64,000 bases of DNA, from NCBI RefSeq assembly GCF_022788695.1, contig NZ_CP085154.1:1364001-1428000 (forward strand). Reading direction: 5' to 3'. The notes under the pieces are model-generated. The model did no database searches, was not told the origin of the DNA, and saw nothing but the letters and a program-made list of their open reading frames with translations. Positions 1 to 64,000 of the stretch are shown here, one piece after another. Position 1 is the first letter of the stretch. Each line of letters opens with the position of its first letter. Origin of the DNA: Pseudosulfitobacter sp. DSM 107133 (GTDB lineage: Bacteria; Pseudomonadota; Alphaproteobacteria; Rhodobacterales; Rhodobacteraceae). The position numbers and the translations under genes are program-made.

Positions 1-1778
1 CGTGGATCGGTGCCGTCCTCGGTGGGGGGGAACAGGTGCGGTTCCAGCACCTCGTTGATCTTTTCCAGAACCTCGGTGATCCGCAAATCGGATGTTTCAG
101 CCACGGCGGCCGAAAAATCACGCCAGAAGGTCGCCAGAACCGATTTGTAATCGCGATCCCCTGCGCTGACATCATCCAGCTCTTCTTCAAGCGAGGCGGT
201 GAAATCATAGCCCACATATTTGCGGAAATAGTTTTCAAGGAAGGCAATCACCAGCCGCCCCTTGTCCTCGGGGATCAGGCGGTTCTTGTCCTTGCGCACA
301 TATTCGCGGTCTTGAATCGTGGTGACAATGCTCGCGTAGGTCGAAGGGCGGCCGATGCCCAGCTCTTCCATCCGTTTGACCAGCGTCGCCTCGGTGTAGC
401 GGGGCGGGGGCTGGGTGAAATGCTGTTCGGGCGTGACGGCACGCTTGTCCATCTTGTCGCCTTCGCTGATCTGCGGCAGGCGCTTGTCGTCGTCATCGGT
501 GACATCGTCGTCGCGGCCTTCTTCATAGACCTTGAGGAAGCCGTCAAACAACACGACCTGACCCGTGGCGCGCAGGATGACCTGACCGTCCTGGCTGCCC
601 ACGTCGACGGTGGTGCGTTCCAGACGCGCGCTTTCCATCTGGCAGGCCAGCGTGCGTTTCCAGATCAGATCATACAGCTTGCGCTGGTCGCCATCGCTGA
701 TTTTCAGCGCATCCACGTCCTGCGTCATCTCGGTCGGGCGGATACATTCGTGCGCTTCCTGCGCGTTCTTTGCCTTGTTCTTGTAAACGCGCGGGGTGCC
801 GGGGACGTATTCGGCGCCGTAACGGTCCTTGATGGCGTCGCGCGCCATCTGCACCGCTTCGGGGGCCATGTCGATGCCGTCGGTCCGCATATAGGTGATA
901 TAGCCCGCCTCATACAGACGCTGTGCCGCGCTCATGGTCTGGCGCGCGCCCATGCCGAACTTGCGGCTGGCTTCCTGTTGCAGGGTCGATGTCATGAACG
1001 GGGCGGAGGGGTTGCGGTTGGCAGGCTTGGCCTCGACCGACTGGACCTTCAGGTCGCGGCTGCTGATCGCCTGCACGGCCATTTCGGCCTGTGTGCCGTT
1101 TTCAATGTCGTAACGGTCCAGCTTCTTGCCGGCCAAGGTGGTCAGCCGCGCCTCGAATTCCTGTCCGCGCGGGGTCGCCAGCAATGCCTTGACCGACCAG
1201 TATTCGCGGGCACGGAAGGCTTCGATTTCCATCTCGCGTTCGGTGATCAGGCGCAGACAGACCGATTGCACGCGCCCTGCCGATTTCGCGCCGGGCAATT
1301 TGCGCCACAGGACGGGGGACAGGTTGAAGCCCACCAGATAGTCCAGCGCGCGGCGGGCGAGGTAGGCCTCGACCAGTGGCATGTCGACCTGACGGGGATT
1401 CTTCATCGCCTCTGTGACGGCGGTTTTTGTGATCGCGTTGAACACCACCCGCGAAACGGGGGTGCTTTTGGTGATCGACTTGCGCTTGGTCAGCGCCTCT
1501 TGCAGGTGCCAGCTGATCGCCTCGCCCTCGCGGTCGGGGTCGGTTGCGAGGATCAGTTCGTTGTCGTTTTTCAGGGCGTCTGCGATGGCTTTGACATGCT
1601 TTTTGCTGTCGCTGCCAATCTCCCAAAGCATCTCGAAATCATGTTCGGTGTCGACCGAACCGTCTTTCGGGGGCAAGTCCCGCACATGGCCGTAAGAAGC
1701 CAGCACGGTGTAATTGTCACCCAGATATTTGTTGATTGTCTTGGCCTTGGCCGGAGATTCGACGACGACGACTGGCAT
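1..1778 (-). CDS. topA: DNA topoisomerase I (type IA), C-terminus cut by window edge
   Basis: Relaxes negatively supercoiled DNA by transient single-strand cleavage. About 592 residues are present. The protein starts MPVVVVESPAKAKTI, the classic TOPRIM opening, with the acidic DPDREGEA motif near residue 80. The active-site tyrosine lies in GYITYMRTDG near residue 295. An HECIRPT segment follows, also typical of the core. The zinc-finger or basic C-terminal tail lies outside the window. The start at 1778 is chosen because the TOPRIM strand begins at residue 2. It lies upstream of dprA on the same strand, separated by about 110 bp, an order often seen in alphaproteobacteria. Identification is firm. 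Confidence 0.97.
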   Translation of the reverse strand, partial: MPVVVVESPAKAKTINKYLGDNYTVLASYGHVRDLPPKDGSVDTEHDFEMLWEIGSDSKKHVKAIADALKNDNELILATDPDREGEAISWHLQEALTKRKSITKSTPVSRVVFNAITKTAVTEAMKNPRQVDMPLVEAYLARRALDYLVGFNLSPVLWRKLPGAKSAGRVQSVCLRLITEREMEIEAFRAREYWSVKALLATPRGQEFEARLTTLAGKKLDRYDIENGTQAEMAVQAISSRDLKVQSVEAKPANRNPSAPFMTSTLQQEASRKFGMGARQTMSAAQRLYEAGYITYMRTDGIDMAPEAVQMARDAIKDRYGAEYVPGTPRVYKNKAKNAQEAHECIRPTEMTQDVDALKISDGDQRKLYDLIWKRTLACQMESARLERTTVDVGSQDGQVILRATGQVVLFDGFLKVYEEGRDDDVTDDDDKRLPQISEGDKMDKRAVTPEQHFTQPPPRYTEATLVKRMEELGIGRPSTYASIVTTIQDREYVRKDKNRLIPEDKGRLVIAFLENYFRKYVGYDFTASLEEELDDVSAGDRDYKSVLATFWRDFSAAVAETSDLRITEVLEKINEVLEPHLFPPTEDGTDP

Positions 1779-1888
1779 AAATGATGCACCTCGGGGACAG
1801 TAAAACTTGCGCGTCTATGGCGGCGCTAGATGTGGGGTGCAAGCATTGAATGTCAACACGCCATCGTATCAGGCCCCCGTCGAGGTCC

Positions 1889-3049
1889 TTAATTGGGGCG
1901 TGTCAGCAGGCCGCCGGGGCTGCGTTCGATGTGTCCGTCCAGTTCCAGTTCCAGCAAAACCGGGGCTACATCGGAAGGGGCTGCCGCGATGTCGCGTATC
2001 AACTGGTCCTCGGCCAGCGGGGAAGGGCCCAGACGGTTCAGGATCTGGCTGTGCAGGGCGGCGGTTTCGCGCAAAGTGCGCCGGTCGCGGACCGGCTTTG
2101 GCGGTGGTGTGTGCGGCAGGTCCATCGGCAGGGCAGGTGCGCGCGGCGCCAACGGAGCCAGCGCCTCGATCACATCTGCGGCATTGCGGATCAACGTGGC
2201 CCCGTCGCGGATCAGCATGTTGCAGCCAGAGGCGCGGGCGTCCAGCGGGCTTCCGGGCACGGCCAGCACCTCGCGGCCCTGATCCAGCGCGTCGCGGGCG
2301 GTGATCAGGCTGCCGGACTTTGCCGCAGCCTCGACCACAATCGTGGCGCGGCTCAGCCCCGAGACGATGCGGTTGCGCGGCGGAAAGTGGCGCGCCATCG
2401 GTTGCAGGCCCATGGGCTGCTCCGACAACCGCAACCCGTGTTCGGGAATTGCCAGCGCCAATTCGGTGTTTTCCGCCGGATATATCATGTCGACACCGCC
2501 CGCCTGTACGGCCACGGTGCCGGTGTCCAGCGCGGCGGTATGCGCTGCGGCGTCGATGCCGCGCGCAAGGCCCGAGACGATCACATGGCCCGCCGTCGCA
2601 AGTTCGCGCGCCAGCGATTTGGCCATGCGGGAACCAAGGCTGGAGGCATTGCGCGCGCCCACAATCGAAATCATCGGGCGTTCCAGCACGGCAAGGTCGC
2701 CAATGGCCCACAGAAACGGGGGCGCGTCGGCCAGATCGCGCAGCGCAGCGGGATAGTGCGGTGCGGTCTGGGAAATCAGAGTTGCCCCGGCCGTCTGGCC
2801 GGCTTTCAGCTCGGCCTCGATGACGGCAACGGGGCAAGGGGTGTAGTTTTCCACACCAGCAGCGCGCGCCAGTTCCGGCAACGCATCAAGCGCATTTTGC
2901 GCTGTGCCATGTTCGATCAGCAATCTGTTGAACGTCGAGATACCGACCCGGCGAGATCGCAACAGGCGGAGACGAAGAAACCAATCGTCTTCCGGGGTGG
3001 GTGGGAGTGGGGGGTGAATGGAAGAAGGACTTAATCCTCGATCTGTCAT
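1889..3049 (-). CDS. dprA: DNA processing protein DprA (Smf), RecA loader in transformation
   Basis: DprA binds incoming single-stranded DNA and loads RecA during natural transformation. The 386-residue protein has an N-terminal helical region, then the Rossmann-like core with SIVGARNASSLGSRMA, GLARGIDAAAH and GSLITARDALDQGREVLAVPG, all hallmark DprA segments. A C-terminal winged-helix-like region (LNRLGPSPLAEDQLI) closes it. I start at 3049 (MTDRGLSP) because GGAGAG sits just upstream. An in-frame ATG at 3073 has no such site. Whether the organism is competent cannot be judged from this gene alone. Confidence 0.95.
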   Translation of the reverse strand: MTDRGLSPSSIHPPLPPTPEDDWFLRLRLLRSRRVGISTFNRLLIEHGTAQNALDALPELARAAGVENYTPCPVAVIEAELKAGQTAGATLISQTAPHYPAALRDLADAPPFLWAIGDLAVLERPMISIVGARNASSLGSRMAKSLARELATAGHVIVSGLARGIDAAAHTAALDTGTVAVQAGGVDMIYPAENTELALAIPEHGLRLSEQPMGLQPMARHFPPRNRIVSGLSRATIVVEAAAKSGSLITARDALDQGREVLAVPGSPLDARASGCNMLIRDGATLIRNAADVIEALAPLAPRAPALPMDLPHTPPPKPVRDRRTLRETAALHSQILNRLGPSPLAEDQLIRDIAAAPSDVAPVLLELELDGHIERSPGGLLTRPN

Positions 3050-3156
3050 CCGTCTCTCCGCCTGTTGCTGCAAGTGTTATGCAGGGTCGAGGTTAACAAC
3101 CAGTGAAAGAATCAGCCTTCTTTCGACAGAAACTATCAAATGAATTGGCCCTTTCC

Positions 3157-4578
3157 TCAGCCGCCGCTGCCGCCCACCGTCAGACCGCCGATCATCAACG
3201 TCGGCTGGCCCACGCCCACGGGCACCCATTGCCCCGCCTTGCCGCAGTTGCCCATGCCGGGATCAAGCGTCGGATCGTTGCCGATGGCGCGAATCTTTTG
3301 CAGCGCCGTGGCGCCGTCGCCGATCAGGGTTGCGCCTTTGACCGGTGCCCCGACCACACCGTTCTGAACGCGATAGGCCTCGGTGCAGGAAAACACGAAT
3401 TTGCCGTTGGTGATGTCCACCTGACCGCCGCCAAAGCCAACAGCGTAAATGCCGTCTTTCAGGTCGGCCACGATGTCACCCGGCGCGACAGTGCCACCCA
3501 GCATATAGGTGTTGGTCATGCGCGGCATCGGGGTGTGGGCGTAGCTTTCGCGCCGCCCGTTTCCGGTGGGGGCGACGCCCATCAGCCGCGCGTTCTGGCG
3601 GTCTTGCATATAGCCCACCAGCACGCCGTCCTCGATCAGCACATTGCGCGCGCTTGGGGTGCCTTCGTCGTCGACACTGATCGACCCGCGCCGGTCGGGG
3701 ATGGTGCCGTCGTCCAGCACGGTCACGCCCGGGGCAGCAATGCGCTGTCCCATCAATCCGGCAAAGGCAGAGGACCCCTTGCGGTTGAAATCCCCCTCAA
3801 GCCCGTGGCCAATCGCTTCGTGCAGCAGAATGCCCGGCCAGCCGGGGCCAAGCACCACGTCCATCACGCCCGCAGGGGCGGGAATCGCATCCAGATTGAC
3901 CACAGCCACCCGCAAGGCCTCGCGGGCCTTGGCCTGCCAGTCGGCGGGGTCCAGCAGGCCATCAAGGCCCACACGCCCGCCGCCGCCCGCGCTGCCCGAT
4001 TCGCGCCGGCCGGCCTGTTCGACAATCACCGACACATTCACACGGGTCATCGGGCGCACGTCGCGCACCGATCCGCCTTCGGGACGCAAGATTTCAACCT
4101 CTTGCAAAGACGCGGCAATGGTTGCCGAAACCTGCACTACGCGGCTGTCCAAAGCGCGGGTGAATGCGTCGATCTCGCGCAGGGTGTCCAGTTTCACCGG
4201 AAAACTTGCACCTGCTATGGGGTCTTCGTCTGTATACAGACGGGTGTTTGTGGCCTGCGGCGCATCGGCCCATGTGCCGCCCCCGTCGCCAACAGCCAGC
4301 CGCGCGGTTTCGCTTGCACGCTTCAGGGCGGCTATGGAAAGCTCGGTAGAATGGGCATATCCGGCCACTTCGCCGCGCACCGCGCGCAGGCCGAACCCTT
4401 CCGAGGCATCATAGCTGGCGGTTTTAAGGCGCCCGTCGTCAAACACCATCGCCTCGGACCGGCGGCGTTCCAGGAAAAGTTCCCCGTCGTCGGCCCCGTC
4501 GGTGGCCGCGCGCAGCACCTGAAGTGCTTCGTCACGGTCCAAAAGGGTGTCGAACGGGGCGAAGGGGGCATCGGTCAT
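3157..4578 (-). CDS. tldD: Metalloprotease TldD
   Basis: TldD forms a heterodimeric zinc protease with TldE/PmbA and acts on unfolded peptides in the cytoplasm. The 473-residue product carries HEAIGHGLEGD (HExxxH zinc-binding motif) near residue 260. A conserved Cys-containing segment FVFSCTEAYRVQNG, which supplies a further zinc ligand in this family, lies near residue 400. The C-terminal glycine-rich GGLTVGGSGG is typical. The partner tldE is not in the window. The gene is divergent from coxB, with 172 bp between them. Confidence 0.95.
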   Translation of the reverse strand: MTDAPFAPFDTLLDRDEALQVLRAATDGADDGELFLERRRSEAMVFDDGRLKTASYDASEGFGLRAVRGEVAGYAHSTELSIAALKRASETARLAVGDGGGTWADAPQATNTRLYTDEDPIAGASFPVKLDTLREIDAFTRALDSRVVQVSATIAASLQEVEILRPEGGSVRDVRPMTRVNVSVIVEQAGRRESGSAGGGGRVGLDGLLDPADWQAKAREALRVAVVNLDAIPAPAGVMDVVLGPGWPGILLHEAIGHGLEGDFNRKGSSAFAGLMGQRIAAPGVTVLDDGTIPDRRGSISVDDEGTPSARNVLIEDGVLVGYMQDRQNARLMGVAPTGNGRRESYAHTPMPRMTNTYMLGGTVAPGDIVADLKDGIYAVGFGGGQVDITNGKFVFSCTEAYRVQNGVVGAPVKGATLIGDGATALQKIRAIGNDPTLDPGMGNCGKAGQWVPVGVGQPTLMIGGLTVGGSGG

Positions 4579-4750
4579 TGGGGGCTGATCCTGAATTTTT
4601 CGAGTGAGGCGTCTCTTTGACGCGGTAAGAATGGCTTTATCTTGAGGGTAGAATATGATTGTAAGCGCGGGTAATACAACGGGAGGCGAAAGCGTAAGCT
4701 GCTTTGTCTATTCCCCGCGCCCAACAGCGATCACAAGATCAGGACGATAC

Positions 4751-5650
4751 ATGACCAAGCATTTCTCGATTAAGGGCCTTGTTTCCGGCCTTTTTGCCGC
4801 CTCAGCCGCACTGCCAGCGATGGCGCAGGACAACCTTGAAATCGTTGGCGCCCCGCGCGACGGCGTTATGGGCTTTCAGCCCGCCGTAACCGAACTGGCA
4901 CGTGATTTGCAGTGGCTGGACCATATGCTGCTGGTCATCATCACGGCGATTTCCCTGTTCGTGATCGGCCTGCTGGTTTGGGTCGGCATCCGCTATAATG
5001 CGCGCCGCAACCCGAAGCCTGCGAGTTTCACACACAACACCCCGATTGAAATCGCATGGACCGTGATTCCGATTGTGATTCTGGTGTTCATCGGGGCGTT
5101 CTCGCTGCCGATCCTGTTCAAACAGCAGGAAATCCCCGACGCCGAAGTGACCATCAAGGTGACCGGTTACCAATGGTACTGGGACTACTCCTATGTGGAC
5201 GAAGGCATTGAATTCTCTAGCTATATGATTGGTGCGCCGGCAACCGGCGGTCAGAACATGATGACCCCAGAGGTCGAGCAGCAGCTGATCGCCGCGGGCT
5301 ATTCCAAGGATGAATTCCTGCTGGCCACCGACAATGCGGTTGTCGTGCCTGTGGGCAAGATCGTGGTGATGCAGGTCACCGGCGCCGACGTGATCCATTC
5401 CTGGGCGATGCCCGCATTCGGTGTCAAACAGGATGGTGTGCCCGGACGTCTGGCCGAACTGTGGTTCAAGGCCGAGCGTGAAGGTATCTATTTTGGCCAG
5501 TGTTCCGAGCTGTGCGGCATCAACCACGCCTACATGCCGATCACCGTCAAGGTTGTGTCCGAAGAAGCCTACGCTGCATGGCTGGAAAAGGCCCGCGAAG
5601 AATTCGCAAGCCTGCCCATGCCGCAAAGCTTCCAGATCGCTTCGAAGTAA
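4751..5650 (+). CDS. coxB: Cytochrome c oxidase subunit II (aa3-type)
   Basis: Accepts electrons from cytochrome c through the binuclear CuA centre and passes them to subunit I. The 299-residue precursor has a signal peptide ending about AMAQ, and two transmembrane helices (about residues 55-80 and 98-120). The periplasmic cupredoxin domain contains the aromatic GYQWYWDYSY strand and the CuA loop CSELCGINHAYM (Cys, Cys, His, Met ligands all present). The ATG at 4751 gives a proper signal peptide, so an in-frame upstream ATG at 4655 is rejected. Subunit I (coxA/ctaD) is absent from the window, as in the split arrangement of Paracoccus and Rhodobacter. A weak TTGACG/TATCTT promoter-like pair lies at 4617-4643. 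Confidence 0.97.
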   Translation: MTKHFSIKGLVSGLFAASAALPAMAQDNLEIVGAPRDGVMGFQPAVTELARDLQWLDHMLLVIITAISLFVIGLLVWVGIRYNARRNPKPASFTHNTPIEIAWTVIPIVILVFIGAFSLPILFKQQEIPDAEVTIKVTGYQWYWDYSYVDEGIEFSSYMIGAPATGGQNMMTPEVEQQLIAAGYSKDEFLLATDNAVVVPVGKIVVMQVTGADVIHSWAMPAFGVKQDGVPGRLAELWFKAEREGIYFGQCSELCGINHAYMPITVKVVSEEAYAAWLEKAREEFASLPMPQSFQIASK

Positions 5651-5657
5651 GCCAACA

Positions 5658-5682
5658 GGGCGGGGGCTGTTCCCCCGCCTTT
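5658..5682 (+). terminator. Intercistronic GC-rich hairpin between coxB and ctaB
   Basis: GGCGGGGG (5659-5666) and CCCCCGCC (5672-5679) pair perfectly around a 5-nt loop, followed only by TTTCC. It lies between a structural subunit gene and an assembly gene. It probably acts as an attenuator or 3'-end stabiliser, lowering ctaB relative to coxB, rather than a full terminator. Confidence 0.6.
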
Positions 5683-5711
5683 CCTGATTTCACATGATGC
5701 GTGAGACCCGA

Positions 5712-6650
5712 ATGACCGATATCAGCAGCCAGCCACAGGCCTTCGAGGCCGAAGCGTCCTTTGGCGACTATTTCGCGCTGATGAAGCCGCGGGTCATGCA
5801 GCTTGTGGTGTTCACCGCATTGGTGGGCATGCTGGCGGCCCCCCATGGTGTGCACCCTGTCGTCGGCTTTGCGTCGATTCTGTTCATCGCCATCGGGGCA
5901 GGGGCTTCGGGTGCGCTGAACATGTGGTGGGATGCAGACATCGACCACATCATGAAACGCACCGCCAACCGTCCGATTCCTGCGGGAAAGGTCCAGCCGG
6001 GCGAGGCGCTGAGCATTGGCGTCGCGCTGTCGGGCCTGTCGGTGATGATGCTGGCGCTGTCGGCCAACTTTCTGGCGGCGGGGCTGCTGGCCTTTACCAT
6101 CTTCTTTTACGCTGTCGTCTATTCGATGTGGCTGAAACGCTCGACGCCGCAGAACATCGTGATCGGCGGCGCGGCCGGGGCCTTTCCGCCGGTGATCGGC
6201 TGGGTTGTGGCCACCGGGTCCATGTCGGTCGAGGCGTGGTTGATGTTCGCGCTGATCTTCATCTGGACGCCGCCGCATTTCTGGGCGCTGGCCTTGTTCA
6301 TGAAGTCGGACTATGACGACGCGGGCGTGCCGATGCTGACGGTGACACACGGGCGCAAGACCACGCGCAAACATATTCTGGCCTATACTGTCGTTCTGGC
6401 GGTTCTGGCTGTGGGCACCGCGTTCACATCCATCGGCGGTTTGATCTATCTGACCGTTGCGGTGATTCTGAACGCGCTGTTCCTGAAAGGTGCCGTTGCG
6501 ATCTGGCGCCGTGACGAAGCAGATGCAGAAGCCGATGGCTACGCCGTCGAAAAGTCGTTCTTCAAACTGTCTTTGCTGTATCTGTTCCTGCACTTTGGTG
6601 CGATCATGGCCGAGGCGCTGCTGCGCAGCTCGGGATTGGGAGGCTGGTGA
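5712..6650 (+). CDS. ctaB: Protoheme IX farnesyltransferase (heme O synthase)
   Basis: Transfers a farnesyl group to heme B to make heme O, the precursor of heme A for the oxidase. The 312-residue polytopic membrane protein has LMKPRVMQLVVFTALVGM at the first helix. The aspartate-rich prenyl-diphosphate site NMWWDADIDHIMKRTANRP (residues about 72-90) matches the family pattern DxxxDxxMxRTxxRP. A second loop with YTMWLKR-like YSMWLKRSTPQN and WTPPHFWAL is also typical of UbiA/CtaB enzymes. The start at 5712 is preferred because GAGA precedes it. An ATG at 5694 would add six residues. The stop overlaps the start of the next gene (TGATG). Confidence 0.96.
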   Translation: MTDISSQPQAFEAEASFGDYFALMKPRVMQLVVFTALVGMLAAPHGVHPVVGFASILFIAIGAGASGALNMWWDADIDHIMKRTANRPIPAGKVQPGEALSIGVALSGLSVMMLALSANFLAAGLLAFTIFFYAVVYSMWLKRSTPQNIVIGGAAGAFPPVIGWVVATGSMSVEAWLMFALIFIWTPPHFWALALFMKSDYDDAGVPMLTVTHGRKTTRKHILAYTVVLAVLAVGTAFTSIGGLIYLTVAVILNALFLKGAVAIWRRDEADAEADGYAVEKSFFKLSLLYLFLHFGAIMAEALLRSSGLGGW

Positions 6651-6811
6651 TGGCGATCAAAGCTGAACACGAAATTCACGGCCGACGCCGCAGCCGTAAT
6701 CTGGGCGTCGGGCTGTTGCTGGCCGCCTTTGTTGTGCTGGTTCTGGCGCTGACCTTTGCCAAGGTCACCAGCGGCGATTTTGAAGTGCCGCGCGCGGAGG
6801 CGTTGAAATGA
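6650..6811 (+). CDS. 53-residue single-helix membrane protein in the cta operon (CoxF-like position)
   Basis: A small gene wedged between ctaB and ctaG with start-stop overlaps on both sides (TGATG at 6648-6652, ATGA at 6808-6811), so translation is almost certainly coupled. It begins MAIKAEHEIHGRRRSRN, a basic cytoplasmic end. One hydrophobic helix (VGLLLAAFVVLVLALTF) follows, then a short tail [15 protein letters not shown]. Small proteins at this place in alphaproteobacterial cox operons are sometimes called CoxF, and assembly or structural roles have been proposed. I cannot confirm homology by eye, so no symbol is given. Confidence 0.85.
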   Translation: MAIKAEHEIHGRRRSRNLGVGLLLAAFVVLVLALTFAKVTSGDFEVPRAEALK

Positions 6812-7389
6812 AACGGATGCAAGGCCCTCAGCGCACGGTAGTCCAACTGGTTGGCGTCGTGCTGGTCATGGGCGCTCTGTCATGGGCTTCGGTTCCGTTT
6901 TATAACTGGTTCTGCCGGGTGACGGGCTTTGGCGGTACGCCTGGTGTTGCCGCCGAGGGGGTCGATCACATTCTGGACCGCGAGATCACAGTGCGGTTTG
7001 ATGCATCGACGGATCGTGACATGCCGTGGGAATTCAAGCCGGTCGAAACCAAGATGAAGCTGCGCATCGGTGAAACCGCGCTGGCGTTCTTCGAGGCTTA
7101 TAACCCCACCGACCGCACCATCGCCGGAACTGCCAGCTATAACGTCACGCCCTATTCGGCGGGCGGCTTCTTTAACAAGATCCAGTGCTTCTGCTTTAAC
7201 GAGCAAGTTCTGCTGCCCGGAGAGCGCGTGCAAATGCCCGTAACTTTCTTTGTGGACCCCGAAATTGTCGATGACCGCGATGCAAAATATGTGCATACGA
7301 TCACGCTGAGCTATACTTTTTACGAAATCGATCTGCCCGAGGGCTATGCTGCCCTGCAAGCAGAGAGCAACGATACCAACCTGAACTGA
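6808..7389 (+). CDS. ctaG: Cytochrome c oxidase assembly protein CtaG (Cox11)
   Basis: Membrane-anchored periplasmic copper chaperone that delivers copper to the CuB site of subunit I. The 193-residue protein has a single N-terminal helix ([18 protein letters not shown]). The conserved [13 protein letters not shown] follows immediately. The copper-binding CFCF motif lies in [10 protein letters not shown] near residue 130. The C-terminal beta segment [13 protein letters not shown] is also family-typical. It follows the small membrane protein with a 4-bp overlap and precedes coxC by 10 bp. Confidence 0.97.
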
Positions 7390-7399
7390 GGGACTGAAC

Positions 7400-8206
7400 A
7401 TGGCCCATGCCAAGAACCATGACTATCACATTCTGGCTCCGTCGATCGAGCCGTTTCTGGGCGCTTTAGCGGCCTTCATCATGCTGTTTGGCGGTGTGCT
7501 GTGGATGCACGACGTTACACCGTTTGTGTTTCTCGCAGGCTTTGCCGGCGTTCTCTATGTGATGTTCGCTTGGTGGTCGAAAGTGGTCGAGGAAAGCCAC
7601 GTTGGCGATCACACGCCGGTTGTGCGCATCGGCCTGCGTTATGGCTTTATCCTTTTCATCATGTCCGAAGTCATGTTCTTTTCGGCATGGTTCTGGTCGT
7701 TCTTCAAACATGCCATCTATCCGATGGAAGATTATGTGGGTTCGACCTATACGGCCCCCTACATCCTTCCGGTTGACGCGCTGCATCTGCCGCTGATCAA
7801 CACGTTGGTCCTGCTGTTGTCGGGCTGTGCCGTGACATGGGCGCACCACGCGCTGGTGCATGAAAACAACCGCAAGGATCTGGTGACAGGTCTGGCCATC
7901 TCGATCGTTCTGGGCGTCGCCTTTACCGCGCTGCAAGCCTATGAATACGCGCACCTGCTGCACGAAGGCTGGGAATTCGGCGCTGACGAATTCTATTCCA
8001 ACTTCTTCATGGCCACCGGTTTCCACGGTTTCCACGTTATCATCGGGACCATTTTCCTGACCGTCTGCCTGATCCGCGCGATGAAGGGGCACTTTACCCC
8101 CGAGCGTCACGTCGGTTTCGAAGCGGCCGCATGGTACTGGCACTTTGTTGACGTTGTCTGGCTGTTCCTGTTCTTCGCCGTCTACATGTGGGGCGTGCCC
8201 AGCTAA
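7400..8206 (+). CDS. coxC: Cytochrome c oxidase subunit III
   Basis: Integral membrane subunit III of the aa3-type oxidase, which stabilises the catalytic core and its proton uptake. The 268-residue protein begins [17 protein letters not shown], a standard subunit III opening. It shows about seven hydrophobic segments, [17 protein letters not shown] (helix III), the [14 protein letters not shown] segment, and the C-terminal [18 protein letters not shown]. It is the last structural gene of the cluster. A terminator-like hairpin follows 60 bp downstream. Confidence 0.97.
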
Positions 8207-8265
8207 TAGAGCCCGGCGAATAGGGCAGGGCTGGTTGCACATCGCCACCAAATCTCTAATACCCG

Positions 8266-8297
8266 AAAGGCGCGTGGTGATCCTCGCGCCTTTTGTT
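8266..8297 (+). terminator. Rho-independent-type terminator after coxC
   Basis: AAAGGCGCG (8266-8274) pairs with CGCGCCTTT (8285-8293), with a 10-nt loop and a TTTTGTT tract. It separates coxC from the SURF1 gene and probably ends most oxidase transcripts. Confidence 0.65.
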
Positions 8298-8324
8298 ATT
8301 CCAACGGGGCAGTGAAACATCGCC

Positions 8325-9017
8325 ATGGGACGTATTCTGTTTCTGATCGGCATCGGGCTGGGCGGCGCGGCTGTCCTGATCGCCTTGGGTGTCTGGCAGG
8401 TTCAGCGGCTCGGCTGGAAACAGGCGGTGCTGGCCGACATCACGGCGCGCATTTCAGCCGAGCCTGTGGCGCTGCCCGACGATCCTGATCCGGTGGCGGA
8501 CAAATACTTGCCGGTCGCCGTGACCGGCACCTATGCGCCCGAAGCTATCTATGTGCTGGTCAGCCAGAAACAGATTGGCGCGGGCTATCGCGTCATCTCG
8601 CCGCTGGTGACAGACGCCGGTCGGCGTGTGCTCGTCGACCGTGGCTTTGTGCGGGTGGATGACCGAGACGCGGTGACAACACCGGCAGAGCCGGTGCGCA
8701 TCACTGGCAACCTGCACTGGCCCGACGAAATCGACAGCTACACGCCGGAGCCGGATCTGGGTGCGAACATCTGGTTCGCCCGAGACCTGCCCGCGATGGC
8801 GCAAAGTCTGAACACCGAACCCCTGCTGATCGTGGCGCGTGAAACGTCGCAATCGGGCGGCCCCGTGACGCCCTTGCCTGTGGACACTGCGGGCATTCCC
8901 AACGATCACTTGCAATACGCCATCACATGGTTCTCGCTGGCCCTGATCTGGGTCGCGATGACCGCTGTTTTTGCCCTGCGCGGCAGTCGCCGCCGACCAG
9001 AAAGGCCCAATTCGTGA
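8325..9017 (+). CDS. SURF1 family cytochrome oxidase biogenesis protein
   Basis: SURF1 proteins help insert heme A into subunit I. The 230-residue protein has two terminal transmembrane helices. The first is GLGGAAVLIALGVWQVQRLGWK, including the family WQxxRLxWK motif. The last is QYAITWFSLALIWVAM, matching the YAxxWFxLA motif. The soluble domain between contains GYRVISPL and VDRGFV, also characteristic. The stop overlaps the GTG start of thrC (GTGA at 9014-9017), so the two genes are probably translationally coupled despite their unrelated functions. Confidence 0.93.
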   Translation: MGRILFLIGIGLGGAAVLIALGVWQVQRLGWKQAVLADITARISAEPVALPDDPDPVADKYLPVAVTGTYAPEAIYVLVSQKQIGAGYRVISPLVTDAGRRVLVDRGFVRVDDRDAVTTPAEPVRITGNLHWPDEIDSYTPEPDLGANIWFARDLPAMAQSLNTEPLLIVARETSQSGGPVTPLPVDTAGIPNDHLQYAITWFSLALIWVAMTAVFALRGSRRRPERPNS

Positions 9018-10402
9018 AATATATCTCGACCCGTGGCAAAGCGCCCGAGCTGACATTCGAAGACACCATGCTGACCGGGCTGGCCCGTGACGGGGGGCTT
9101 TATGTGCCATCCGAAATTCCGACGCTGTCGCACGATGAGATCGCCGCGATGGAAGGGCAGAGCTATGAAGAAATCGCCTTTCGCGTGATGCGACCTTTCG
9201 TGGGCGAGACCTTCAGCGACGCCGAATTCCGCGGCTGTATCGACCGCGCCTATGCAGGGTTCGGCCACGCCGCCCGCGCGCCGCTGGTACAGTTGGATCA
9301 GGGCCACTTCCTGCTGGAACTGTTCCACGGCCCGACGCTGGCGTTCAAGGACTTTGCCATGCAACTGATCGGCCAGTTGTTCCAGTCCGCGCTGACGCGG
9401 CGCGGTGAACGGGTGACCATCGTGGGCGCCACCAGCGGCGACACCGGCTCGGCCGCCATCGAGGCGTTTCGCGGGCTGGACAATGTGGATGTGTTCATCC
9501 TGTACCCGCATGGCCGCATCTCCGAAGTACAGCGCCGCCAGATGACCACGCCCAGCGAAAGCAACGTGCACGCATTGGCCGTCGACGGTGACTTTGACGA
9601 CTGTCAGGCGCGACTCAAGGATATGTTCAACGACTTCGAATTCCGCGACGCGGTGAAACTGGCGGGCGTCAACAGCATCAACTGGGGCCGCGTTCTGGCG
9701 CAGGTGGTCTATTACTTCTCCTCCGCGGTCTCTGTCGGCGCGCCGCACCGCAAGGTCAGCTTTACCGTGCCCACAGGCAACTTTGGCGACATATTTGCAG
9801 GCTACATCGCCAAACGCATGGGCCTGCCCATCGACAGGCTCGTGGTGGCGACCAACCAGAACGACATTCTGGACCGCTGCCTGAAAGGGCAGGGCTATCA
9901 CAAGGGCGACACCGTGCCCTCGATCAGCCCGTCGATGGACATTCAGGTCTCGTCGAACTTTGAACGCGCACTGTTCGACGCTTACGGCCGTGACGGCAAG
10001 GCCGTGGCGCAGCTGATGGACGAGCTGAAAGAGGGCGGTTTCGACGTGAGCCAGGGGGCGATGGAAGCCCTGCAAGAGCATTACGACAGTGGTCGCGCAT
10101 CCGAAGACGAAACCAATGCCACCATTGCGGCCACGCTGAAAACCTCGACCGAACTGCTGTGCCCGCATTCGGCCGTGGGGGTAAAGGTGGCCAACGAACA
10201 CCGCGTTCAGGGCACGCCGATGATCACGCTGGCCACCGCCCATCCGGCGAAATTCCCGGACGCTGTCGAGAAAGCAAGCGGCATCCATCCGCCTCTTCCC
10301 CCGCGCATGGAAGACCTCTATGAACGCGCGGAACGGGTGACACGGGTCGCCAATGACCTTGCCGCGCTCAAGGACCATATCAAGGGACATATCGCACAGT
10401 GA
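9014..10402 (+). CDS. thrC: Threonine synthase
   Basis: PLP enzyme that converts O-phospho-L-homoserine to threonine. The 462-residue protein has the normal length of the long bacterial form. KYISTRGKAPELTFEDT is the usual N-terminus, and the PLP lysine lies in HGPTLAFKDFAMQ near residue 110. GATSGDTGSAAIEAF is the phosphate-binding loop, and VPTGNFGDIFAGY is also conserved. The GTG start at 9014 is supported by exact agreement with the family N-terminus and by overlap with the SURF1 stop. It overlaps the following M16 peptidase gene by 4 bp. Confidence 0.96.
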   Translation: MKYISTRGKAPELTFEDTMLTGLARDGGLYVPSEIPTLSHDEIAAMEGQSYEEIAFRVMRPFVGETFSDAEFRGCIDRAYAGFGHAARAPLVQLDQGHFLLELFHGPTLAFKDFAMQLIGQLFQSALTRRGERVTIVGATSGDTGSAAIEAFRGLDNVDVFILYPHGRISEVQRRQMTTPSESNVHALAVDGDFDDCQARLKDMFNDFEFRDAVKLAGVNSINWGRVLAQVVYYFSSAVSVGAPHRKVSFTVPTGNFGDIFAGYIAKRMGLPIDRLVVATNQNDILDRCLKGQGYHKGDTVPSISPSMDIQVSSNFERALFDAYGRDGKAVAQLMDELKEGGFDVSQGAMEALQEHYDSGRASEDETNATIAATLKTSTELLCPHSAVGVKVANEHRVQGTPMITLATAHPAKFPDAVEKASGIHPPLPPRMEDLYERAERVTRVANDLAALKDHIKGHIAQ

Positions 10403-11661
10403 GCTTGCAACAGCACCGCCTTGCCAACGGCTTTCGCATCGTGACCGAACACATGCCGGGGCTGGCCTCGGCGTCTATCGGGATCTGGGTCAATGCCGGT
10501 GGCCGGCACGAAGCGCCCAAGCAGAACGGCATCGCGCATTTTCTCGAACACATGGCGTTCAAGGGCACGGCCAAACGCAGTGCCCTGCAAATCGCCGAGG
10601 CGATCGAAGATGTGGGCGGCTATATCAACGCCTATACCAGCCGCGAGGTCACAGCCTATTACGCGCGCGTGCTGGAGGCGGACGTGCCGCTGGCGCTGGA
10701 CGTGATCGGAGACATTCTGCTGAACCCAACCTTTGACAAGAACGAGATCGAGATCGAGCGCGGGGTGATCCTGCAAGAGATCGGTCAGGCGCTGGACACG
10801 CCCGACGATGTGATCTTTGACTGGTTGCAGGCGCAGGCCTATCCCGAACAGCCCATCGGGCGCACCATTCTGGGCCCCTCGGAACGGATCGAAACCTTTA
10901 CCCGCAAGGATCTGGCAAAGTTCGTGGCCCAGCATTACGGCCCCGAAGAGATGATCCTGTCGGCGGCGGGTGCTGTCGATCACGACAGCATCGTGAAACT
11001 GGCCGAAGAGATGTTCGGCGGCATGGTTCCGACACCCGCGTTCAAACTGGCACCCGCGTCGTTTCGCGGTGGGGAGGTGCGTCAGGTCAAGGATCTGGAA
11101 CAGGCGCATTTCGCGCTGGCCTTTGAAAGCCCCGGCTATCGTGACGAGGAAATCTATGTCGCGCAGATTTACGCAAGTGCCCTGGGCGGCGGCATGTCCT
11201 CGCGCCTGTTTCAGGAAGTGCGCGAGAATCGCGGCCTGTGTTATTCGATATTTGCGCAGGCAGGTGCCTATGACGACACCGGCATGATGACCGTCTATGC
11301 GGGCACCAGCGGCGATCAGGTGGCCGAACTGTCGCGGATCACCATCGACGAAATGAAGCGCGCAGCCTCGGACATGAACCCCGCCGAAGTGGCCCGCGCC
11401 CGTGCGCAGATGAAGGCCGGATTGCTGATGGGGCTGGAAAGCCCGTCCAGCCGCGCCGAACGTCTGGCGCGACTGGTGCAGATCTGGGACCGCGTGCCAC
11501 CGCTGGAAGAAACCATTGCGCGTATTGATGCGGTGACAACTGGCGACGTGCGCGAATTTGCTGAACATATTGCGGCTACAGCGCCGGTGGCGCTGGCGCT
11601 TTATGGTCCGGTTGATACCGCGCCGACGCTGGATGCCTTGCAGGAGCGCCGGGTCGCCTGA
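10399..11661 (+). CDS. M16 family zinc peptidase (processing-peptidase-like)
   Basis: Inverzincin-type peptidase related to mitochondrial processing peptidase beta. The inverted zinc motif HFLEH is at residues 47-51. The third ligand Glu127 lies exactly 76 residues later in IERGVILQE. So both halves of the HxxEH-x76-E signature are intact and the enzyme should be active. The 420-residue length is right for a single-chain bacterial member. The start is GTG at 10399, overlapping the thrC stop. Its physiological substrate in alphaproteobacteria is not established. Confidence 0.93.
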   Translation: MSLQQHRLANGFRIVTEHMPGLASASIGIWVNAGGRHEAPKQNGIAHFLEHMAFKGTAKRSALQIAEAIEDVGGYINAYTSREVTAYYARVLEADVPLALDVIGDILLNPTFDKNEIEIERGVILQEIGQALDTPDDVIFDWLQAQAYPEQPIGRTILGPSERIETFTRKDLAKFVAQHYGPEEMILSAAGAVDHDSIVKLAEEMFGGMVPTPAFKLAPASFRGGEVRQVKDLEQAHFALAFESPGYRDEEIYVAQIYASALGGGMSSRLFQEVRENRGLCYSIFAQAGAYDDTGMMTVYAGTSGDQVAELSRITIDEMKRAASDMNPAEVARARAQMKAGLLMGLESPSSRAERLARLVQIWDRVPPLEETIARIDAVTTGDVREFAEHIAATAPVALALYGPVDTAPTLDALQERRVA

Positions 11662-12245
11662 TGTTGCTGTCCAAGCGGAAACTGCGGATCGAGACTGAGC
11701 GGTTGACGCTGAGGCCCCCGATCCATGCAGATTTCCGCCCCTGGTCGGCGCTGCGGGCCCATTCCAAGGACTACCTGACCCCGTGGGAACCCGGCTGGGC
11801 CGAGGATCATTTGTCGCGCAAGGCCTTTACCAACCGTGTCTATTGGGCCCAACGTTCTATCGCCAACGGTTCGGCCATGCCGCTGTTCCTGATCCGTCGC
11901 GCGGACGAGGTGCTGGTGGGGGCGATCACATTGGACAACATTCGGCGCGGGCCCGCACAGGCGGGCACTCTGGGCTATTGGACCGGTCAGATGTTCGCGC
12001 GCAAAGGCTATATGCGCGAGGCCATCGAGGCGGTGGTGCACTATGCCTTTACCCGTCAGGACCTGAGCCGGATCGAAGCCGCCTGCCTGCCCGAAAATGC
12101 CGCCTCGCGCGGGTTGCTGGAAAAGTCGGGCTTTAAATACGAGGGCGTTGCGCAATCCTATTTGCAGATCGACGGGCGCTGGCGGACGCACGTTCTTTAT
12201 GCATCTCTGCGCCATGACCGTCGCGGGCGCACCGACGCCAGATGA
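11661..12245 (+). CDS. GNAT acetyltransferase, RimJ/RimL type
   Basis: Probable N-terminal protein acetyltransferase using acetyl-CoA. The 194-residue protein opens with the RimJ-like IETERLTLRPP. The acetyl-CoA-binding loop is GQMFARKGYMREAIEAV. It also has the conserved IEAACLPENAASRGLLEKSGF, where Asn-x-x-Ser marks the RimJ subclass. Its ATG shares one base with the M16 peptidase stop (TGATG). The target (ribosomal protein S5 or another) cannot be read from sequence. Confidence 0.9.
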   Translation: MLLSKRKLRIETERLTLRPPIHADFRPWSALRAHSKDYLTPWEPGWAEDHLSRKAFTNRVYWAQRSIANGSAMPLFLIRRADEVLVGAITLDNIRRGPAQAGTLGYWTGQMFARKGYMREAIEAVVHYAFTRQDLSRIEAACLPENAASRGLLEKSGFKYEGVAQSYLQIDGRWRTHVLYASLRHDRRGRTDAR

Positions 12246-12291
12246 CTTTGGCGCAAGATGCGCTAAACTGAAGGCCACGAGGGTGGCCATC

Positions 12292-13110
12292 ATGTTGATC
12301 CGACTGCTGACAGCTTTGACACTGATGACAGGGACGGCGCAGGCGCAGGCCACGCGCACGCCCAGCCATTGCATCGCGCTGGCGGGTGACATCGACGGTG
12401 CGACGTTTGTGCATAAGGCCAGCTATGACGCGCAAGTGCCCAGCGAGACGGTGCTGATCCACTACATTGACCACGCCAGCTTTCTGATCCGCAGCCATGG
12501 CGGGCTGAACATCGTGACGGATTTCACCGGCTACATCGGCAACGTGCCGATGATTCCCGACGTGGTGACGATGAACCACGCCCATGACACCCACTGGACC
12601 GCCTTTCCCGACCCAGGCATCGCCCACGCCCTGAACGGCTGGGGTCCGTTTGGTCAGGGGATCGACCATCATGTCGATCTGGGCGAAGTGCTGGTGCGCA
12701 ATGTCTCGACCGACATCCGCAGCCAATACGGCGGCAGCGAGGCCAAGGGAAACTCGGTCTTCGTGTTCGAGCTGGCGGGTCTGTGCATCGGTCACCTGGG
12801 TCATTTGCATCACGAGCCGGACGCCGCGCAATATGCGGCCATCGGGCGGCTGGACGTGGTTATGGCGCCGATTGACGGTGGTATGACGCTGGACCTGCCC
12901 ACCATGACCCGCGTGCTGAAACGGCTGAAATCATCGGTGGTGCTGCCGATGCACTGGTTTTCCGACTATACGCTGGATGAATTCCTGACCGGCATGGCGG
13001 ATGAATTCGCGGTGGTCGAGGTGGGCGGCCCTGCCTTGCAGGTGTCGCGTGACCGCTTGCCGTCGCGCCCCACGATCATGGTTTTGCGTCCCGAATGGTT
13101 GCGCCGCTAG
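12292..13110 (+). CDS. Exported metallo-beta-lactamase-fold hydrolase (UlaG-like)
   Basis: A 272-residue protein with a clear signal peptide (MLIRLLTALTLMTGTAQAQA), so it is probably periplasmic. The fold is suggested by IHYIDHASFLIRSHGGLNIVTD, the metal-binding cluster NHAHDTHW near residue 97, GHLGHLHH, and the C-terminal PMHWFSDYT. This set is typical of UlaG/L-ascorbate-lactonase-like members rather than true beta-lactamases. The start is chosen to give the signal peptide, since the open frame extends upstream into the acetyltransferase gene. The substrate is unknown. Confidence 0.85.
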   Translation: MLIRLLTALTLMTGTAQAQATRTPSHCIALAGDIDGATFVHKASYDAQVPSETVLIHYIDHASFLIRSHGGLNIVTDFTGYIGNVPMIPDVVTMNHAHDTHWTAFPDPGIAHALNGWGPFGQGIDHHVDLGEVLVRNVSTDIRSQYGGSEAKGNSVFVFELAGLCIGHLGHLHHEPDAAQYAAIGRLDVVMAPIDGGMTLDLPTMTRVLKRLKSSVVLPMHWFSDYTLDEFLTGMADEFAVVEVGGPALQVSRDRLPSRPTIMVLRPEWLRR

Positions 13111-13154
13111 TGCAGGCCCTTGCCTTTGCCGCGCCGGGACAGGATGTTGCGGCC

Positions 13155-14576
13155 ATGACATTGACCTCACTCACCCCCGAGACTGAACCGCTGCTGACCG
13201 CAGCCTTGCCCGCCGACCGTTTTCGCCGCGCCGAAGCCCGCTATCTGGAAGAGCCGCGCGGGCGGTACAAGGGACAGAGCACCCTTGTCGCCCTGCCGCG
13301 CAGCGTTGACGAGGTGGCGACGATCGTGCGCCTGTGTGCGCAACACCGCATCGGGATCATTCCCTACGGCGGCGGCACGGGGCTGGTCGGCGGGCAGGTC
13401 GTCGAGGACGGCCCCGTGCCGCTGATCCTGTCGCTGGAGCGGATGAACGCGGTGCGCGCGGTCTATGCGGATGAAAACGTGGCCATTGTCGAGGCGGGGG
13501 TGATTCTGGCCGACGTGCAAGAGGCCGCAGCGCAGGCGGGCCGCCTGTTCCCGCTGTCGCTGGCCGCTGAAGGCACCGCGCGGATCGGTGGCAATCTCAG
13601 CACCAATGCAGGCGGCACTGGCGTGTTGCGATATGGCAATGCGCGCGATCTGTGCCTGGGGCTTGAGGCTGTGTTGCCTGACGGCAGCATCTGGAACGGG
13701 CTGAACCGCCTGCGCAAGGATAACACCGGCTATGATCTGCGTCATTTACTGATCGGGGCCGAGGGCACGCTGGGCGTGATTACCGCCGCCGCGCTGAAAC
13801 TGTCGCCGCGCCCCGCCCACACCGGTACGGCGATGCTGGTGGTGGACAGCCCCGCAGCGGCGTTGAAACTGCTGACGCTGGGCCGTGACCTGCTGGGCGA
13901 GAGCATCAGCGCCTTTGAGCTGATGCACCGGCAGGGCATGGATTTTCTGGCCGAGAAACTGCCCGACATCCGCCGCCCTTGGGACAGGCCGCCCGAATGG
14001 TGCGTGCTGGTCGAGGTGGGCATGTCCGCGGGGCAGAACCCCACAGACGCGCTTGAGCGGCTGTTCGTGGCCGGGGCCGAGGAGGGGCTGGTCAGCGACG
14101 GCATCATCGCGCAATCGCAAGGGCAGTCAGACGACTTCTGGACCGTGCGCGAGCAGATCCCCGAGGCGAACCGCCTGATCGGTTCGATCAGCAGTCATGA
14201 TATTTCAGTGCCATTGGGCGCACTGGCCGAATTCATCACCAAGGCCAATGCGCGGATTGCGGCGCTGGGCGATTTCCGGGTGAATTGTTTCGGGCATGTC
14301 GGCGACGGCAACCTGCATTACAACGTCTTTCCCTTGGCAGGCAAGACCAAGGCCGACCATCTGGCAGAGCGGGACCAGATCAAACAGGCGGTGCATGATC
14401 TGGTGCACGAGTTGGGCGGTTCGGTCAGCGCCGAACATGGTATCGGACGGCTCAAGGTGGATGATCTGGAACGCTACGGCGATCCGGTCAAGCTGGCGGC
14501 GATGCGCGCGATCAAGGTGGCATTGGACCCGGCGGGAATCATGAACCCCGGCGCGGTGCTGCGCGGGCGGGCTTAG
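13155..14576 (+). CDS. FAD-linked oxidoreductase, GlcD / D-2-hydroxyacid dehydrogenase type
   Basis: Flavoprotein of the VAO/PCMH family that oxidises a D-2-hydroxy acid, such as D-lactate or D-2-hydroxyglutarate. The FAD-binding domain contains PYGGGTGLVGGQ and NLSTNAGGTGVLRYGN. The C-terminal domain contains CFGHVGDGNLHYN and SAEHGIGRLK, where the histidines bind substrate or metal. Length is 473 residues from 13155. An in-frame ATG at 13095 would overlap the preceding gene, and neither has a strong ribosome-binding site. The exact substrate cannot be assigned by eye. Confidence 0.9.
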   Translation: MTLTSLTPETEPLLTAALPADRFRRAEARYLEEPRGRYKGQSTLVALPRSVDEVATIVRLCAQHRIGIIPYGGGTGLVGGQVVEDGPVPLILSLERMNAVRAVYADENVAIVEAGVILADVQEAAAQAGRLFPLSLAAEGTARIGGNLSTNAGGTGVLRYGNARDLCLGLEAVLPDGSIWNGLNRLRKDNTGYDLRHLLIGAEGTLGVITAAALKLSPRPAHTGTAMLVVDSPAAALKLLTLGRDLLGESISAFELMHRQGMDFLAEKLPDIRRPWDRPPEWCVLVEVGMSAGQNPTDALERLFVAGAEEGLVSDGIIAQSQGQSDDFWTVREQIPEANRLIGSISSHDISVPLGALAEFITKANARIAALGDFRVNCFGHVGDGNLHYNVFPLAGKTKADHLAERDQIKQAVHDLVHELGGSVSAEHGIGRLKVDDLERYGDPVKLAAMRAIKVALDPAGIMNPGAVLRGRA

Positions 14577-14636
14577 GGGCGCTGCCCCTCGGCGCTGCGC
14601 GCCTCACCCCGGAGTTTATCGGGCAAGATGAAGATG
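14576..14636. repeat. GC-rich intergenic repeat, degenerate copy A
   Basis: GGGGCGCTGCCCC, a GGCGC/GCGC inverted pair, then CCCCGGAGTTTATC. This follows the layout of the better copies at 21678 and 29804. It sits between convergent genes and could also serve as a terminator. Confidence 0.5.
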
Positions 14637-14638
14637 GG

Positions 14639-15169
14639 TCAGTCGCCCGCATAGGCGCACAGCGCCTGCACGTCCATGCCCATGGCTTCCAGTTTGGCGC
14701 GGCCACCCAGATCGGGCAGGTCGATGATAAAGCTGCACGAGATGATCTTGCCCCCCAGCCGCTCGATCAGCTTGATGCCCGCCTCGGCGGTGCCGCCGGT
14801 GGCCAGCAGGTCGTCGACGATCAGAACGGTCTCGCCCGCCTGAATGGCGTCGTCGTGGATTTCGACCACGGCCTCACCGTATTCCAGCGTATAGGCCTGT
14901 TCGATGGTCGCACCGGGCAGCTTGCCCTTTTTGCGGATCGGGACGAATCCTTTGGACAGTTGGTGTGCGATAGCACCGCCCAGGATAAAGCCGCGCGCTT
15001 CCAATCCCACGACCTTGTCGATTTGCAGGCCTGCATAGGGGTTCAGCATCTGGTCGATGGCCATGCGAAAGCCGCGCGGGTCGGCGAACAGCGTTGTCAC
15101 ATCGCGGAACATGATCCCCTCGTGCGGGAAATCGGGGATGGTGCGGATATAATCTTGGACGGTTTTCAT
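14639..15169 (-). CDS. apt: Adenine phosphoribosyltransferase
   Basis: Makes AMP from adenine and PRPP. The 176-residue protein has the standard start [18 protein letters not shown], the [11 protein letters not shown] segment, IRKKGKLPG, and the PRPP-binding loop [14 protein letters not shown] near residue 120. It is the last gene of a minus-strand group whose first gene encodes methylthioadenosine phosphorylase. That enzyme releases adenine, so the two make a short salvage route: MTA to adenine to AMP. The membrane-protein genes between them are of unknown role. Confidence 0.97.
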
Positions 15170-15192
15170 AGGGTTTCCGGTGTTCAGGGGCA

Positions 15193-15657
15193 TCAGCCCC
15201 AGAGTGGCGGCCTGTGGACCATAAGCCAGAAGATGGCGATCAGCGCAAGGAAGGCAGGCCAGCCAAGGGCGAACCAGATGCGAAAGGCGCGGTATGCGGC
15301 GGCGGGCACCGTCGTGGCGGTGGCGGTCAGGTTGCGGATGCGGATTTGCAGGCCGACCACGGGCACCCATGTCACAAAGGCCACAGCATACAGCACATAG
15401 GTCATCAGCAACCACGGCTCGGTCAGCGGATAGCCTTGCAGGTGGATCAGCCAAAGCCCGGTGGCGGGCTGGATCAGCCCCGCCGGTGTGGTGAACAACC
15501 AGTCGGCGACCACCACGCCCGATGCGGTGCGGTGGATCACCACCGGATTGTCGCTGCGCATTGCCCAGACCATCTGGAACGCCGTGCCGATGCCGGTGCC
15601 GAACAGCACGGTGGACGACAGGATGTGCAGCCATTTGGCTGTCAGATAGGCGTCCAT
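15193..15657 (-). CDS. DUF2269 family integral membrane protein
   Basis: A 154-residue polytopic membrane protein of about four helices. Notable segments are the opening [39 protein letters not shown], and a last helix [17 protein letters not shown]. The KxLHxLSS..FGTG pattern and length fit the DUF2269 family, whose function is unknown. The start ATG (15655-15657) overlaps by one base the stop of the upstream SDR/DoxX fusion gene. The two are therefore co-translated and may act together in the membrane. Confidence 0.85.
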
Positions 15658-16913
15658 CAGCGTTCTCTTTCAACAATGGCGGCCATGGCGATCAGGACCA
15701 GCAGCGGGACGTTCTTAAGCAGCCCGCCCAAGGGGAGCAACCACAACGCGGGGTTCAACAGGGTGAAGGCGGCGGTATAGGCGACAATCATCCCAAATTG
15801 CACAGCCGCCATCAGGCGGGGCCGCCAACCGCGCAGCAGGGCGGCGGCAATGGCAAGGTCCGCCAACCCACCGGCGCGCGCCATGACGATCAGCGCGGTG
15901 TCGGGCAGGGTGTCCGGGACCAGAGGCAGGAAGTCGGCGGCAGGCAGGGTCAGGCCGATCAGGCCCGAAGCCAGCCACAGGACCGCCAGAACCAGCCGCA
16001 GCACAGGTCGCATCAGGTAGAGCCGCGCGTGCCACAGATCCTGCGTGCCGCAAGGCTGGGCGTGCAGGATGGCGCTAAAGGCGCGGGGTTGCGGAGCCTC
16101 TGGCAGCGCGTGGGGGGCGTGCACGCCCTGTGACAACTGGTCGACCGCGGTGCGCGAGATCGGACCAAGCCGCATGGCATCGCCGATGGTCCCCATCATC
16201 CGGGCCAACGGGCCGGGCAGACGCAGGGTGATGGCAGGACGCAGGCCCATCCATCCGCGCAGGGCTTGCAGCATCTGCGTTTGCGTGACGGTCTCGGGGC
16301 CGCCCACCACATGCGGGCCACCCATGGGCGGGTGCTCAAGGCAATGCAAGGCAATCGCAGCCAGATCGTCGGCGTGGACCGGGTTGAACGGCTGGTCGCC
16401 TTTGCCGACCATGGGCGTCACCAAGGGCAGCGCCGCCAGCGCGCGCGCCAGGGACGAGCCGCCATAAGAGGTATGCCCCAGCACCAGACCGGGGCGCAAG
16501 ATGGTGACGGCCTCGGGCGCAGCGGTCTCGCCGTCAAGGCGGTGGCGGGCAAAGGGGGTGTCGGCCTCGACCCCGATGGCAGAGATCAACACGCCGCGCG
16601 CGCCGGGGGGCAGTGCGGCATAGACCGCCGCAGGGGCCGCGACATGGACCGCGTGCATTGCAGCGGCGCTCCCTGTCAGCAAACCGGCGGCGTTGATGAC
16701 ATGGGCACCCTCCGCCAGCACCGGACGCCAGAACTCTGGATCATGGGTCACCGGATCATTCAGATCCGCGCGCAGTGTGTGGAACCCCATATGCCGCAAG
16801 GCTGCCGGATTGCGCGCATGCGCCGTCACCTGCCAACCCGCGCGGCGGGCGGCAAATGCGATGTGACGGCCGATAAAGCCATCAGCGCCGAGGATCAGGA
16901 CGTGTCGGCGCAT
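15657..16913 (-). CDS. NAD(P)-binding SDR domain fused to a DoxX-like membrane domain
   Basis: Residues 1 to about 290 form an atypical short-chain dehydrogenase/epimerase-like domain. It has the nucleotide loop [11 protein letters not shown] and segments ILRPGLVLG and [13 protein letters not shown], like NDUFA9/NmrA-type proteins. Residues about 300-418 are hydrophobic with four helices ([58 protein letters not shown]), resembling the DoxX-like family. The canonical YxxxK catalytic pair is not evident, so it may bind nucleotide without classic dehydrogenase activity. It sits between mtnP-like and apt genes. Confidence 0.85.
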
Positions 16914-16927
16914 GGACGCGCCCCTTT

Positions 16928-17803
16928 TTATGTCAGAACCCGACCGGCAACGGCGTCCAGCTTGGCCACCAGCTCGGGGTCGCGGGCTTCGGGGGCGGTC
17001 ATGATTGCGTATTCCAGTGCCCGGTCACAGCCATGCGGGCAGGGCGCGCGTTCGGCCCCCAGAAGCGCAGGCAGGCGCGACACCAGATTGCGGCCTTTGT
17101 CGGCGTTGCCGGTCAGGGTGGCGATAATCTGTGTCACGTCCACTTCGCCATGGTCCGGATGCCAGCTGTCATAGTCGGTGATCATCGCCACCGAGGCATA
17201 GCACAGCTCGGCCTCGCGGGCGAGTTTCGCCTCGGGCATGTTGGTCATGCCAATCACATCCGCGCCCCAGCTTTCGCGGTACATCCGGCTTTCTGCCAGC
17301 GTCGAGAATTGCGGCCCCTCCATCGCCAGATAGGTGCCGCCCCGGTGTACCTTGATGCCAGCCGCGTGCGCCGCTGCCTCGCAGGCGTCGGACAGGCGCG
17401 GACAGGTGGGATGCGCCACGCTGACATGGGCCACACAGCCGCTGCCAAAGAACGTCTTGTCACGGTTCACGGTGCGGTCGATGAACTGGTCGACGATGAC
17501 GAAATCCCCCGGTGCCATTTCCTCGCGGAACGACCCGCAGGCCGAGACGCTGATTACATCGGTGCAGCCCAGCCGTTTCAGCGCGTCGATATTGGCGCGG
17601 TAGGGGACCGAGGTGGGCGTATGCACATGCCCGCGCCCGTGACGTGGCAGGAACGCCATTTCGACCCCGTCGAGCGTGCCGGTCAGGATCTGGTCGGACG
17701 GCTTGCCCCAGGGGGTCGCGACCTGCACCCACTTGGCATCCTTCAGCCCGTCGATGTCATAAATGCCAGAGCCGCCGATCACGGCGATGCGGGTTGGGGT
17801 CAT
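16928..17803 (-). CDS. mtnP: S-methyl-5'-thioadenosine phosphorylase
   Basis: Phosphorolyses methylthioadenosine, a by-product of polyamine and homoserine-lactone synthesis, to adenine and methylthioribose-1-phosphate. The 291-residue protein has the phosphate-binding GGSGIYDI, RHGRGHVHTPTSVPYRANI, the SACGSFREEM segment, and MEGPQFSTLAESRMYR. The substrate-specifying DYDSWHPDHGEVDV points to MTA rather than inosine or guanosine. It is the first gene of the minus-strand adenine-salvage group and diverges from yaeQ. Confidence 0.95.
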   Translation of the reverse strand: MTPTRIAVIGGSGIYDIDGLKDAKWVQVATPWGKPSDQILTGTLDGVEMAFLPRHGRGHVHTPTSVPYRANIDALKRLGCTDVISVSACGSFREEMAPGDFVIVDQFIDRTVNRDKTFFGSGCVAHVSVAHPTCPRLSDACEAAAHAAGIKVHRGGTYLAMEGPQFSTLAESRMYRESWGADVIGMTNMPEAKLAREAELCYASVAMITDYDSWHPDHGEVDVTQIIATLTGNADKGRNLVSRLPALLGAERAPCPHGCDRALEYAIMTAPEARDPELVAKLDAVAGRVLT

Positions 17804-17980
17804 GGGAGCGGCCTTCTCATGCGGTGATTTTCAGCCTCGAGACTAACGCCTGCGCAAGAGGCCGCAAGGGGCCTGTGGGCAATCGCTATTCACAAGCTCT
17901 TCAGCGCAGATGTTCCTATGTGCTTTCACTATGTCCCCGGAGGCACTAGGGGTCACATATTCGCAGTACTGGGGCAGGTT

Positions 17981-18514
17981 ATGGCGCAAAAATCTACGGT
18001 GTATAAAGTTGAACTTTCGGTTTCCGATATGGATCGACACTATTACGAGACGCATAAGCTGACCGTGGCCAAACACCCATCTGAGACGGATGAACGGTTG
18101 ATGGTGCGGATTCTGGCGTTTGCATTGAACGCGCATGAACATCTGGAGATGACCAAAGGGCTTTCATCGGATGATGAACCGGACGTCTGGCAAAAAAGCC
18201 TGAGCGGCGAGCTGGAATTGTGGATCGCACTGGGCCAGCCCAGTGAGAAAATTGTGCGCCAGTCCTGTGGCAAGGCCGACAAGGTGATTGTCTATTCTTA
18301 TGGCAGAACCGCAGGGACCTGGTGGGACAAGATCAAAAACAGCACCACCCGCTTTGACAACTTGCGTGTTGTCAACCTGCCCGAAGCCGAGACCGGCGCG
18401 TTGGAAAAACTGGCAAGTCGCGCGATGAAGGTACAGGTCAATATTCAGGACGGCGAAGTGATGGTCAGCGTTGACGATGAAATTGCCTATGTCACGCCGA
18501 TCATACTGAAATAA
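17981..18514 (+). CDS. yaeQ: YaeQ family protein
   Basis: The 177-residue product opens KSTVYKVELSVSDMDRHYYE and continues KLTVAKHPSETDERLMVRIL, DDEPDVWQKS, ELWIALGQPSEK and TWWDK. These follow E. coli YaeQ along the whole length. YaeQ has a PD-(D/E)xK nuclease-like fold, and its real function is unknown. The start at 17981 (MAQKSTVYK) matches the family N-terminus. An in-frame ATG at 17918 is too long. An IS110 element has inserted about 55 bp downstream of the stop. Confidence 0.93.
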   Translation: MAQKSTVYKVELSVSDMDRHYYETHKLTVAKHPSETDERLMVRILAFALNAHEHLEMTKGLSSDDEPDVWQKSLSGELELWIALGQPSEKIVRQSCGKADKVIVYSYGRTAGTWWDKIKNSTTRFDNLRVVNLPEAETGALEKLASRAMKVQVNIQDGEVMVSVDDEIAYVTPIILK

Positions 18515-18544
18515 CGCCTGAAACTGGCCTTTAGCAGAGGCGAT

Positions 18545-18564
18545 GGACCCTGCGTCTAGGGTCC
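18545..18564 (+). terminator. Hairpin downstream of yaeQ
   Basis: GGACCCT and AGGGTCC pair perfectly around GCGTCT, 30 bp after the yaeQ stop. There is no T-run, and the insertion sequence begins six bases later. It is host DNA in the reading given here and probably the 3' end of the yaeQ transcript. Confidence 0.5.
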
Positions 18565-18587
18565 AGACCCTTCTGTATCTCCGATCT

Positions 18588-18766
18588 GTTATTGTTCCCC
18601 CGTCAGCGACCTTGGCCGAGGTCACTGACGGGACGGTGTATGGCGTCAGAGCCTTGTGGCCCAAGTTGAACTGGGACCACGTTTGCTAGCGAGCCAGCAC
18701 TGTCTCTCTTCATCCATCTCGAACAGTTGCTTGTGGCCAGCTTGGACCACGGATCAGAAGGAAGAG
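18588..18766 (+). ncRNA. Predicted IS110 bridge RNA (ends approximate)
   Basis: IS110 recombinases use a bridge RNA with a target-binding and a donor-binding loop. Here a 5' stem-loop at 18599-18632 (8 bp plus 5 bp) is followed by two loops. The first has left guide CAGAGCCT (18647-18654), hairpin 18656-18680 and right guide TTTGCTAG (18682-18689). The second has left guide ACAGTTGCT (18723-18731), hairpin 18733-18750 and right guide CAGAAG (18755-18760). The first pair matches the flanking host DNA with one mismatch. The second pair matches the element's right and left ends exactly. The length of about 178 nt is close to that of the characterised IS621 RNA. This is a prediction from sequence only. 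Confidence 0.72.
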
Positions 18767-18769
18767 AAC

Positions 18770-19729
18770 ATGAACAGGATAACACGAGACGCAATCCTTG
18801 GCATAGATGTCAGCCGCGATTGGCTGGACATTCATTGCCTGCCAAGCAATCAGAGACTTCGATTGCCCAATTCCGAGGACGGGCATGCGCGCGTGGGCGC
18901 CCTGGCAAAGTCAGCCTGTGCGCTGGTTTGTTTTGAGGCCACAGGGGGGCAGGAATGGCGTCTGTGGTCGGCCCTCGACGTTGCAGGGGTCGCGACCAGG
19001 CAACTGCCGCCCGCGCAAATCAAAGCCTTTGCCGCCAGCCGGGGCACGCGGGCGAAAACGGATAGGATCGACGCGGAGCTTATCGCGCGGTTCATGGCCT
19101 TTCGGCCTGATGCAGGGCGGACCTTGCCGCATGAAAAGATACGTCTTCTCAGGGCTTTGGTGTCCAAGCGTGGTCAGCTCGTCGAAACACGCAAACGGCT
19201 TTTGGCGCAAATCAAGGCGCATGCGAAACTGGGTTCGGATGATCTGTTCGACGTCATGGATGGTGACCTGAAAGACCTACTGGATCGCCAGATTGCAGGA
19301 CTTGAGGTCCGGATCGAACAGATCATCGCCTCAGAGGAAGGCCTTGCCACGACTGCTGCCATCTTGCGTTCAGTTCCCGGCATTGGCCCGGTCGCCAGCA
19401 CGATGTTGATCGCTGAAATGCCGGAACTCGGCCAGATCACGGGCGAACAAGCCGCCGCGCTGACAGGCCTTGCGCCCATTGCCCATGACAGCGGCGCGAT
19501 GCGGGGCAAGCGCGCTATCGGAGGCGGCCGGCGCCCGCTGCGACACGTTATGTTCCAGGCGGCGCTCGTCGCCAGTCACCACAATCCCGTCCTGAAGCCG
19601 TTCGCAGACCGCCTTCGCGAAGCCGGAAAACCACACAAAGTGATAATCACCGCCGTCGCAAGAAAGCTTGTGACAATCGTGAACGCCCTTTGCAAAAGTC
19701 GGCAGAAATGGACTACTCAACTCGCTTGA
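18770..19729 (+). CDS. IS110-family transposase (DEDD/serine recombinase)
   Basis: The 319-residue recombinase has the N-terminal RuvC-like DEDD domain: ILGIDVSRDWLDIH gives the first Asp, CFEATGGQEWRLW the Glu, and KTDRIDAELIARF the later acidic pair. The C-terminal Transposase_20 domain contains VPGIGPVASTMLIAEMPEL. The serine-containing APIAHDSGAMRGKRAIGGGRRPLRH supplies the catalytic Ser. All key residues are present, with no frameshift. The start at 18770 has AAGGAAGAG upstream. The stop TGA lies inside a TTGAGA hexamer that could become a -35 element when the element circularises. Confidence 0.95.
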   Translation: MNRITRDAILGIDVSRDWLDIHCLPSNQRLRLPNSEDGHARVGALAKSACALVCFEATGGQEWRLWSALDVAGVATRQLPPAQIKAFAASRGTRAKTDRIDAELIARFMAFRPDAGRTLPHEKIRLLRALVSKRGQLVETRKRLLAQIKAHAKLGSDDLFDVMDGDLKDLLDRQIAGLEVRIEQIIASEEGLATTAAILRSVPGIGPVASTMLIAEMPELGQITGEQAAALTGLAPIAHDSGAMRGKRAIGGGRRPLRHVMFQAALVASHHNPVLKPFADRLREAGKPHKVIITAVARKLVTIVNALCKSRQKWTTQLA

Positions 19730-19743
19730 GAAATACAGTTGCT

Positions 19744-20039
19744 AGCAAAACGAGGGCTGCAATGATTGATGCAAAACGCATGGGTATTCCTGAACAAACA
19801 CGCGCGGTTTTGTAAGCTGACTGGGGTGATAGTAGGGCAGCGGGTGATCTTTTTGTGCGCATGTGGATGGCTGCCCTTGAACTCGCCGCCCTGCCTGTCA
19901 AACGCGCACATCCGCATCCAAACCTGTGCGCAAAGGCCACGCCGCATGCGCAAAGCGCATTCTCTCTGGTCCCTCGGCGCTGTTCCCGTTAGAGGGGGCG
20001 TTTAACATTGGCGACATATTCGCAGCGTACAGGACACCC
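19744..20039. other. Intergenic region between the IS110 element and the SulP gene
   Basis: About 296 bases of host DNA. It begins with the right half of the predicted IS110 target (AGCAAAACG). Short open frames exist on both strands but none resembles a known protein or has a good ribosome-binding site. TGCGCAT/ATGCGCA-type words recur but form no clear element. It probably holds the SulP promoter, which I cannot place. Confidence 0.4.
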
Positions 20040-21662
20040 ATGGCTTTGATCTCGAACCTCATCCACACCCGTTTCGGCGACTTTCGTGTGGCGCCCGGCG
20101 ACACCCAGTTGGACGCCCGTCAGTGGAAGACCGAAATTCTGTCAGGACTGACCGTCGCGCTGGCGCTGGTGCCCGAGGCTGTGGCCTTTGCCTTTGTCGC
20201 CGGTGTGAACCCGCTGGTGGGGCTTTATGCGGCCTTTCTGGTGGGGCTGATCACGGCGATCATGGGCGGGCGTCCGGGGATGATCTCGGGGGCCACGGGG
20301 GCTTTGGCGGTGGTGATGGTGGCACTGGTGGCACAGCACGGGGTTGAATACCTGTTCGCCACAGTGGTGCTGATGGGGCTGTTGCAGATCTTTGCCGGTG
20401 CGATGCAATGGGGCAAGTTCATGCGGCTGGTGCCGCATCCGGTCATGCTGGGCTTTGTCAACGGGCTGGCGATCGTGATCTTCCTCGCGCAGATGAGCCA
20501 GTTCAAAGTTCCGGGCACAATGGTTGATACCGGTCACGGGGTCAGCGGCGGTGAATGGCTGTCGGGCCAACCGCTGATGATCATGCTGGCGCTGGTGGCA
20601 GCGACGATGGCGATCATCTGGATCACCCCGCGCCTGACGCGGGCGATCCCTGCGCCCTTGGCCGGCATCGGGATTGTGGCGGCAGTGGTCATCGGCTTTG
20701 GTCTGGACGTGCCGCGGGTGGGCGATCTGGCCAGCATCGCGGGCGGTTTCCCCGCATTCCACATTCCGATGGTGCCCCTGAACTGGGAAACCTTTGAAAT
20801 CATCCTGCCCTACGCGGTCATTCTGGCGGCCATTGGTCTGATCGAAAGCCTTCTGACGCTGAACCTTGTGGGCGACATGACCGGCCAGCGCGGAGGTGCC
20901 AGCCAGGAATGTATCGCGCAGGGTGTTGCCAACACGGTCACCGGCTTTTTCGGCGGCATGGGCGGCTGTGCAATGATCGGTCAGTCGATGATTAACGTCA
21001 AATCCGGCGGACGCACGCGGGTCGCGGGGATTACCGCGGCGCTGTTCCTGCTGGCCTTTATCCTTGTCGGGTCGAGCCTGATCGAACAGATCCCGCTGGC
21101 CGCACTTGTGGGCGTGATGTTCATGGTGGTGATCGGGACCTTTGCGTGGAACTCCTTGATGATCATGCGAAAGGTGCCCTTGATGGATGCCTTTGTGATC
21201 GTTCTGGTCACGGTTGTGACGGTGATGGAAGACCTTGCCGTGGCGGTGGTTGTTGGCGTGATCGTCAGCGCGCTGGCCTATGCGTGGAACAACGCGCGCC
21301 GCATCCATGCGCAGATCGAAAATGCCCAGGATGGGTCCAAGATCTATAAGGTGCAGGGCCCGCTGTTTTTTGGCTCGACTGACGGGTTCATGGAGATGTT
21401 CGAGGTGGAAACCGATCCGCTGAGCGTGACTGTGGACTTTGCCGACAGTCGTGTGGTCGACCAGTCGGCCTTGCAGGCGATTGAAACGCTGGCCGGAAAA
21501 TACGAAGAACTGGGCAAGCGCATTCAACTGCGTCACCTGTCGCGCGATTGCCATGCGTTGCTGTCCAAGGCGGGGCATCTGGTGATCGACAGTGACGATG
21601 ACCCTGATTACGCGGTGGCCGCCAACTATGGTGTTCGCACGGGTATTCTGGGCGGTCACTGA
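20040..21662 (+). CDS. SulP family anion transporter with STAS domain
   Basis: Inner-membrane carrier of the SLC26/SulP family, which moves sulfate, bicarbonate or other anions. The 540-residue protein opens its membrane part with WKTEILSGLTVALALVPEAVAFAFVAGVNPL, the family signature, and has about 10-12 helices. FGGMGGCAMIGQSMINVKSGGRTR is the conserved SulP segment. The C-terminal STAS domain (about residues 440-530) contains VTVDFADSRVVDQSALQAIE. No carbonic-anhydrase gene is adjacent, so sulfate versus bicarbonate cannot be decided. Confidence 0.92.
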   Translation: MALISNLIHTRFGDFRVAPGDTQLDARQWKTEILSGLTVALALVPEAVAFAFVAGVNPLVGLYAAFLVGLITAIMGGRPGMISGATGALAVVMVALVAQHGVEYLFATVVLMGLLQIFAGAMQWGKFMRLVPHPVMLGFVNGLAIVIFLAQMSQFKVPGTMVDTGHGVSGGEWLSGQPLMIMLALVAATMAIIWITPRLTRAIPAPLAGIGIVAAVVIGFGLDVPRVGDLASIAGGFPAFHIPMVPLNWETFEIILPYAVILAAIGLIESLLTLNLVGDMTGQRGGASQECIAQGVANTVTGFFGGMGGCAMIGQSMINVKSGGRTRVAGITAALFLLAFILVGSSLIEQIPLAALVGVMFMVVIGTFAWNSLMIMRKVPLMDAFVIVLVTVVTVMEDLAVAVVVGVIVSALAYAWNNARRIHAQIENAQDGSKIYKVQGPLFFGSTDGFMEMFEVETDPLSVTVDFADSRVVDQSALQAIETLAGKYEELGKRIQLRHLSRDCHALLSKAGHLVIDSDDDPDYAVAANYGVRTGILGGH

Positions 21663-21677
21663 GGGTTGAAGCCGGTC

Positions 21678-21740
21678 AGGGGGCTGTCTGCCCCCCGGCG
21701 CAAGCGCCGTCCCCCGAGGATATTGGAAGCCAAAAGAATG
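21678..21740. repeat. GC-rich intergenic repeat, copy B
   Basis: Contains GGGGGCTGTCTGCCCCCC, GGCGC/GCGCC, TCCCCCGAGGATATT and GCCAAAAGAA. Nearly identical to copy C at 29804 over 45 bases. Located between the SulP and MFS genes. Confidence 0.8.
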
Positions 21741-21802
21741 GGTTTGCAGCATTTGGGGCCGCGCTGGGCTCTTCAATTCATCACAATCAGGACGTCGGTA
21801 GA

Positions 21803-23017
21803 ATGACCTCTGTTGCCGTGCCGCGCGCGCGTATCCTGCTGTACGCGCTGATGACGTCGCTGACGGCCATCAGCATCGACGCGATTCTGCCCGGTTTGCG
21901 GTTCATCGAGGCCGAGCTGGGCAGCGCGCCGCCGCTGTCGTCACAGCATGTGATCGTTGTGTTTGTGTTCGGCATGGTGTTCGGCGAACTGGTGATCGGC
22001 CCCGCGTCGGATGCCATCGGGCGCAAGGCGGCCTTGTTGTCCGGCCTTTCCATATACGTTCTGGGCACCGTGATTGCACTGATGGCCGGTTCGTTGGAAA
22101 TGGTGCTGCTGGGCCGGTTCTTGCAGGGCTTTGGTGTTTCTGGCCCAAAGATCGCCACACGCGCGATCATTCGCGACCAGCTTGCGGGCAATGACATGGC
22201 ACGGGTGATGTCGTTCATGTTCACGCTGATCATCCTTGTGCCCATGCTGGCGCCTGCGCTTGGGCTGGGGGTGATCGCGCTGGCCGGTTGGCGCGGGATC
22301 TTTGTGCTGTTTCTGGCGATGGCCCTTGCGCTTGGCTGTTGGTTTGCGTTGCGCCATCCCGAGACCTTGCCCCGAGACCAGCGCATTCCCTTTCGGCCGG
22401 GGGCGTTCTGGCGCAACGCCCTGCGCATTCTGGCGAACCGGCGTGTGGGGCTTTTGATTGCGGCGACCGGCCTGATTTTCGGGGCGCAGCTGGTCTATCT
22501 CGGCACGGCCGCCGATCTGTTTCTGTCCCTTTACGGTATCACCGAGACCTTTCCGTTTTACTTTGCCGCACTGGCCTCGGGTATTGGGCTTGCCTCCTAT
22601 CTGAACGGCCGCCTCGTCGGGCATTTCGGTACGGATGTGATGGCGCGTGCGGGGCTGTGGGGGATGTGTGTGGCAAGTGCACTGATGCTGGGGGCGGCGT
22701 TGGTGTGGCATGGGCAGCCGCCGCTGGCGCTGTTCATGGCCCTTGGCTTTGCGGTGTTCGCGGCGATGGGCATTCTGTTCGGCAACCTGAATGCGATGGC
22801 GATGCGTTCGCTGGGGCAGCTTGCCGGAATTGGCGCATCGTTGATTGCGTCGGGGTCAAGTCTGGTTGCAACCCTGTTTGCCAGCGTGGCAGGGGCGTTT
22901 TACGACGGAACGGCGACGGCGCTTGCAGCGGGATTTCTGGTGGCCGGGATCGGAGCGACAGGCCTTTCGATATACGCCCTGCGTGGGCAGGTAAGCGAAA
23001 TCAGCGCCGTCCGTTAG
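21803..23017 (+). CDS. Bcr/CflA family multidrug efflux MFS transporter
   Basis: Twelve-helix drug:proton antiporter of the major facilitator superfamily. The 404-residue protein opens LLYALMTSLTAISIDAILPGL, where SxDxxLPxL is the Bcr/CflA helix 1 motif. The loop 2-3 motif reads GPASDAIGRKAALLSGL. LLGRFLQGFGVSGPKIATRAIIRD (motif C region) is also family-typical. The gene stands alone with no adjacent regulator, so the drug or metabolite exported is unknown. Confidence 0.92.
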   Translation: MTSVAVPRARILLYALMTSLTAISIDAILPGLRFIEAELGSAPPLSSQHVIVVFVFGMVFGELVIGPASDAIGRKAALLSGLSIYVLGTVIALMAGSLEMVLLGRFLQGFGVSGPKIATRAIIRDQLAGNDMARVMSFMFTLIILVPMLAPALGLGVIALAGWRGIFVLFLAMALALGCWFALRHPETLPRDQRIPFRPGAFWRNALRILANRRVGLLIAATGLIFGAQLVYLGTAADLFLSLYGITETFPFYFAALASGIGLASYLNGRLVGHFGTDVMARAGLWGMCVASALMLGAALVWHGQPPLALFMALGFAVFAAMGILFGNLNAMAMRSLGQLAGIGASLIASGSSLVATLFASVAGAFYDGTATALAAGFLVAGIGATGLSIYALRGQVSEISAVR

Positions 23018-23025
23018 ATCCAGAC

Positions 23026-23346
23026 CTAGCCACAATCGGTTATGTTCTCGGCCTTGAGCCAGCCATATGTGCCGCTCTGCCAGATATCGGTCTGGTTGAT
23101 ATCATGACGGACCCAGACCCAGCCGTCCGCCTTGGCGGGGGCCAGATCGGCTTGGGGGTAGAGCACGATATCGCCCAGCGGAATGTCGTGCAGGTTTTGT
23201 GCGGTGTCTTCAGGGTTGGCATACATGGAGACCGATTGTGCCCCTTTGTCACCTGAAACAACCGAACAGCCAATGCTTGCCTGCGCCGGAGCGGTGAAAG
23301 CGAGCAGCGCACAGGCGGTTGTCGCGCAGATAAGAGAACGGATCAT
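23026..23346 (-). CDS. Small secreted SH3-like protein
   Basis: A 106-residue precursor with a signal peptide (MIRSLICATTACALLAFTAPAQA) and a mature part of about 83 residues carrying two cysteines, near each end. The pattern LHDIPLGDIVLY, DGWVWVRHDINQTDIWQSGTYGWLKAENI is typical of bacterial SH3 domains, in which the Trp-rich strands and GWL close the barrel. It probably sits in the periplasm. Its partner, peptidoglycan or otherwise, is unknown. It converges with the MFS gene. Confidence 0.8.
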   Translation of the reverse strand: MIRSLICATTACALLAFTAPAQASIGCSVVSGDKGAQSVSMYANPEDTAQNLHDIPLGDIVLYPQADLAPAKADGWVWVRHDINQTDIWQSGTYGWLKAENITDCG

Positions 23347-23405
23347 GGCAGGAACCTTCTGCTAAGGGGACAGGCGTATGGCAGGTGCGCGATTGCGCAG
23401 TGGTG

Positions 23406-24011
23406 TCAATCGTCGGGGCGGATCAGCTCGAACAGATCCTTGACGACAGTATAGTCGCGATACCCGAGGCGCGACAGCGGCTGATAGGTGGTGATGTCGA
23501 AACGCCCGTCCACGATGGTGTCGTCGCGCATGTGCACGCCGGTGACTTCGCCAAAGACCACATAGTTCGACGCGCCCTCGATCTGAACGATCTGGGTGAC
23601 CTTGCATTCCAGTGCCGCCGGGGCACCGCCGACGCGGGGGCAGTCGATGGTTTCGCAGCGTTCGGCAGTGATGCCGGCCTTGGCAAATTCGTCGGTGCCT
23701 TTGGGGTAGGTGGCCGACGAGGCATTCATCGCATCACGCGCCGCAGATTCGACGATGTTGACGCAGAACACACCGGTTTCACGGATGTTGGCGACGCTGT
23801 CCTTGGTGTTGTCCTGATCGTCCTTGACCCCGGTCGAGGCGAACATGACCTGCGGCGGCACATAGGCGACGCCGTTGAAAAAGGAATAGGGGGCCAGATT
23901 GGGCACGCCGGCCGCGTCCTGTGTCGAAATCCAGCCGATGGGGCGGGGCGTGACAATGGCATTGAACGGATTGTGCGGCAGGGGGTGTCCATCGGCGGGG
24001 CGGTAAAACAT
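23406..24011 (-). CDS. Flavin reductase-like FMN-binding protein
   Basis: A 201-residue split-barrel flavoprotein. The FMN-binding region NAIVTPRPIGWISTQDAAGVPNLAPYSFFN is the signature of this flavin-reductase-like subgroup. FCVNIVES and VVFGEVTGVHM also fit. Such proteins reduce FMN or act as stand-alone oxidoreductases in aromatic or sulfonate metabolism. No oxygenase partner is adjacent, so the physiological role is open. Confidence 0.88.
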   Translation of the reverse strand: MFYRPADGHPLPHNPFNAIVTPRPIGWISTQDAAGVPNLAPYSFFNGVAYVPPQVMFASTGVKDDQDNTKDSVANIRETGVFCVNIVESAARDAMNASSATYPKGTDEFAKAGITAERCETIDCPRVGGAPAALECKVTQIVQIEGASNYVVFGEVTGVHMRDDTIVDGRFDITTYQPLSRLGYRDYTVVKDLFELIRPDD

Positions 24012-24101
24012 GCATCGGGCCTTTCAGTTCGGTTTGGCAAAGGCTTAGCTGCATGATAGGGCAAAAGCCAGCCGGAACCAGCCGAGTAAGACCTGCCACT
24101 G

Positions 24102-24596
24102 ATGTACGCCCTGATGCCCGAGACACGCGACGACTGGTGGGAGGTCGAAGCCTTGTACGACCTTTGCTTTGCGCCGGGCCGCGAGGCGCTGTCGTCTTAC
24201 CGGTTGCGCGATGGCATTCCGCCGGTCAGCGGGCTCAGCCATGTGGCGCGCGACCGCGACGGTATCCTGGGCGGGGCGATCCGCTATTGGCCGGTGCGGG
24301 TGGACGGGGTGCAGGTGCTGTTGCTGGGTCCGGTTGCAGTACACCCGACACGGCAGGGCGAGGGGCTGGGCGGACAGTTGATGCATGTGTCATTGCAAGT
24401 GGCACACGAGCAGGGATGGGAGCGGGTGATGCTGGTGGGCGATGCACCCTATTACCAACGGTTCGGCTTTACCCGACTTGACGATGTGGTGATGCCGCCC
24501 CCGACCAACCCCGAACGGGTTCTGGGCCGTGCGCTGGTTGCGGGTGCGTGGGACGGCGTGCAGGGAAATGTGACGCGCTGGGATGTCGCTGGCTGA
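24102..24596 (+). CDS. GNAT acetyltransferase, YhbS-like
   Basis: A 164-residue acetyltransferase. The acetyl-CoA site is LLGPVAVHPTRQGEGLGGQLM (V-x-P-x-x-Q-G-x-G-x-G), with the late GDAPYYQRFGF motif characteristic of YhbS/predicted-acetyltransferase members. The substrate is unknown. It diverges from the flavin reductase gene and is followed after about 60 bp by an EcsC gene on the same strand. Confidence 0.87.
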   Translation: MYALMPETRDDWWEVEALYDLCFAPGREALSSYRLRDGIPPVSGLSHVARDRDGILGGAIRYWPVRVDGVQVLLLGPVAVHPTRQGEGLGGQLMHVSLQVAHEQGWERVMLVGDAPYYQRFGFTRLDDVVMPPPTNPERVLGRALVAGAWDGVQGNVTRWDVAG

Positions 24597-24655
24597 TCGG
24601 CCCGTATTGAATTTTGCGCCGACCGTCCCGATCTATCAGTTCAGGAGGACTGCAC

Positions 24656-25438
24656 ATGAGCGAAGTGACCTTTCCCGAACATACCGGACTGGCCCAGTTG
24701 GATCTGGATGCGGAACTGGACCGGCTTGCGCATCGGTATCGTGCGGCAAGCGGGTTGGGTATTGATCTGCTGAACGCCATCGGCGCACGGGCGGACGGGT
24801 TGTTGGGGCGCTTGCCCGGCGATGTGCGCCAGCGTCTGGAAGGGGCCACCGTCATGGCGCTGACGCAGGCGATGAAGGTGGCGAGCGGCTCGCGCAGGAT
24901 GGTCAAGGATCAATCCTCTTGGGTGAACCGCACGGTCAGTGCGGCCATGGGGGCTGCGGGTGGCTTTGGCGGCTTGCCCACGGCGCTGGCCGAACTGCCG
25001 GTGACCACCACATTGCTGTTGCGGGTGATCGAGGGCGAGGCGCACAAGCTGGGCTTTGACACCACCTCAGAAAACGTGCGGTTTGATTGCGTGCAGGTCT
25101 TTGCCGCCGCCGGGCCGCTGGCCGAGGACGACAGCGCCGACATTGCGTTCCTGTCCGCGCGGGTGGCGCTGAGCGGCGCGGCGATGCAGGCGCTGGTGGC
25201 GCGGGTTGCGCCCAAGCTGGCCGTGGTGCTGGGGCAAAAGCTGGCAGCGCAGACCGTGCCGGTGCTGGGCGCTGTGGCGGGGGCTGCGGTGAACTATGCC
25301 TATACCAGCTATTACGCCGAGATGGCGCATATCCATTTCTCGCTGCGCAAGCTGGCGATTGATGCGGATACCCCGCGCGAGGTGCTGGTGAGCAAGCTGA
25401 AAGAGCGGCTTGAGCGGGGCAAAGGGATCAAGGTCTGA
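24656..25438 (+). CDS. EcsC family protein
   Basis: A 260-residue protein with the EcsC layout: a charged N-terminal helical region, then alanine/glycine-rich segments MGAAGGFGGLPTALAELPVTTTLLLRVIEGEA. The C-terminal VLGAVAGAAVNYAYTSYYAEMAHIHFSLRKLA is also typical. AGGAGG is well placed before the ATG at 24656. EcsC domains occur in B. subtilis EcsC, linked to an ABC transporter, but no such transporter is adjacent here. The molecular function is unknown. Confidence 0.88.
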   Translation: MSEVTFPEHTGLAQLDLDAELDRLAHRYRAASGLGIDLLNAIGARADGLLGRLPGDVRQRLEGATVMALTQAMKVASGSRRMVKDQSSWVNRTVSAAMGAAGGFGGLPTALAELPVTTTLLLRVIEGEAHKLGFDTTSENVRFDCVQVFAAAGPLAEDDSADIAFLSARVALSGAAMQALVARVAPKLAVVLGQKLAAQTVPVLGAVAGAAVNYAYTSYYAEMAHIHFSLRKLAIDADTPREVLVSKLKERLERGKGIKV

Positions 25439-25441
25439 CGT

Positions 25442-26536
25442 TCACGGCAAATGGTGGCCGATAGACGACTGCGCCACCGAGGTTGCCTTGAGCACGGCAA
25501 AGCAGTTCATGCCCACTTGCAGGCCCAGATCACGGGCCGAGCGGGCGGTGATGCGCGCCAGCAAGCTGTCTCCGGCGGCGTCCAGAGCAATGGCAGCCCC
25601 CGGGCCGTCGCCCATTTGCACCGCTGTAACGGTCACCGGCAGGATGTTCACCGAACTTAGCCCCATGGGCCGGTCGCGCGCGACAATCACGTCGCCGGCA
25701 CGGATGCGCACGCGAATGCTGTCGCCCACATGGGCCTGCACACCGGGCAGATAGATATCGCCCGCCGCGATACGCAATGTTGTCAGCCCGTCATCGGCGT
25801 GATGCGTTACCGTGGCGTCAATGACCGCCCCCGCCTCGCGTACGCCCAGCAACGGGACCAGCGCAGGGTCGGACAGCAATGCGCGGATCGGCCCTGCCGC
25901 GCGGACCGCGCCATCAGACAACAGCACCAGCGTATCGGCCAGCCGCGCGATCTCGTCCAGCGCGTGCGAGACATAGAGGATAGGCAGGCTGTAAGCGGTC
26001 TTGAGCCGTTCCAGATAGGGCAGAATATCGGCTTTGCGGGCTTCGTCCAATGCGGCCAGTGGCTCGTCCATCAGCAGCATGTCAGGCCGTGACAGCAGGG
26101 CGCGGCCAATGGCGACACGTTGGGTTTCACCACCCGACAGATGGCGCGGGCGGCGGTCCAGCAGCGGGGCAATGCCCAGCAGGTCGATCACATCATCGCG
26201 TGACATCGCAGTGGCGCCAGTGGGTGCATAGCGGGTGCCGTAGTCAAGGTTGGCCGCGACATTGAGATGCGGGAAAAGCCGTGCGTCCTGAAAGACATAA
26301 CCTAACCGACGCTGGTGCGGTGGCAGGCAGGTGCCAGCCGCGCGGTCCAGCAACACGCGCTCGTTTAGGGTGATCCGGCCGGCATCGGGGCGCAGCAATC
26401 CGGCCACGGCGTTCACCAGCGTTGTTTTGCCCGCGCCTGACCGTCCGAACAGGGCCGTGACGCCCGCGGGGGCCTGAAAGGCTGTGTTCAGGGTGAAGCC
26501 TTCAAAGCGGTGGCGGATATCGACGCTCAGGCTCAT
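25442..26536 (-). CDS. modC: Molybdate ABC transporter ATP-binding protein
   Basis: Hydrolyses ATP to drive molybdate uptake through ModB. The 364-residue protein has Walker A GRSGAGKTT, signature LSGGETQRVAIGRALL, Walker B LLMDEPLAALD and a switch His in YVSHALDE. The C-terminal part (about residues 285-350) is a TOBE/Mop-type oxyanion-binding domain (SVNILPVTVTAVQM, DSLLARITARSARDLGL), which is usual for ModC. The start at 26536 (MSLSVDIRHRF) fits the family, and it overlaps the modB stop by 4 bp. Confidence 0.95.
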   Translation of the reverse strand: MSLSVDIRHRFEGFTLNTAFQAPAGVTALFGRSGAGKTTLVNAVAGLLRPDAGRITLNERVLLDRAAGTCLPPHQRRLGYVFQDARLFPHLNVAANLDYGTRYAPTGATAMSRDDVIDLLGIAPLLDRRPRHLSGGETQRVAIGRALLSRPDMLLMDEPLAALDEARKADILPYLERLKTAYSLPILYVSHALDEIARLADTLVLLSDGAVRAAGPIRALLSDPALVPLLGVREAGAVIDATVTHHADDGLTTLRIAAGDIYLPGVQAHVGDSIRVRIRAGDVIVARDRPMGLSSVNILPVTVTAVQMGDGPGAAIALDAAGDSLLARITARSARDLGLQVGMNCFAVLKATSVAQSSIGHHLP

Positions 26537-27219
26537 GTGGCACCGATCCGCGCCGCGATACGCCGCGACAGCCACTCTGACACGACCACCGCAGCCACGG
26601 CGATGGCACAGGCGATCAGCGTCAGCTGGGCGGCACGCGCTTCACCACCCGGCACTTGCAGATAGCTGTAGATGGCCGACGGCAGGGTCTGCGTCTGGCC
26701 GGGGATGGCCGCGACAAAGGTGATGGTTGCCCCGAACTCGCCCAATGCCTTGGCAAAGCCCATGACAGTGCCCGCCAGAATGCCCGGTGCGATCAGTGGC
26801 AGGGTGATGGTGGCGAACACCGCATAGCGCGGCGCGCCCAGCGTGGCGGCGGCGGCCTCGATGCGCGGATCGACCGCTTCGATGGCCAGCCGCATGGCGC
26901 GCACCATCAGTGGAAAGCCCATGACCATCGCGGCCAGCACCGCCCCCGTCCAGCGAAAGGCCAGCACCAGCCCCAAAGTTTGCTCCAGAAATCGCCCCAC
27001 GGGGGCGGTGCGGCCAAAGCTGAGCAGCAGCAGATAGCCCGTGACCACGGGCGGCAGCACCAGCGGCAGGTGGATCGCGGCGCTGAACAGATCCTTGCCC
27101 CAAAAGTCCCGCCGCGCCAGCAGCCACGCGCACCCCAGCGCCAGCGGCAGGCCGAGCAGTGTGGCAGTGCCGGAAACCAGCAGCGACAGGCGCAACGCTT
27201 CGTATCCGGCGGCGTCCAT
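26533..27219 (-). CDS. modB: Molybdate ABC transporter permease
   Basis: Inner-membrane channel of the molybdate importer, 228 residues and about five helices. LRLSLLVSGTATLLGLPLALGCAWLLAR opens it. The EAA loop that contacts ModC reads EAAAATLGAPRYAVFATITLPLIAPGI. AKALGEFGATITFVAAIPGQTQTLP is the ModB signature. The start ATG at 27217-27219 overlaps the modA stop by one base, which places the start better than any upstream codon. Confidence 0.95.
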   Translation of the reverse strand: MDAAGYEALRLSLLVSGTATLLGLPLALGCAWLLARRDFWGKDLFSAAIHLPLVLPPVVTGYLLLLSFGRTAPVGRFLEQTLGLVLAFRWTGAVLAAMVMGFPLMVRAMRLAIEAVDPRIEAAAATLGAPRYAVFATITLPLIAPGILAGTVMGFAKALGEFGATITFVAAIPGQTQTLPSAIYSYLQVPGGEARAAQLTLIACAIAVAAVVVSEWLSRRIAARIGAT

Positions 27220-27956
27220 CAGGGCAGGCCAAAGCCGTATTTGGAAAATATCCCAGCGGCTTGCGGGCTGCGCAGGGTGTCCATGAACGCGGCTCCGGCA
27301 GGGGTCAGCGCGGCGGCGGGATAGGTGATCGGCGGGTGCTGATCCTCGGGGATCTGCCACAGCACGCTGACCTTGGGTTCCGCCAGCGCGTCCGAGCCAT
27401 AGACCACGCCCAACGGCGCATCGCCGCGCGCCACCAGTGCCAGTGCGGCGCGGACGTTTTCAACCTCGGCCAGATGCGGCTCAAGCGCGTCCCACGCGCC
27501 GATTTGTTCCAGCCATGCACGGGCATAGATGCCCGCAGGCACCGATTGGCGTTGCCCTATGGCCAGTCTCTGGTCGCCCAGCCGCGCCAACAGCGCTGTG
27601 GCATCTGGGTCGGACAGGGCAGGGCCGGTGTGGCCGATCAGAACCAGAGTGTTGGTCAGCAGCGGCGCGGCGGTATCGGGGCCGACACTGCCCTGTTCTT
27701 GCAGCCAGTCCATCCATTGCGGATTGGCCAATACCACCACATCAGCAGGAGCACCTTGCGCCACCTGCCGTGCCATCGCGCCCGAACCGCCATAGGAAAT
27801 CGCCACAGTGTCGCTGCTGAGCGCGGCAACCTCGTCCAGCGCACCGCGCAGGCTGGCGGCGGCAAAGACAGTCACGTCCTGCGCCGTCACCGCCACGCAG
27901 GTCACGCAGACCATCAATGCGGCCAGACATGAATTGAGAAATGCTGTTTTGCCCAT
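27219..27956 (-). CDS. modA: Molybdate-binding periplasmic protein
   Basis: Captures molybdate or tungstate in the periplasm for ModBC. The 245-residue precursor has a signal peptide ending about AVTAQ, then DVTVFAAASLRGALDEVA, in which the Ser after AAA is an oxyanion ligand. ISYGGSGAMARQVAQGAPADVVVLAN and SVPAGIYARAWLEQIGAW are also ModA motifs. It is the first gene of modABC. No modE-type regulator or molybdenum-cofactor riboswitch is visible in the 178-bp gap to the divergent Nudix gene. Confidence 0.95.
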   Translation of the reverse strand: MGKTAFLNSCLAALMVCVTCVAVTAQDVTVFAAASLRGALDEVAALSSDTVAISYGGSGAMARQVAQGAPADVVVLANPQWMDWLQEQGSVGPDTAAPLLTNTLVLIGHTGPALSDPDATALLARLGDQRLAIGQRQSVPAGIYARAWLEQIGAWDALEPHLAEVENVRAALALVARGDAPLGVVYGSDALAEPKVSVLWQIPEDQHPPITYPAAALTPAGAAFMDTLRSPQAAGIFSKYGFGLP

Positions 27957-28134
27957 CAGCAGCAGTATTTACCCACGCCCGCGCCGCCACAAGTCCATTC
28001 TGTCGCGGGACAAGGCGTGGAAACTGTGATGAAAGATGGCCACCTTTACCTAAAATTCGTAAAAAGTTGGCATCCATCTGGTATCGTCCTCAAATCAGTG
28101 CATTGTAAACGTACCAAAAACTCTGAGGCACTTC

Positions 28135-28608
28135 ATGACCGCCCCGCTGATCAAGCAGCTTCCTATTTCGGTAAACGGTGCGCGCAAAACCGATGTGCGC
28201 ACCCAGTTTGCCGCGCTGTGTTGGCGTGTGGTGGATGGCAAGGTGCAAGTGTTGCTGATTACCTCGCGCGGGTCGCGGCGCTGGATTGTGCCCAAAGGGT
28301 GGCCGATGGACGGTCAAACCCCCGGAGAGGCGGCGCTGACCGAGGCCTGGGAAGAAGCCGGCGTGACCGGCAAGGTGGACTGGCGCCCTGTGGGGCTGTT
28401 TTCCTACAGCAAATCCGTAGGTGACGCGGATGATTTGCCCTGCGTTGCAATGGTCTATCCGGTGCGGGTCAAGTCACTGTCCAAGGATTTTCCCGAAGCG
28501 CAGGAACGCAAGCGCCGTTGGGTCAGCCGCAAGAAAGCCGCCCAATTGGTCGAAGAACCGGAGCTTGCGCAAATTATCAAGGATTTCGATCCGCGCATTT
28601 TGCGCTAA
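28135..28608 (+). CDS. Nudix hydrolase, diphosphoinositol-phosphohydrolase-like subgroup
   Basis: A 157-residue Nudix protein with RRWIVPKGWPM before the Nudix box, a layout typical of the DIPP-like subgroup that cleaves diphosphate bonds in nucleotides or inositol pyrophosphates. In the box (from the G of PKG to EAGV) the metal-binding TEAWEEAGV is present. The usual first Glu is Gln and the usual Arg of REUxEE is Thr. The catalytic EE pair is retained. It is transcribed away from modA. Confidence 0.88.
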   Translation: MTAPLIKQLPISVNGARKTDVRTQFAALCWRVVDGKVQVLLITSRGSRRWIVPKGWPMDGQTPGEAALTEAWEEAGVTGKVDWRPVGLFSYSKSVGDADDLPCVAMVYPVRVKSLSKDFPEAQERKRRWVSRKKAAQLVEEPELAQIIKDFDPRILR

Positions 28609-28691
28609 GGTGATACTGTCTGGGGACAGGGCCGCTTGACGCAGCGGTCTGCGTGTATATTTCGAGTGTGTTGACCTGTTTTGGAGTTGCA

Positions 28692-29129
28692 ATGATCCGC
28701 TATGCTTTGAAATGTGATCGGGGCCATGCTTTCGAAAGCTGGTTCAAATCAGCCGCGGCCTTTGAAACACTGCGCGCGGCGGGCCATTTGAATTGCACCG
28801 ATTGCGGCAGCCCCAACGTTCAAAAAGCCGTGATGGCACCACGCGTTGCGGCGGGTCGTGGTGATACCGAGAGCCCAACACCCGATGCCGCCCGCGACGC
28901 AAAGGCCGCCGAGGTCAAAGCCGCACTGGCGCAAATGCGCAAACATGTGGAAGAGAATTCAACCTATGTGGGCGGCAATTTCGCCTGTGAGGCCCGCGCG
29001 ATGCATCTGGGCGATGCCCCTGAACGCGCAATTCACGGCGAGGCAAAACCTGACGAAGCCCGCGCGTTGATTGAAGATGGCGTGCCGGTCATGCCGCTGC
29101 CATTCCTTCCCAAAAACAAGGTGAACTGA
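28692..29129 (+). CDS. DUF1178 family protein
   Basis: A 145-residue cytoplasmic protein. The N-terminus MIRYALKCDRGHAFESWFKS and the following NCTDCGSPNVQKAVMAPRV give a Cys...CxxC pattern that may bind zinc. The C-terminal half contains GNFACEARAMHLGDAPERAIHGEA, the conserved DUF1178 segment. The function is unknown. The start at 28692 matches the family, and a 13-residue upstream extension is rejected. It is followed after 3 bp by an SDR gene, so the two form an operon. Confidence 0.92.
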   Translation: MIRYALKCDRGHAFESWFKSAAAFETLRAAGHLNCTDCGSPNVQKAVMAPRVAAGRGDTESPTPDAARDAKAAEVKAALAQMRKHVEENSTYVGGNFACEARAMHLGDAPERAIHGEAKPDEARALIEDGVPVMPLPFLPKNKVN

Positions 29130-29132
29130 ACA

Positions 29133-29774
29133 ATGAACATCGTCATTACGGGCGCGACGCGCGGCATTGGCGCGGGTCTTGCCGCGCATTATCGGGCTGC
29201 GGATCACAGCGTAACGGGCACGGGGCGCGGCGTGGGGGCAGATGTGGTGATGGACGCGATGCAGCCTGCGGAATTCGCCAAACTGGCTGCGGCTTTGGGC
29301 GATGCCCCCGTTGACCTGCTGGTGTGCAATGCAGGCGTCTATCTGGACAAGGGCGAGAGCATCGAAGACGGCTATGGTGCGGATCTCTGGGCGCAATCCT
29401 TTGCGGTGAATGTGACGGCGGTTTTCCAGACGGTTCAGACACTGTTGCCCAATCTGCGCGCGGCCAAGGGCAAGATCGCCATTATCTCCAGCCAGATGGC
29501 TTCTCATACGCGCGCGCCCGGGGGCAGCTATATCTACCGTGCCTCGAAAGCAGCAGCGCTGAATCTGGGGCGCAACCTTGCGACAGACCTGAAAGCCGAC
29601 GGCATTGCCGTGGGTATTTACCACCCCGGATGGGTGCGCACGGAAATGGGCACCGATGCGGCTGAAATCTCGATAGAGGAGAGCGTGGCCGGCCTGAGCG
29701 CGCGATTTGCCGCGCTGGACATCGCCACCAGCGGCGCCTTTCTGACCTGGGACGGGCAGGCGCACGCCTATTGA
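29133..29774 (+). CDS. SDR family oxidoreductase
   Basis: A 213-residue short-chain dehydrogenase with ITGATRGIGAGLAAHY (cofactor loop TGxxxGIG), VCNAGVYL (NAG), an ISSQMASH catalytic Ser, and YIYRASKAAALNLGR (YxxxK). The short length and VRTEMGTDAAEISIEESVAGL near the end resemble CsgA-like / C-factor SDRs. The substrate is unknown. It is co-transcribed with the DUF1178 gene, which gives no clear hint. Confidence 0.88.
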   Translation: MNIVITGATRGIGAGLAAHYRAADHSVTGTGRGVGADVVMDAMQPAEFAKLAAALGDAPVDLLVCNAGVYLDKGESIEDGYGADLWAQSFAVNVTAVFQTVQTLLPNLRAAKGKIAIISSQMASHTRAPGGSYIYRASKAAALNLGRNLATDLKADGIAVGIYHPGWVRTEMGTDAAEISIEESVAGLSARFAALDIATSGAFLTWDGQAHAY

Positions 29775-29803
29775 GCCCGCACGGCGTGGCTGTGCAGGTG
29801 GTG

Positions 29804-29866
29804 CCGGGGGCTGTCTGCCCCCCGGCGCATGCGCGCCGTCCCCCGAGGATTTATCGAACCAGAGAA
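29804..29866. repeat. GC-rich intergenic repeat, copy C
   Basis: Contains GGGGGCTGTCTGCCCCCC, GGCGCATGCGC, CCGTCCCCCGAGGATTTATC. Near-identical to copy B at 21678. Lies after the SDR gene and before lysC. Confidence 0.8.
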
Positions 29867-29953
29867 GGGTGGGCGGTATTAATCACCCTGTTGACGCTTG
29901 TCTTTGGCGTTTGTGACGCGTAGGGAAACCTCGGATTTTGAGGTGAGGACATC

Positions 29954-31192
29954 ATGCCCGTTCTGGTGATGAAATTTGGCGGTACATCCGTGGCCACACT
30001 TGACCGCATCCGTCGCGCTGCAAAACGCGTGGGCGTCGAAGTGGCCAAGGGCTATGATGTGATCGTGATTGTCTCGGCGATGTCGGGCAAGACCAACGAG
30101 CTGGTTGGCTGGGTCAACGAAACCTCGCCGATGTATGACGCACGCGAATATGATGCTGTCGTGTCTTCGGGCGAGAACGTGACAGCCGGTCTGATGGCGC
30201 TGACCTTGCAGGAAATGGACGTGCCCGCGCGGTCCTGGCAGGGCTGGCAGGTGCCGGTGAAAACCACCAGTGCGCATTCTTCTGCCCGGATCGAGGAGAT
30301 CCCCAGCGCCAACATCATGGCCAAGTTCGAGCAGGGCATGCGCGTGGCCGTGGTTGCAGGGTTCCAGGGCGTCAGCCCAGAGGGGCGCATCACCACGCTG
30401 GGCCGTGGCGGCAGTGACACCACGGCTGTGGCTTTTGCGGCGGCGTTCAACGCGGAACGCTGCGATATCTACACCGACGTGGACGGGGTCTACACCACCG
30501 ACCCGCGGGTCAGCGCCAAGGCGCGCAAGCTGGACAAGATCGCGTTTGAAGAGATGCTGGAACTGGCCTCTTTGGGCGCCAAGGTCTTGCAGACCCGCTC
30601 GGTCGAACTGGCAATGCGCTATAAGGTCAAGCTGCGGGTGCTGAGCAGTTTCGAGGAACAATCGGACACGGCCGGAACGCTGGTCTGTGACGAGGAGGAA
30701 ATCATGGAAAACAATGTTGTAGCCGGTGTCGCATTCAGCCGCGACGAAGCGAAAATGACCCTTGTGTCGGTTGCCGACCGTCCGGGGATCGCGGCCACCA
30801 TCTTTACCGCACTCAGCGAGGCGGGCGTGAATGTAGACATGATCGTGCAGAACATCGCCGAAGAGGGACGCACGGACATGACGTGGTCGTGCCCCAACGA
30901 TCAGGTCAAGCGCGCCGAAAAGGCAATGGAAGCGGCCAGGGAAGCGGGCGTGATCCGGTTTGAAGAGCTGATCGCCGATTTGGACGTGGCCAAGGTCAGC
31001 GTTGTCGGCATCGGCATGCGCAGCCACACGGGCGTTGCGGCCAAGATGTTTCAGGTGCTGTCGAACGAGGGCATCAACATCAAGGTTATCACCACATCCG
31101 AGATCAAGATCAGCGTGCTGATCGACCGCAAGTACATGGAACTGGCGGTTCAGGCCTTGCACGACGCCTTTGAACTGGAAAAATCTGCCTGA
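29954..31192 (+). CDS. lysC: Aspartate kinase
   Basis: Phosphorylates aspartate, the first step to lysine, threonine, methionine and diaminopimelate. The 412-residue protein begins PVLVMKFGGTSVATLDRI, with KFGGTS as the nucleotide/aspartate site. It has GRGGSDTTAVAFAAAF and DVDGVYTTDPR, then two ACT domains (about residues 260-330 and 345-405) for feedback control, recognisable by VADRPGIAATIF and GIGMRSHTGVAAKMF. It matches the monofunctional alpha/beta type. No lysine riboswitch is visible upstream. thrC at 9014 acts later in the same pathway. Confidence 0.96.
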   Translation: MPVLVMKFGGTSVATLDRIRRAAKRVGVEVAKGYDVIVIVSAMSGKTNELVGWVNETSPMYDAREYDAVVSSGENVTAGLMALTLQEMDVPARSWQGWQVPVKTTSAHSSARIEEIPSANIMAKFEQGMRVAVVAGFQGVSPEGRITTLGRGGSDTTAVAFAAAFNAERCDIYTDVDGVYTTDPRVSAKARKLDKIAFEEMLELASLGAKVLQTRSVELAMRYKVKLRVLSSFEEQSDTAGTLVCDEEEIMENNVVAGVAFSRDEAKMTLVSVADRPGIAATIFTALSEAGVNVDMIVQNIAEEGRTDMTWSCPNDQVKRAEKAMEAAREAGVIRFEELIADLDVAKVSVVGIGMRSHTGVAAKMFQVLSNEGINIKVITTSEIKISVLIDRKYMELAVQALHDAFELEKSA

Positions 31193-31210
31193 ATTCAAGG
31201 CCGAAATTGT

Positions 31211-31237
31211 CAGGCTGCGCGCGTTTAGGGCAGCCTG
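31211..31237 (+). terminator. Stem-loop downstream of lysC
   Basis: CAGGCTGC (31211-31218) pairs with GCAGCCTG (31230-31237) around an 11-nt loop, 18 bp after the lysC stop. There is no T-run. It is likely a 3'-end stabiliser or weak terminator before ptsP. Confidence 0.4.
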
Positions 31238-31350
31238 TGCGACATTCCGCAAAGGCAGCGCGCAAAACCAGGGGTTCGGCGCAAAACTCCGTTTCTTATT
31301 GCGGCCCGGTGTGATCTAAGCTGATACCGGACACCAAGGGGGGCGCCAGA

Positions 31351-33588
31351 ATGACAGAGCGCACAGACACCGAGAGCCGCAAACTGCTGGGTCGGCTTCG
31401 TGATGAACTGGCAGGCGATGCACCGGGTCAGACACGGCTGGACAAGATCACAGCGTTGATCGCGTCGTCGATGGGCTGCGAGGTGTGCTCGATCTACCTG
31501 TTCCGCGATCAGGAAACGCTGGAACTGTGCGCCACCGAAGGGTTGAAAGCCGAGGCGGTTCACCAGACGCGGATGCGTCTGGGCGAAGGGCTGGTGGGCC
31601 GTGTGGCGCAGCGCCGTCAGGTGGTGAACACCGCGAATGCGCCGCAGGCCAGCGGGTTCCGTTTTATGCCCGAAACCGGCGAAGAGGTGTATTCCAGCTT
31701 TCTTGGCATTCCGGTTCAACGTCTGGGCGAGGCGCTGGGCGTTCTGGTGGTGCAGTCCAAGGAAGCCCGCGAGTTCTCTGCCGATGAAATCTATGCACTG
31801 GAAGTGGTCGCGATGGTTCTGGCCGAAATGACAGAACTGGGCGCATTTATCGGTGAAGGTGCCGCGATGTCGGCGCGGCACAGCCATCCGGTGATGATCA
31901 AGGGCACAACGGGTCAGGAGGGTGTGGCCGAGGGGCATATCTGGCTGCACGAGCCGCGCGTGGTGGTGGTGAACCCCATCGCGGATGATCCGCACCGCGA
32001 AATGGAGCGTCTGAACGCCGCTGTTGACGAGTTGCGCATTGGCGTGGACAAGATGCTGAGCCTGGCAGGGCCGGATCAGGAACAGCGGCAGGTGCTGGAA
32101 GCCTATCGGATGTTCGCCAATTCCAAAAGCTGGATGCGCCGGATGGAAGAGGACATTGCCCGCGGGCTAAGCGCCGAAGCCGCGGTTGAAAAAGAACAAT
32201 CACTGGCGCGTGCGCGTGTGGGGCAAGCCGCTGACGGCTATTTGCGCGAACGGCTTAGCGATCTGGACGATCTGTCGAACCGGCTGCTGCGTATTCTGAC
32301 GGGGCAGGGACAGGACACGGGGGCGGAAATGCCGCCTGATCCCATCCTGGTGGCGCGTAACATCGGCCCGGGTGAATTGCTGGATTACGGACGCAATTTG
32401 AAAGGCATCGTACTTGAGGCCGGATCGGTTGGCAGCCACGCGGCCATCGTTGCACGGGCGTTGGCCATACCGCTGGTTGTGCATGCCAAAGGCATCACCA
32501 CCGAGGCGTTGAACGGTGACCCCGTGATGGTGGACGGCGATCAGGGCATTGTGCACCTGCGCCCTGACGACAACGTCGTGTCGGCCTTTCGTGACAAAAT
32601 GGCGATGCAGGCCGAGGCGCTTGAACGCTATGCGTCGATCCGTGACAAGCCCGCCGTGACCCTGTGCGGCGCCAAGATTGATCTGATGATGAACGCGGGT
32701 CTGATGGCTGATCTGCCGTCTTTGCCCTCGTCGGGCGCCGAAGGGGTGGGGTTGTTTCGCACCGAGTTGCAGTTTCTTATCCGCAACCAGATGCCGCAAC
32801 GCTCTGAGCTGAGCGCTTTATACGCGCGTGTCATCGACGCCGCGCAGGGCAAGCCGGTGGTCTTTCGCACGCTTGATATCGGGTCGGACAAGGTGCTGAC
32901 CTATATGAAACCCAACGACGAGCCGAACCCGGCTATGGGGTGGCGCGCGATCCGCGTGGGGCTGGACAAGCCGGGCGTGTTGCGGATGCAGTTGCAGGCG
33001 TTGATGCGGGCATCAAGCGGACGGCCCCTGTATGTGATGTTCCCTTTTGTTGCCCAATACGAAGAATACACACAGGCGCGCGCCGAGGTCGACAAGGCGC
33101 TGGAACGCGAGCGTCGGTTGGGGCATCCATTGCCCTCGAAAATCGAAGTCGGGGCAATGCTGGAAACGCCGTCGCTGGGCTTTGCGCCGCGTCAGTTTTT
33201 TGAAGAGGTTGATTTCATTTCGATCGGGGGCAATGACCTTAAACAGTTCTTTTTTGCGGCGGACCGCGAAAACGAACGGGTGCGCCGACGCTATGACTCT
33301 TTGAACGTCAGCTTTCTTAGCTTTCTGGAACAGATCGTTGAACGCTGTTCTGCGTCCAATACGCCTGTTTCCTTCTGCGGCGAAGATGCGGGCCGCCCTG
33401 TCGAGGCGATTTGTCTGGCCGCGATCGGGCTGCGCCGTCTGTCGATGCGGCCTGCGTCGATCGGGCCGGTAAAATCGCTGTTGCGCCGCACGAATTTGCA
33501 AGAGCTGCGCAAAGTGATTGCAGACACCCGTCATCGCGGCGCGATGTCGGTGCGCCCTGCTGTAATGGAGTGGCTGAAAGAGCAATAG
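31351..33588 (+). CDS. ptsP: Phosphoenolpyruvate-protein phosphotransferase PtsP (enzyme I-Ntr)
   Basis: First enzyme of the nitrogen-related phosphotransferase system. It passes phosphate from PEP to NPr and then EIIA-Ntr, a regulatory cascade. The 745-residue protein has an N-terminal GAF domain (about 15-165, LFRDQETLELCATEGL, GEGLVGRVAQ). The EI N-terminal helical region follows, with the phosphorylated His363 in GSVGSHAAIVARALAIPLVV. The C-terminal TIM barrel carries GAEGVGLFRTELQFL, RTLDIGSDK, SIGGNDLKQFFFA and FCGEDAG. The GAF domain marks the Ntr form. It follows lysC on the same strand by 158 bp. Confidence 0.95.
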   Translation: MTERTDTESRKLLGRLRDELAGDAPGQTRLDKITALIASSMGCEVCSIYLFRDQETLELCATEGLKAEAVHQTRMRLGEGLVGRVAQRRQVVNTANAPQASGFRFMPETGEEVYSSFLGIPVQRLGEALGVLVVQSKEAREFSADEIYALEVVAMVLAEMTELGAFIGEGAAMSARHSHPVMIKGTTGQEGVAEGHIWLHEPRVVVVNPIADDPHREMERLNAAVDELRIGVDKMLSLAGPDQEQRQVLEAYRMFANSKSWMRRMEEDIARGLSAEAAVEKEQSLARARVGQAADGYLRERLSDLDDLSNRLLRILTGQGQDTGAEMPPDPILVARNIGPGELLDYGRNLKGIVLEAGSVGSHAAIVARALAIPLVVHAKGITTEALNGDPVMVDGDQGIVHLRPDDNVVSAFRDKMAMQAEALERYASIRDKPAVTLCGAKIDLMMNAGLMADLPSLPSSGAEGVGLFRTELQFLIRNQMPQRSELSALYARVIDAAQGKPVVFRTLDIGSDKVLTYMKPNDEPNPAMGWRAIRVGLDKPGVLRMQLQALMRASSGRPLYVMFPFVAQYEEYTQARAEVDKALERERRLGHPLPSKIEVGAMLETPSLGFAPRQFFEEVDFISIGGNDLKQFFFAADRENERVRRRYDSLNVSFLSFLEQIVERCSASNTPVSFCGEDAGRPVEAICLAAIGLRRLSMRPASIGPVKSLLRRTNLQELRKVIADTRHRGAMSVRPAVMEWLKEQ

Positions 33589-33997
33589 GCATGGGCGTCG
33601 CAATGGGTCAGCTTTCAATTTTCATGCTTTTTGCGGCGTAATTTTTGGATTTTTCGGGAATTTATCGTCTTAATGATGCTTTTCCAGCCGGGCGATCAGT
33701 TTCGGGGCAGCCGGACATGCATGGCACATTACATCCGGTGTGCATCTGTTTTGCTGCCTTGTTTGTTGCACCGGCTGGCACTTGAAACATGCGGGTACAG
33801 AGAAGAATGTACACTTTGCCCGTCTCCGGGGCGTCCGCGCCTGCGCCCGCATTCTGCTGTCTGTCAGAATATTACGCAGCGTCCTGAATAGGATCATCTC
33901 GCGGTTGTCTTCGGTATATCCATGGACATACGGTGCCACTCAAGAGGCAGGGCCGTGAACGATGCCTTGCGCAGATGCCCGACACGAGGATTACAAG
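33589..33997. other. 409-bp intergenic region upstream of the galactonate-type operon
   Basis: No gene is supported. Frames of about 60-90 codons on both strands resemble nothing known and lack ribosome-binding sites. Composition is more AT-rich at the left (around 33630-33680). The region near 33900-33960 probably carries the promoter of the SDR-dgoK-dgoA operon, but I see no convincing -35/-10 pair or operator. Confidence 0.4.
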
Positions 33998-34768
33998 ATG
34001 ACACCTTATGCAACCTTCCACGATCTCGACGGTGTGTCGGTTTTCATTACCGGCGGCGGCTCGGGAATCGGGGCCGCGCTCAGCGAAGGGTTTCTGGCGC
34101 AGGGAGCCAAAGTTGCCTTTGTCCAGCGCTCGGATGCCAGCGCTTTTGTGGCGGAAATGGCCGGAAAATACGCGCATGATCCGCTGTTTATTCCCTGCGA
34201 TATTACCGATATCCCGGCCTTGTCCAAGGCGATGCAGGCGGCGGCAAGCGCGCACGGGCCAATCACGCGGCTGGTGAACAATGCGGCCAATGACACCCGC
34301 CACACGGTTGCGGAAACCACCGTGGAGGACTGGGACGCCTATCAAAACGTCAACCTGCGCCCGCATTTCTTTACGGCCCAGACCGTAGCCCCGATGATGA
34401 AGGCGGCGGGCTATGGCTCGATCGTCAACTTTTCCTCGATTGCCTATATGATGGGCATGGCCGGAATGGCGGGCTATGTCACGGCCAAGGCGGCGGTGAC
34501 CGGTCTGACACGCGCGCTGGCGCGCGAATTGGGGCCGGATCAGATCCGTGTTAACGCGGTGATGCCGGGCTGGGTGCTGACCCAGCGGCAGATGGACCTG
34601 TGGGCGACGCCCGAAGATCTTGCGGCCCATCTTGAACGGCAATGCCTGCCCGAACACCTTGCGCCGCGCGATATTGTGGATGCGGTATTGTTCCTGTCCT
34701 CCCAAGCCAGCCGGATGATCACAGGGCAGGCGATGGTTGTGGACGGCGGCGTGGCGGTGACGGGTTGA
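33998..34768 (+). CDS. SDR dehydrogenase, probable sugar 1-dehydrogenase of the galactonate operon
   Basis: A 256-residue classic SDR: ITGGGSGIGAALSEGF cofactor loop, VNNAAND, NFSSIAYM catalytic Ser, YVTAKAAVTGLTRALA (YxxxK) and the C-terminal MVVDGGVAV. It heads an operon with 2-dehydro-3-deoxygalactonokinase, its aldolase and an SMP-30 lactonase. Oxidation of D-galactose or a related aldose to the lactone is therefore the natural first step. The cofactor (NAD or NADP) is not obvious. The start at 33998 matches family length. It overlaps dgoK by one base. Confidence 0.88.
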   Translation: MTPYATFHDLDGVSVFITGGGSGIGAALSEGFLAQGAKVAFVQRSDASAFVAEMAGKYAHDPLFIPCDITDIPALSKAMQAAASAHGPITRLVNNAANDTRHTVAETTVEDWDAYQNVNLRPHFFTAQTVAPMMKAAGYGSIVNFSSIAYMMGMAGMAGYVTAKAAVTGLTRALARELGPDQIRVNAVMPGWVLTQRQMDLWATPEDLAAHLERQCLPEHLAPRDIVDAVLFLSSQASRMITGQAMVVDGGVAVTG

Positions 34769-35670
34769 TGGCGGTGGTGGACTGGATTGCAGTTGATTGG
34801 GGTACAACCCATATGCGGGCATGGCTGATGGCCGCGGATGGTCAGGTGCTTGATGCGCGCAGCAGTGACCGGGGCATGGGAACCCTTGCGCCAGAGGGGT
34901 ACGAAGCGGCGCTGTTGGCGCTGGTGGCGGACGATCTGGCTGACGGGACAGTTCCGGTGATTGTCTGCGGCATGGCCGGTGCGAAACAGGGCTGGGCCGA
35001 AGCACCTTATGCTGCTGTGCCCTGCGCCCCGCCAGACCCGCGCGGCGCGCGCCATGTACCGACGCAGGATGCGCGTTTACAGGTCTACATCCTGTCCGGC
35101 GTCAGCCAGCACAGCCCGGCCGAAGTCATGCGCGGCGAAGAAACCCAGATCAAGGGGTTGATCGCCAGCCGCCCCGATTTTGACGGCGTCGCCTGTCTGC
35201 CGGGCACCCATACAAAATGGGCGCATCTGAGCGCGGGCGAGATTGTCAGCTTTCAGACTTTCATGACCGGTGAAATGTTTGCTTTGCTGTCGCAGCAATC
35301 GGTCTTGCGTCATACAGTGGCATCGACAGGCTGGGATGACGACGCCTTTGCCACCGCTGTCGATGACGCCATGAGCCGCCCGCAGGCCGTCGCCGCCAAA
35401 CTGTTCGGTCTGCGCGCCGATGCATTGTTAAACGCGCTTGACGGCGCCACGGCCCGCGCGCGGCTTTCGGGCCTGCTGATCGGGATCGAACTGGCCGCGG
35501 CGCGCCCCTATTGGCTGGGTCAGCAGGTTGCCCTGATCGGGGCGGCGGCGTCATGCGATGCCTATCAAAATGCGCTAACAGCGCAGGGCGTGCCGGTTTT
35601 GCGACTGGACCCGACCGAAATGACATTGGCCGGCTTGTCTGCCGCCTATTCAGAACTGGAGCCTTCATGA
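34768..35670 (+). CDS. dgoK: 2-dehydro-3-deoxygalactonokinase
   Basis: Phosphorylates 2-keto-3-deoxygalactonate at C6. The 300-residue protein has the ATP-phosphate motif [51 protein letters not shown], and [12 protein letters not shown], all diagnostic of DgoK. The start ATG overlaps the SDR stop (TGATG). It overlaps dgoA by 4 bp (ATGA). This tight coupling shows a single catabolic operon. Confidence 0.94.
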
Positions 35671-36278
35671 GCCGGAATATCATTGCCATCCTGCGCGGTA
35701 TCACCCCACCCGAAGCCGTGCCGGTCTGCGAGGCGCTGATTGCCGCCGGGATCACCCGCATCGAGGTGCCGCTGAATTCACCCGATCCTTTTGACAGCAT
35801 CGCGCAGATGCAAAAGGCATTTGGCGATGTGGCCATGATCGGTGCCGGCACTGTGCTGACCGTCGCAGATGTGGAACGGCTGGCTGCGATTGGTGCGCAA
35901 ATGGTGGTGTCACCCGACTGCAATATCGCGGTGATTGCCGCGACCAAGGATCTGGGCATGGCCTCTTATCCCGGATGTCTGACCCCGACCGAGTGCTTTG
36001 CGGCGCTGGCCGCAGGCGCGGACGGGATCAAGATTTTTCCCTCCTTTGTGGTGGGACTGAAGGGCATTCAGGCGATGCGCGCGGTTCTGCCCGCAACCGC
36101 GCAGGTCTTTGCCGTTGGTGGCGTGGGAGCCGAAAATTTCAGCGACTGGCTGGCAGTGGGGACTGACGGGTTTGGTATTGGCACGGCCCTTTATTCCCCC
36201 GGAATGACGGTCGAGGACATTCGCGGGCGCGCGGCGGGCATCGTCGCCGCCTATGATCTGGCACGAGAGGCACAATGA
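35667..36278 (+). CDS. dgoA: 2-dehydro-3-deoxy-6-phosphogalactonate aldolase
   Basis: Class I aldolase that splits KDGal-6-phosphate to pyruvate and glyceraldehyde-3-phosphate. The 203-residue protein of the KDPG/KDPGal family begins [14 protein letters not shown]. It has the catalytic Glu region [27 protein letters not shown], and the Schiff-base lysine in [14 protein letters not shown]. The LNSP and FPS motifs and the dgoK neighbour favour the galactonate rather than gluconate enzyme. It overlaps genes on both sides. Confidence 0.93.
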
Positions 36279-37123
36279 TGGAGATTTTTAGCGATACTGT
36301 TTGCGAGCTGGGCGAGGGGCCGTTGTGGCATCCGACCCGCAAACAACTGTTCTGGTTTGATATCATCGGAAAGAAGATGCTGAGCCGCACCGCAACGGGC
36401 CAGCAAGTCTGGTCGTTTGACGATCACGTTTCGGCAGCGGGATGGGTGGATGACACCCGACTGCTGGTCGCCTCGGAACGAGAGCTGTTCACCTTTGATG
36501 TTGATACGGGCGCGCGCACCCATGTCATACCGCTGGATGCAGACAATCCGGTGACCCGCTCGAACGATGGGCGGGCCGATCCGCAAGGGGGCTTTTGGAT
36601 CGGAACAATGGGCAAGGGCCACGAGCCGCGCGCCGGTGCGATATACCGGTATTATCGTGGCGAAGTGCGGCAGTTGGTCGAACAGGTGACAGTCAGCAAT
36701 GCGATCTGTTTCAGCCCCGATGGCAACAGTGCCTATTACACGGATACCGGCAAACAGCGCATCATGCGCACCGGCCTTGATGGCGATGGCTGGCCCACGG
36801 GCACGCCCGACGTATTCGTGGACCTGCGCGAGGAGGGGGTGTTTCCAGACGGTGCGGTCGTTGATGCCACAGGCCATTTGTGGAACGCGCAATGGGGCGC
36901 AAGCCGCGTGGCCTGTTATGCGCCCGACGGCAGCTTTGTGCGGGCTGTCGCGGTGCCTGCCACACAGGCGTCTTGCCCCTGTTTCGGTGGGGATGATCTG
37001 CGGACACTTTTTGTCACGACAGCGGCGGTTGGTATGGACAGCGCGACAGACCCGCAAGCGGGCATGACCTTTGTGCAGCAGATCGACGTGACCGGGCAGG
37101 CTGAACATCGCGTGATCTTGTAA
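36275..37123 (+). CDS. SMP-30/gluconolactonase-like sugar lactonase
   Basis: Six-bladed beta-propeller lactonase (regucalcin family) that opens aldonolactones. The 282-residue protein has the metal Glu in [21 protein letters not shown], the Asn/Asp ligands in [19 protein letters not shown], and the late [19 protein letters not shown]. It completes oxidation-lactone hydrolysis for the upstream sugar dehydrogenase. Tandem ATG codons at 36275 and 36278 are both possible starts. The aldonate dehydratase expected in the pathway is not in the window. Confidence 0.92.
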
Positions 37124-37125
37124 GC

Positions 37126-37195
37126 GCAGGGGCTGAGAGCCGCCTGACACGCGGCAACTGTCCTGCCTACGGGAACCGCGCGCCACTTTTCTGCG
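37126..37195 (+). other. Structured intergenic element of unknown identity
   Basis: Just after the lactonase stop, GCAGG (37126-37130) can pair with a CCTGC near 37162-37166. It encloses CTGAGAG, a CCGC-CTGACAC-GCGG hairpin and AACTGT. CTACGGGAACCGCG follows. This gives a nested RNA-like fold, about 120 nt before a lipid-kinase gene. CTGAGAG recalls a TPP-riboswitch word, but the other conserved TPP parts are missing. It may be a leader, an operon end or chance. Confidence 0.3.
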
Positions 37196-37287
37196 TTGCA
37201 GTATAGTGGCTTGCCTGCCATCGCGTGCGGTGATGGTGTGGATTGGCCTGTATCTGCGCGAAGCTTCCCGTGCGAAAGGCGACATAC

Positions 37288-38235
37288 ATGCAAGCCATCA
37301 CATCGACCGATCTGCGACCAGCCCTTCAAAATGCGCAGGTTCTGGTCAATCTGAAATCGGGGCGTGGCGCGCAACATCCCGATGTTCACGACCTGAAAAG
37401 CGCATTCGAGGCACACGGCATTGCCGCCGAAATAACCCGTCTGAAGCCCGGCGATGATATTCCCGCCATCGCGGCCGATCTGGCCCGCAACGGTGCCGGT
37501 CTGGTGGTTGCGGCGGGCGGCGACGGCACGATTTGCGGTGTGGCTTCGGGCTTGGTCGGAACTGATACGGTGATGGGGGTTATCCCACTGGGCACATTCA
37601 ACTATTTCGGGCGCTCGCTGGACATACCCGAAACGGTCGAGGCGGCGGTGGCCGTCATCGCGCGCAATCATCGCAAATCGCTGCCTGTAGGGGTCATCAA
37701 TGGCCAGGTGTTTCTGAACAACACCAGTCTGGGCATCTATCCGCAAATCCTGCGCACGCGCGAATCCGTCTATGCCCGTTGGGGACGCAGCCGTCCCGCG
37801 GCCTATTGGTCTGTGATGAAAACGATGATGCGATTGCCCCGTCGGCTGAAACTGACGGTGACCACCCAAGACGAACAACGCGAAGTCAAAACGTCACTGT
37901 TGTTCGCAGTGTCCAATGCGTTCCAATTGCGCCAGATGGGGCTGGAAGGCGCAGAATGTATCGAAAACGGCCAGCTGGCAGTGCTGATCGCGCCGGATGT
38001 GGGGCGGCTTGGGCTGCTGAAAAACGGTCTGGCGCTGATGCTTGGGCGCGCGCAGCGCAATCAGGACTTTGAACTGCTCTGCGCACAGTCGTTGAATATC
38101 ACCTCAAAGCGCAAATCGCTGTTGGTGGCCCGCGACGGAGAGCGCACGCGGATCAAAGCGCCCTTTGACCTGGAACTGCGTCAGGGGGCATTGTCTGTTC
38201 TGACCCCGCAGCGTGATGCAGGGGCTGTGCGATGA
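37288..38235 (+). CDS. Diacylglycerol kinase-like lipid kinase
   Basis: A 315-residue member of the DAG/sphingosine kinase catalytic family. It has LVNLKSGRGAQHPDVHDL at the start, the nucleotide loop VVAAGGDGTICGVASGL near residue 80, and IPLGTFNYFGRSLDIP, NNTSLGIYPQILR in the substrate half. It is the size of YegS/BmrU-type bacterial enzymes. The start at 37288 has AAGG upstream. It overlaps the next gene, a phosphoesterase, by 4 bp. The pair may handle a phospholipid intermediate, but the substrate is unknown. Confidence 0.9.
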   Translation: MQAITSTDLRPALQNAQVLVNLKSGRGAQHPDVHDLKSAFEAHGIAAEITRLKPGDDIPAIAADLARNGAGLVVAAGGDGTICGVASGLVGTDTVMGVIPLGTFNYFGRSLDIPETVEAAVAVIARNHRKSLPVGVINGQVFLNNTSLGIYPQILRTRESVYARWGRSRPAAYWSVMKTMMRLPRRLKLTVTTQDEQREVKTSLLFAVSNAFQLRQMGLEGAECIENGQLAVLIAPDVGRLGLLKNGLALMLGRAQRNQDFELLCAQSLNITSKRKSLLVARDGERTRIKAPFDLELRQGALSVLTPQRDAGAVR

Positions 38236-39053
38236 AGCGGATCATTCACCTGTCTGACCTGCACTTTGGCCGTGATCGCCCCGAGCTGATGGCGCCGCTG
38301 CTTGAGCGGATCAACGGGCTGAAGCCCGATCTGGTGGCCATTTCCGGCGATCTGACCCAACGCGCGCGTAATCGGCAATTCCAGCAGGCGCGTACCTTTG
38401 TCGATGCTTTCGAAGCGCCGACCTTGGTGGTGCCGGGCAATCACGACGTTCCCTTGTACAACTTCTTCGAGCGCCTGATCTGGCCCTACCGGCGCTATCG
38501 CCGCTGGATCAGCCGCGATTTGCAGCCGGTGATACATTCGCCGCAGGCCACGGTGGTGGGGATCAATTCGGTCAACCCTCTGGGTATCCAGCGCGGGTGG
38601 TTCAGCCCGCGTGACATCCGCCGTGTGCGCTACGGATTTCGGGATGCCGCGACGGGGGCCCTGCGCATTGTGGTGGTGCATCACCCGCTGGAACATCTGC
38701 CAGGGGAAAGCAAGAAGCTGATGCGCGGCGCTCGCACGGCGATCAAGGCGTTGGGCGATGCGGGCACCGACATCGTATTGTCCGGTCATCTGCACAGCTG
38801 GCGTGCCGAAACCTTTGCCCGTATCGAAGACCACCGCGGGGTCATTCAGATCCATGCAGGCACCGGTCTGTCCAACCGGATGCGCGGTGAGTCGAATGAT
38901 TTCAACCTGCTGCTGCTGGAGGGGGATCGCGTGACCGTCGAACGTTTTGCCGCAGTCGACAGCACCCGCAGTTTCGATCATCACCAACAGGTCAGCTTTC
39001 GACGCGATGCCGACGGCTGGGTGCAATGTGGTGATGCAGGATCACCGCAATAG
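38232..39053 (+). CDS. Metallophosphoesterase (calcineurin-like)
   Basis: A 273-residue phosphoesterase with the full metal-binding set: HLSDLHFG (DxH), ISGDLTQ (GD), VPGNHDVP (GNHD), a later VVVHHP and SGHLHSW (GHxH). All ligands are present, so activity is likely. Adjacent residues resemble the cyclic-phosphodiesterase/Icc-like subgroup. It is coupled by ATGA overlap to the lipid kinase gene, a pairing that suggests a lipid-phosphate substrate, but this is inference. Confidence 0.92.
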   Translation: MKRIIHLSDLHFGRDRPELMAPLLERINGLKPDLVAISGDLTQRARNRQFQQARTFVDAFEAPTLVVPGNHDVPLYNFFERLIWPYRRYRRWISRDLQPVIHSPQATVVGINSVNPLGIQRGWFSPRDIRRVRYGFRDAATGALRIVVVHHPLEHLPGESKKLMRGARTAIKALGDAGTDIVLSGHLHSWRAETFARIEDHRGVIQIHAGTGLSNRMRGESNDFNLLLLEGDRVTVERFAAVDSTRSFDHHQQVSFRRDADGWVQCGDAGSPQ

Positions 39054-39068
39054 CGCAGGTTCGGGCGG

Positions 39069-39106
39069 AACAGTCGTGTCGCAGATCGCCCGATACTGTT
39101 CAGGGG
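39069..39106 (+). terminator. Possible terminator after the phosphoesterase gene
   Basis: GAACAGT and ACTGTTC form a 7-bp outer stem with CG pairs just inside, and a T7 run lies about 15 bases further on. The spacing to the T-run is longer than usual, so this is tentative. Confidence 0.35.
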
Positions 39107-39252
39107 GGTGAATTTTTTTCTGTAATTGCGCAATATTTCGGGTGAAAATTCGTATCCGCAACCTATTCCAGTCACACAAGACTTGACGCACCTGCGCCCA
39201 TTGAAGCCGGTTTTTAGCATGTTATTTGCAGTGCAACACAATGGAGTCGGTT

Positions 39253-40005
39253 ATGAAACATACACTCGCGATCACGGCCATCGCCATGGCCTCGACCTTT
39301 GGCGCGGCACAGGCTGAAACGTTGAATGTCGGCATGCCCGGCGGCTATTTTCCCTTCACCTTCGTCAAGCTGGACGAGCTGCAAGGGTTCGAGGTTGATT
39401 TCATCAACGCCATCGCCGCCCAAACCGGGGACGAGGTGAATTTTGTCACCATGTCGTTCTCGGGGCTGGTGGGAGCGCTGGAATCGGGGCGGATCGACAC
39501 GATTGCAAACCAGATCACGATCACGCCCGAGCGCGAGGCGAAATATCTGTTTTCACAGCCCTATGTCTTTGACGGCGCTCAGGTTGTGGTCAAGGCGGGC
39601 AACGAAGACACGATTGCCAGTGTCGCGGATCTGAGCGGCAAGACCGTGGCGGTGAATCTCGGGTCGAACTTTGAAGAATTGCTGAGCGCGCTGCCCAACG
39701 CCGACGAGATCGACATTCGCACCTATGAAAGCAATATCGCCCAAGACACGGCGCTGGGGCGTGTTGATGCCTTTGTAATGGACCGCGTGTCGTCGGCCGA
39801 GCTGATTGCAGAAAGCCCGCTGCCGCTGGCGCTTGCGGGCAAACCGTTCAGCGAAATTCGCAACGCCCTGCCGTTTCGCAACGACGCAGAAGGAGCGGCA
39901 CTGCGCGATCGTTTCGATGCGGCGATCACCACCTTGAAAGAAAATGGCACGCTGAGAGAGATCTCGGAAAAATGGTTCGGCGCTGACATCACGGTTGCCG
40001 GGTAA
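39253..40005 (+). CDS. Polar amino acid ABC transporter, substrate-binding protein
   Basis: A 250-residue periplasmic solute-binding protein of family 3. The signal peptide is KHTLAITAIAMASTFGAAQA, then ETLNVGMPGGYFPFTFV. FEVDFINAIAAQ, SGRIDTIANQITITPERE and VDAFVMDRVSS fit the amino-acid (GlnH/FliY/cystine) group. The start at 39253 has GGAG at good distance, and two upstream in-frame ATGs are rejected. It is the first gene of a three-gene transporter. The ligand could be cystine or another polar amino acid, and the sequence does not decide. Confidence 0.92.
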   Translation: MKHTLAITAIAMASTFGAAQAETLNVGMPGGYFPFTFVKLDELQGFEVDFINAIAAQTGDEVNFVTMSFSGLVGALESGRIDTIANQITITPEREAKYLFSQPYVFDGAQVVVKAGNEDTIASVADLSGKTVAVNLGSNFEELLSALPNADEIDIRTYESNIAQDTALGRVDAFVMDRVSSAELIAESPLPLALAGKPFSEIRNALPFRNDAEGAALRDRFDAAITTLKENGTLREISEKWFGADITVAG

Positions 40006-40010
40006 CCCCG

Positions 40011-40685
40011 ATGCGCGGGCTGGATTTCGACTATATGTGGAGCCTGGTGCCGGTCTTGCTGGGCTATGTTCCGCTGACGCTGTTCATGGCGTTGGTGGGC
40101 ATGGCTTTTGCGCTGGTTCTGGCCTCGGTTCTTGCGGTTGAACGCGTGTTTCGCGTGCCGGTTCTGGATGTGTTTGTGCGGCTGTTCATCAGCTTTTTCC
40201 GGGGCACGCCGTTGCTGGTGCAGCTGTTCCTGTTTTATTACGGATTGCCGCAGGTTCTGTCGTTTCTGACAAATATCAACGGTGTCACGGCCACGATCAT
40301 GGGGCTGACCCTGCATTTCTCGGCCTATATGGCCGAAAGCATCCGCGCGGCTATTCTGGGTGTGGACCGCAGCCAGTGGGAAGCCGCGCAGGCGGTTGGA
40401 ATGACCCAAGGCCAGATGATGCGCCAGATCATTCTGCCACAGGCGGCGCGCGTGGCAGCGCCCACTTTGGTGAACTACTTCATCGACATGATCAAAGGCA
40501 CTTCGCTGGCCTTTACCCTTGGCGTGACCGAGCTGATGGGGGCGACGCAAAAAGAGGCCGCAGGCAGCTTTCTGTATTTCGAAGCCTTTCTTGTGGTCGC
40601 GGCGATCTATTGGATCATGGTCGAGGTGCTGGCCTATGCGCAGCGCCATCTTGAGATCTATCTGAACAAGGCGCACGCGCGATGA
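40011..40685 (+). CDS. Polar amino acid ABC transporter, permease
   Basis: A 224-residue permease of the HisM/GlnP type with about five helices. SFFRGTPLLVQLFLFYYGLP is the family segment after helix 2. The EAA loop reads SQWEAAQAVGMTQGQMMRQIILPQAAR. One permease gene is present, so the channel is probably a homodimer. It is 5 bp after the binding protein and overlaps the ATPase gene by 4 bp. Confidence 0.93.
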   Translation: MRGLDFDYMWSLVPVLLGYVPLTLFMALVGMAFALVLASVLAVERVFRVPVLDVFVRLFISFFRGTPLLVQLFLFYYGLPQVLSFLTNINGVTATIMGLTLHFSAYMAESIRAAILGVDRSQWEAAQAVGMTQGQMMRQIILPQAARVAAPTLVNYFIDMIKGTSLAFTLGVTELMGATQKEAAGSFLYFEAFLVVAAIYWIMVEVLAYAQRHLEIYLNKAHAR

Positions 40686-41428
40686 TCCCTTCGGCAGGCA
40701 TCTCCATCTCCGGTCTGAACAAGTCTTTTGGCGATACTCGGGTTCTGAGGGATATCTCGCTTGAGATAGCGCCGGGCGAACGTGTTGTCGTGATCGGCCC
40801 GTCGGGCACGGGCAAATCGACCTTGTTGCGCACTCTGAACTTTCTGGACCGTCCCGACAGTGGCGTTTTGCGGGTCGGGGATTTGACCGTTGATGCTGAA
40901 ACGGCGTCGCGCGCTGACATTCTGGCTTTGCGACGGCGCACGTCCTTTGTGTTTCAGAACTATGCGCTTTTTGCCAACAAGACTGTGCGCGAAAATATCA
41001 CGCAGGCTTTGGTCACGGTCAAAGGTCTGGCCAAGGCCGAGGCGAACGCACGCGCCGATGTGATTCTGCGCGAAACGGGCCTTGCGGATAAGGCTGGGTC
41101 CTATCCGTCGGCGCTGTCTGGCGGGCAGCAACAGCGTGTGGGCATTGGCCGTGCCATGGCGCTGGATGCCGATCTGATGCTGTTTGACGAACCCACATCC
41201 GCGCTTGACCCCGAATGGGTTGGCGAGGTGTTGGACCTGATGCGCAAGGTGGCCGAAAAGCGTCAGACGATGCTGATTGTCACCCACGAAATGCAATTCG
41301 CGCGCGAGATCGCCGATCGCATTATCTTTATGTCCGGCGGTCAGATCGTCGAAGAGGGGACACCGACACAATTGCTGGAAAGCCCGAAAGACCCGCGCAC
41401 CCAAGCCTTTTTGCGGCGTGTGATCTAA
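40682..41428 (+). CDS. Polar amino acid ABC transporter, ATPase
   Basis: A 248-residue ATPase of the GlnQ/HisP class: Walker A GPSGTGKSTLLR, Q-loop FVFQNYALFANKT, signature LSGGQQQRVGIGRAMA, Walker B LMLFDEPTSALDPE, and switch IVTHEMQFAREIADR. It is the last gene of the three-gene importer. It ends 48 bp before the convergent GntR gene. Confidence 0.94.
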   Translation: MIPSAGISISGLNKSFGDTRVLRDISLEIAPGERVVVIGPSGTGKSTLLRTLNFLDRPDSGVLRVGDLTVDAETASRADILALRRRTSFVFQNYALFANKTVRENITQALVTVKGLAKAEANARADVILRETGLADKAGSYPSALSGGQQQRVGIGRAMALDADLMLFDEPTSALDPEWVGEVLDLMRKVAEKRQTMLIVTHEMQFAREIADRIIFMSGGQIVEEGTPTQLLESPKDPRTQAFLRRVI

Positions 41429-41476
41429 CAGGCGTGTATGCGTCCGAAAGTCTGCGCCGGGCACAGGGTGTTCTTC

Positions 41477-42196
41477 TTAGTCCGAGCGCAGAATTGCTGC
41501 CAAATCATCCTGCGGTTCGCGGCGCGCTTCCATATCCAGACCGCTTTGAATGTGGTTCAGGTGGGATTTTAGCAACGTCTCGGCAAGGTCGGGATCATGT
41601 GACTGGATCGCTTGCAGGATGTTGCCGTGTTCGTCATCGGGGCAACTGGCGTTCCCGGACGATCCGAAAAGGCCAACGATCAGCGACGTCCGCGTGACCA
41701 GCTCGCGCATCATACGAGAGATAAAATTGTTTCCGGTCGCCTGAGCGAGTTTCGTGTGAAATTCGCCTGACAGCCGGATGATTTCAGTCCGCTCGTTGTT
41801 TTTGCGTGCCGTATCCTCCAGGGCGATGTGATCGACCAGCAGCGTCAGATCAATATCGTCTGAACTTTGCGCCAATTGGCGTACAAGCGGCGGTTCAATC
41901 AGCATCCGGGCCGCAAAGACATCGTTGGCTTCGGATTTGTCGGGGCAGGCGACATAGGCACCGCGGTTTGACTGAAGCTCGATCAGCCCCTGGCTTGAGA
42001 GCAGCAATAGGGCGCGCCGAATCCGCATCCGGCCAACACCAAAGGTCTCGCACAGGCGCGCTTCGCTGAGTTTGGTATTTGGCGCCAAACGTTGTTCCAT
42101 GATGGCCTTGTAGATGCGCTCGACAATGAACTTTTCTTCCGATCCCGCCTTGGGGTCCGACGTCGCTAGGCTGGTTTGCGGCAGGGTGGAGGACAC
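41477..42196 (-). CDS. GntR family regulator, FCD (FadR-C) type
   Basis: A 239-residue repressor or activator. The N-terminal winged helix (about residues 22-82) includes LSEARLCETFGVGRMRIRRALLLLSSQGLIEL. The C-terminal all-helical FCD domain has FAARMLIEPPLVRQLA, with an Arg-x-x-hydrophobic-Glu pattern and FHTKLAQATGN (metal/ligand His). The start is GTG at 42196 with no clear Shine-Dalgarno, but later starts would cut the DNA-binding domain. It diverges from the liv-type operon, with a perfect palindrome in the shared gap. That operon is its likely target. Confidence 0.9.
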   Translation of the reverse strand: MSSTLPQTSLATSDPKAGSEEKFIVERIYKAIMEQRLAPNTKLSEARLCETFGVGRMRIRRALLLLSSQGLIELQSNRGAYVACPDKSEANDVFAARMLIEPPLVRQLAQSSDDIDLTLLVDHIALEDTARKNNERTEIIRLSGEFHTKLAQATGNNFISRMMRELVTRTSLIVGLFGSSGNASCPDDEHGNILQAIQSHDPDLAETLLKSHLNHIQSGLDMEARREPQDDLAAILRSD

Positions 42197-42307
42197 AAGA
42201 TCACTTTCAAAACTGATAGGGTTACGACTTTTGCTGACTGCAAATGCTTAATCTTCAATCAGTGTAAGGCCAAGCTTTAGAATTTGTCGACCGAAATGCC
42301 AAATATG

Positions 42308-42329
42308 TTGACAAAGATTGTTAACAATC
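42308..42329. promoter_or_regulatory. Candidate GntR operator and -35 element
   Basis: GATTGTTAACAATC (42316-42329) is a perfect 14-bp palindrome directly after a consensus-like TTGACA (42308-42313). It lies in the 228-bp gap between the GntR gene and the liv-type operon. A regulator bound there would block a promoter reading rightwards. No good -10 hexamer is seen. Confidence 0.5.
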
Positions 42330-42424
42330 GTGAACTGACCCTGCGGCATGTGTGTGGAATCCATCAAACGGCCCGCCAAAGATGGCGCAAACGCGTCAAA
42401 ACAGAATTCAACGGGAGTTAAGAA

Positions 42425-43612
42425 ATGCAACGAAGAACAATGATGAAGGCGGCCATGACGGCCGTAACACTGACGGCATTTGGCGCAACAGTTGCCTTTG
42501 CCGAGAACCCGGTTTTGAAAATCGGCTTTGTTGGCGTGACCAGCGGACCAGCGGCGGCCTGGGGGATTTCCAACCAGCGGTCGATGGAAGCACGCGCGGC
42601 CTGGATCAATGAAACCGGCGGCTATACCATCGGTGACACGACCTATGACATCGAGATCGTGTCCTTTGACGACCAGAAAGACCCCAAGCGCGCGATTGCG
42701 GGCATGGAGAAGATGGCCCAGGAAGGCATTCACTATGTGGTTGGCCCCAACGTTGACGATGGCGCGGCCGCTGTCCGTCCGGTGGCTGAATCCAACGGGA
42801 TCATGTATTTCCCTTATGCCTTCCCCAAGTCGCTCTACGAAGCGCCAGCCTCAAACGCGGTTCTGGGCATGGTGGCCAACTATCAATCCGGCCCGGCGAT
42901 CTACAAATATCTGATGGATGAGAAGGGCGTGAAAACAGTCGCCTTTGTCGCAGCCAATGAATCCGACCCGCTGAGCCAGCGCGACGGCGGTGTGGAAGCT
43001 GCAAAAGCGCTTGGGTTGGACGTGGTTTCTGACAACGTGACCTATCAGGTCGACACGACCGACTTTACGCCGGTGCTGACCCCGGTGATACGCGCGCGTC
43101 CTGATCTGCTGGTTCTGTCCGGTGTGTCGCCTGCGAATGCGCCGCAATTGATCCGCTCGGCACGCGAGCTGGGTTTTGAGGGCATCATTTCGACCGAAAC
43201 CGCACAGGATGCGGGTGTTCTGGCCGAGGGTGCCGGTGATCTGGCAAACGGGTTTATTTCGGTCGGTGGTGCGTCCACGCCGGAACTGGCCTCGCCGATG
43301 ATGAAGGAATTCGTGCAGCGCTACACCGATATGTTTGGCGAATATAACGACGAGTCGAACACCAAGGTTTACGCTTTGGAATACATTCTGGAAACGCTCA
43401 AGGCTGATCCTGCTGCGATTTCCGACGTCGAAGCGTTCCAGACAACGATGGATACGTTCGAAGCGCCCAACCCCTACATGAACGGCGATGCAAAGCTGCG
43501 TTACGTCGGTATGACGTCCTTTGGCCAAAAGCGTCAGGTCGCTGTGCCGCTGGTGGTGAACGTTTATCAGGACGGCGCGTTCGAGACGCTTTTCGTCGCT
43601 GAAGTCGACTAA
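42425..43612 (+). CDS. HAAT-family ABC transporter, substrate-binding protein
   Basis: A 395-residue periplasmic binding protein of the LivK/UrtA type (Peripla_BP_6). The signal peptide ends about VAFA, then ENPVLKIGFVGVTSGPAAAWG. DDQKDPKRAIAGMEKMAQEGIHYVVGPN and DTTDFTPVLTPVIRARPDLLVLSG are family segments. GGAG precedes the ATG. The ligand may be a branched-chain amino acid, amide, urea-like or hydantoin-like compound. The racemase gene at the operon's end favours an amino-acid derivative. Confidence 0.92.
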   Translation: MQRRTMMKAAMTAVTLTAFGATVAFAENPVLKIGFVGVTSGPAAAWGISNQRSMEARAAWINETGGYTIGDTTYDIEIVSFDDQKDPKRAIAGMEKMAQEGIHYVVGPNVDDGAAAVRPVAESNGIMYFPYAFPKSLYEAPASNAVLGMVANYQSGPAIYKYLMDEKGVKTVAFVAANESDPLSQRDGGVEAAKALGLDVVSDNVTYQVDTTDFTPVLTPVIRARPDLLVLSGVSPANAPQLIRSARELGFEGIISTETAQDAGVLAEGAGDLANGFISVGGASTPELASPMMKEFVQRYTDMFGEYNDESNTKVYALEYILETLKADPAAISDVEAFQTTMDTFEAPNPYMNGDAKLRYVGMTSFGQKRQVAVPLVVNVYQDGAFETLFVAEVD

Positions 43613-43652
43613 ACGTCCCTTTCTGCCGTTGGGGGAATCCCAGGCAGAATAA

Positions 43653-43675
43653 CCCCGGGCCTGACCGGCCCGGGG
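43653..43675 (+). terminator. Intercistronic hairpin between binding-protein and permease genes
   Basis: CCCCGGGCC and GGCCCGGGG pair perfectly over 9 bp around TGACC, 40 bp after the binding-protein stop, with only CATTT following. Hairpins at this place commonly stabilise the upstream message so that binding protein exceeds membrane subunits. Confidence 0.65.
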
Positions 43676-43698
43676 CATTTCCACGAAAGGAAATCTGA

Positions 43699-44568
43699 AT
43701 GGAACAGATATTGGCGAATGGCGTCTATCTGGGGTCCCAATATGCGATGATCGCGCTTGGTCTGACCCTGATTTTTGCCCTGATGAACGTTCTGAATTTT
43801 GCCCACGGGCAGATGTATGTGATTGGTGGTTTTGTCACCTATACCTTCTACGGCCAATTGGGCGTGCCGTTCGTTCTGGCCCTTCTTATGTCTTGTGTCA
43901 CACTGGCGATCCTGGGGGCATTGATCGAACGCTTCCTTTTTGCCCCTGTGATCAAAGGCTCGGCACGCGAAGAAAGCACCATGCTGTTGGCAGCCGGTAT
44001 CGCCTTTTTCCTGGATGCGCTGATCCTGATTGTTTTCGGTGAGAAGCAACGCGGTGTTCCAAAGATCGTCGACGGGGTGTTCAACTGGGATTTCCGCGTG
44101 ATCATGCCCTATGACCGCATCCTGATCTGTTTTCTCGCGATTTTGTCAATCGTCGCCTTTATCGGTTTGATGCAATACACAAAAACAGGCCGGGCGCTGC
44201 GCGCACTGGCCCAGGACCGGACCGCCGCACAGCTTATGGGCGTGAATGTCGACCGCTATTCGATGATCGGTTTTGCCCTTGGGGCGATGCTGGCGGGTCT
44301 GGTTGGCGGTCTGCTGGTCACCATTACCGGTGTGAACCTTGGCATGGGCGGCCCGACATCCATCAAGGCCTTTATGATGGTCATGATCGGTGGCGCGGGG
44401 GTGATATCCGGCGCGATCTGGGGTGGCATCATCCTTGGGTTTATGGAGGCGATCGGCCTGACGCTGCTCTACCAGTACGGCGACATTACCTATCTGCTGA
44501 TCTTCGTTTCGCTGATGATTTTCCTGGCCATCCGACCGCAGGGTTTGATGGGCAAGCCGTGGGGTTAA
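43699..44568 (+). CDS. HAAT-family ABC transporter permease, LivH type
   Basis: A 289-residue permease with about eight helices. It has NGVYLGSQYAMIALGLTLIFALMNVLNFAHGQ, the LivH opening, then RALRALAQDRTAAQLMGVNVDRYSM (EAA-like coupling loop) and GGAGVISGAIWGGIILGFMEA. It follows the binding protein by 86 bp across a strong hairpin. It precedes the LivM-type gene by a few bases. Confidence 0.94.
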   Translation: MEQILANGVYLGSQYAMIALGLTLIFALMNVLNFAHGQMYVIGGFVTYTFYGQLGVPFVLALLMSCVTLAILGALIERFLFAPVIKGSAREESTMLLAAGIAFFLDALILIVFGEKQRGVPKIVDGVFNWDFRVIMPYDRILICFLAILSIVAFIGLMQYTKTGRALRALAQDRTAAQLMGVNVDRYSMIGFALGAMLAGLVGGLLVTITGVNLGMGGPTSIKAFMMVMIGGAGVISGAIWGGIILGFMEAIGLTLLYQYGDITYLLIFVSLMIFLAIRPQGLMGKPWG

Positions 44569-44572
44569 TGTG

Positions 44573-45553
44573 ATGCTTGGATTTTCCTCAAAACAGCTGA
44601 TGGGTGTCGGGATATTCCTGTTCATGATCTTCATCGGTGTCCCGCTGATCATCGGTGCCACAGGGCGCTGGGACTTTTACTTTACGCTTACATCTGTCGC
44701 GCTTCTGGCAATTGCGAGCGCGGGGGTCTGGCTGACCTTTTACATCGGCCGGATCAACATTGGCCAAGGTGCCTTTGCGCTGATCGGCGCATATGTGTCG
44801 GCCATTCTGGTTGTCAAAGCAGACTGGTCGTTCTGGATATCGCTGCCTGCGGCGGGTCTGTTCGCGGCCGGGGTTGCGATCCTGATCGGCCTGCCAATCC
44901 TGCGCCTGCGCGGTGTCTATTTTGCGATGATCACGCTGGTTCTGACACAGGTTGTCACGCTGACCGCCCTGGCGCTGCCCGTCACCAACGGAGCAAAGGG
45001 TATTTCCAACATCCCGCTGCCGTCGGGCGTGTCATTGTTCGGCATTCCGATACTGCCTGACTTTTCCGCGATGGCGAATACCAAGCTGGCCTTCTATTAC
45101 ACCGCCTGCATCATCATGATCATGACCTATGCCGCGCTGTATCGGTTGGTGAATTCCCGCCTTGGGCATCTGTGCCGCTCGATGCAGCAGAACGAGGAAC
45201 TGGCCAGCTCGATCGGGGTGAACATTTCCTATATCCGCATCGTGATCTTTGCCATCTCCAGCTTTTTCGGCGGGCTAGGCGGGGCCATGTTCGGATCTAT
45301 CGCGCAGTCGGTTTATCCTTCCAGCTTTCAAGTGGCGGATTCCGTCAACTTCATGCTGAACTGTTTTCTGGGCGGGCTTGGCTATGTCTTTGGTCCGATG
45401 CTTGGAACACTTGTGCTCTACTTTGGCTGGGACCTGCTGTTCGAGTTCGGCAAATACCAGATGTTGATCTATTCCACGATCCTGATCGTCATCATCCGCT
45501 TTCTTCCCAATGGCCTGCTGAGCATCCGTTTCGGCAAAGGAGGTGACAAATGA
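44573..45553 (+). CDS. HAAT-family ABC transporter permease, LivM type
   Basis: A 326-residue permease. LTFYIGRINIGQGAFALIGAYVSAIL and LRLRGVYFAMITLVLTQVV are characteristic of LivM. GHLCRSMQQNEELASSIGVNISYIRI is the coupling loop. The start is either ATG 44573 or the preceding GTG 44570. The ATG is preferred. It overlaps the next gene by 4 bp. Confidence 0.93.
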   Translation: MLGFSSKQLMGVGIFLFMIFIGVPLIIGATGRWDFYFTLTSVALLAIASAGVWLTFYIGRINIGQGAFALIGAYVSAILVVKADWSFWISLPAAGLFAAGVAILIGLPILRLRGVYFAMITLVLTQVVTLTALALPVTNGAKGISNIPLPSGVSLFGIPILPDFSAMANTKLAFYYTACIIMIMTYAALYRLVNSRLGHLCRSMQQNEELASSIGVNISYIRIVIFAISSFFGGLGGAMFGSIAQSVYPSSFQVADSVNFMLNCFLGGLGYVFGPMLGTLVLYFGWDLLFEFGKYQMLIYSTILIVIIRFLPNGLLSIRFGKGGDK

Positions 45554-46332
45554 GCCCGCTTCTTCGAGTCAGGAACGTCACCAAGAAATACGGTGGCCTG
45601 ACGGCCAACAATGACATCAGCTTTGATGTGGGCGAACACGAAATCCTGTCGGTGATCGGGCCGAACGGGGCCGGTAAATCGACCCTGTTCAAAATGATAG
45701 CCTCTTTCACGCCGACAACGTCGGGCGAGGTGATCTATCAGGGCGCGCGTATTTCAAACCTCAAGCCGCATATCGTGGCCCGCAAGGGGGTTGTGCGTAC
45801 GTTCCAGGAAACCACGATCTTCAAAAGCATGACCGTGCGCGAAAGCGTTGTTGTGGCGCAGCACCTGCGCGCCAGAGCATCGCTGGCGGGGTATTTCTGG
45901 GGATCGAAGACGGCCAAAAGCGATGTGACCGCCTTTGAGAAATATGCCGACGAGTTGCTGGAGTTTCTTGGCATGTCTGAAATCCGCAACGAACAGGCCA
46001 GCAATCTGCCGCAGGGCAGCCTGCGCGCGCTTGGGATTGCAATTGGTCTTGCGACCGATCCGAAGGTGCTGCTGCTGGACGAACCGTTCGCGGGCATGAA
46101 CCATGATGAAACCATGAATATGGTCGATCTGGTGCGATCGGTGCGCGACGAGCGTGGGGTGACGGTGATGCTGGTGGAACACGACATGCCGGCGGTCATG
46201 AGCATTTCGGACCGGATTGTCGTGCTGAACTTTGGAGAGAAAATCGCCGAGGGCACGCCCATCGAAATCCAGAACAACGAGAAGGTCATCGAGGCTTATC
46301 TCGGCAGTGTCGACGACGAGATAGGGATGTAA
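45550..46332 (+). CDS. HAAT-family ABC transporter ATPase, LivG type
   Basis: A 260-residue ATPase: VRNVTKKYGGLTANNDISFDV start, Walker A GPNGAGKSTLFK, VRTFQETTIFKSMTVRE, Walker B LLLDEPFAGMNHDE, switch LVEHDMPAVMSISDR. The signature region reads NLPQGSLRALGIAIGLA. So the usual LSGGQ-like motif is replaced by LPQGS, as in many LivG proteins. AGGAGGTGA precedes the ATG. It overlaps the LivM-type stop. Confidence 0.94.
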   Translation: MSPLLRVRNVTKKYGGLTANNDISFDVGEHEILSVIGPNGAGKSTLFKMIASFTPTTSGEVIYQGARISNLKPHIVARKGVVRTFQETTIFKSMTVRESVVVAQHLRARASLAGYFWGSKTAKSDVTAFEKYADELLEFLGMSEIRNEQASNLPQGSLRALGIAIGLATDPKVLLLDEPFAGMNHDETMNMVDLVRSVRDERGVTVMLVEHDMPAVMSISDRIVVLNFGEKIAEGTPIEIQNNEKVIEAYLGSVDDEIGM

Positions 46333-46335
46333 GCC

Positions 46336-47058
46336 ATGACAGCCATGTTGGATTTCAAAGACGTCGAACTTTACTACGATCATGTTTACGCACTGAAAGG
46401 TGTGTCGCTGAACGTGAACCAGGGGGAAACCGTTGCCCTGATCGGGGCCAATGGTGCAGGCAAGTCATCAATCCTGCGCGCCATCACCGGTCTGGCCAAG
46501 CCGAAAAGCGGCTCTGTGACTTTTGAGGGCGCGCGTGTAGATGGCACCGATCCGTCGGATATTGTCAGGCGGGGCATCGCCATGGTGCCCGAAGGACGCC
46601 GTGTGTTTCCCTTTATGTCGGTCAAGGACAACCTGATGATGGGGGCCTTTACCCGCACCGACAAGGCAGAGATTCAGGCAACGCTCGACAGCATCCTGAC
46701 CCGCTTTCCACGCCTGAAGGAACGCTATGCACAGGCCGCGGGCACGCTGTCTGGGGGCGAGCAACAGATGATGGTCATTGGTCGTGCCTTGATGGCCAAG
46801 CCCAAGCTTTTGCTGCTGGATGAACCCAGCCTTGGCATCGCGCCAAAGCTGGTGCAGGACATTGCCCGCTCCATCGTGGCGATCAACCGCGACGAAGGCG
46901 TGTCCGTGCTGCTGGTAGAGCAGAACTCGCGCATGGCGCTGAGCATTTCGCACCGTGCCTATGCGATGGCCACGGGCAACGTTGTGATCGAAGGCAATTC
47001 CAAAGAGCTGCTGCACGATGACCGGATCAAGGCCGCCTACCTTGGCGGCGAGGTGTAA
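46336..47058 (+). CDS. HAAT-family ABC transporter ATPase, LivF type
   Basis: A 240-residue ATPase: DVELYYDHVYALKGVSLNVN, Walker A GANGAGKSSILR, GIAMVPEGRRVFPFMSVKDNL (LivF hallmark), signature LSGGEQQMMVIGRALM, Walker B LLLDEPSLGIAPK and LVEQNSRMAL. It follows the LivG-type gene by 3 bp. It precedes the racemase-like gene by 6 bp in the same operon. Confidence 0.95.
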   Translation: MTAMLDFKDVELYYDHVYALKGVSLNVNQGETVALIGANGAGKSSILRAITGLAKPKSGSVTFEGARVDGTDPSDIVRRGIAMVPEGRRVFPFMSVKDNLMMGAFTRTDKAEIQATLDSILTRFPRLKERYAQAAGTLSGGEQQMMVIGRALMAKPKLLLLDEPSLGIAPKLVQDIARSIVAINRDEGVSVLLVEQNSRMALSISHRAYAMATGNVVIEGNSKELLHDDRIKAAYLGGEV

Positions 47059-47064
47059 ATTCTT

Positions 47065-47748
47065 ATGAAAATTCTGGTTATCAATCCGAACACGACCCGT
47101 TCGATGACGGATAAGATTGCGATTGCAGCCAGGGCGGTTGCCCGCCCGGATACCGAGATTGTGGCGGCCAATTCTCAGAACGGCCCGGCAAGTATTCAGG
47201 GGTATCTGGATGTTGCAAACTGCGTCCCCGGCCTGCTGGCCGAGGTGGCGCAGCACCCCGATGTCGATGCTATCGTGGTTGCCTGTTTCGACGACACCGG
47301 CGTGGATGCGGTGCGTACGCTGGTTAACGTGCCGGTTCTGGGCATCGGCGAGGCCGCCTATCACGCGGCCAGTATGATTGCCAACAAGTTCAGCGTCATA
47401 ACAACCCTGTCGCGTTCTGTGCCAGGACTGGAAAACAACCTGATGCGCTATGGTCTTGCCCAGAAATGCGCGCGGGTTCGGGCCACGGAAATCCCTGTTC
47501 TCAAGCTGGAAGAGGGAGACCCGGCAACGCTGTTCAAGATCCGGTCGGAAATACGCGAAGCAATCGGACAGGACAACGCAGAGGCCATCGTTCTGGGCTG
47601 CGCAGGCATGGCCGATCTGATGGCAGAGCTTAGCGCGGAATTCGGTTTGCCGGTCATCGACGGCGTCGCGGCCGGTGTCACCTTTGCCGAGGCGCTGGTG
47701 AATAATCGTCTCAGCACGTCGAAAATCGGCGCATACGCGAACAGGTAA
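47065..47748 (+). CDS. Asp/Glu/hydantoin racemase family protein
   Basis: A 227-residue protein of the hydantoin racemase group. It begins MKILVINPNTTRSMTDKI, diagnostic of the family. The two catalytic cysteines are in VVACFDDTGVDA (about residue 74) and VLGCAGMADL (about residue 180). Both are present, so racemase chemistry is plausible. It is the last gene of a liv-type transporter operon, which suggests uptake and stereo-inversion of a hydantoin or amino-acid derivative. No hydantoinase or carbamoylase gene is present. A strong terminator follows. Confidence 0.92.
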   Translation: MKILVINPNTTRSMTDKIAIAARAVARPDTEIVAANSQNGPASIQGYLDVANCVPGLLAEVAQHPDVDAIVVACFDDTGVDAVRTLVNVPVLGIGEAAYHAASMIANKFSVITTLSRSVPGLENNLMRYGLAQKCARVRATEIPVLKLEEGDPATLFKIRSEIREAIGQDNAEAIVLGCAGMADLMAELSAEFGLPVIDGVAAGVTFAEALVNNRLSTSKIGAYANR

Positions 47749-47789
47749 GATCGCGGCACTTCTGTTGATCGGGACGCTGCAACAGACAC

Positions 47790-47826
47790 AAAAGCCTGGC
47801 GCAAACAGCAATTGCGCCAGGCTTTT
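47790..47826 (+). terminator. Strong rho-independent terminator after the racemase gene
   Basis: AAAAGCCTGGCGCAA (47790-47804) and TTGCGCCAGGCTTTT (47812-47826) form a perfect 15-bp stem around 7 nt, ending in TTTT. It is symmetrical and could work on both strands. It ends the GntR-linked transporter operon. Confidence 0.85.
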
Positions 47827-48137
47827 CCAGTTTGCATGATTGTTACAGCTTCTGACGCGGCACAATCTGGCGGTCAACACGTTGATTGCAAACAGGTTTC
47901 AAAATATGTGCCAGGCCGTGCGGCCTGCTATCGGCCAAGGTGCTGCCGAAGTGGCCAGACCGTCACAAAACCTGCGGAAAGGGTGGGGCCCGTTGGTGCG
48001 GGTTCAATATATTTTAAACAATTTCCGCGCACAAAATAGTTGACCGGATAACGGGTGCTCCCCCGTCTCATTCACATCCGGTGGGTAAGTCGAAGAATTC
48101 GATTCAAAGCTAGAAACAGGCGATGTGAAGAGGTCTT
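47827..48137. other. Intergenic region before the TPR/GT41 gene
   Basis: About 310 bases. A frame of 67 codons at 47840-48043 has no ribosome-binding site or recognisable match. AT-rich words (ATATATTTTAAACAATTT near 48005) suggest an upstream promoter region. TTGACC at about 48040 is a possible -35. No repeat or RNA gene is seen. Confidence 0.4.
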
Positions 48138-50207
48138 ATGTTCACACTAAAGAACCAGAAACCGTTGGGCCGATCAGCTCTTACTGGCAATTTCAAAAAC
48201 AAGCTCAACCCAGATGTTGAGATGCCGCCTGCCAGAAAAATGGTATTGCTAAATGTGTTATATAAGAAACGGGATTGGGAGGGGTTGATCCAGGAATGTG
48301 GCCCACTTGTCAAAGAATACCCGAACACCGAACCCTTATGGACCTTTGTCGGAATCGCTGCCCAAAAGCTTGGGCGCAGCGATGTCGCCATCGCAGCATT
48401 GGTCCGGGCAGCCAGACTGAGACCGGCTGTTGCGACGTGTTCGACTCTGGCCTCTGCCTTTGAACAGGCGGGCCTGTACCACAATGCACAAGAATGGTAC
48501 GCCAAGACGATAACACTGGCACCTGGAACGGCTAAGTATCTGCTTTCATATGGTAATGCACTTCTGAAATCTGGCCGGAAAATGGCTGCGATCAAGCAAC
48601 TCGAAGCGTTTACAGAAAAATCACCTTCATCTGCAAACGGCTTTGCGTGCCTTGCAGAGGCCTATTTACAGGCGCAAGATCAGGAAAATGCCGCGCAGGC
48701 GCTTGAAAAAGCGATCGAACTTGAGCCTGCCAGCGCGATTTACCATCACAATCTGGCAGTCGCAAATCTGGCGGCCGGGCGGCTTGGTGCTGCGGTCGAC
48801 GGTTTTGAACAAGCACTGTCACTTGACCCGACGTTGCCGGGCGTGTTCGCGCAAAAGTTGGGCTTGCAGCTGAAGATCTGCGATTGGAGAGCGTTTGATG
48901 AATTCGACACCCTGCGGTGCCAAATGGGTATAGACGGGGCCGCAGCTGAACCGTTCATTTTCCTCGGCCTGGAAGACCATGCAGGGCGGCAGAAAAAAAG
49001 GTCACAACGTTTTGCCCGTGATTGGAAGGTTCATGACTGCGAAACACCGGTTCGGGATCGCGGAAAGATCAGGGTGGGGTATGTGTCTTCGGACTTTTAC
49101 AACCATGCGACGCTGTATCTGCTGAATGGTGTCATTGCCCATCATGATCGGGATGCCTTTGAAATTTATGCCTATGGGTTAAATCCACCGAGTGATGATG
49201 CAGAAGCGAAAAAGCTGCGCGCAAATGTGGATGTTTACCGCGATGTCCATAGTCTTTCAGACGCTGAGATTGCGCAACTTGCGCGCCATGATGGGCTGGA
49301 CGTGGCAATTGATCTCAAGGGGTATACCAACGGCAGTCGTCCACAGCTTTTTTGTCAGGGGCTGGCACCGGTTCAGATCAACTATTTAGGGTATCCGGGC
49401 ACAACGGGGTCAGATTGTATGGATTATATTGTGGCCGACCAGATCGTTATCCCGCCTGAACGCCGGCAAGATTACAGTGAGTCGGTTATTTATCTGCCCC
49501 ACAGTTACCAGCCAAATGACGATCGTCGCCAGGTCGCCCGGACGGATGATTGCCGCAAGGATCACGGTCTGCCCCAGGAAGGGATCGTCCTGTGTTGCTT
49601 CAACAATTGCAACAAGATCTCGCCCCGGGAATTTGATATCTGGATGCGGGTCATGGGGAATTTTCCCACGGCAGTGCTTTGGTTGATCGACAATGGTCCA
49701 GAAGCAAGCAGCAACCTGCAAAAAGAGGCGCACAAACGCGGTATCGCGTCGGATCGGCTTGTGTTTGCGCGCCCTGTCAACGTTGCACACCATCTGGCGC
49801 GCCACAAACACGCAGATCTGTTTCTGGATACATTCAATTATAACGCCCATACGACGGCAAGCGATGCGTTGTGGGCGGGCTTGCCTGTCGTCACAATGGC
49901 TGGCGAACAATTTGCGGCGCGGGTCGGTGCAAGCCTTTTGCATGCAGCCAATCTGTCCGAGTTGGTCACCCAAAGCGCTGCGGCCTATGAAGCGTTGATT
50001 ACAAAGCTTTTAAGTAATCCGGGAAAGTTGAAAGAGCTGCGGCAAAGCCTGACGGGCAATCGCCTTGAATTGCCGTTGTTTGATACACAGGCTTATGCAA
50101 GGGCGCTTGAAACAGCCTATACCAAGGCGATAACGGCCACCGCTGATCCAGGCGGGATCAGGGCTGAAATTTTTGTCCCGGATCACTGTGAATCCCGTCC
50201 AGGCTGA
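48138..50207 (+). CDS. TPR protein with GT41 (O-GlcNAc-transferase-like) domain
   Basis: The 689-residue protein has TPR repeats over about residues 35-260 (for example NGFACLAEAYLQAQDQENAAQALEKAI, IYHHNLAVANLAAGRLGAAVDGFEQAL). The GT41 catalytic region follows from about 300: RVGYVSSDFYNHATLYLLNGV, DVAIDLKGYTNGSRPQLFCQGLAPVQINYLGYPGT, and the UDP-site DTFNYNAHTTASDALWAGLPVVTM. The His after SSDFYN and the late HTTASDALW are as in OGT and bacterial SPINDLY-like enzymes. Codon use and base composition look less GC-rich than neighbours. It lies beside a tRNA-linked relic island, so transfer is likely. The acceptor protein is unknown. Confidence 0.9.
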   Translation: MFTLKNQKPLGRSALTGNFKNKLNPDVEMPPARKMVLLNVLYKKRDWEGLIQECGPLVKEYPNTEPLWTFVGIAAQKLGRSDVAIAALVRAARLRPAVATCSTLASAFEQAGLYHNAQEWYAKTITLAPGTAKYLLSYGNALLKSGRKMAAIKQLEAFTEKSPSSANGFACLAEAYLQAQDQENAAQALEKAIELEPASAIYHHNLAVANLAAGRLGAAVDGFEQALSLDPTLPGVFAQKLGLQLKICDWRAFDEFDTLRCQMGIDGAAAEPFIFLGLEDHAGRQKKRSQRFARDWKVHDCETPVRDRGKIRVGYVSSDFYNHATLYLLNGVIAHHDRDAFEIYAYGLNPPSDDAEAKKLRANVDVYRDVHSLSDAEIAQLARHDGLDVAIDLKGYTNGSRPQLFCQGLAPVQINYLGYPGTTGSDCMDYIVADQIVIPPERRQDYSESVIYLPHSYQPNDDRRQVARTDDCRKDHGLPQEGIVLCCFNNCNKISPREFDIWMRVMGNFPTAVLWLIDNGPEASSNLQKEAHKRGIASDRLVFARPVNVAHHLARHKHADLFLDTFNYNAHTTASDALWAGLPVVTMAGEQFAARVGASLLHAANLSELVTQSAAAYEALITKLLSNPGKLKELRQSLTGNRLELPLFDTQAYARALETAYTKAITATADPGGIRAEIFVPDHCESRPG

Positions 50208-50225
50208 ACAGGGTACGGGGTCCGT

Positions 50226-50405
50226 GGGGCTTTGTTGCATAAGTCGACTGACGAGATTCACTGTATGAATACAGCGTGATAGCTGGGGGAATGAGCAGCT
50301 GAAGGCAAGTGGACTGCTCGCAAGTATGGCGGTTCCAAACGCCGCATATGGCGTAAGATATCCATAGGCACCGACGATGAAACGCTCAAGGTTCGGGCAT
50401 CCTAA
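50226..50405 (+). pseudogene. IS5-family element relic
   Basis: GGCTTTGTTGCATAAGTC at about 50228 resembles the terminal repeat of IS903-like IS5-family elements. Sixty-five bases on, a frame from 50295 reads GKWTARKYGGSKRRIWRKIS then IGTDDETLKVRAS before a stop at 50403. This is an internal piece of an IS5-type transposase. The N-terminal and C-terminal parts are missing, so this is an internally deleted, inactive relic. Confidence 0.75.
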
Positions 50406-50425
50406 CTCGTTCTGACGGTTCGGCG

Positions 50426-50662
50426 ATGAGCTGTCACTCCATGGCGCGAGTTATGGTGAATGAGCGTATGCGTCTGGGATTGAAGGCTTGTGACCAGCAT
50501 GCGCTGCGCTATCGAGGTGCCATGGAACTTGTCTGGGCCGGTCGCTCGGACGACGAGATCGCCAGCCATGGCGGTCACACATCCAAGAAGTTGATCATCA
50601 AATATGCGGGGGAAGCCCGCCAAGTCATGCGGGCGCGTCAGGCCGCAGCCAAACGGAAATAG
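50426..50662 (+). pseudogene. C-terminal relic of a tyrosine recombinase (phage/island integrase)
   Basis: A 78-codon frame. From about 50480 it reads KACDQHALRYRGAMELVWAG, SDDEIASHGGHTSKKLIIKY and AGEARQVMRAR. These are the last catalytic boxes of a tyrosine recombinase: HALR (His, Arg), GGHTS (His) and the Tyr in IIKYAG. The N-terminal binding domain and first Arg box are missing. The fragment lies 75 bp from the 3' end of tRNA-Cys, where such integrases normally insert their elements. It is most likely what remains of an excised or decayed island. Confidence 0.75.
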
Positions 50663-50737
50663 CCAAGCACAGAACCGGCGCAAAACGAGAAACTGATACC
50701 CCAATGAGCAGAGTAGATCATAAGTTATTGAAAATAA

Positions 50738-50811
50738 TGGAGGCGAGTACCGGAATCGAACCGGTGTACACGGATTTGCAATCCGCTGCGTCACCACTCC
50801 GCCAACTCGCC
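50738..50811 (-). tRNA. tRNA-Cys (GCA)
   Basis: On the minus strand the acceptor arms GGCGAGT and ACTCGCC pair, with discriminator T (U73, normal for tRNA-Cys) and an encoded CCA end. The anticodon loop reads ATTGCAAAT with GCA. The T-arm is CCGGTTCGATTCCGG. Length is 74 nt. The 3' end faces the integrase relic. Confidence 0.97.
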
Positions 50812-51168
50812 AGAGCCTTGAAAACAAGGGCTTTCGTGGATTTCGCGGTCATAGGACGTTTTCCGCAAGAGCGCAAGTCCAATCCTTTCGCGGCGCAGCG
50901 TCCTGTTGGATTTTTTGAGGCAGGCATCCTGCGATATTCGGATTGCGCGGGGTAGAGAGCCGAATTGATCCGGTGAAAAAACCGTCAGGATCACACTGTT
51001 GCGGCCTGCGGGGCAGACAGGGGCGGGCCCCGCGCGAGGGTTTTGGCTGCTCTTGCGTCATCATTGCGTCCAATCGCCGCCTGAATTTCGCGCCATCGGC
51101 CCGTTGCCGTGCTGTTCGGAATGTGGCACACCTAGTTGCGAAAGATTCCGAACAGATGAGTTCAGTTC
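50812..51168. other. Intergenic region between tRNA-Cys and the pcm-like gene
   Basis: About 357 bases. It should hold the tRNA-Cys promoter (reading left) and the pcm-tolC promoter (reading right). No coding frame is convincing. The only clear structure is the 11-bp inverted repeat at 51112-51155, listed separately. Confidence 0.45.
51112..51155. promoter_or_regulatory. Perfect 11-bp inverted repeat upstream of the pcm-tolC operon
   Basis: CTGTTCGGAAT (51112-51122) and ATTCCGAACAG (51145-51155) with a 22-nt spacer, ending 13 bp before the start codon. It could be a bipartite operator or a leader hairpin near the ribosome-binding region, where no clear Shine-Dalgarno is seen. Confidence 0.5.
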
Positions 51169-51822
51169 ATGACAAACTATGAAATGCGTCGCACGATGAT
51201 GGTCGATACGCAGGTGCGTCCTTCGGATGTGACCAAGTTTCCCATCATCGAAGCGATGCTGTCCGTTGCGCGCGAAGACTTTGTGCCCGTGGCCCAGCGT
51301 GAGGCCGCCTATATGGGCGAGAACATTGATCTGGGGCAGGAGCGCGTAGTGCTTGAGCCGCGGACATTGGCCAAGATGCTGGATTTTCTGGACATCGGAA
51401 ATGATGACCTGGTGCTGGATGTGGGCGCTGGCATGGGGTATTCTTCAGCTGTAATCGCACATATGGCCGAAGCCGTTGTTGCCGTAGAAGAAGACGAAGA
51501 CATGGCCCGCGAGGCGCAAGAGGCGCTGACAGTGGCAGGGGCTGACAATGTCGCCTTGCACACCGGGCCGCTGGTCGAGGGGGCAGCGCAGCATGGCCCT
51601 TATGATGTGGTGATCATTCAGGGCGGGGTAACCCATGTACCGGACACGTTGATCGCACAGATCAAGGATGGCGGGCGCATCGGTTGCCTGTTCATGGATG
51701 GCGCGCTGGGTGAAGTGCGTGTTGGTTACAAGATTGATGGACGTATGTCGTGGCGCAATGCGTTTAACGCAGGCGCGCCGGTTTTGCCCGGTTTCGAGGC
51801 ACATAGTAAATTTCAGCTGTAA
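51169..51822 (+). CDS. Protein-L-isoaspartate O-methyltransferase-like protein
   Basis: A 217-residue SAM-dependent methyltransferase related to Pcm, which methylates isoaspartyl residues for protein repair. It has EDFVPVAQREAAYMGENIDLG, EPRTLAKMLDFLDI, and the SAM loop VLDVGAGMGYSSAVIAHMAEAVVAVEED. It differs from typical Pcm around the active site, as do alphaproteobacterial homologues found next to tolC. So the true substrate is uncertain. It starts an apparent pcm-tolC-popZ-like group. The start at 51169 or 51181 is possible. Confidence 0.85.
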   Translation: MTNYEMRRTMMVDTQVRPSDVTKFPIIEAMLSVAREDFVPVAQREAAYMGENIDLGQERVVLEPRTLAKMLDFLDIGNDDLVLDVGAGMGYSSAVIAHMAEAVVAVEEDEDMAREAQEALTVAGADNVALHTGPLVEGAAQHGPYDVVIIQGGVTHVPDTLIAQIKDGGRIGCLFMDGALGEVRVGYKIDGRMSWRNAFNAGAPVLPGFEAHSKFQL

Positions 51823-51904
51823 TTGCTTCGCCGTAGCGGTCCAGAGCATTTGCATATAGACTAAGCTGGTGTGCAAAGCACCGCATGTTGGGGACGGATG
51901 AAAG

Positions 51905-53335
51905 ATGAAATCTGCGATGGGACGTATTTCTGGCAGCGCTCTGAGCCTGGCACTTGTGATCGGGATTGCATTTTCCGCACCGGCACGCGCCGATACCTTG
52001 GCGGATGCTTTGGCCGGCGCATATACCCATTCCGGTCTTCTGGATCAGAACCGTGCCTTGTTGCGCGCTGCGGATGAAGATGTGGCGACGGCACAGGCGC
52101 TGCTGCGGCCCATCGTGAACTGGTCGGCCAGTATCGATCGCACCTTTGGCACCAATGGCGCTAACTCGGCCCTCGGGACCGGGTTCAGTCGCACGTCGCT
52201 CGGGAACACATCGACGACGTTGCAGATTGTTGCCCAGATGCTGATCTATGATTTTGGCGCCTCGGTGTCGCGGATCAGTGCCTCCAAAGAGGTTGTTCTG
52301 GCCACCCGCGCATCCTTGTTGTCGATCGAACAGCAGGTACTGTTGCGGGCTGTGTCTGCCTATATGACGGTCCGTCAGTCTTATGAATTTGTGGCTTTGC
52401 GCGAAAACAACATGCGTTTGCTGACACAGGAGTTGCGCGCAGCGCGGGACCGGTTCGAAGTGGGGGAGGTGACCCGCACCGATGTGTCGCTGGCCGAAGC
52501 GCAACTGGCGTCGGCACGCAGCGGTGTTGCCGCTGCCAAACGTGACCTGGCCCAGGCCATCGAATTCTATCGCAACGTGGTGGGCCGCGAGCCGGGGCAA
52601 CTGGCACCGCCCCCCAGTCTGCCGCGGACCGAAAGCAACGTTGACGCAGCCAAAGCCGTGGCAATGCGGCGTCACCCTGATATGGCGGCCGCTCAGCATC
52701 AGGTGGCTGCGAATGATCTGCTGGTGGTCGCAACAGATCGTGACATGCTGCCAACCGTCAGCCTGAGCGGATCGCTGTCGGCCACCGAGAATTTCGGCAA
52801 TGACAATTTCCGTCGGGCCGGAAGCGTGGGTGTTGAGATTGGCGGCCCGATCTATCGGGGCGGCCGTTTGTCTTCGGCCAATCGCGCTGCTATTGCGCGC
52901 CGTGATGCTGCGCGCAGCAATCTGCATGTTGTGCGCCATGATCTTGCCGAGGGTGTTGGCAATGCCATTGCCGATCTGCAAGCGTTGATTGCCCAATCCC
53001 AGGCCAGTGAACGTCAGGTCCGTGCCGCACAGGTCGCATTCAGCGGTGTGCGCGAAGAGGCGACGTTGGGTGCACGCACCACACTGGATGTGCTGGACGC
53101 CGAACAACAGCTGCTGGACGCCCAGGCGCTGCGCATTCAGGCGCAGGCGCAGGTCTATGTGGCAGCCTATTCGGTTCTGGCGTCGATGGGCCTGCTGACG
53201 GCCGAGCAACTGGGCCTGAATGTTCAGCTTTACGATCCCGAAGCCTATTATAATCTCGTCAAGGATGGTCCGGCGAAGAGGACCAAGCAAGGCAAGCAGC
53301 TGGACCGGGTGCTCAAGGCACTGGGCAAGGACTGA
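51905..53335 (+). CDS. tolC: TolC family outer membrane efflux protein
   Basis: Outer-membrane channel that joins inner-membrane pumps to the outside for drug efflux and type I secretion. The 476-residue precursor has a signal peptide ending about APARA. DTLADALAGAYTHSGLLDQNRALLRAADEDVATAQALLRP shows the tandem OEP pattern. Two long helical repeats follow, with FEVGEVTRTDVSLAEAQLASA and TLGARTTLDVLDAEQQLLDAQ, the signature TxxDVLxAxQxLL. It lies 82 bp after the methyltransferase gene. A MsbA-like exporter gene lies further along but on the other strand. Confidence 0.94.
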   Translation: MKSAMGRISGSALSLALVIGIAFSAPARADTLADALAGAYTHSGLLDQNRALLRAADEDVATAQALLRPIVNWSASIDRTFGTNGANSALGTGFSRTSLGNTSTTLQIVAQMLIYDFGASVSRISASKEVVLATRASLLSIEQQVLLRAVSAYMTVRQSYEFVALRENNMRLLTQELRAARDRFEVGEVTRTDVSLAEAQLASARSGVAAAKRDLAQAIEFYRNVVGREPGQLAPPPSLPRTESNVDAAKAVAMRRHPDMAAAQHQVAANDLLVVATDRDMLPTVSLSGSLSATENFGNDNFRRAGSVGVEIGGPIYRGGRLSSANRAAIARRDAARSNLHVVRHDLAEGVGNAIADLQALIAQSQASERQVRAAQVAFSGVREEATLGARTTLDVLDAEQQLLDAQALRIQAQAQVYVAAYSVLASMGLLTAEQLGLNVQLYDPEAYYNLVKDGPAKRTKQGKQLDRVLKALGKD

Positions 53336-53423
53336 CATAAAAAGACCTACAATTTTTCGCACCTGTTGTGAGAATCTCCGGTTCGCGGTAGACTGCGTTC
53401 CGAGGTGAGAGTGGAAAAATAAT

Positions 53424-54437
53424 ATGCCTGATGCAGTGACCAACGCCGAGGTGGAGGACGTCCTGTCGTCGATCCGCCGCTTGGTGTCCGAAGATAAACG
53501 TGTTCCCGCCGAAGAAAAACCAAAGGCCAGTACCGATAGATTGGTTCTGACCCCGGCACTGCGCGTGGCCGAATTGCCAAGCGCACAGGACAGTGCGTTG
53601 CAAGCGGCGCAAGACGATGCAGACGCTGATGTTCGGGACGAAACAGAGTCGGACGTGGCTGATATGCTGGCGCTGGATGACGACGTCGAATATGAAGACG
53701 ATGCGGACATCGTGATCGGCGCATTGATGGCCGAAACACAGGACACGCCCACGGAAATCGACAATCTGGTCGGAGAAAGTCAGGCGACCGTCGATCTTGC
53801 CGGTTTCGAAGCAGACCGGACGGATGACGATGATACGTCCGATAAAGTCGATGTTGACGACAACAACATTACCCCCGCCGAGGACGAGAACAGCTATGAT
53901 GCAGAGCTGGCTTCTGGCCGCTCCCTGCACGACGTGTTCCGCGCGGTTGACGCTCAAGAAGCCGATGACGCGCGTAAGGCATCGGTGCTGCGCGGCGTTC
54001 CTGATTACCGTGGCCCCAGCGCAACTTCTGAAACCACACAAAGTCTCAGCGCGAAGATTGCTGTTCTGGAAGAGGTTATCGCCCGCACCGACGACCAGTG
54101 GGAACCCGATGGGGCAGGGCGCGACGACTATGCAGGCACCGAGCCGCCTGCGATGGCATGGGAAGACGCTGCCGAAGATACCGCACCCGAAGACGATGCC
54201 ACCGTTGCACCCGAAGCCACGCTGTTCACAGGACAATCCGCAACACGCAAGGAAGCGGCCGCCGATGTGTTCAGCGGAGACGAGGATGTTCTGGACGAAG
54301 AGGCGCTGCGCGATCTGGTGTCGGATATCGTGCGTCAGGAATTGCAGGGTGCCCTGGGGGAACGGATCACGCGGAATGTGCGTAAACTGGTGCGCCGCGA
54401 GATCCACCGCGCTTTGGCGGCGCAGGAACTGGAATAG
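53424..54437 (+). CDS. PopZ-like (DUF2497-type) acidic polar-organising candidate
   Basis: A 337-residue, very acidic, low-complexity protein. The N-terminal AEVEDVLSSIRRLVSED resembles the conserved SMEEILASIRRII segment of PopZ/DUF2497. A long Asp/Glu-rich disordered region follows, and the C-terminal EEALRDLVSDIVRQELQG with VRKLVRREIHRALA resembles the oligomerising helices of that family. In Caulobacter popZ lies downstream of tolC, and the same order is seen here. PopZ forms polar scaffolds that tether the chromosome origin. It is longer than Caulobacter PopZ (177 residues), and assignment rests on short end motifs plus synteny. Confidence 0.65.
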   Translation: MPDAVTNAEVEDVLSSIRRLVSEDKRVPAEEKPKASTDRLVLTPALRVAELPSAQDSALQAAQDDADADVRDETESDVADMLALDDDVEYEDDADIVIGALMAETQDTPTEIDNLVGESQATVDLAGFEADRTDDDDTSDKVDVDDNNITPAEDENSYDAELASGRSLHDVFRAVDAQEADDARKASVLRGVPDYRGPSATSETTQSLSAKIAVLEEVIARTDDQWEPDGAGRDDYAGTEPPAMAWEDAAEDTAPEDDATVAPEATLFTGQSATRKEAAADVFSGDEDVLDEEALRDLVSDIVRQELQGALGERITRNVRKLVRREIHRALAAQELE

Positions 54438-54458
54438 GGCGCAAGGTCTGGCCTGCGG

Positions 54459-55913
54459 CTAGACCTCGGCAGCCAGCGTTAACAACAGATCAATGTCCAT
54501 ATGCGTCTCCAGATGCTGTGCAAGTGCGTCCAGCGTGTCCTCGACCGTTTGGTCATAGGACAGATCGCTGCGCTGGCCCATCTGGCCCAGAAAAGCCGCG
54601 CGATAGGCGTCTGATCCGAAAATGCCGTGCAGATAGCACCCTTTGATCCGCCCTGTGGGGCTTGCAGCCCCTGCGGGGGCACCGTCGATGTCCAGCCATG
54701 CGCGGGTGGTGTCGGGGCCGGTGGTGACACCCATGTGAATTTCATAGCCGGTCAGCGCTGTGTTGCTGGCTGTGTCCTTGCCCGTGCGCAGGGCAAGTGT
54801 TTTCAGCGGTGCAAGCGTGGTGTGCACATCCAAAAGTCCCAGCCCCTTTACCGTGGCGGGCAGGCCTTCGACTCCATCAGGGTCGGAAATGCTTTGCCCC
54901 AGCATTTGATAGCCACCACACAAGCCCATCACATGACCGCCGCGCCGCACATGGGCGGCAATGTCGATGTCCCAGCCTTCGGCGCGCAGGCTGGCCAGGT
55001 CGGCGATTGTCGATTTGCTGCCGGGCAGCAGGATCATGTCGGCATCGGCGGGCAGGGGGCTGCCGCGCTGGATCAGGCGCAGTTCGACATGTGGCTCGGC
55101 CGCCAGCGGGTCCAGATCGTCAAAGTTCGAGATGCGCGGCAGTACCGGCACCGCCACCACCAGACCGGTTCCGCTGCCCGCGCGGGCAGGCAGGTCCAGA
55201 ACGTCTTCGGCGGGCAGACGGTGCGCGGCGTCGAACCAGGGCAGCACGCCCAGTGACGGCCAGCCGGTGCGCGCCGCGATGTCGCTAAGACCGTCGTCAA
55301 ACAGGCTGGTATCACCGCGAAACTTGTTGATGGCAAAACCCCGGATCAGCGCGCGGTCGGTGTCGTCCAGAACCGCGTGGCTGCCCACCAGCTGTGCGAT
55401 CACCCCGCCGCGGTCGATGTCACCCATCAGGATCACCGGCACACCTGCGGCCACGGCAAAACCCATGTTGGCGATGTCACCCTTGCGCAGGTTGGTTTCG
55501 GCGGGGCTGCCAGCACCTTCGATCAAGATCAGATCGGCCTCTGCGGCCAACCTGCGAAAGCTGTCCAGCACGGGAGCCATCAGCGCGCCGCGTTCGCGGC
55601 CAAAGGTGCGGGCCTCTTGCGTGCCGATCACCTTGCCCTGAACGATCAGCTGCGCGCCGGTCTCGCTTTGCGGTTTCAGCAGGACAGGGTTCATGTCGAC
55701 ATGTGGCGGCACGCCCGCCGCGCGGGCCTGAAGCGCCTGCGCACGGCCTATCTCGCCACCTTCGGGGGTGACGGCGGCATTGTTCGACATGTTTTGCGGT
55801 TTGAACGGGCGCACGACCAACCCACGACGCACGCAGGCCCGCACCAGGCCTGCGACGACCATGGATTTTCCGACGTTGCTGCCGGTGCCCTGAATCATGA
55901 TTGCGCGTGTCAT
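54459..55913 (-). CDS. cobQ: Cobyric acid synthase
   Basis: Amidates four carboxyl groups of adenosylcobyrinic acid a,c-diamide during B12 synthesis, using glutamine and ATP. The 484-residue protein has the N-terminal nucleotide site [42 protein letters not shown] and [15 protein letters not shown]. The C-terminal class I glutamine-amidotransferase domain has the catalytic Cys in [13 protein letters not shown] and a His in GCYLHGIF. The start at 55913 gives the family N-terminus. No other cob genes are adjacent. Confidence 0.96.
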
Positions 55914-56010
55914 GGCGCATCGCGTCGCATTATCGCGCCGCCAAGGCAAGAGGCAGCGTGCAAGGCAATGGGATCAACTGCAATTGTCGCAGCTGTGACC
56001 ATTACACAAC

Positions 56011-56043
56011 AAAAAACGCGCCCCGCAGGGGGCGCGTTTTTTT
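56011..56043. terminator. Bidirectional terminator
   Basis: AACGCGCCCC and GGGGCGCGTT form a long GC stem with A6 on the left and T7 on the right. It most directly serves the minus-strand gene ending at 56072 and separates it from cobQ. Confidence 0.8.
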
Positions 56044-56071
56044 CAAATGTAGCAGCAGTTGGTCGTCTGGA

Positions 56072-56392
56072 TCAGGCGGCTTCTGCCTGTTGTGCGGCAT
56101 TGCGGCGTTCGCTTTCTTCGCGCGACAGCGCAACCGAGGTGCGCACACCCTTGCCGACAAATTCCATCAGGCCCGACACCACACGTTCGTTGGGGTCAAT
56201 GCCTGCACAGCTCAACACTTCGCGCCCGTCGCGCGAACGTGCCCAGCGGGCAATCTGTTCCGGACCATTGCCATACTTTTTGTCATCGGCAATCGCATCG
56301 TCCAGAGCAGCCAACACAACGGCTGCAAAGAGTTTACGTGCACGGTTACCTTGCTCGTTATTGAAGGCCGTGCCGTCAACGAAGTCTTTCAT
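56072..56392 (-). CDS. Small conserved Rhodobacterales protein (DUF6280-like)
   Basis: A 106-residue soluble protein starting MKDFVDGTAFNNEQGNRARK, with GGAAGGA about ten bases upstream of the ATG at 56392. It continues LFAAVVLAALDDAIADDKKYG and GPEQIARWARSRDGREVLSCAGIDPNERV, and a charged C-terminal helix. Its look and length match a small protein that I recall as conserved in Rhodobacterales and labelled DUF6280. The function is unknown. It diverges from efp and is followed by a strong terminator. Confidence 0.8.
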   Translation of the reverse strand: MKDFVDGTAFNNEQGNRARKLFAAVVLAALDDAIADDKKYGNGPEQIARWARSRDGREVLSCAGIDPNERVVSGLMEFVGKGVRTSVALSREESERRNAAQQAEAA

Positions 56393-56609
56393 TCTTCGTC
56401 CTTCCTTTATTCTTGCTCTTGTCTTTTCGGCGTGAAGCTTCTTATGACCCATTCAACTCGATTCGGATACCCCGATTTCGCATAGCTTCCATGCGCTCGG
56501 CGCATATCTGCTGCACTGCCGCACGGAAGATAGCCGTGTTGCACGAGCCATCACATCAAGATATAGGGTGCCTCACTTCATCATCAACCTTTTGCCTTGG
56601 TTTAGCCTC

Positions 56610-57173
56610 ATGCCTAAAATTAACGGAAACGAAATCCGCCCCGGAAATGTGCTTGAACACAACGGTGGCCTGTGGGCGGCTGTGAAAGTCGATCACGTAA
56701 AGCCGGGAAAGGGCGGTGCTTTTGCCCAGGTCGAAATGCGCAACCTGCGCAATGGTTCGAAACTGAACGAACGCTTCCGGTCTGCGGACAAGGTCGAGCG
56801 CGTGCGGCTTGAGCAGAAAGACCAGCAGTTTCTTTACGAAGAAAACGGAATGCTGGTCGTGATGGACATCGAAACCTACGAGCAGGTCCAGCTGCCTGCC
56901 GACCTGTTGGGCGAGCGTCGCCCGTTTTTGCAGGATGGCATGACTATCGTCGTGGAATTCCACGAAGAGGAAGCGCTGAACGCGACTTTGCCGCAGAAAG
57001 TCACCTGCAAGATCGTCGAGACCGAGCCGGTGGTCAAAGGCCAGACCGCCGCCAACAGCTTTAAGCCTGCGATTCTGGACAATGGCGTCAAGGTTATGGT
57101 GCCGCCGTTTGTGGGCAACGACGAAGACATCATCGTGAACACCGAAACCATGGAATACGCCGAGCGCGCGTAA
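56610..57173 (+). CDS. efp: Elongation factor P
   Basis: Relieves ribosome stalling at polyproline stretches. The 187-residue protein has three beta domains: [20 protein letters not shown], the modification loop VKPGKGGAF with Lys34 at its tip, and the C-terminal [27 protein letters not shown]. Lys34 suggests EpmA/EpmB-type beta-lysylation, but modifying enzymes are not in the window. The start at 56610 gives the exact family N-terminus. A strong terminator follows. Confidence 0.97.
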
Positions 57174-57197
57174 GCTTCCGGTTTCAGGTTTGATTGG

Positions 57198-57232
57198 AAA
57201 CACCCGCTCTTCGTGGCGGGTGTTTTCTTTTT
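57198..57232 (+). terminator. Rho-independent terminator after efp
   Basis: AAACACCCGC (57198-57207) pairs with GCGGGTGTTT (57216-57225) around TCTTCGTG, followed by TCTTTTT. It lies 25 bp after the efp stop. Confidence 0.85.
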
Positions 57233-57278
57233 GGGGCTCTGCCCCAAACCCCGGGATATTTCAGGCCAAAAGAAACGC
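57233..57278. repeat. GC-rich intergenic repeat, short copy D
   Basis: GGGGCTCTGCCCC, then CCCCGGGATATTT and GGCCAAAAGAA. Shares the outer parts of copies B and C but lacks the middle GGCGC/GCGCC arm. Confidence 0.6.
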
Positions 57279-57282
57279 AGGT

Positions 57283-58020
57283 TCAGTCCAGTCTGCGCAC
57301 CGTTGCATCTGCCGCCTGCATGTCGCCATTTGCGCGGTCAAAGCGCAAATAGGCCAGTGCGCGGTCGCCTGCGCGGCTGTGCAGGGTGCCAGCGGGTTTG
57401 CCGTTGGCGGTGATCTCGGCGCCCGGCTCTGCTGGGCCGTCCACGTGGACCTGTGCCAGTCCTTTGCGCAGTTCGGTTTTGTGTTTCATCCGCGCGGTGA
57501 CCTCCTGGCCGACGTAGCAACCCTTGCGGAAATCAACGCCGTTGAGGCGCTCGAATCCGACTTCGAGGATAAACGTGTCGGGGTGCAGTTCACGGCCGGC
57601 GCTGGGGACAAGGTTTTCGACGTACAAGGCGGTCCAGTCGGTGGTGTCGTCTGTCTGTGGCGCGTCCCGGTAGGCACGCCAACCCAAAGCAGCGTGGCGC
57701 GGGTCGGGCAGGGCGTCGTCCGGGCGGTCGCCCAGTCCGCGGTGCAGGTGCAGCCCGGTTTCCGCAAGCGTCACATCGGCGCGCAGTTTGTACATCGACA
57801 GCCGTTGCAACAGGGCAGGCGCCTGCGTGGCATCTGCGTCCAGCAGCACGTTATCGCCATCTGCCTTGAGGAAGAAATCGGCGATATACTTGCCCTGCGG
57901 CGTCAGGAGCGCGGCATAGACCAGACCCTGATCCAGTTTGCGGATGTCATTGGTCACCAGCCCTTGCAAAAAGTCGCGGGTGTCGGCACCGGAAAGGCGC
58001 AGGATCGTGCGGTTGGTCAT
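57283..58020 (-). CDS. Folate-binding YgfZ/GcvT-like iron-sulfur assembly protein
   Basis: A 245-residue protein of the YgfZ (COG0354) group, which uses a folate-binding fold to help maturation of some iron-sulfur enzymes. The hallmark KGCYVGQEVTARMKHK, with its conserved Cys, is at about residues 170-185. The N-terminus ILRLSGADTRDFLQGLVTND and LTPQGKYIADFFL also fit. The start at 58020 is supported by this N-terminus. It diverges from the GT2 gene. Confidence 0.92.
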   Translation of the reverse strand: MTNRTILRLSGADTRDFLQGLVTNDIRKLDQGLVYAALLTPQGKYIADFFLKADGDNVLLDADATQAPALLQRLSMYKLRADVTLAETGLHLHRGLGDRPDDALPDPRHAALGWRAYRDAPQTDDTTDWTALYVENLVPSAGRELHPDTFILEVGFERLNGVDFRKGCYVGQEVTARMKHKTELRKGLAQVHVDGPAEPGAEITANGKPAGTLHSRAGDRALAYLRFDRANGDMQAADATVRRLD

Positions 58021-58087
58021 GGGTGGCTCCCTTTGGGTGTATTGTGACATATAACAGTCGAAACCGCAGGAAAAAGGGGGCAGGCCC

Positions 58088-58756
58088 ATGCGCGCACCGA
58101 TATCTGTCGTGATCCCGACGCTGGACGCTGCACCGCAGCTGGCGGCCTGCCTTGCTGCGCTGGTCGAGGGGCTGGAGGCGGGATTGATCCGTGAGTTGAT
58201 CGTGTCGGATGGCGGCTCTGGCGATGACACAACGACGCTGGCCGATGCGTGGGGCGCACAGGTGGTTCGGGGCCCTGCGTCGCGGGGCGGGCAGTTGGGG
58301 CGCGGGGTCGCGGCGGCGCAGGGGCAGTGGTTGCTGGTGCTGCATGCGGACACAGTGTTGCAAGAGGGCTGGTGCAGTGTTGTGGGTGAACACTTGCAAA
58401 GTAGCCAGCAGGCCGGATGGTTTCGCCTGCGCTTTGATCGTGGCGGGCGCTTTGTGGCGGCATGGGCCAATCTGCGCAGCCGTTGGGGTTTGCCCTATGG
58501 GGATCAGGGGCTGTTGTTGCCGCGCTCCCTGTACGATGCGGTGGGCGGCTATGCCGACCAGCCGCTGATGGAGGACGTTGCAATCGCGCGCGCGCTGCGC
58601 GGCAAGCTGGTGCGGCTGGATGCGGTGGCGGTGACCAGCGCTGCGAAATACCGTCAGCAGGGCTGGATCCGGCGGGGGGCGCGCAATTTGTGGACGCTGG
58701 CGCGCTATGCGTGCGGTGAGTCGCCGGTGCGGCTGGCCGCAAGTTACCGCCGGTAG
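58088..58756 (+). CDS. Family 2 glycosyltransferase (TIGR04283-like)
   Basis: A 222-residue GT-A enzyme: ISVVIPTLDAAPQLAACLAAL, the nucleotide-sugar Asp in LIVSDGGSGDDT, GQLGRGVAAAQGQWLLVLHADTVL (HAD as the DxD-like metal site) and a late LMEDVAIARAL (ED acid/base region). The order resembles the TIGR04283 group. The acceptor is unknown, and no polysaccharide cluster surrounds it. It converges with the ABC exporter gene, 14 bp apart. Confidence 0.85.
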   Translation: MRAPISVVIPTLDAAPQLAACLAALVEGLEAGLIRELIVSDGGSGDDTTTLADAWGAQVVRGPASRGGQLGRGVAAAQGQWLLVLHADTVLQEGWCSVVGEHLQSSQQAGWFRLRFDRGGRFVAAWANLRSRWGLPYGDQGLLLPRSLYDAVGGYADQPLMEDVAIARALRGKLVRLDAVAVTSAAKYRQQGWIRRGARNLWTLARYACGESPVRLAASYRR

Positions 58757-58769
58757 CGGGCCACAGGTT

Positions 58770-60683
58770 TCACCCGAACAGCCGTTCCCGCACACGGGTC
58801 AGCAGGTTGGGCCGCGGGGCAGACGGGGCGTTGGAATGCGGTTTCAGGCGGCGCGAGCCGGCCTCGTCAATCACGGTTTTGCCATCCTGAAATTGCAAAC
58901 GGTACAGATCGGCATAGATGCCGCCGCGTCCAAGCAATTCGTCATGGCTGCCTTGGTCGATAACCTTGCCGCGATCCATCACCACGATCTTGTCGGCCCC
59001 GCGAATGGTGGACAGGCGGTGCGCGATGACAATGGTGGTACGCCCTGCGGCCAGACGGTCCAGTGCCTCTTGCACCACATGTTCTGACTGGGCATCCAGC
59101 GCCGATGTCGCTTCGTCCAGCAACAGGATCGGCGTATCGCGCAGCAGCGCGCGCGCGATCACCACGCGCTGGCGCTGACCTCCCGACAAGGCCGATCCGC
59201 GCGGGCCGACGTGGGTGTCCAATCCCTTGGGCAGCTTGGTCAGGAAATCCGAGACATGGGCGGCGTCCAGCACTTCCTTCAGCCGTGCGTCCGTCACGTC
59301 GGTGCGCCCCAGCAGGATGTTTTCGCGCAGGGTTTCGTCGAACAGCAGCGCCTCTTGGGTGACAACTGAAAACAGGCTGCGCAGCTCGTGAAGTTTCATA
59401 TCTGCCGCCGGGACGCCACCGATTTTCACCACGCCTTTTTGCGGGTCGACCAGACGGGTCAGCAGGTTGAAGATGGTGGATTTGCCCGCGCCCGAAGCGC
59501 CAACCAGCGCCGTGGTCTTTCCGGGGGCGGCCACCAGGCTGAGGTCGTGCAGCACTGTGGTGTCCCCGTAGGACAGAGTAACATTTTCCAGCGCAATTTC
59601 GGGCGTGCCAGTGGGCACGGGTTTGGGGGTTTGGGCAGATTTCAGGTGTACCGGGGCGTCCAGAAGTTCCTTGATCCGCTCGATTGCGGCAGCGGCGACC
59701 TGCCACAGGCCGCTCATCGCGCCCAACCGACGCAGCGGGTCAAAGGCAAAGCCCATTGCGGTGAAAAATGTCATGAACTGGCCGATGGTCTTGTCACCTG
59801 CAATGATTTCGGCCCCGCCATACAGGATCACGGCCATGAACCCCGCGCCTGACATGATGTCGATCATCGCAGGAATCGCAGCGCCGCCAAAGGCGGTGCG
59901 CACTTCGGTGCGCACGAAACGGTTTGTCAGGCCCCGGTATTGGGTCGACTGGTAATCTTCGAGCGCGTTCAGCTTGATCTGAACGATGCCGTGAAACACT
60001 TCGTCCAGACGGGTGGACAGGTTGGCGCCCAGATCGCGTGCGTTGCGGGCATGACGGCGCACATAGCGTTGTGCCATCGCCGCAGGCAGCACCAGCAGCG
60101 GGGTTCCCACGCAGGCGAGCAACGCCCAGATCGGATCAACGCTGATGGCCACGCCGATCAGCACGATCAGCCCGATAAAATCACGCCCCGCGCCCGTGAC
60201 AATCGCGCGCCAGACATCGCCCACGGCGTTCACGTCCTGCTGCACCCGTTGGATCAGGAAACCGGGCGGGTGCGACTGGTGGAATGCGCCGTCCAGCTTC
60301 ATCATGTGATCCAGCAGGTCGATCCGCAGCGCGGCTGCGGTCTTCTGGGCAATCCGTGTCAGCAGCACTTTTTGCACCACCGACGACACAGCCCGCACTA
60401 CGAAGATACCCACCAGCAGGACACCTACCCAGATCAGCATGTCGCCGTTGCCCTGCACAAAGACAGTGTCGAACATCGGTTGCATCATCCACGACAGCGC
60501 ACCCAGCATGGACCCTTCGAGGATCATGAACATCACCGCCACGGCCAATGTGGGAATGTGCTGCTTGAGGTAGTTCCGCCACAGCCAGGCCATCAGGTGG
60601 TTTGAGGCATAGTTGACTGGTGCCGTTGCGGGCGTTGCTGCCGGGGGCGTCGGAACCGGAGTTTTTTCAGGGGGCGTTGTCAC
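58770..60683 (-). CDS. MsbA-like ABC exporter (fused permease and ATPase)
   Basis: A 637-residue half-transporter that should dimerise. Residues about 1-30 are Pro/Thr-rich. The six-helix exporter domain (about 35-330) contains GRDFIGLIVLIGVAISVDPIWALLA and TRLDEVFHGIVQIKLNALE. The ATPase domain (about 355-600) has Walker A GASGAGKSTIFN, signature LSGGQRQRVVIARALL, Walker B ILLLDEATSALD and IVIAHRLSTI. It resembles MsbA/lipid A or multidrug exporters. The substrate is not known. Confidence 0.93.
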   Translation of the reverse strand: MTTPPEKTPVPTPPAATPATAPVNYASNHLMAWLWRNYLKQHIPTLAVAVMFMILEGSMLGALSWMMQPMFDTVFVQGNGDMLIWVGVLLVGIFVVRAVSSVVQKVLLTRIAQKTAAALRIDLLDHMMKLDGAFHQSHPPGFLIQRVQQDVNAVGDVWRAIVTGAGRDFIGLIVLIGVAISVDPIWALLACVGTPLLVLPAAMAQRYVRRHARNARDLGANLSTRLDEVFHGIVQIKLNALEDYQSTQYRGLTNRFVRTEVRTAFGGAAIPAMIDIMSGAGFMAVILYGGAEIIAGDKTIGQFMTFFTAMGFAFDPLRRLGAMSGLWQVAAAAIERIKELLDAPVHLKSAQTPKPVPTGTPEIALENVTLSYGDTTVLHDLSLVAAPGKTTALVGASGAGKSTIFNLLTRLVDPQKGVVKIGGVPAADMKLHELRSLFSVVTQEALLFDETLRENILLGRTDVTDARLKEVLDAAHVSDFLTKLPKGLDTHVGPRGSALSGGQRQRVVIARALLRDTPILLLDEATSALDAQSEHVVQEALDRLAAGRTTIVIAHRLSTIRGADKIVVMDRGKVIDQGSHDELLGRGGIYADLYRLQFQDGKTVIDEAGSRRLKPHSNAPSAPRPNLLTRVRERLFG

Positions 60684-60847
60684 GATGTTTGTTTACACGC
60701 GGCACTGGGCTGCGGTCCTCGTGGTTTTGATTGACCCTTGGTGTACTTGGCGATCAAGTCCCGTGCAAGCGCCGAGGTCGCTGAACTGCGATTGACGCCG
60801 CGCGCCGCTGGCGTAGGGTGCGCGCGAACAATCCTCAGGAGCCCCCC

Positions 60848-62056
60848 ATGCCTCAGCATCCGCTTGCCGCCTTTGGTCGCGATTACCTTGCCATTCCCGG
60901 TCCGTCCGTGATGCCCGATGCGGTCCTGCGCGCCATGCACCGGCCTGCGCCCAATATCTATCACGGGGCGCTGATCGACATGGTGGAAGGGATCGTACCC
61001 GACCTCAAGCGGGTGGCGCGGACCAAGGGGCATGTGGCGATGTACATCGGCAACGGGCACGCCACATGGGAGGCCTGCCTGAGCAATACGGTCGCGGCGG
61101 GGGACAAGGTGCTGGTGCCTGCAACGGGCCGCTTCGGTCTGGGATGGGCCGATGTGGCCACGGGGCTGGGCATTGACGCGCAGGTGATGGACTTTGGTAA
61201 ATCTTCCGCGATTGATCCCGTGCGGGTGGCGGAACGTCTGGCCGCAGATACCGCGCACGAGATCAAGGCCGTGCTGGCCGTGCATGTAGACACGTCGACA
61301 TCATACAAGAACGACATTGCGGCCTTGCGCGCCGTGCTGGACGATCTGGACCACCCCGCGTTGCTGATGGCCGACTGCATGGCCTCGCTGGGCTGTGATC
61401 CGTTCGAGATGGACGCCTGGGGCGTTGATGTGATGATTGCAGGCTCGCAAAAGGGGCTGATGGTGCCGCCGGGCATGTGTTTTGTGTTCTTCAACGACAA
61501 GGCCGCAGAGGCGCGCGCGCGGATGGCGCGGGTCAGCCGCTATTGGGACTGGGTGCCACGGGCGAATCCCACAGCGTTCTTTGAATACTGGAACGGAACC
61601 GCGCCGACGCATCACCTATATGGCTTGCGGGCCGCTCTGGACATGATCCATGACGAGGGTCTTGAGAATGTCTGGCGGCGGCATCACCTGCTGGCCCGTG
61701 CGGTCTGGGCTGCCGTCGATGCTTGGGGCGCGGACGGTCCGATGAAGATGAACGTGCCTGATCCGGCCAAACGCGGCCATTCGGTCACTGCCATCGGCCT
61801 TGGGACGCCCAATGCCACCAGTTTGCGCAACTGGACCGAGGAAAACCTGGGCCTGACACTGGGCATCGGCCTGGGCATGGCTGAACCGAATGATCCCGCA
61901 TGGCACGGGTATTTCCGGCTGGGGCACATGGGCCATGTCAGCGGGCATATGGTCATGGGGATGCTGGGCGGGGTTGATTCTGGCCTCAAGGCGCTGAAAA
62001 TACCGCACGGACGTGGCGCATTGGAAGCGGCGTCACAGGTTATCGCTGCGGGGTAA
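60848..62056 (+). CDS. Class V aminotransferase (serine/aspartate-glyoxylate type)
   Basis: A 402-residue PLP enzyme starting PLAAFGRDYLAIPGPSVMPDAVLRAMHRPAPNIY, as in serine-glyoxylate and alanine-glyoxylate aminotransferases. The cofactor Asp is in LLMADCMASLGCDPFEMDAWGVD and the PLP-lysine in VMIAGSQKGLMVPPG. The C-terminal RLGHMGHVSGHMVMGMLGGV is family-typical. The same group includes BhcA, the aspartate-glyoxylate enzyme of the beta-hydroxyaspartate cycle, but no bhcB, bhcC or bhcD gene is near. CAGGAG precedes the ATG at 60848. Confidence 0.9.
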   Translation: MPQHPLAAFGRDYLAIPGPSVMPDAVLRAMHRPAPNIYHGALIDMVEGIVPDLKRVARTKGHVAMYIGNGHATWEACLSNTVAAGDKVLVPATGRFGLGWADVATGLGIDAQVMDFGKSSAIDPVRVAERLAADTAHEIKAVLAVHVDTSTSYKNDIAALRAVLDDLDHPALLMADCMASLGCDPFEMDAWGVDVMIAGSQKGLMVPPGMCFVFFNDKAAEARARMARVSRYWDWVPRANPTAFFEYWNGTAPTHHLYGLRAALDMIHDEGLENVWRRHHLLARAVWAAVDAWGADGPMKMNVPDPAKRGHSVTAIGLGTPNATSLRNWTEENLGLTLGIGLGMAEPNDPAWHGYFRLGHMGHVSGHMVMGMLGGVDSGLKALKIPHGRGALEAASQVIAAG

Positions 62057-62249
62057 AGCGTTGACAGGCCCGCGCTTTGCGGGCCTCAAGCCATGTCATC
62101 CAGCGGTTCAGCGACCATCCAAGCGCTGCAACCGCCAGCAGACCCCACAAGGCCCAAAGCACCAGAAACACCCACGACAGGTTGACGCCAAACATAACAA
62201 TGCAGGCGTTGGTGAAATCGGGCGCGGACTGCGTCGGGCGATTGCGCAT
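62040..62249 (-). CDS. Small single-helix membrane protein
   Basis: A 69-residue protein: a polar start RNRPTQSAPDFTNACI, then MFGVNLSWVFLVLWALWGLL and AVAALGWSLNRW, a basic amphipathic end. The MFGVNL-WxFxxLWALWG pattern is one I associate with small Rhodobacterales proteins near aminotransferase genes. The 3' end overlaps the convergent class V aminotransferase by 17 bp. The function is unknown. Confidence 0.6.
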   Translation of the reverse strand: MRNRPTQSAPDFTNACIVMFGVNLSWVFLVLWALWGLLAVAALGWSLNRWMTWLEARKARACQRFTPQR

Positions 62250-62391
62250 GGCGGATCCATCCGGTGGCTGTGCCTGATATTATAGCGCCAAATTGGGTCG
62301 GGTGGAATTTTTCTGCCGGATAGCGCGACACAGGGCTGCGCCCGACTGTACCGGTCAGGCGTTGCACGCAGGCTTTGGGGAATGGGTCGTG

Positions 62392-63498
62392 TTAACCCTG
62401 TGTTGCCGCATCCGCCAAAGCCTCGGGCAAGGCGGCCGCAAATGCATCCAGATTCTCCGGCGTCCCGCAGCTGATGCGAATGCAGCGGTTCTGCGGCACG
62501 GCAAAGGGCATCCGCACAAAGATCCCCCGCGCAATCAACCCGTCCAGCACCGCCTTGGCAAAGGCTCCGTCGCGCCCGCAGTCGATCGCCACGAAATTTG
62601 CTGCCGACGGAAGCGGGGCCAGCCCGTTGTCGACGGCAATCTGGGCAATCCGTCGGCGCGCGCCGTCGATCTGGTCCAGCACATGCGCCAGATGCGCGTC
62701 ATCCTCCAGTGCTGCCAGTGCGCCTGCCTGTGCTGCGCGGTTCATGCCAAAGTGATTGCGCACCTTGTGAAAGGCCGTGATCAGATCGGGATGGCCCAAC
62801 GCATAGCCGACCCGCGCACCTGCCAGCCCGTAAGCCTTGGAAAACGTGCGCATCCGCACCAGACGGGGATCGTCAAAGGGCAGGTCGGGCGCGGTGCCCG
62901 GCGGGGCGCAGTCGATATAGGCCTCGTCCAGCACCAGCAGACAGCCCTTGGGCAGCGCATCCAGCGCGCGCACGATGGTGTCGCCCGCATGCCAGGTGCC
63001 CATCGGATTGTCGGGGTTGGCCAGATAGACCAGCTTGGCGTCCACCTCTGCGGCCTTGGTGAAAAGAGCCAGCGGGTCTTCCTGATCGTCCTTGTAGGGG
63101 ACTTTGTGCAATACGCCGCCAAAACCCGCGACATGGTAGTTGAACGTCGGATACGCCCCGTCCGAGGTCACCACCGCATCGCCTTCGCCCACGCACAGAC
63201 GCACCAGATAGCCCAGCAGGCCGTCGATGCCTTCGCCCACCATGATATGCGCAGGATCGGTGCGCAGATGGGCGGCCAGCGCCGCAATCAGGTCGTGCGA
63301 TTCGGGGTCGCCATACATCCAGGCGTCTGCCTCGGCCATGGCTGCGCGGGCATTGGGTGATGCGCCAAAGACGTTCTCATTGGCCCCCAGACGCGCCTCA
63401 AAGGCGGCGCCACGGGCGCGTTCCTGAGTTTCAGGGCCGACAAAGGGAACCGATGCGGGCAGGGATTGGGCGAGCGGGGTAAGGCGTGCATGTGTCAT
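62392..63498 (-). CDS. Class I/II aminotransferase, HisC-like
   Basis: A 368-residue PLP enzyme of fold type I: RLGANENVFGASPNA (the LxxNENPxGxSP motif of HisC), YLANPDNPMGTW, VLDEAYIDCAP, and the PLP lysine in RTFSKAYGLAGARVGYALG. The last part has RCIRISCGTPENLDAF with the carboxylate-binding Arg. It could be histidinol-phosphate aminotransferase or a HisC-like aromatic enzyme. No other his genes are adjacent. The start at 63498 fits the family; a longer frame upstream is rejected. Confidence 0.88.
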   Translation of the reverse strand: MTHARLTPLAQSLPASVPFVGPETQERARGAAFEARLGANENVFGASPNARAAMAEADAWMYGDPESHDLIAALAAHLRTDPAHIMVGEGIDGLLGYLVRLCVGEGDAVVTSDGAYPTFNYHVAGFGGVLHKVPYKDDQEDPLALFTKAAEVDAKLVYLANPDNPMGTWHAGDTIVRALDALPKGCLLVLDEAYIDCAPPGTAPDLPFDDPRLVRMRTFSKAYGLAGARVGYALGHPDLITAFHKVRNHFGMNRAAQAGALAALEDDAHLAHVLDQIDGARRRIAQIAVDNGLAPLPSAANFVAIDCGRDGAFAKAVLDGLIARGIFVRMPFAVPQNRCIRISCGTPENLDAFAAALPEALADAATQG

Positions 63499-63622
63499 GG
63501 GCGCAGGAATACTGTGGGACTGTGCCCTTGGAAAGAGGGCATGGCGCAGGGGCGTGCCCTGACGTCGGGCTGGAAATCGATGCGGCTTTGCGCTGAGGTG
63601 CGCGCAAAGAGGAGTTTTGCCC

Positions 63623-64000
63623 ATGTCGCGCGTGTCCGTCACCTATGAAAACCACATCGCCCACGTGCGCCTGACCCGCGCGGACAAGATGAATGCCGTG
63701 GATCAGGACATGATCGACGCGATTATCGCGGCAGGGCAGGAGGTTGCAGCCTCGGAGGCCCGCGCGGTTGTGTTGTCGGGCGAGGGCCGCGCGTTTTGCG
63801 CGGGTATCGACATCGGCGGGCTCGGCAAATCCATGGGCAATGATCCCGAGGCAGCGCTGGTTCCGCGCAGCCACGGGGACGGCACCACGAACCAATGGCA
63901 AGAGGTCGCGATGATCTGGACCCGCGTGCCGGTGCCGGTGATCGCGGCCCTGCACGGTCCGGTCTTTGGCGCGGGCTGCCAGCTGGCACTGGGCGCGGAC
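63623..64000 (+). CDS. Enoyl-CoA hydratase/isomerase family protein, C-terminus outside window
   Basis: The first 126 residues of a crotonase-fold enzyme. It begins SRVSVTYENHIAHVRLTRAD, KMNAVDQDMIDAI, then the oxyanion-hole segment SGEGRAFCAGIDIGGLG near residue 55 and the second one AALHGPVFGAGCQLALGAD at the edge. AGGAG precedes the ATG at 63623. The catalytic Glu positions that separate hydratases from isomerases lie beyond the window, so the exact reaction is undecided. Confidence 0.9.
   Translation, partial: MSRVSVTYENHIAHVRLTRADKMNAVDQDMIDAIIAAGQEVAASEARAVVLSGEGRAFCAGIDIGGLGKSMGNDPEAALVPRSHGDGTTNQWQEVAMIWTRVPVPVIAALHGPVFGAGCQLALGAD

Follow-up and report, generated by a model that had tools for sequence, protein, structure and literature searches.

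The 64,000-nt stretch of Pseudosulfitobacter sp. DSM 107133 DNA analysed here (the window) carries at 18572-19743 what is very probably an autonomous insertion sequence of the IS110 group, with a bridge RNA encoded in its left end whose guides read both the target and the element's own ends. The element inserts at the palindromic tips of a MITE that duplicates TA, or at free, scar-like 12-bp copies of such a tip. The same genome offers 14 occupied and 53 near-identical free sites, and thus a natural assay of bridge-RNA specificity for a compact recombinase (319 aa) with four readable guides. The case is of interest for its well-supported footprint and for a retargeting by a single base.

The element, counted with its right core copy, spans 18572-19743 and, like the other window features given below, lies on the forward strand. 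Copies of the core dinucleotide CT are found at 18570-18571 and 19742-19743, and the right end is ACAGTTG plus the right core copy (19735-19743). A search of the genome returned 16 matches, of which 14 are complete copies and two are partial left ends that have diverged. Start and end bases are identical across all 14 full copies; differing ends, looked for as a refutation, were not found among them. The ends that an earlier note on this DNA had read from the guide matches are thereby borne out, although the interval it gave, 18588-19750, is slightly off. Twelve other copies of equal length carry 0-3 substitutions relative to the window copy, none of them inside a guide (positions that differ from copy to copy include 18636 and 18671), and copy L014, which is 1 nt shorter, keeps all four guides with their neighbouring letters. 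As for the two partial left ends, one (G000:C1:1082387-1082546; L015/L204) comes from a diverged, related IS110 element and its target is the palindrome read the other way, CTGGACC-CT; the other (G000:C1:856211-856337; L016/L205) is a diverged remnant of a related IS110 element.

The recombinase (319 aa, 18770-19729) matches the Pfam families DEDD_Tnp_IS110 (PF01548, 1.4e-18) and Transposase_20 (PF02371, 4.4e-17), and its sequence relatives in the PDB include IS621 (8wt6, E 6.8e-28) and ISCro4 (9t56, E 1.2e-27). Residues D13, E56, D98, D101 and S241 align with catalytic positions of IS621, the first four being labelled after what we take to be the four DEDD residues of that protein. S241 is named as the catalytic serine of IS621 (PMC11208158). 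By sequence alignment the protein is thus a DEDD recombinase with a catalytic serine, as expected of the IS110 group. Other traits of the group are also present: a CT core with no further target duplication (14/14 copies and the uninterrupted L004 locus described below), a predicted bridge RNA with a covarying fold encoded in a long left end, and two pairs of guides matching target and donor. The left non-coding end comprises 198 nt before the start codon and the right one only 12 nt, from the stop codon, which ends at 19729, to the core at 19742. Since the RNA is encoded in the left end in the IS110 group and in the right end in the IS1111 group (PMC11208160), a long left and a short right non-coding end correspond to the IS110 layout. 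Membership of the IS1111 group was rejected on account of this short right end.

The predicted RNA is composed of a 5' stem-loop (18599-18632), a target-binding loop module (18633-18703) and a donor-binding loop module (18706-18766). The window RNA folds with a z of -3.38. A consensus fold of 33 sequences keeps double changes in 21 of its 40 pairs. When the window-based structure of 56 pairs is imposed on the relatives, 88.9% of cells are paired, against a mean of 81.8% with partners shuffled among sequences (0/500 as high) and 37.2-44.1% when the structure is slid. Changes on both sides are seen in 25/56 pairs, 20 of which sit in the 5' stem (11/14 pairs) and in the basal stem of the target loop (9/11). 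Further pair types counted in the same structure are not significant, 70/500 shuffles being as high, and three helices are weaker (65.7, 79.3 and 85.6% of cells paired). The basal stem of the donor loop is nearly invariant among relatives and, because it hardly varies, contributes little covariation evidence. A conserved, covarying fold among relatives, the outcome that the earlier note had proposed to look for with a covariance model, is therefore present. Run on the genome, a covariance model picks up all 14 copies as well as the two partial left ends, and it has matches in 15 of 198 family genomes, that of the window included. One match on the strand opposite to a copy, and 13 opposite copies that cover just the 5' hairpin, were set aside as by-products. 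An Rfam scan of 18000-20400 returned a single match, to an S4 leader (E 0.32, below the gathering score), which was taken as chance. At the tip of the target loop (18655-18681), the window element and L152 have a longer apical hairpin than the 31 remaining sequences of the alignment.

All four guide matches claimed by the earlier note are present in the sequence, and two of them are supported over fewer letters than had been read. The left target guide is UCAGAGC-CU (18646-18654); within it, CAGAGCCT at 18647-18654 agrees with the left flank CAGACCCT at 7/8 positions, as claimed. The right guide had been read as TTTGCTAG (18682-18689), which is indeed the exact reverse complement of CTAGCAAA at 19742-19749 (8/8), but only CUAG at 18686-18689 works as the right target guide, and the preceding UUUG (18682-18685) gives no sign of use. 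Likewise, ACAGTTGCT at 18723-18731 equals the right end 19735-19743 at 9/9 positions, but a match of its last two letters, CT, is confined to the window element (1/45 kept rows). The left donor guide ACAGUUG (18723-18729) is conserved over the other 7 of these 9 matched positions, ACAGTTG being found in 43/45 rows. Finally, CAGAAG at 18755-18760, the right donor guide, is the reverse complement of CTTCTG at 18570-18575 (6/6), again as had been stated. Each guide module also carries handshake bases: C18690, in the target loop (18690-18691), can pair with donor G7, and G18761, next to the right donor guide, with target C7. Across 43 rows of relatives, the target-loop C faces donor G7 in 43/43 and the donor-loop G faces target C7 in 35/43.

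Aligned at the core, the 14 sites define an 11-bp footprint, CCAGA(C/G)C-CT-AG. Positions 1-5 and 7-11 are identical in 14/14 and position 6 is C in 12 and G in 2; from position 12 on the letters are mixed, with no conservation in the 14 copies. In the window, positions 1-7 of the left target read CCAGACC (18563-18569), and the right target AG (positions 10-11) lies at 19744-19745, where all 14 copies have AG. The G at position 6 of the left target guide mismatches the target C in 12/14 copies. Uninterrupted GGGTCCAGACCCTA occurs 53 times in the genome (0 for a reversed control), and of these free sites 36 carry A at position 11, 16 carry G and one carries T. The guide CUAG calls for G there, and the occupied sites have G in 14/14: A or T is found in 0/14 of them and in 37/53 free sites (Fisher p=1.5e-6; p 2.5e-4 with the 8 exact palindromes alone). 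In this natural assay the footprint comes to 11 bp: position 11 is discriminated, position 6 tolerates a change, and nothing suggests that bases past position 11 are read.

What the guides read is a dispersed palindrome and not, as the earlier note had supposed, a target special to the yaeQ locus. In the window, the left target is the scar-like palindrome TA-GGGTCCAGACCC at 18557-18571, whose last C and the following T form the core CT; the site of this copy is a free palindrome. By their adjoining letters, the 53 free sites fall into 22 MITE tips, 23 free palindromes between TA and 8 others. Two MITE copies, of 348 bp (L043:1503-1850) and 262 bp (L019:1251-1512), have 36-nt inverted arms and internal inverted repeats, and the terminal inverted repeats and TA duplication expected of a MITE are borne out by these two copies and by the comparison at L048. 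In five copies of the element (L006, L008, L010, L011 and L013) the left flanks are related over a long stretch and finish with a MITE-type tip. The genome contains 27 free TAGGGTCNNGACCCTA palindromes, with CA in the middle in 23 and CT in 4; five other genomes of the genus hold 0, 1, 0, 3 and 0 palindromes of the same form. One free palindrome of the window's genome, L048 (G000:C1:170471-170486), is absent as exactly 14 bp, the palindrome plus the second TA, in 3/5 relatives, and the other two have short unrelated filler in its place. The same comparison at palindrome L055 was uninformative, as one side did not align. The free palindromes look like scars of the MITE or of its parent, and slippage between the two palindromic tips of the MITE may have produced them. 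An IS5-like element is also common to the left flank of L010 and the right flank of L012 over 844 bp, with tips GGTCAC and a transposase in two frames as judged by eye. It directly abuts the TA of several palindromes, and the same end letters are seen beside L035, L039 and L045.

Orthologous loci place the junction of one copy at the core. Both flanks of L004 are found in one uninterrupted locus in 5/5 same-genus genomes, with the right-flank match starting at most 5 bases from the core; a junction falling elsewhere, looked for as a refutation, was thus not seen at these loci. Of the scar at this site, 13 bp are missing in 4/5 genomes, and the sequence of the fifth (L270) differs at that place. 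For L009, the left flank was matched in 5/5 genomes and the right flank in none of the 5 corresponding loci. An empty yaeQ site (CTAGGGTCCAGACCCTAGC) was also sought: the yaeQ stretch is present in 7/40 other genomes, where the intergenic DNA could not be aligned, and in two yaeQ-bearing genomes the right-flank match lies about 1 kb further on.

A scan of genomes yielded 79 distinct loci of relatives, many of which presumably belong to Rhodobacteraceae-type genera. Left ends of 56 loci were aligned with that of the window (57 rows); omitting 12 with broken left ends and merging 2 duplicates left 43 rows. Over these, the left target guide and its target are identical at 216/301 positions against a shuffled mean of 141.7, and within the close group at 153/210 against a mean of 143.0 (maximum 152), with 0/5000 shuffles as high in either case, in a set where some rows are copies from one genome and with shuffles that ignore relatedness. 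The right target guide pairs with positions 10-11 in 67/76 cases strictly (7/5000 as high) and in 74/76 with wobble (4/5000), under shuffles that likewise ignore relatedness. Taken together, positions 10-15 pair no better than after shuffling, 515/5000 and 617/5000 shuffles being as high, so the claim is limited to positions 10-11. On the donor side, the right donor guide and the left end change together: CAGAAG goes with CTTCTG in 27 rows and CATAAG with CTTATG in 12, the other 4 rows having other combinations. L152 has changed on both sides of both target pairings, with TTTGGAC in the left target guide against the target CATGGAC, and CCAG in the right target guide against CTGG. The agreement is uneven along the left target guide: position 1 matches strictly in 8/43 rows and in 41/43 with U-G wobble, position 2 in 24/43, and guide G faces target C at position 6 in 14/31 close rows; in all 9 close rows whose guide has C6, the target has C6 too. 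Misfits are L080 for the right target guide and L081, L097, L138 and L151 for the left target. In a second group of relatives (about 60% identity), which includes L112-L116, L126, L127, L142 and L153, left targets mostly end in AACAC-CT, and the site of one member (L149:1437-2246) adjoins a gene with rve integrase-core domains.

Position 3 is where the window element departs from its closest relatives. There the left target guide has U in 30/31 close rows and A in the window element only; the target has T in 26 of the 30 U-guide rows and A in the 14 copies of this genome. The same-genus relative L157 retains the T/T state at guide and target. One guide base has thus changed together with its target, a natural one-base retargeting that the 14 copies back. 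The left flanks of 10 close-group loci were also inspected, and 8 show, by eye, pieces of one IS5-like transposase type. Three of these pieces, next to the sites of three loci, were tested and match DDE_Tnp_1 or DUF4096. An IS5-family transposase with tips like those of the MITE is a candidate for having moved it. There is about an even chance that this is an RNA-guided lineage living on other transposons, in which several close relatives sit at IS5-type tips and the window element, by a change of U to A at position 3, switched to a MITE or scar variant amplified earlier in its host genome, after which it colonised 14 sites; the RNA may at the same time act as a switch.

The bridge-RNA logic of IS621 type proposed in the earlier note is therefore supported by several findings: ends and guides shared by 14 copies, an 11-bp footprint laid out like the natural IS621 target, uninterrupted orthologous loci for one copy, covariation of guides with targets and with donor ends, conserved handshake bases and a covarying fold. 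Three other explanations have nevertheless to be weighed. That the guide matches are coincidences in an ordinary 5' leader can be put to a direct count, for which the 198-nt left end was shuffled 20,000 times with its dinucleotides preserved. Taken singly, the left target guide (at most 1 mismatch) arises in 3024 shuffles and the right donor guide (6/6) in 1509, so that neither is beyond chance alone; the right target guide at 8/8 and the left donor guide at 9/9 arise in 35 and 29, and all four guides in order in 0/20,000. Chance thus fails to account for either long match or for the four in order, and together with the covariation and fold in relatives this makes coincidence a negligible prospect. 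A right guide that reads all eight bases, which would make the yaeQ-side site a specific target, has in its favour the 8/8 match of the window copy and the finding that recombination by IS621 rose when its right guide was artificially lengthened by three bases (PMC11208158). The window bases at positions 12-15 (CAAA) are, however, not matched elsewhere beyond what chance provides: agreement with the guide over these positions averages 1.0 of 4 in the 14 copies, and amounts to 9, 7, 10 and 9 of 38 rows among relatives, window included. With 14 copies, the probability that one of them matches at 4/4 is about 5%. The four extra matches are luck at the chance rate, the right guide works over CTAG only, and the eight-base reading is quite improbable.

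Scarcely more probable, and still very unlikely, is that site choice rests on protein or shape recognition, by the recombinase or through a DNA hairpin at the palindrome, and that the RNA matches are secondary. The palindrome speaks for this, as GGGTCCAGACCC lies left of the insertion in exact form in 8/14 copies and with one mismatch in 4 more, and palindromes are known targets of some members of the family (PMC11208160, PMC5896051). Yet L003 and L014, with 2 and 3 mismatches, have no palindrome and keep the 11-bp match. A palindrome, moreover, offers two strands, of which CCAGA is used in 14/14 copies and its partner CTGGA in none, as the left guide demands; TAA twins also go unused, and guide and target covary between relatives. 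Selection of the site by the bridge RNA is thus the preferred explanation.

How the element would move can be proposed by analogy with work on IS621, from which the circle, its transcription, RNA-protein binding and the order of strand exchange are taken, the ends, copies, footprint, covariation and fold being observed here. The excised circle would join the two ends as ACAGTTG-CT-TCTGTA, and a bridge RNA of about 170 nt would be transcribed from the circle junction. Its first loop would read target positions 1-9 (UCAGAGC-CU) and 8-11 (CUAG), and its second loop the element's own ends (ACAGUUG and CAGAAG). The recombinase would then exchange strands at CT and insert the circle, without further duplication, into 11-bp sites that lie mostly inside the dispersed palindrome, whether a MITE tip or a free 12-bp copy between TA. 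IS621 is known to form a promoter where the ends of its circle meet (PMC11208160). In the present element a candidate -35 box, TTGCTT, would span the junction of right and left ends (19739-19741, CT and 18572), followed at 18573-18595 by a 17-nt spacer and a putative, weak -10 box (TATTGT after TGT), as judged by motif. TAnnnT occurs at the 17-nt spacing in 36/45 rows and TGN before it in 41/45; the match to sigma-70 is weak (7/12 in the window), and a promoter scan of the linear window sequence found none. GGAAGAG (18760-18766), just before the start codon of the recombinase, is the 3' strand of the donor-loop basal stem and resembles a Shine-Dalgarno sequence, with a similar motif in 43/45 rows. 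This last stem can hide the ribosome-binding site, and guide folding and translation of the recombinase may therefore exclude each other. The word "ribosome" is absent from the main text of PMC11208160.

Bridge-RNA IS110 systems are already known, as is the aiming of such elements at transposon ends and MITE palindromes, and two relatives among the matches listed are already named RNA-guided transposases. For the element itself and its palindrome, a literature search over titles and abstract openings among the matches listed, ISfinder apart, found no paper. ISCro4 (PDB 9t56) is comparable by sequence match alone, as an IS110-type recombinase with detectable homology. IS4321 and IS5075 on Tn21 ends are, in the account associated with Partridge and Hall, reportedly IS1111-group relatives that aim at the terminal repeats of transposons. 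IS1111 on QMITE2 likewise aims at a palindrome inside a MITE, as described in PMC5896051. These elements differ from the present one in belonging to the IS1111 group, with the RNA in the right end (PMC11208160), and in having other targets. ISEc21 and ISMch6 are IS110-family elements with an upstream guide RNA and a target inside another insertion sequence (PMC11187229). ISEc21 differs in targeting the transposase gene of IS3 elements, and natural redirection by changed guide bases has already been described for ISMch6, in the account given by the same source. ISMch6 is, however, a single copy, whereas 14 copies support the changed target here.

IS621 offers a further close likeness. Both elements have homologous recombinases, a left-end bridge RNA with a 5' stem-loop and two loops, a CT core and handshake bases. 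The IS621 guides described in PMC11208158, a 9-nt left and a 4-nt right target guide, correspond in length to those read here, and its natural 11-bp target ATCAGGCCTAC has the same 7-CT-2 form (ATCAGGC-CT-AC; PMC11208160). Dispersed repeats serve as targets in both, REP in IS621 and MITE tips or scars in the present element. The proteins are nevertheless distant (E 6.8e-28), position 6 of the left target guide is usually mismatched here, and conservation of the left donor guide extends over 7 positions, against 8 paired in IS621.
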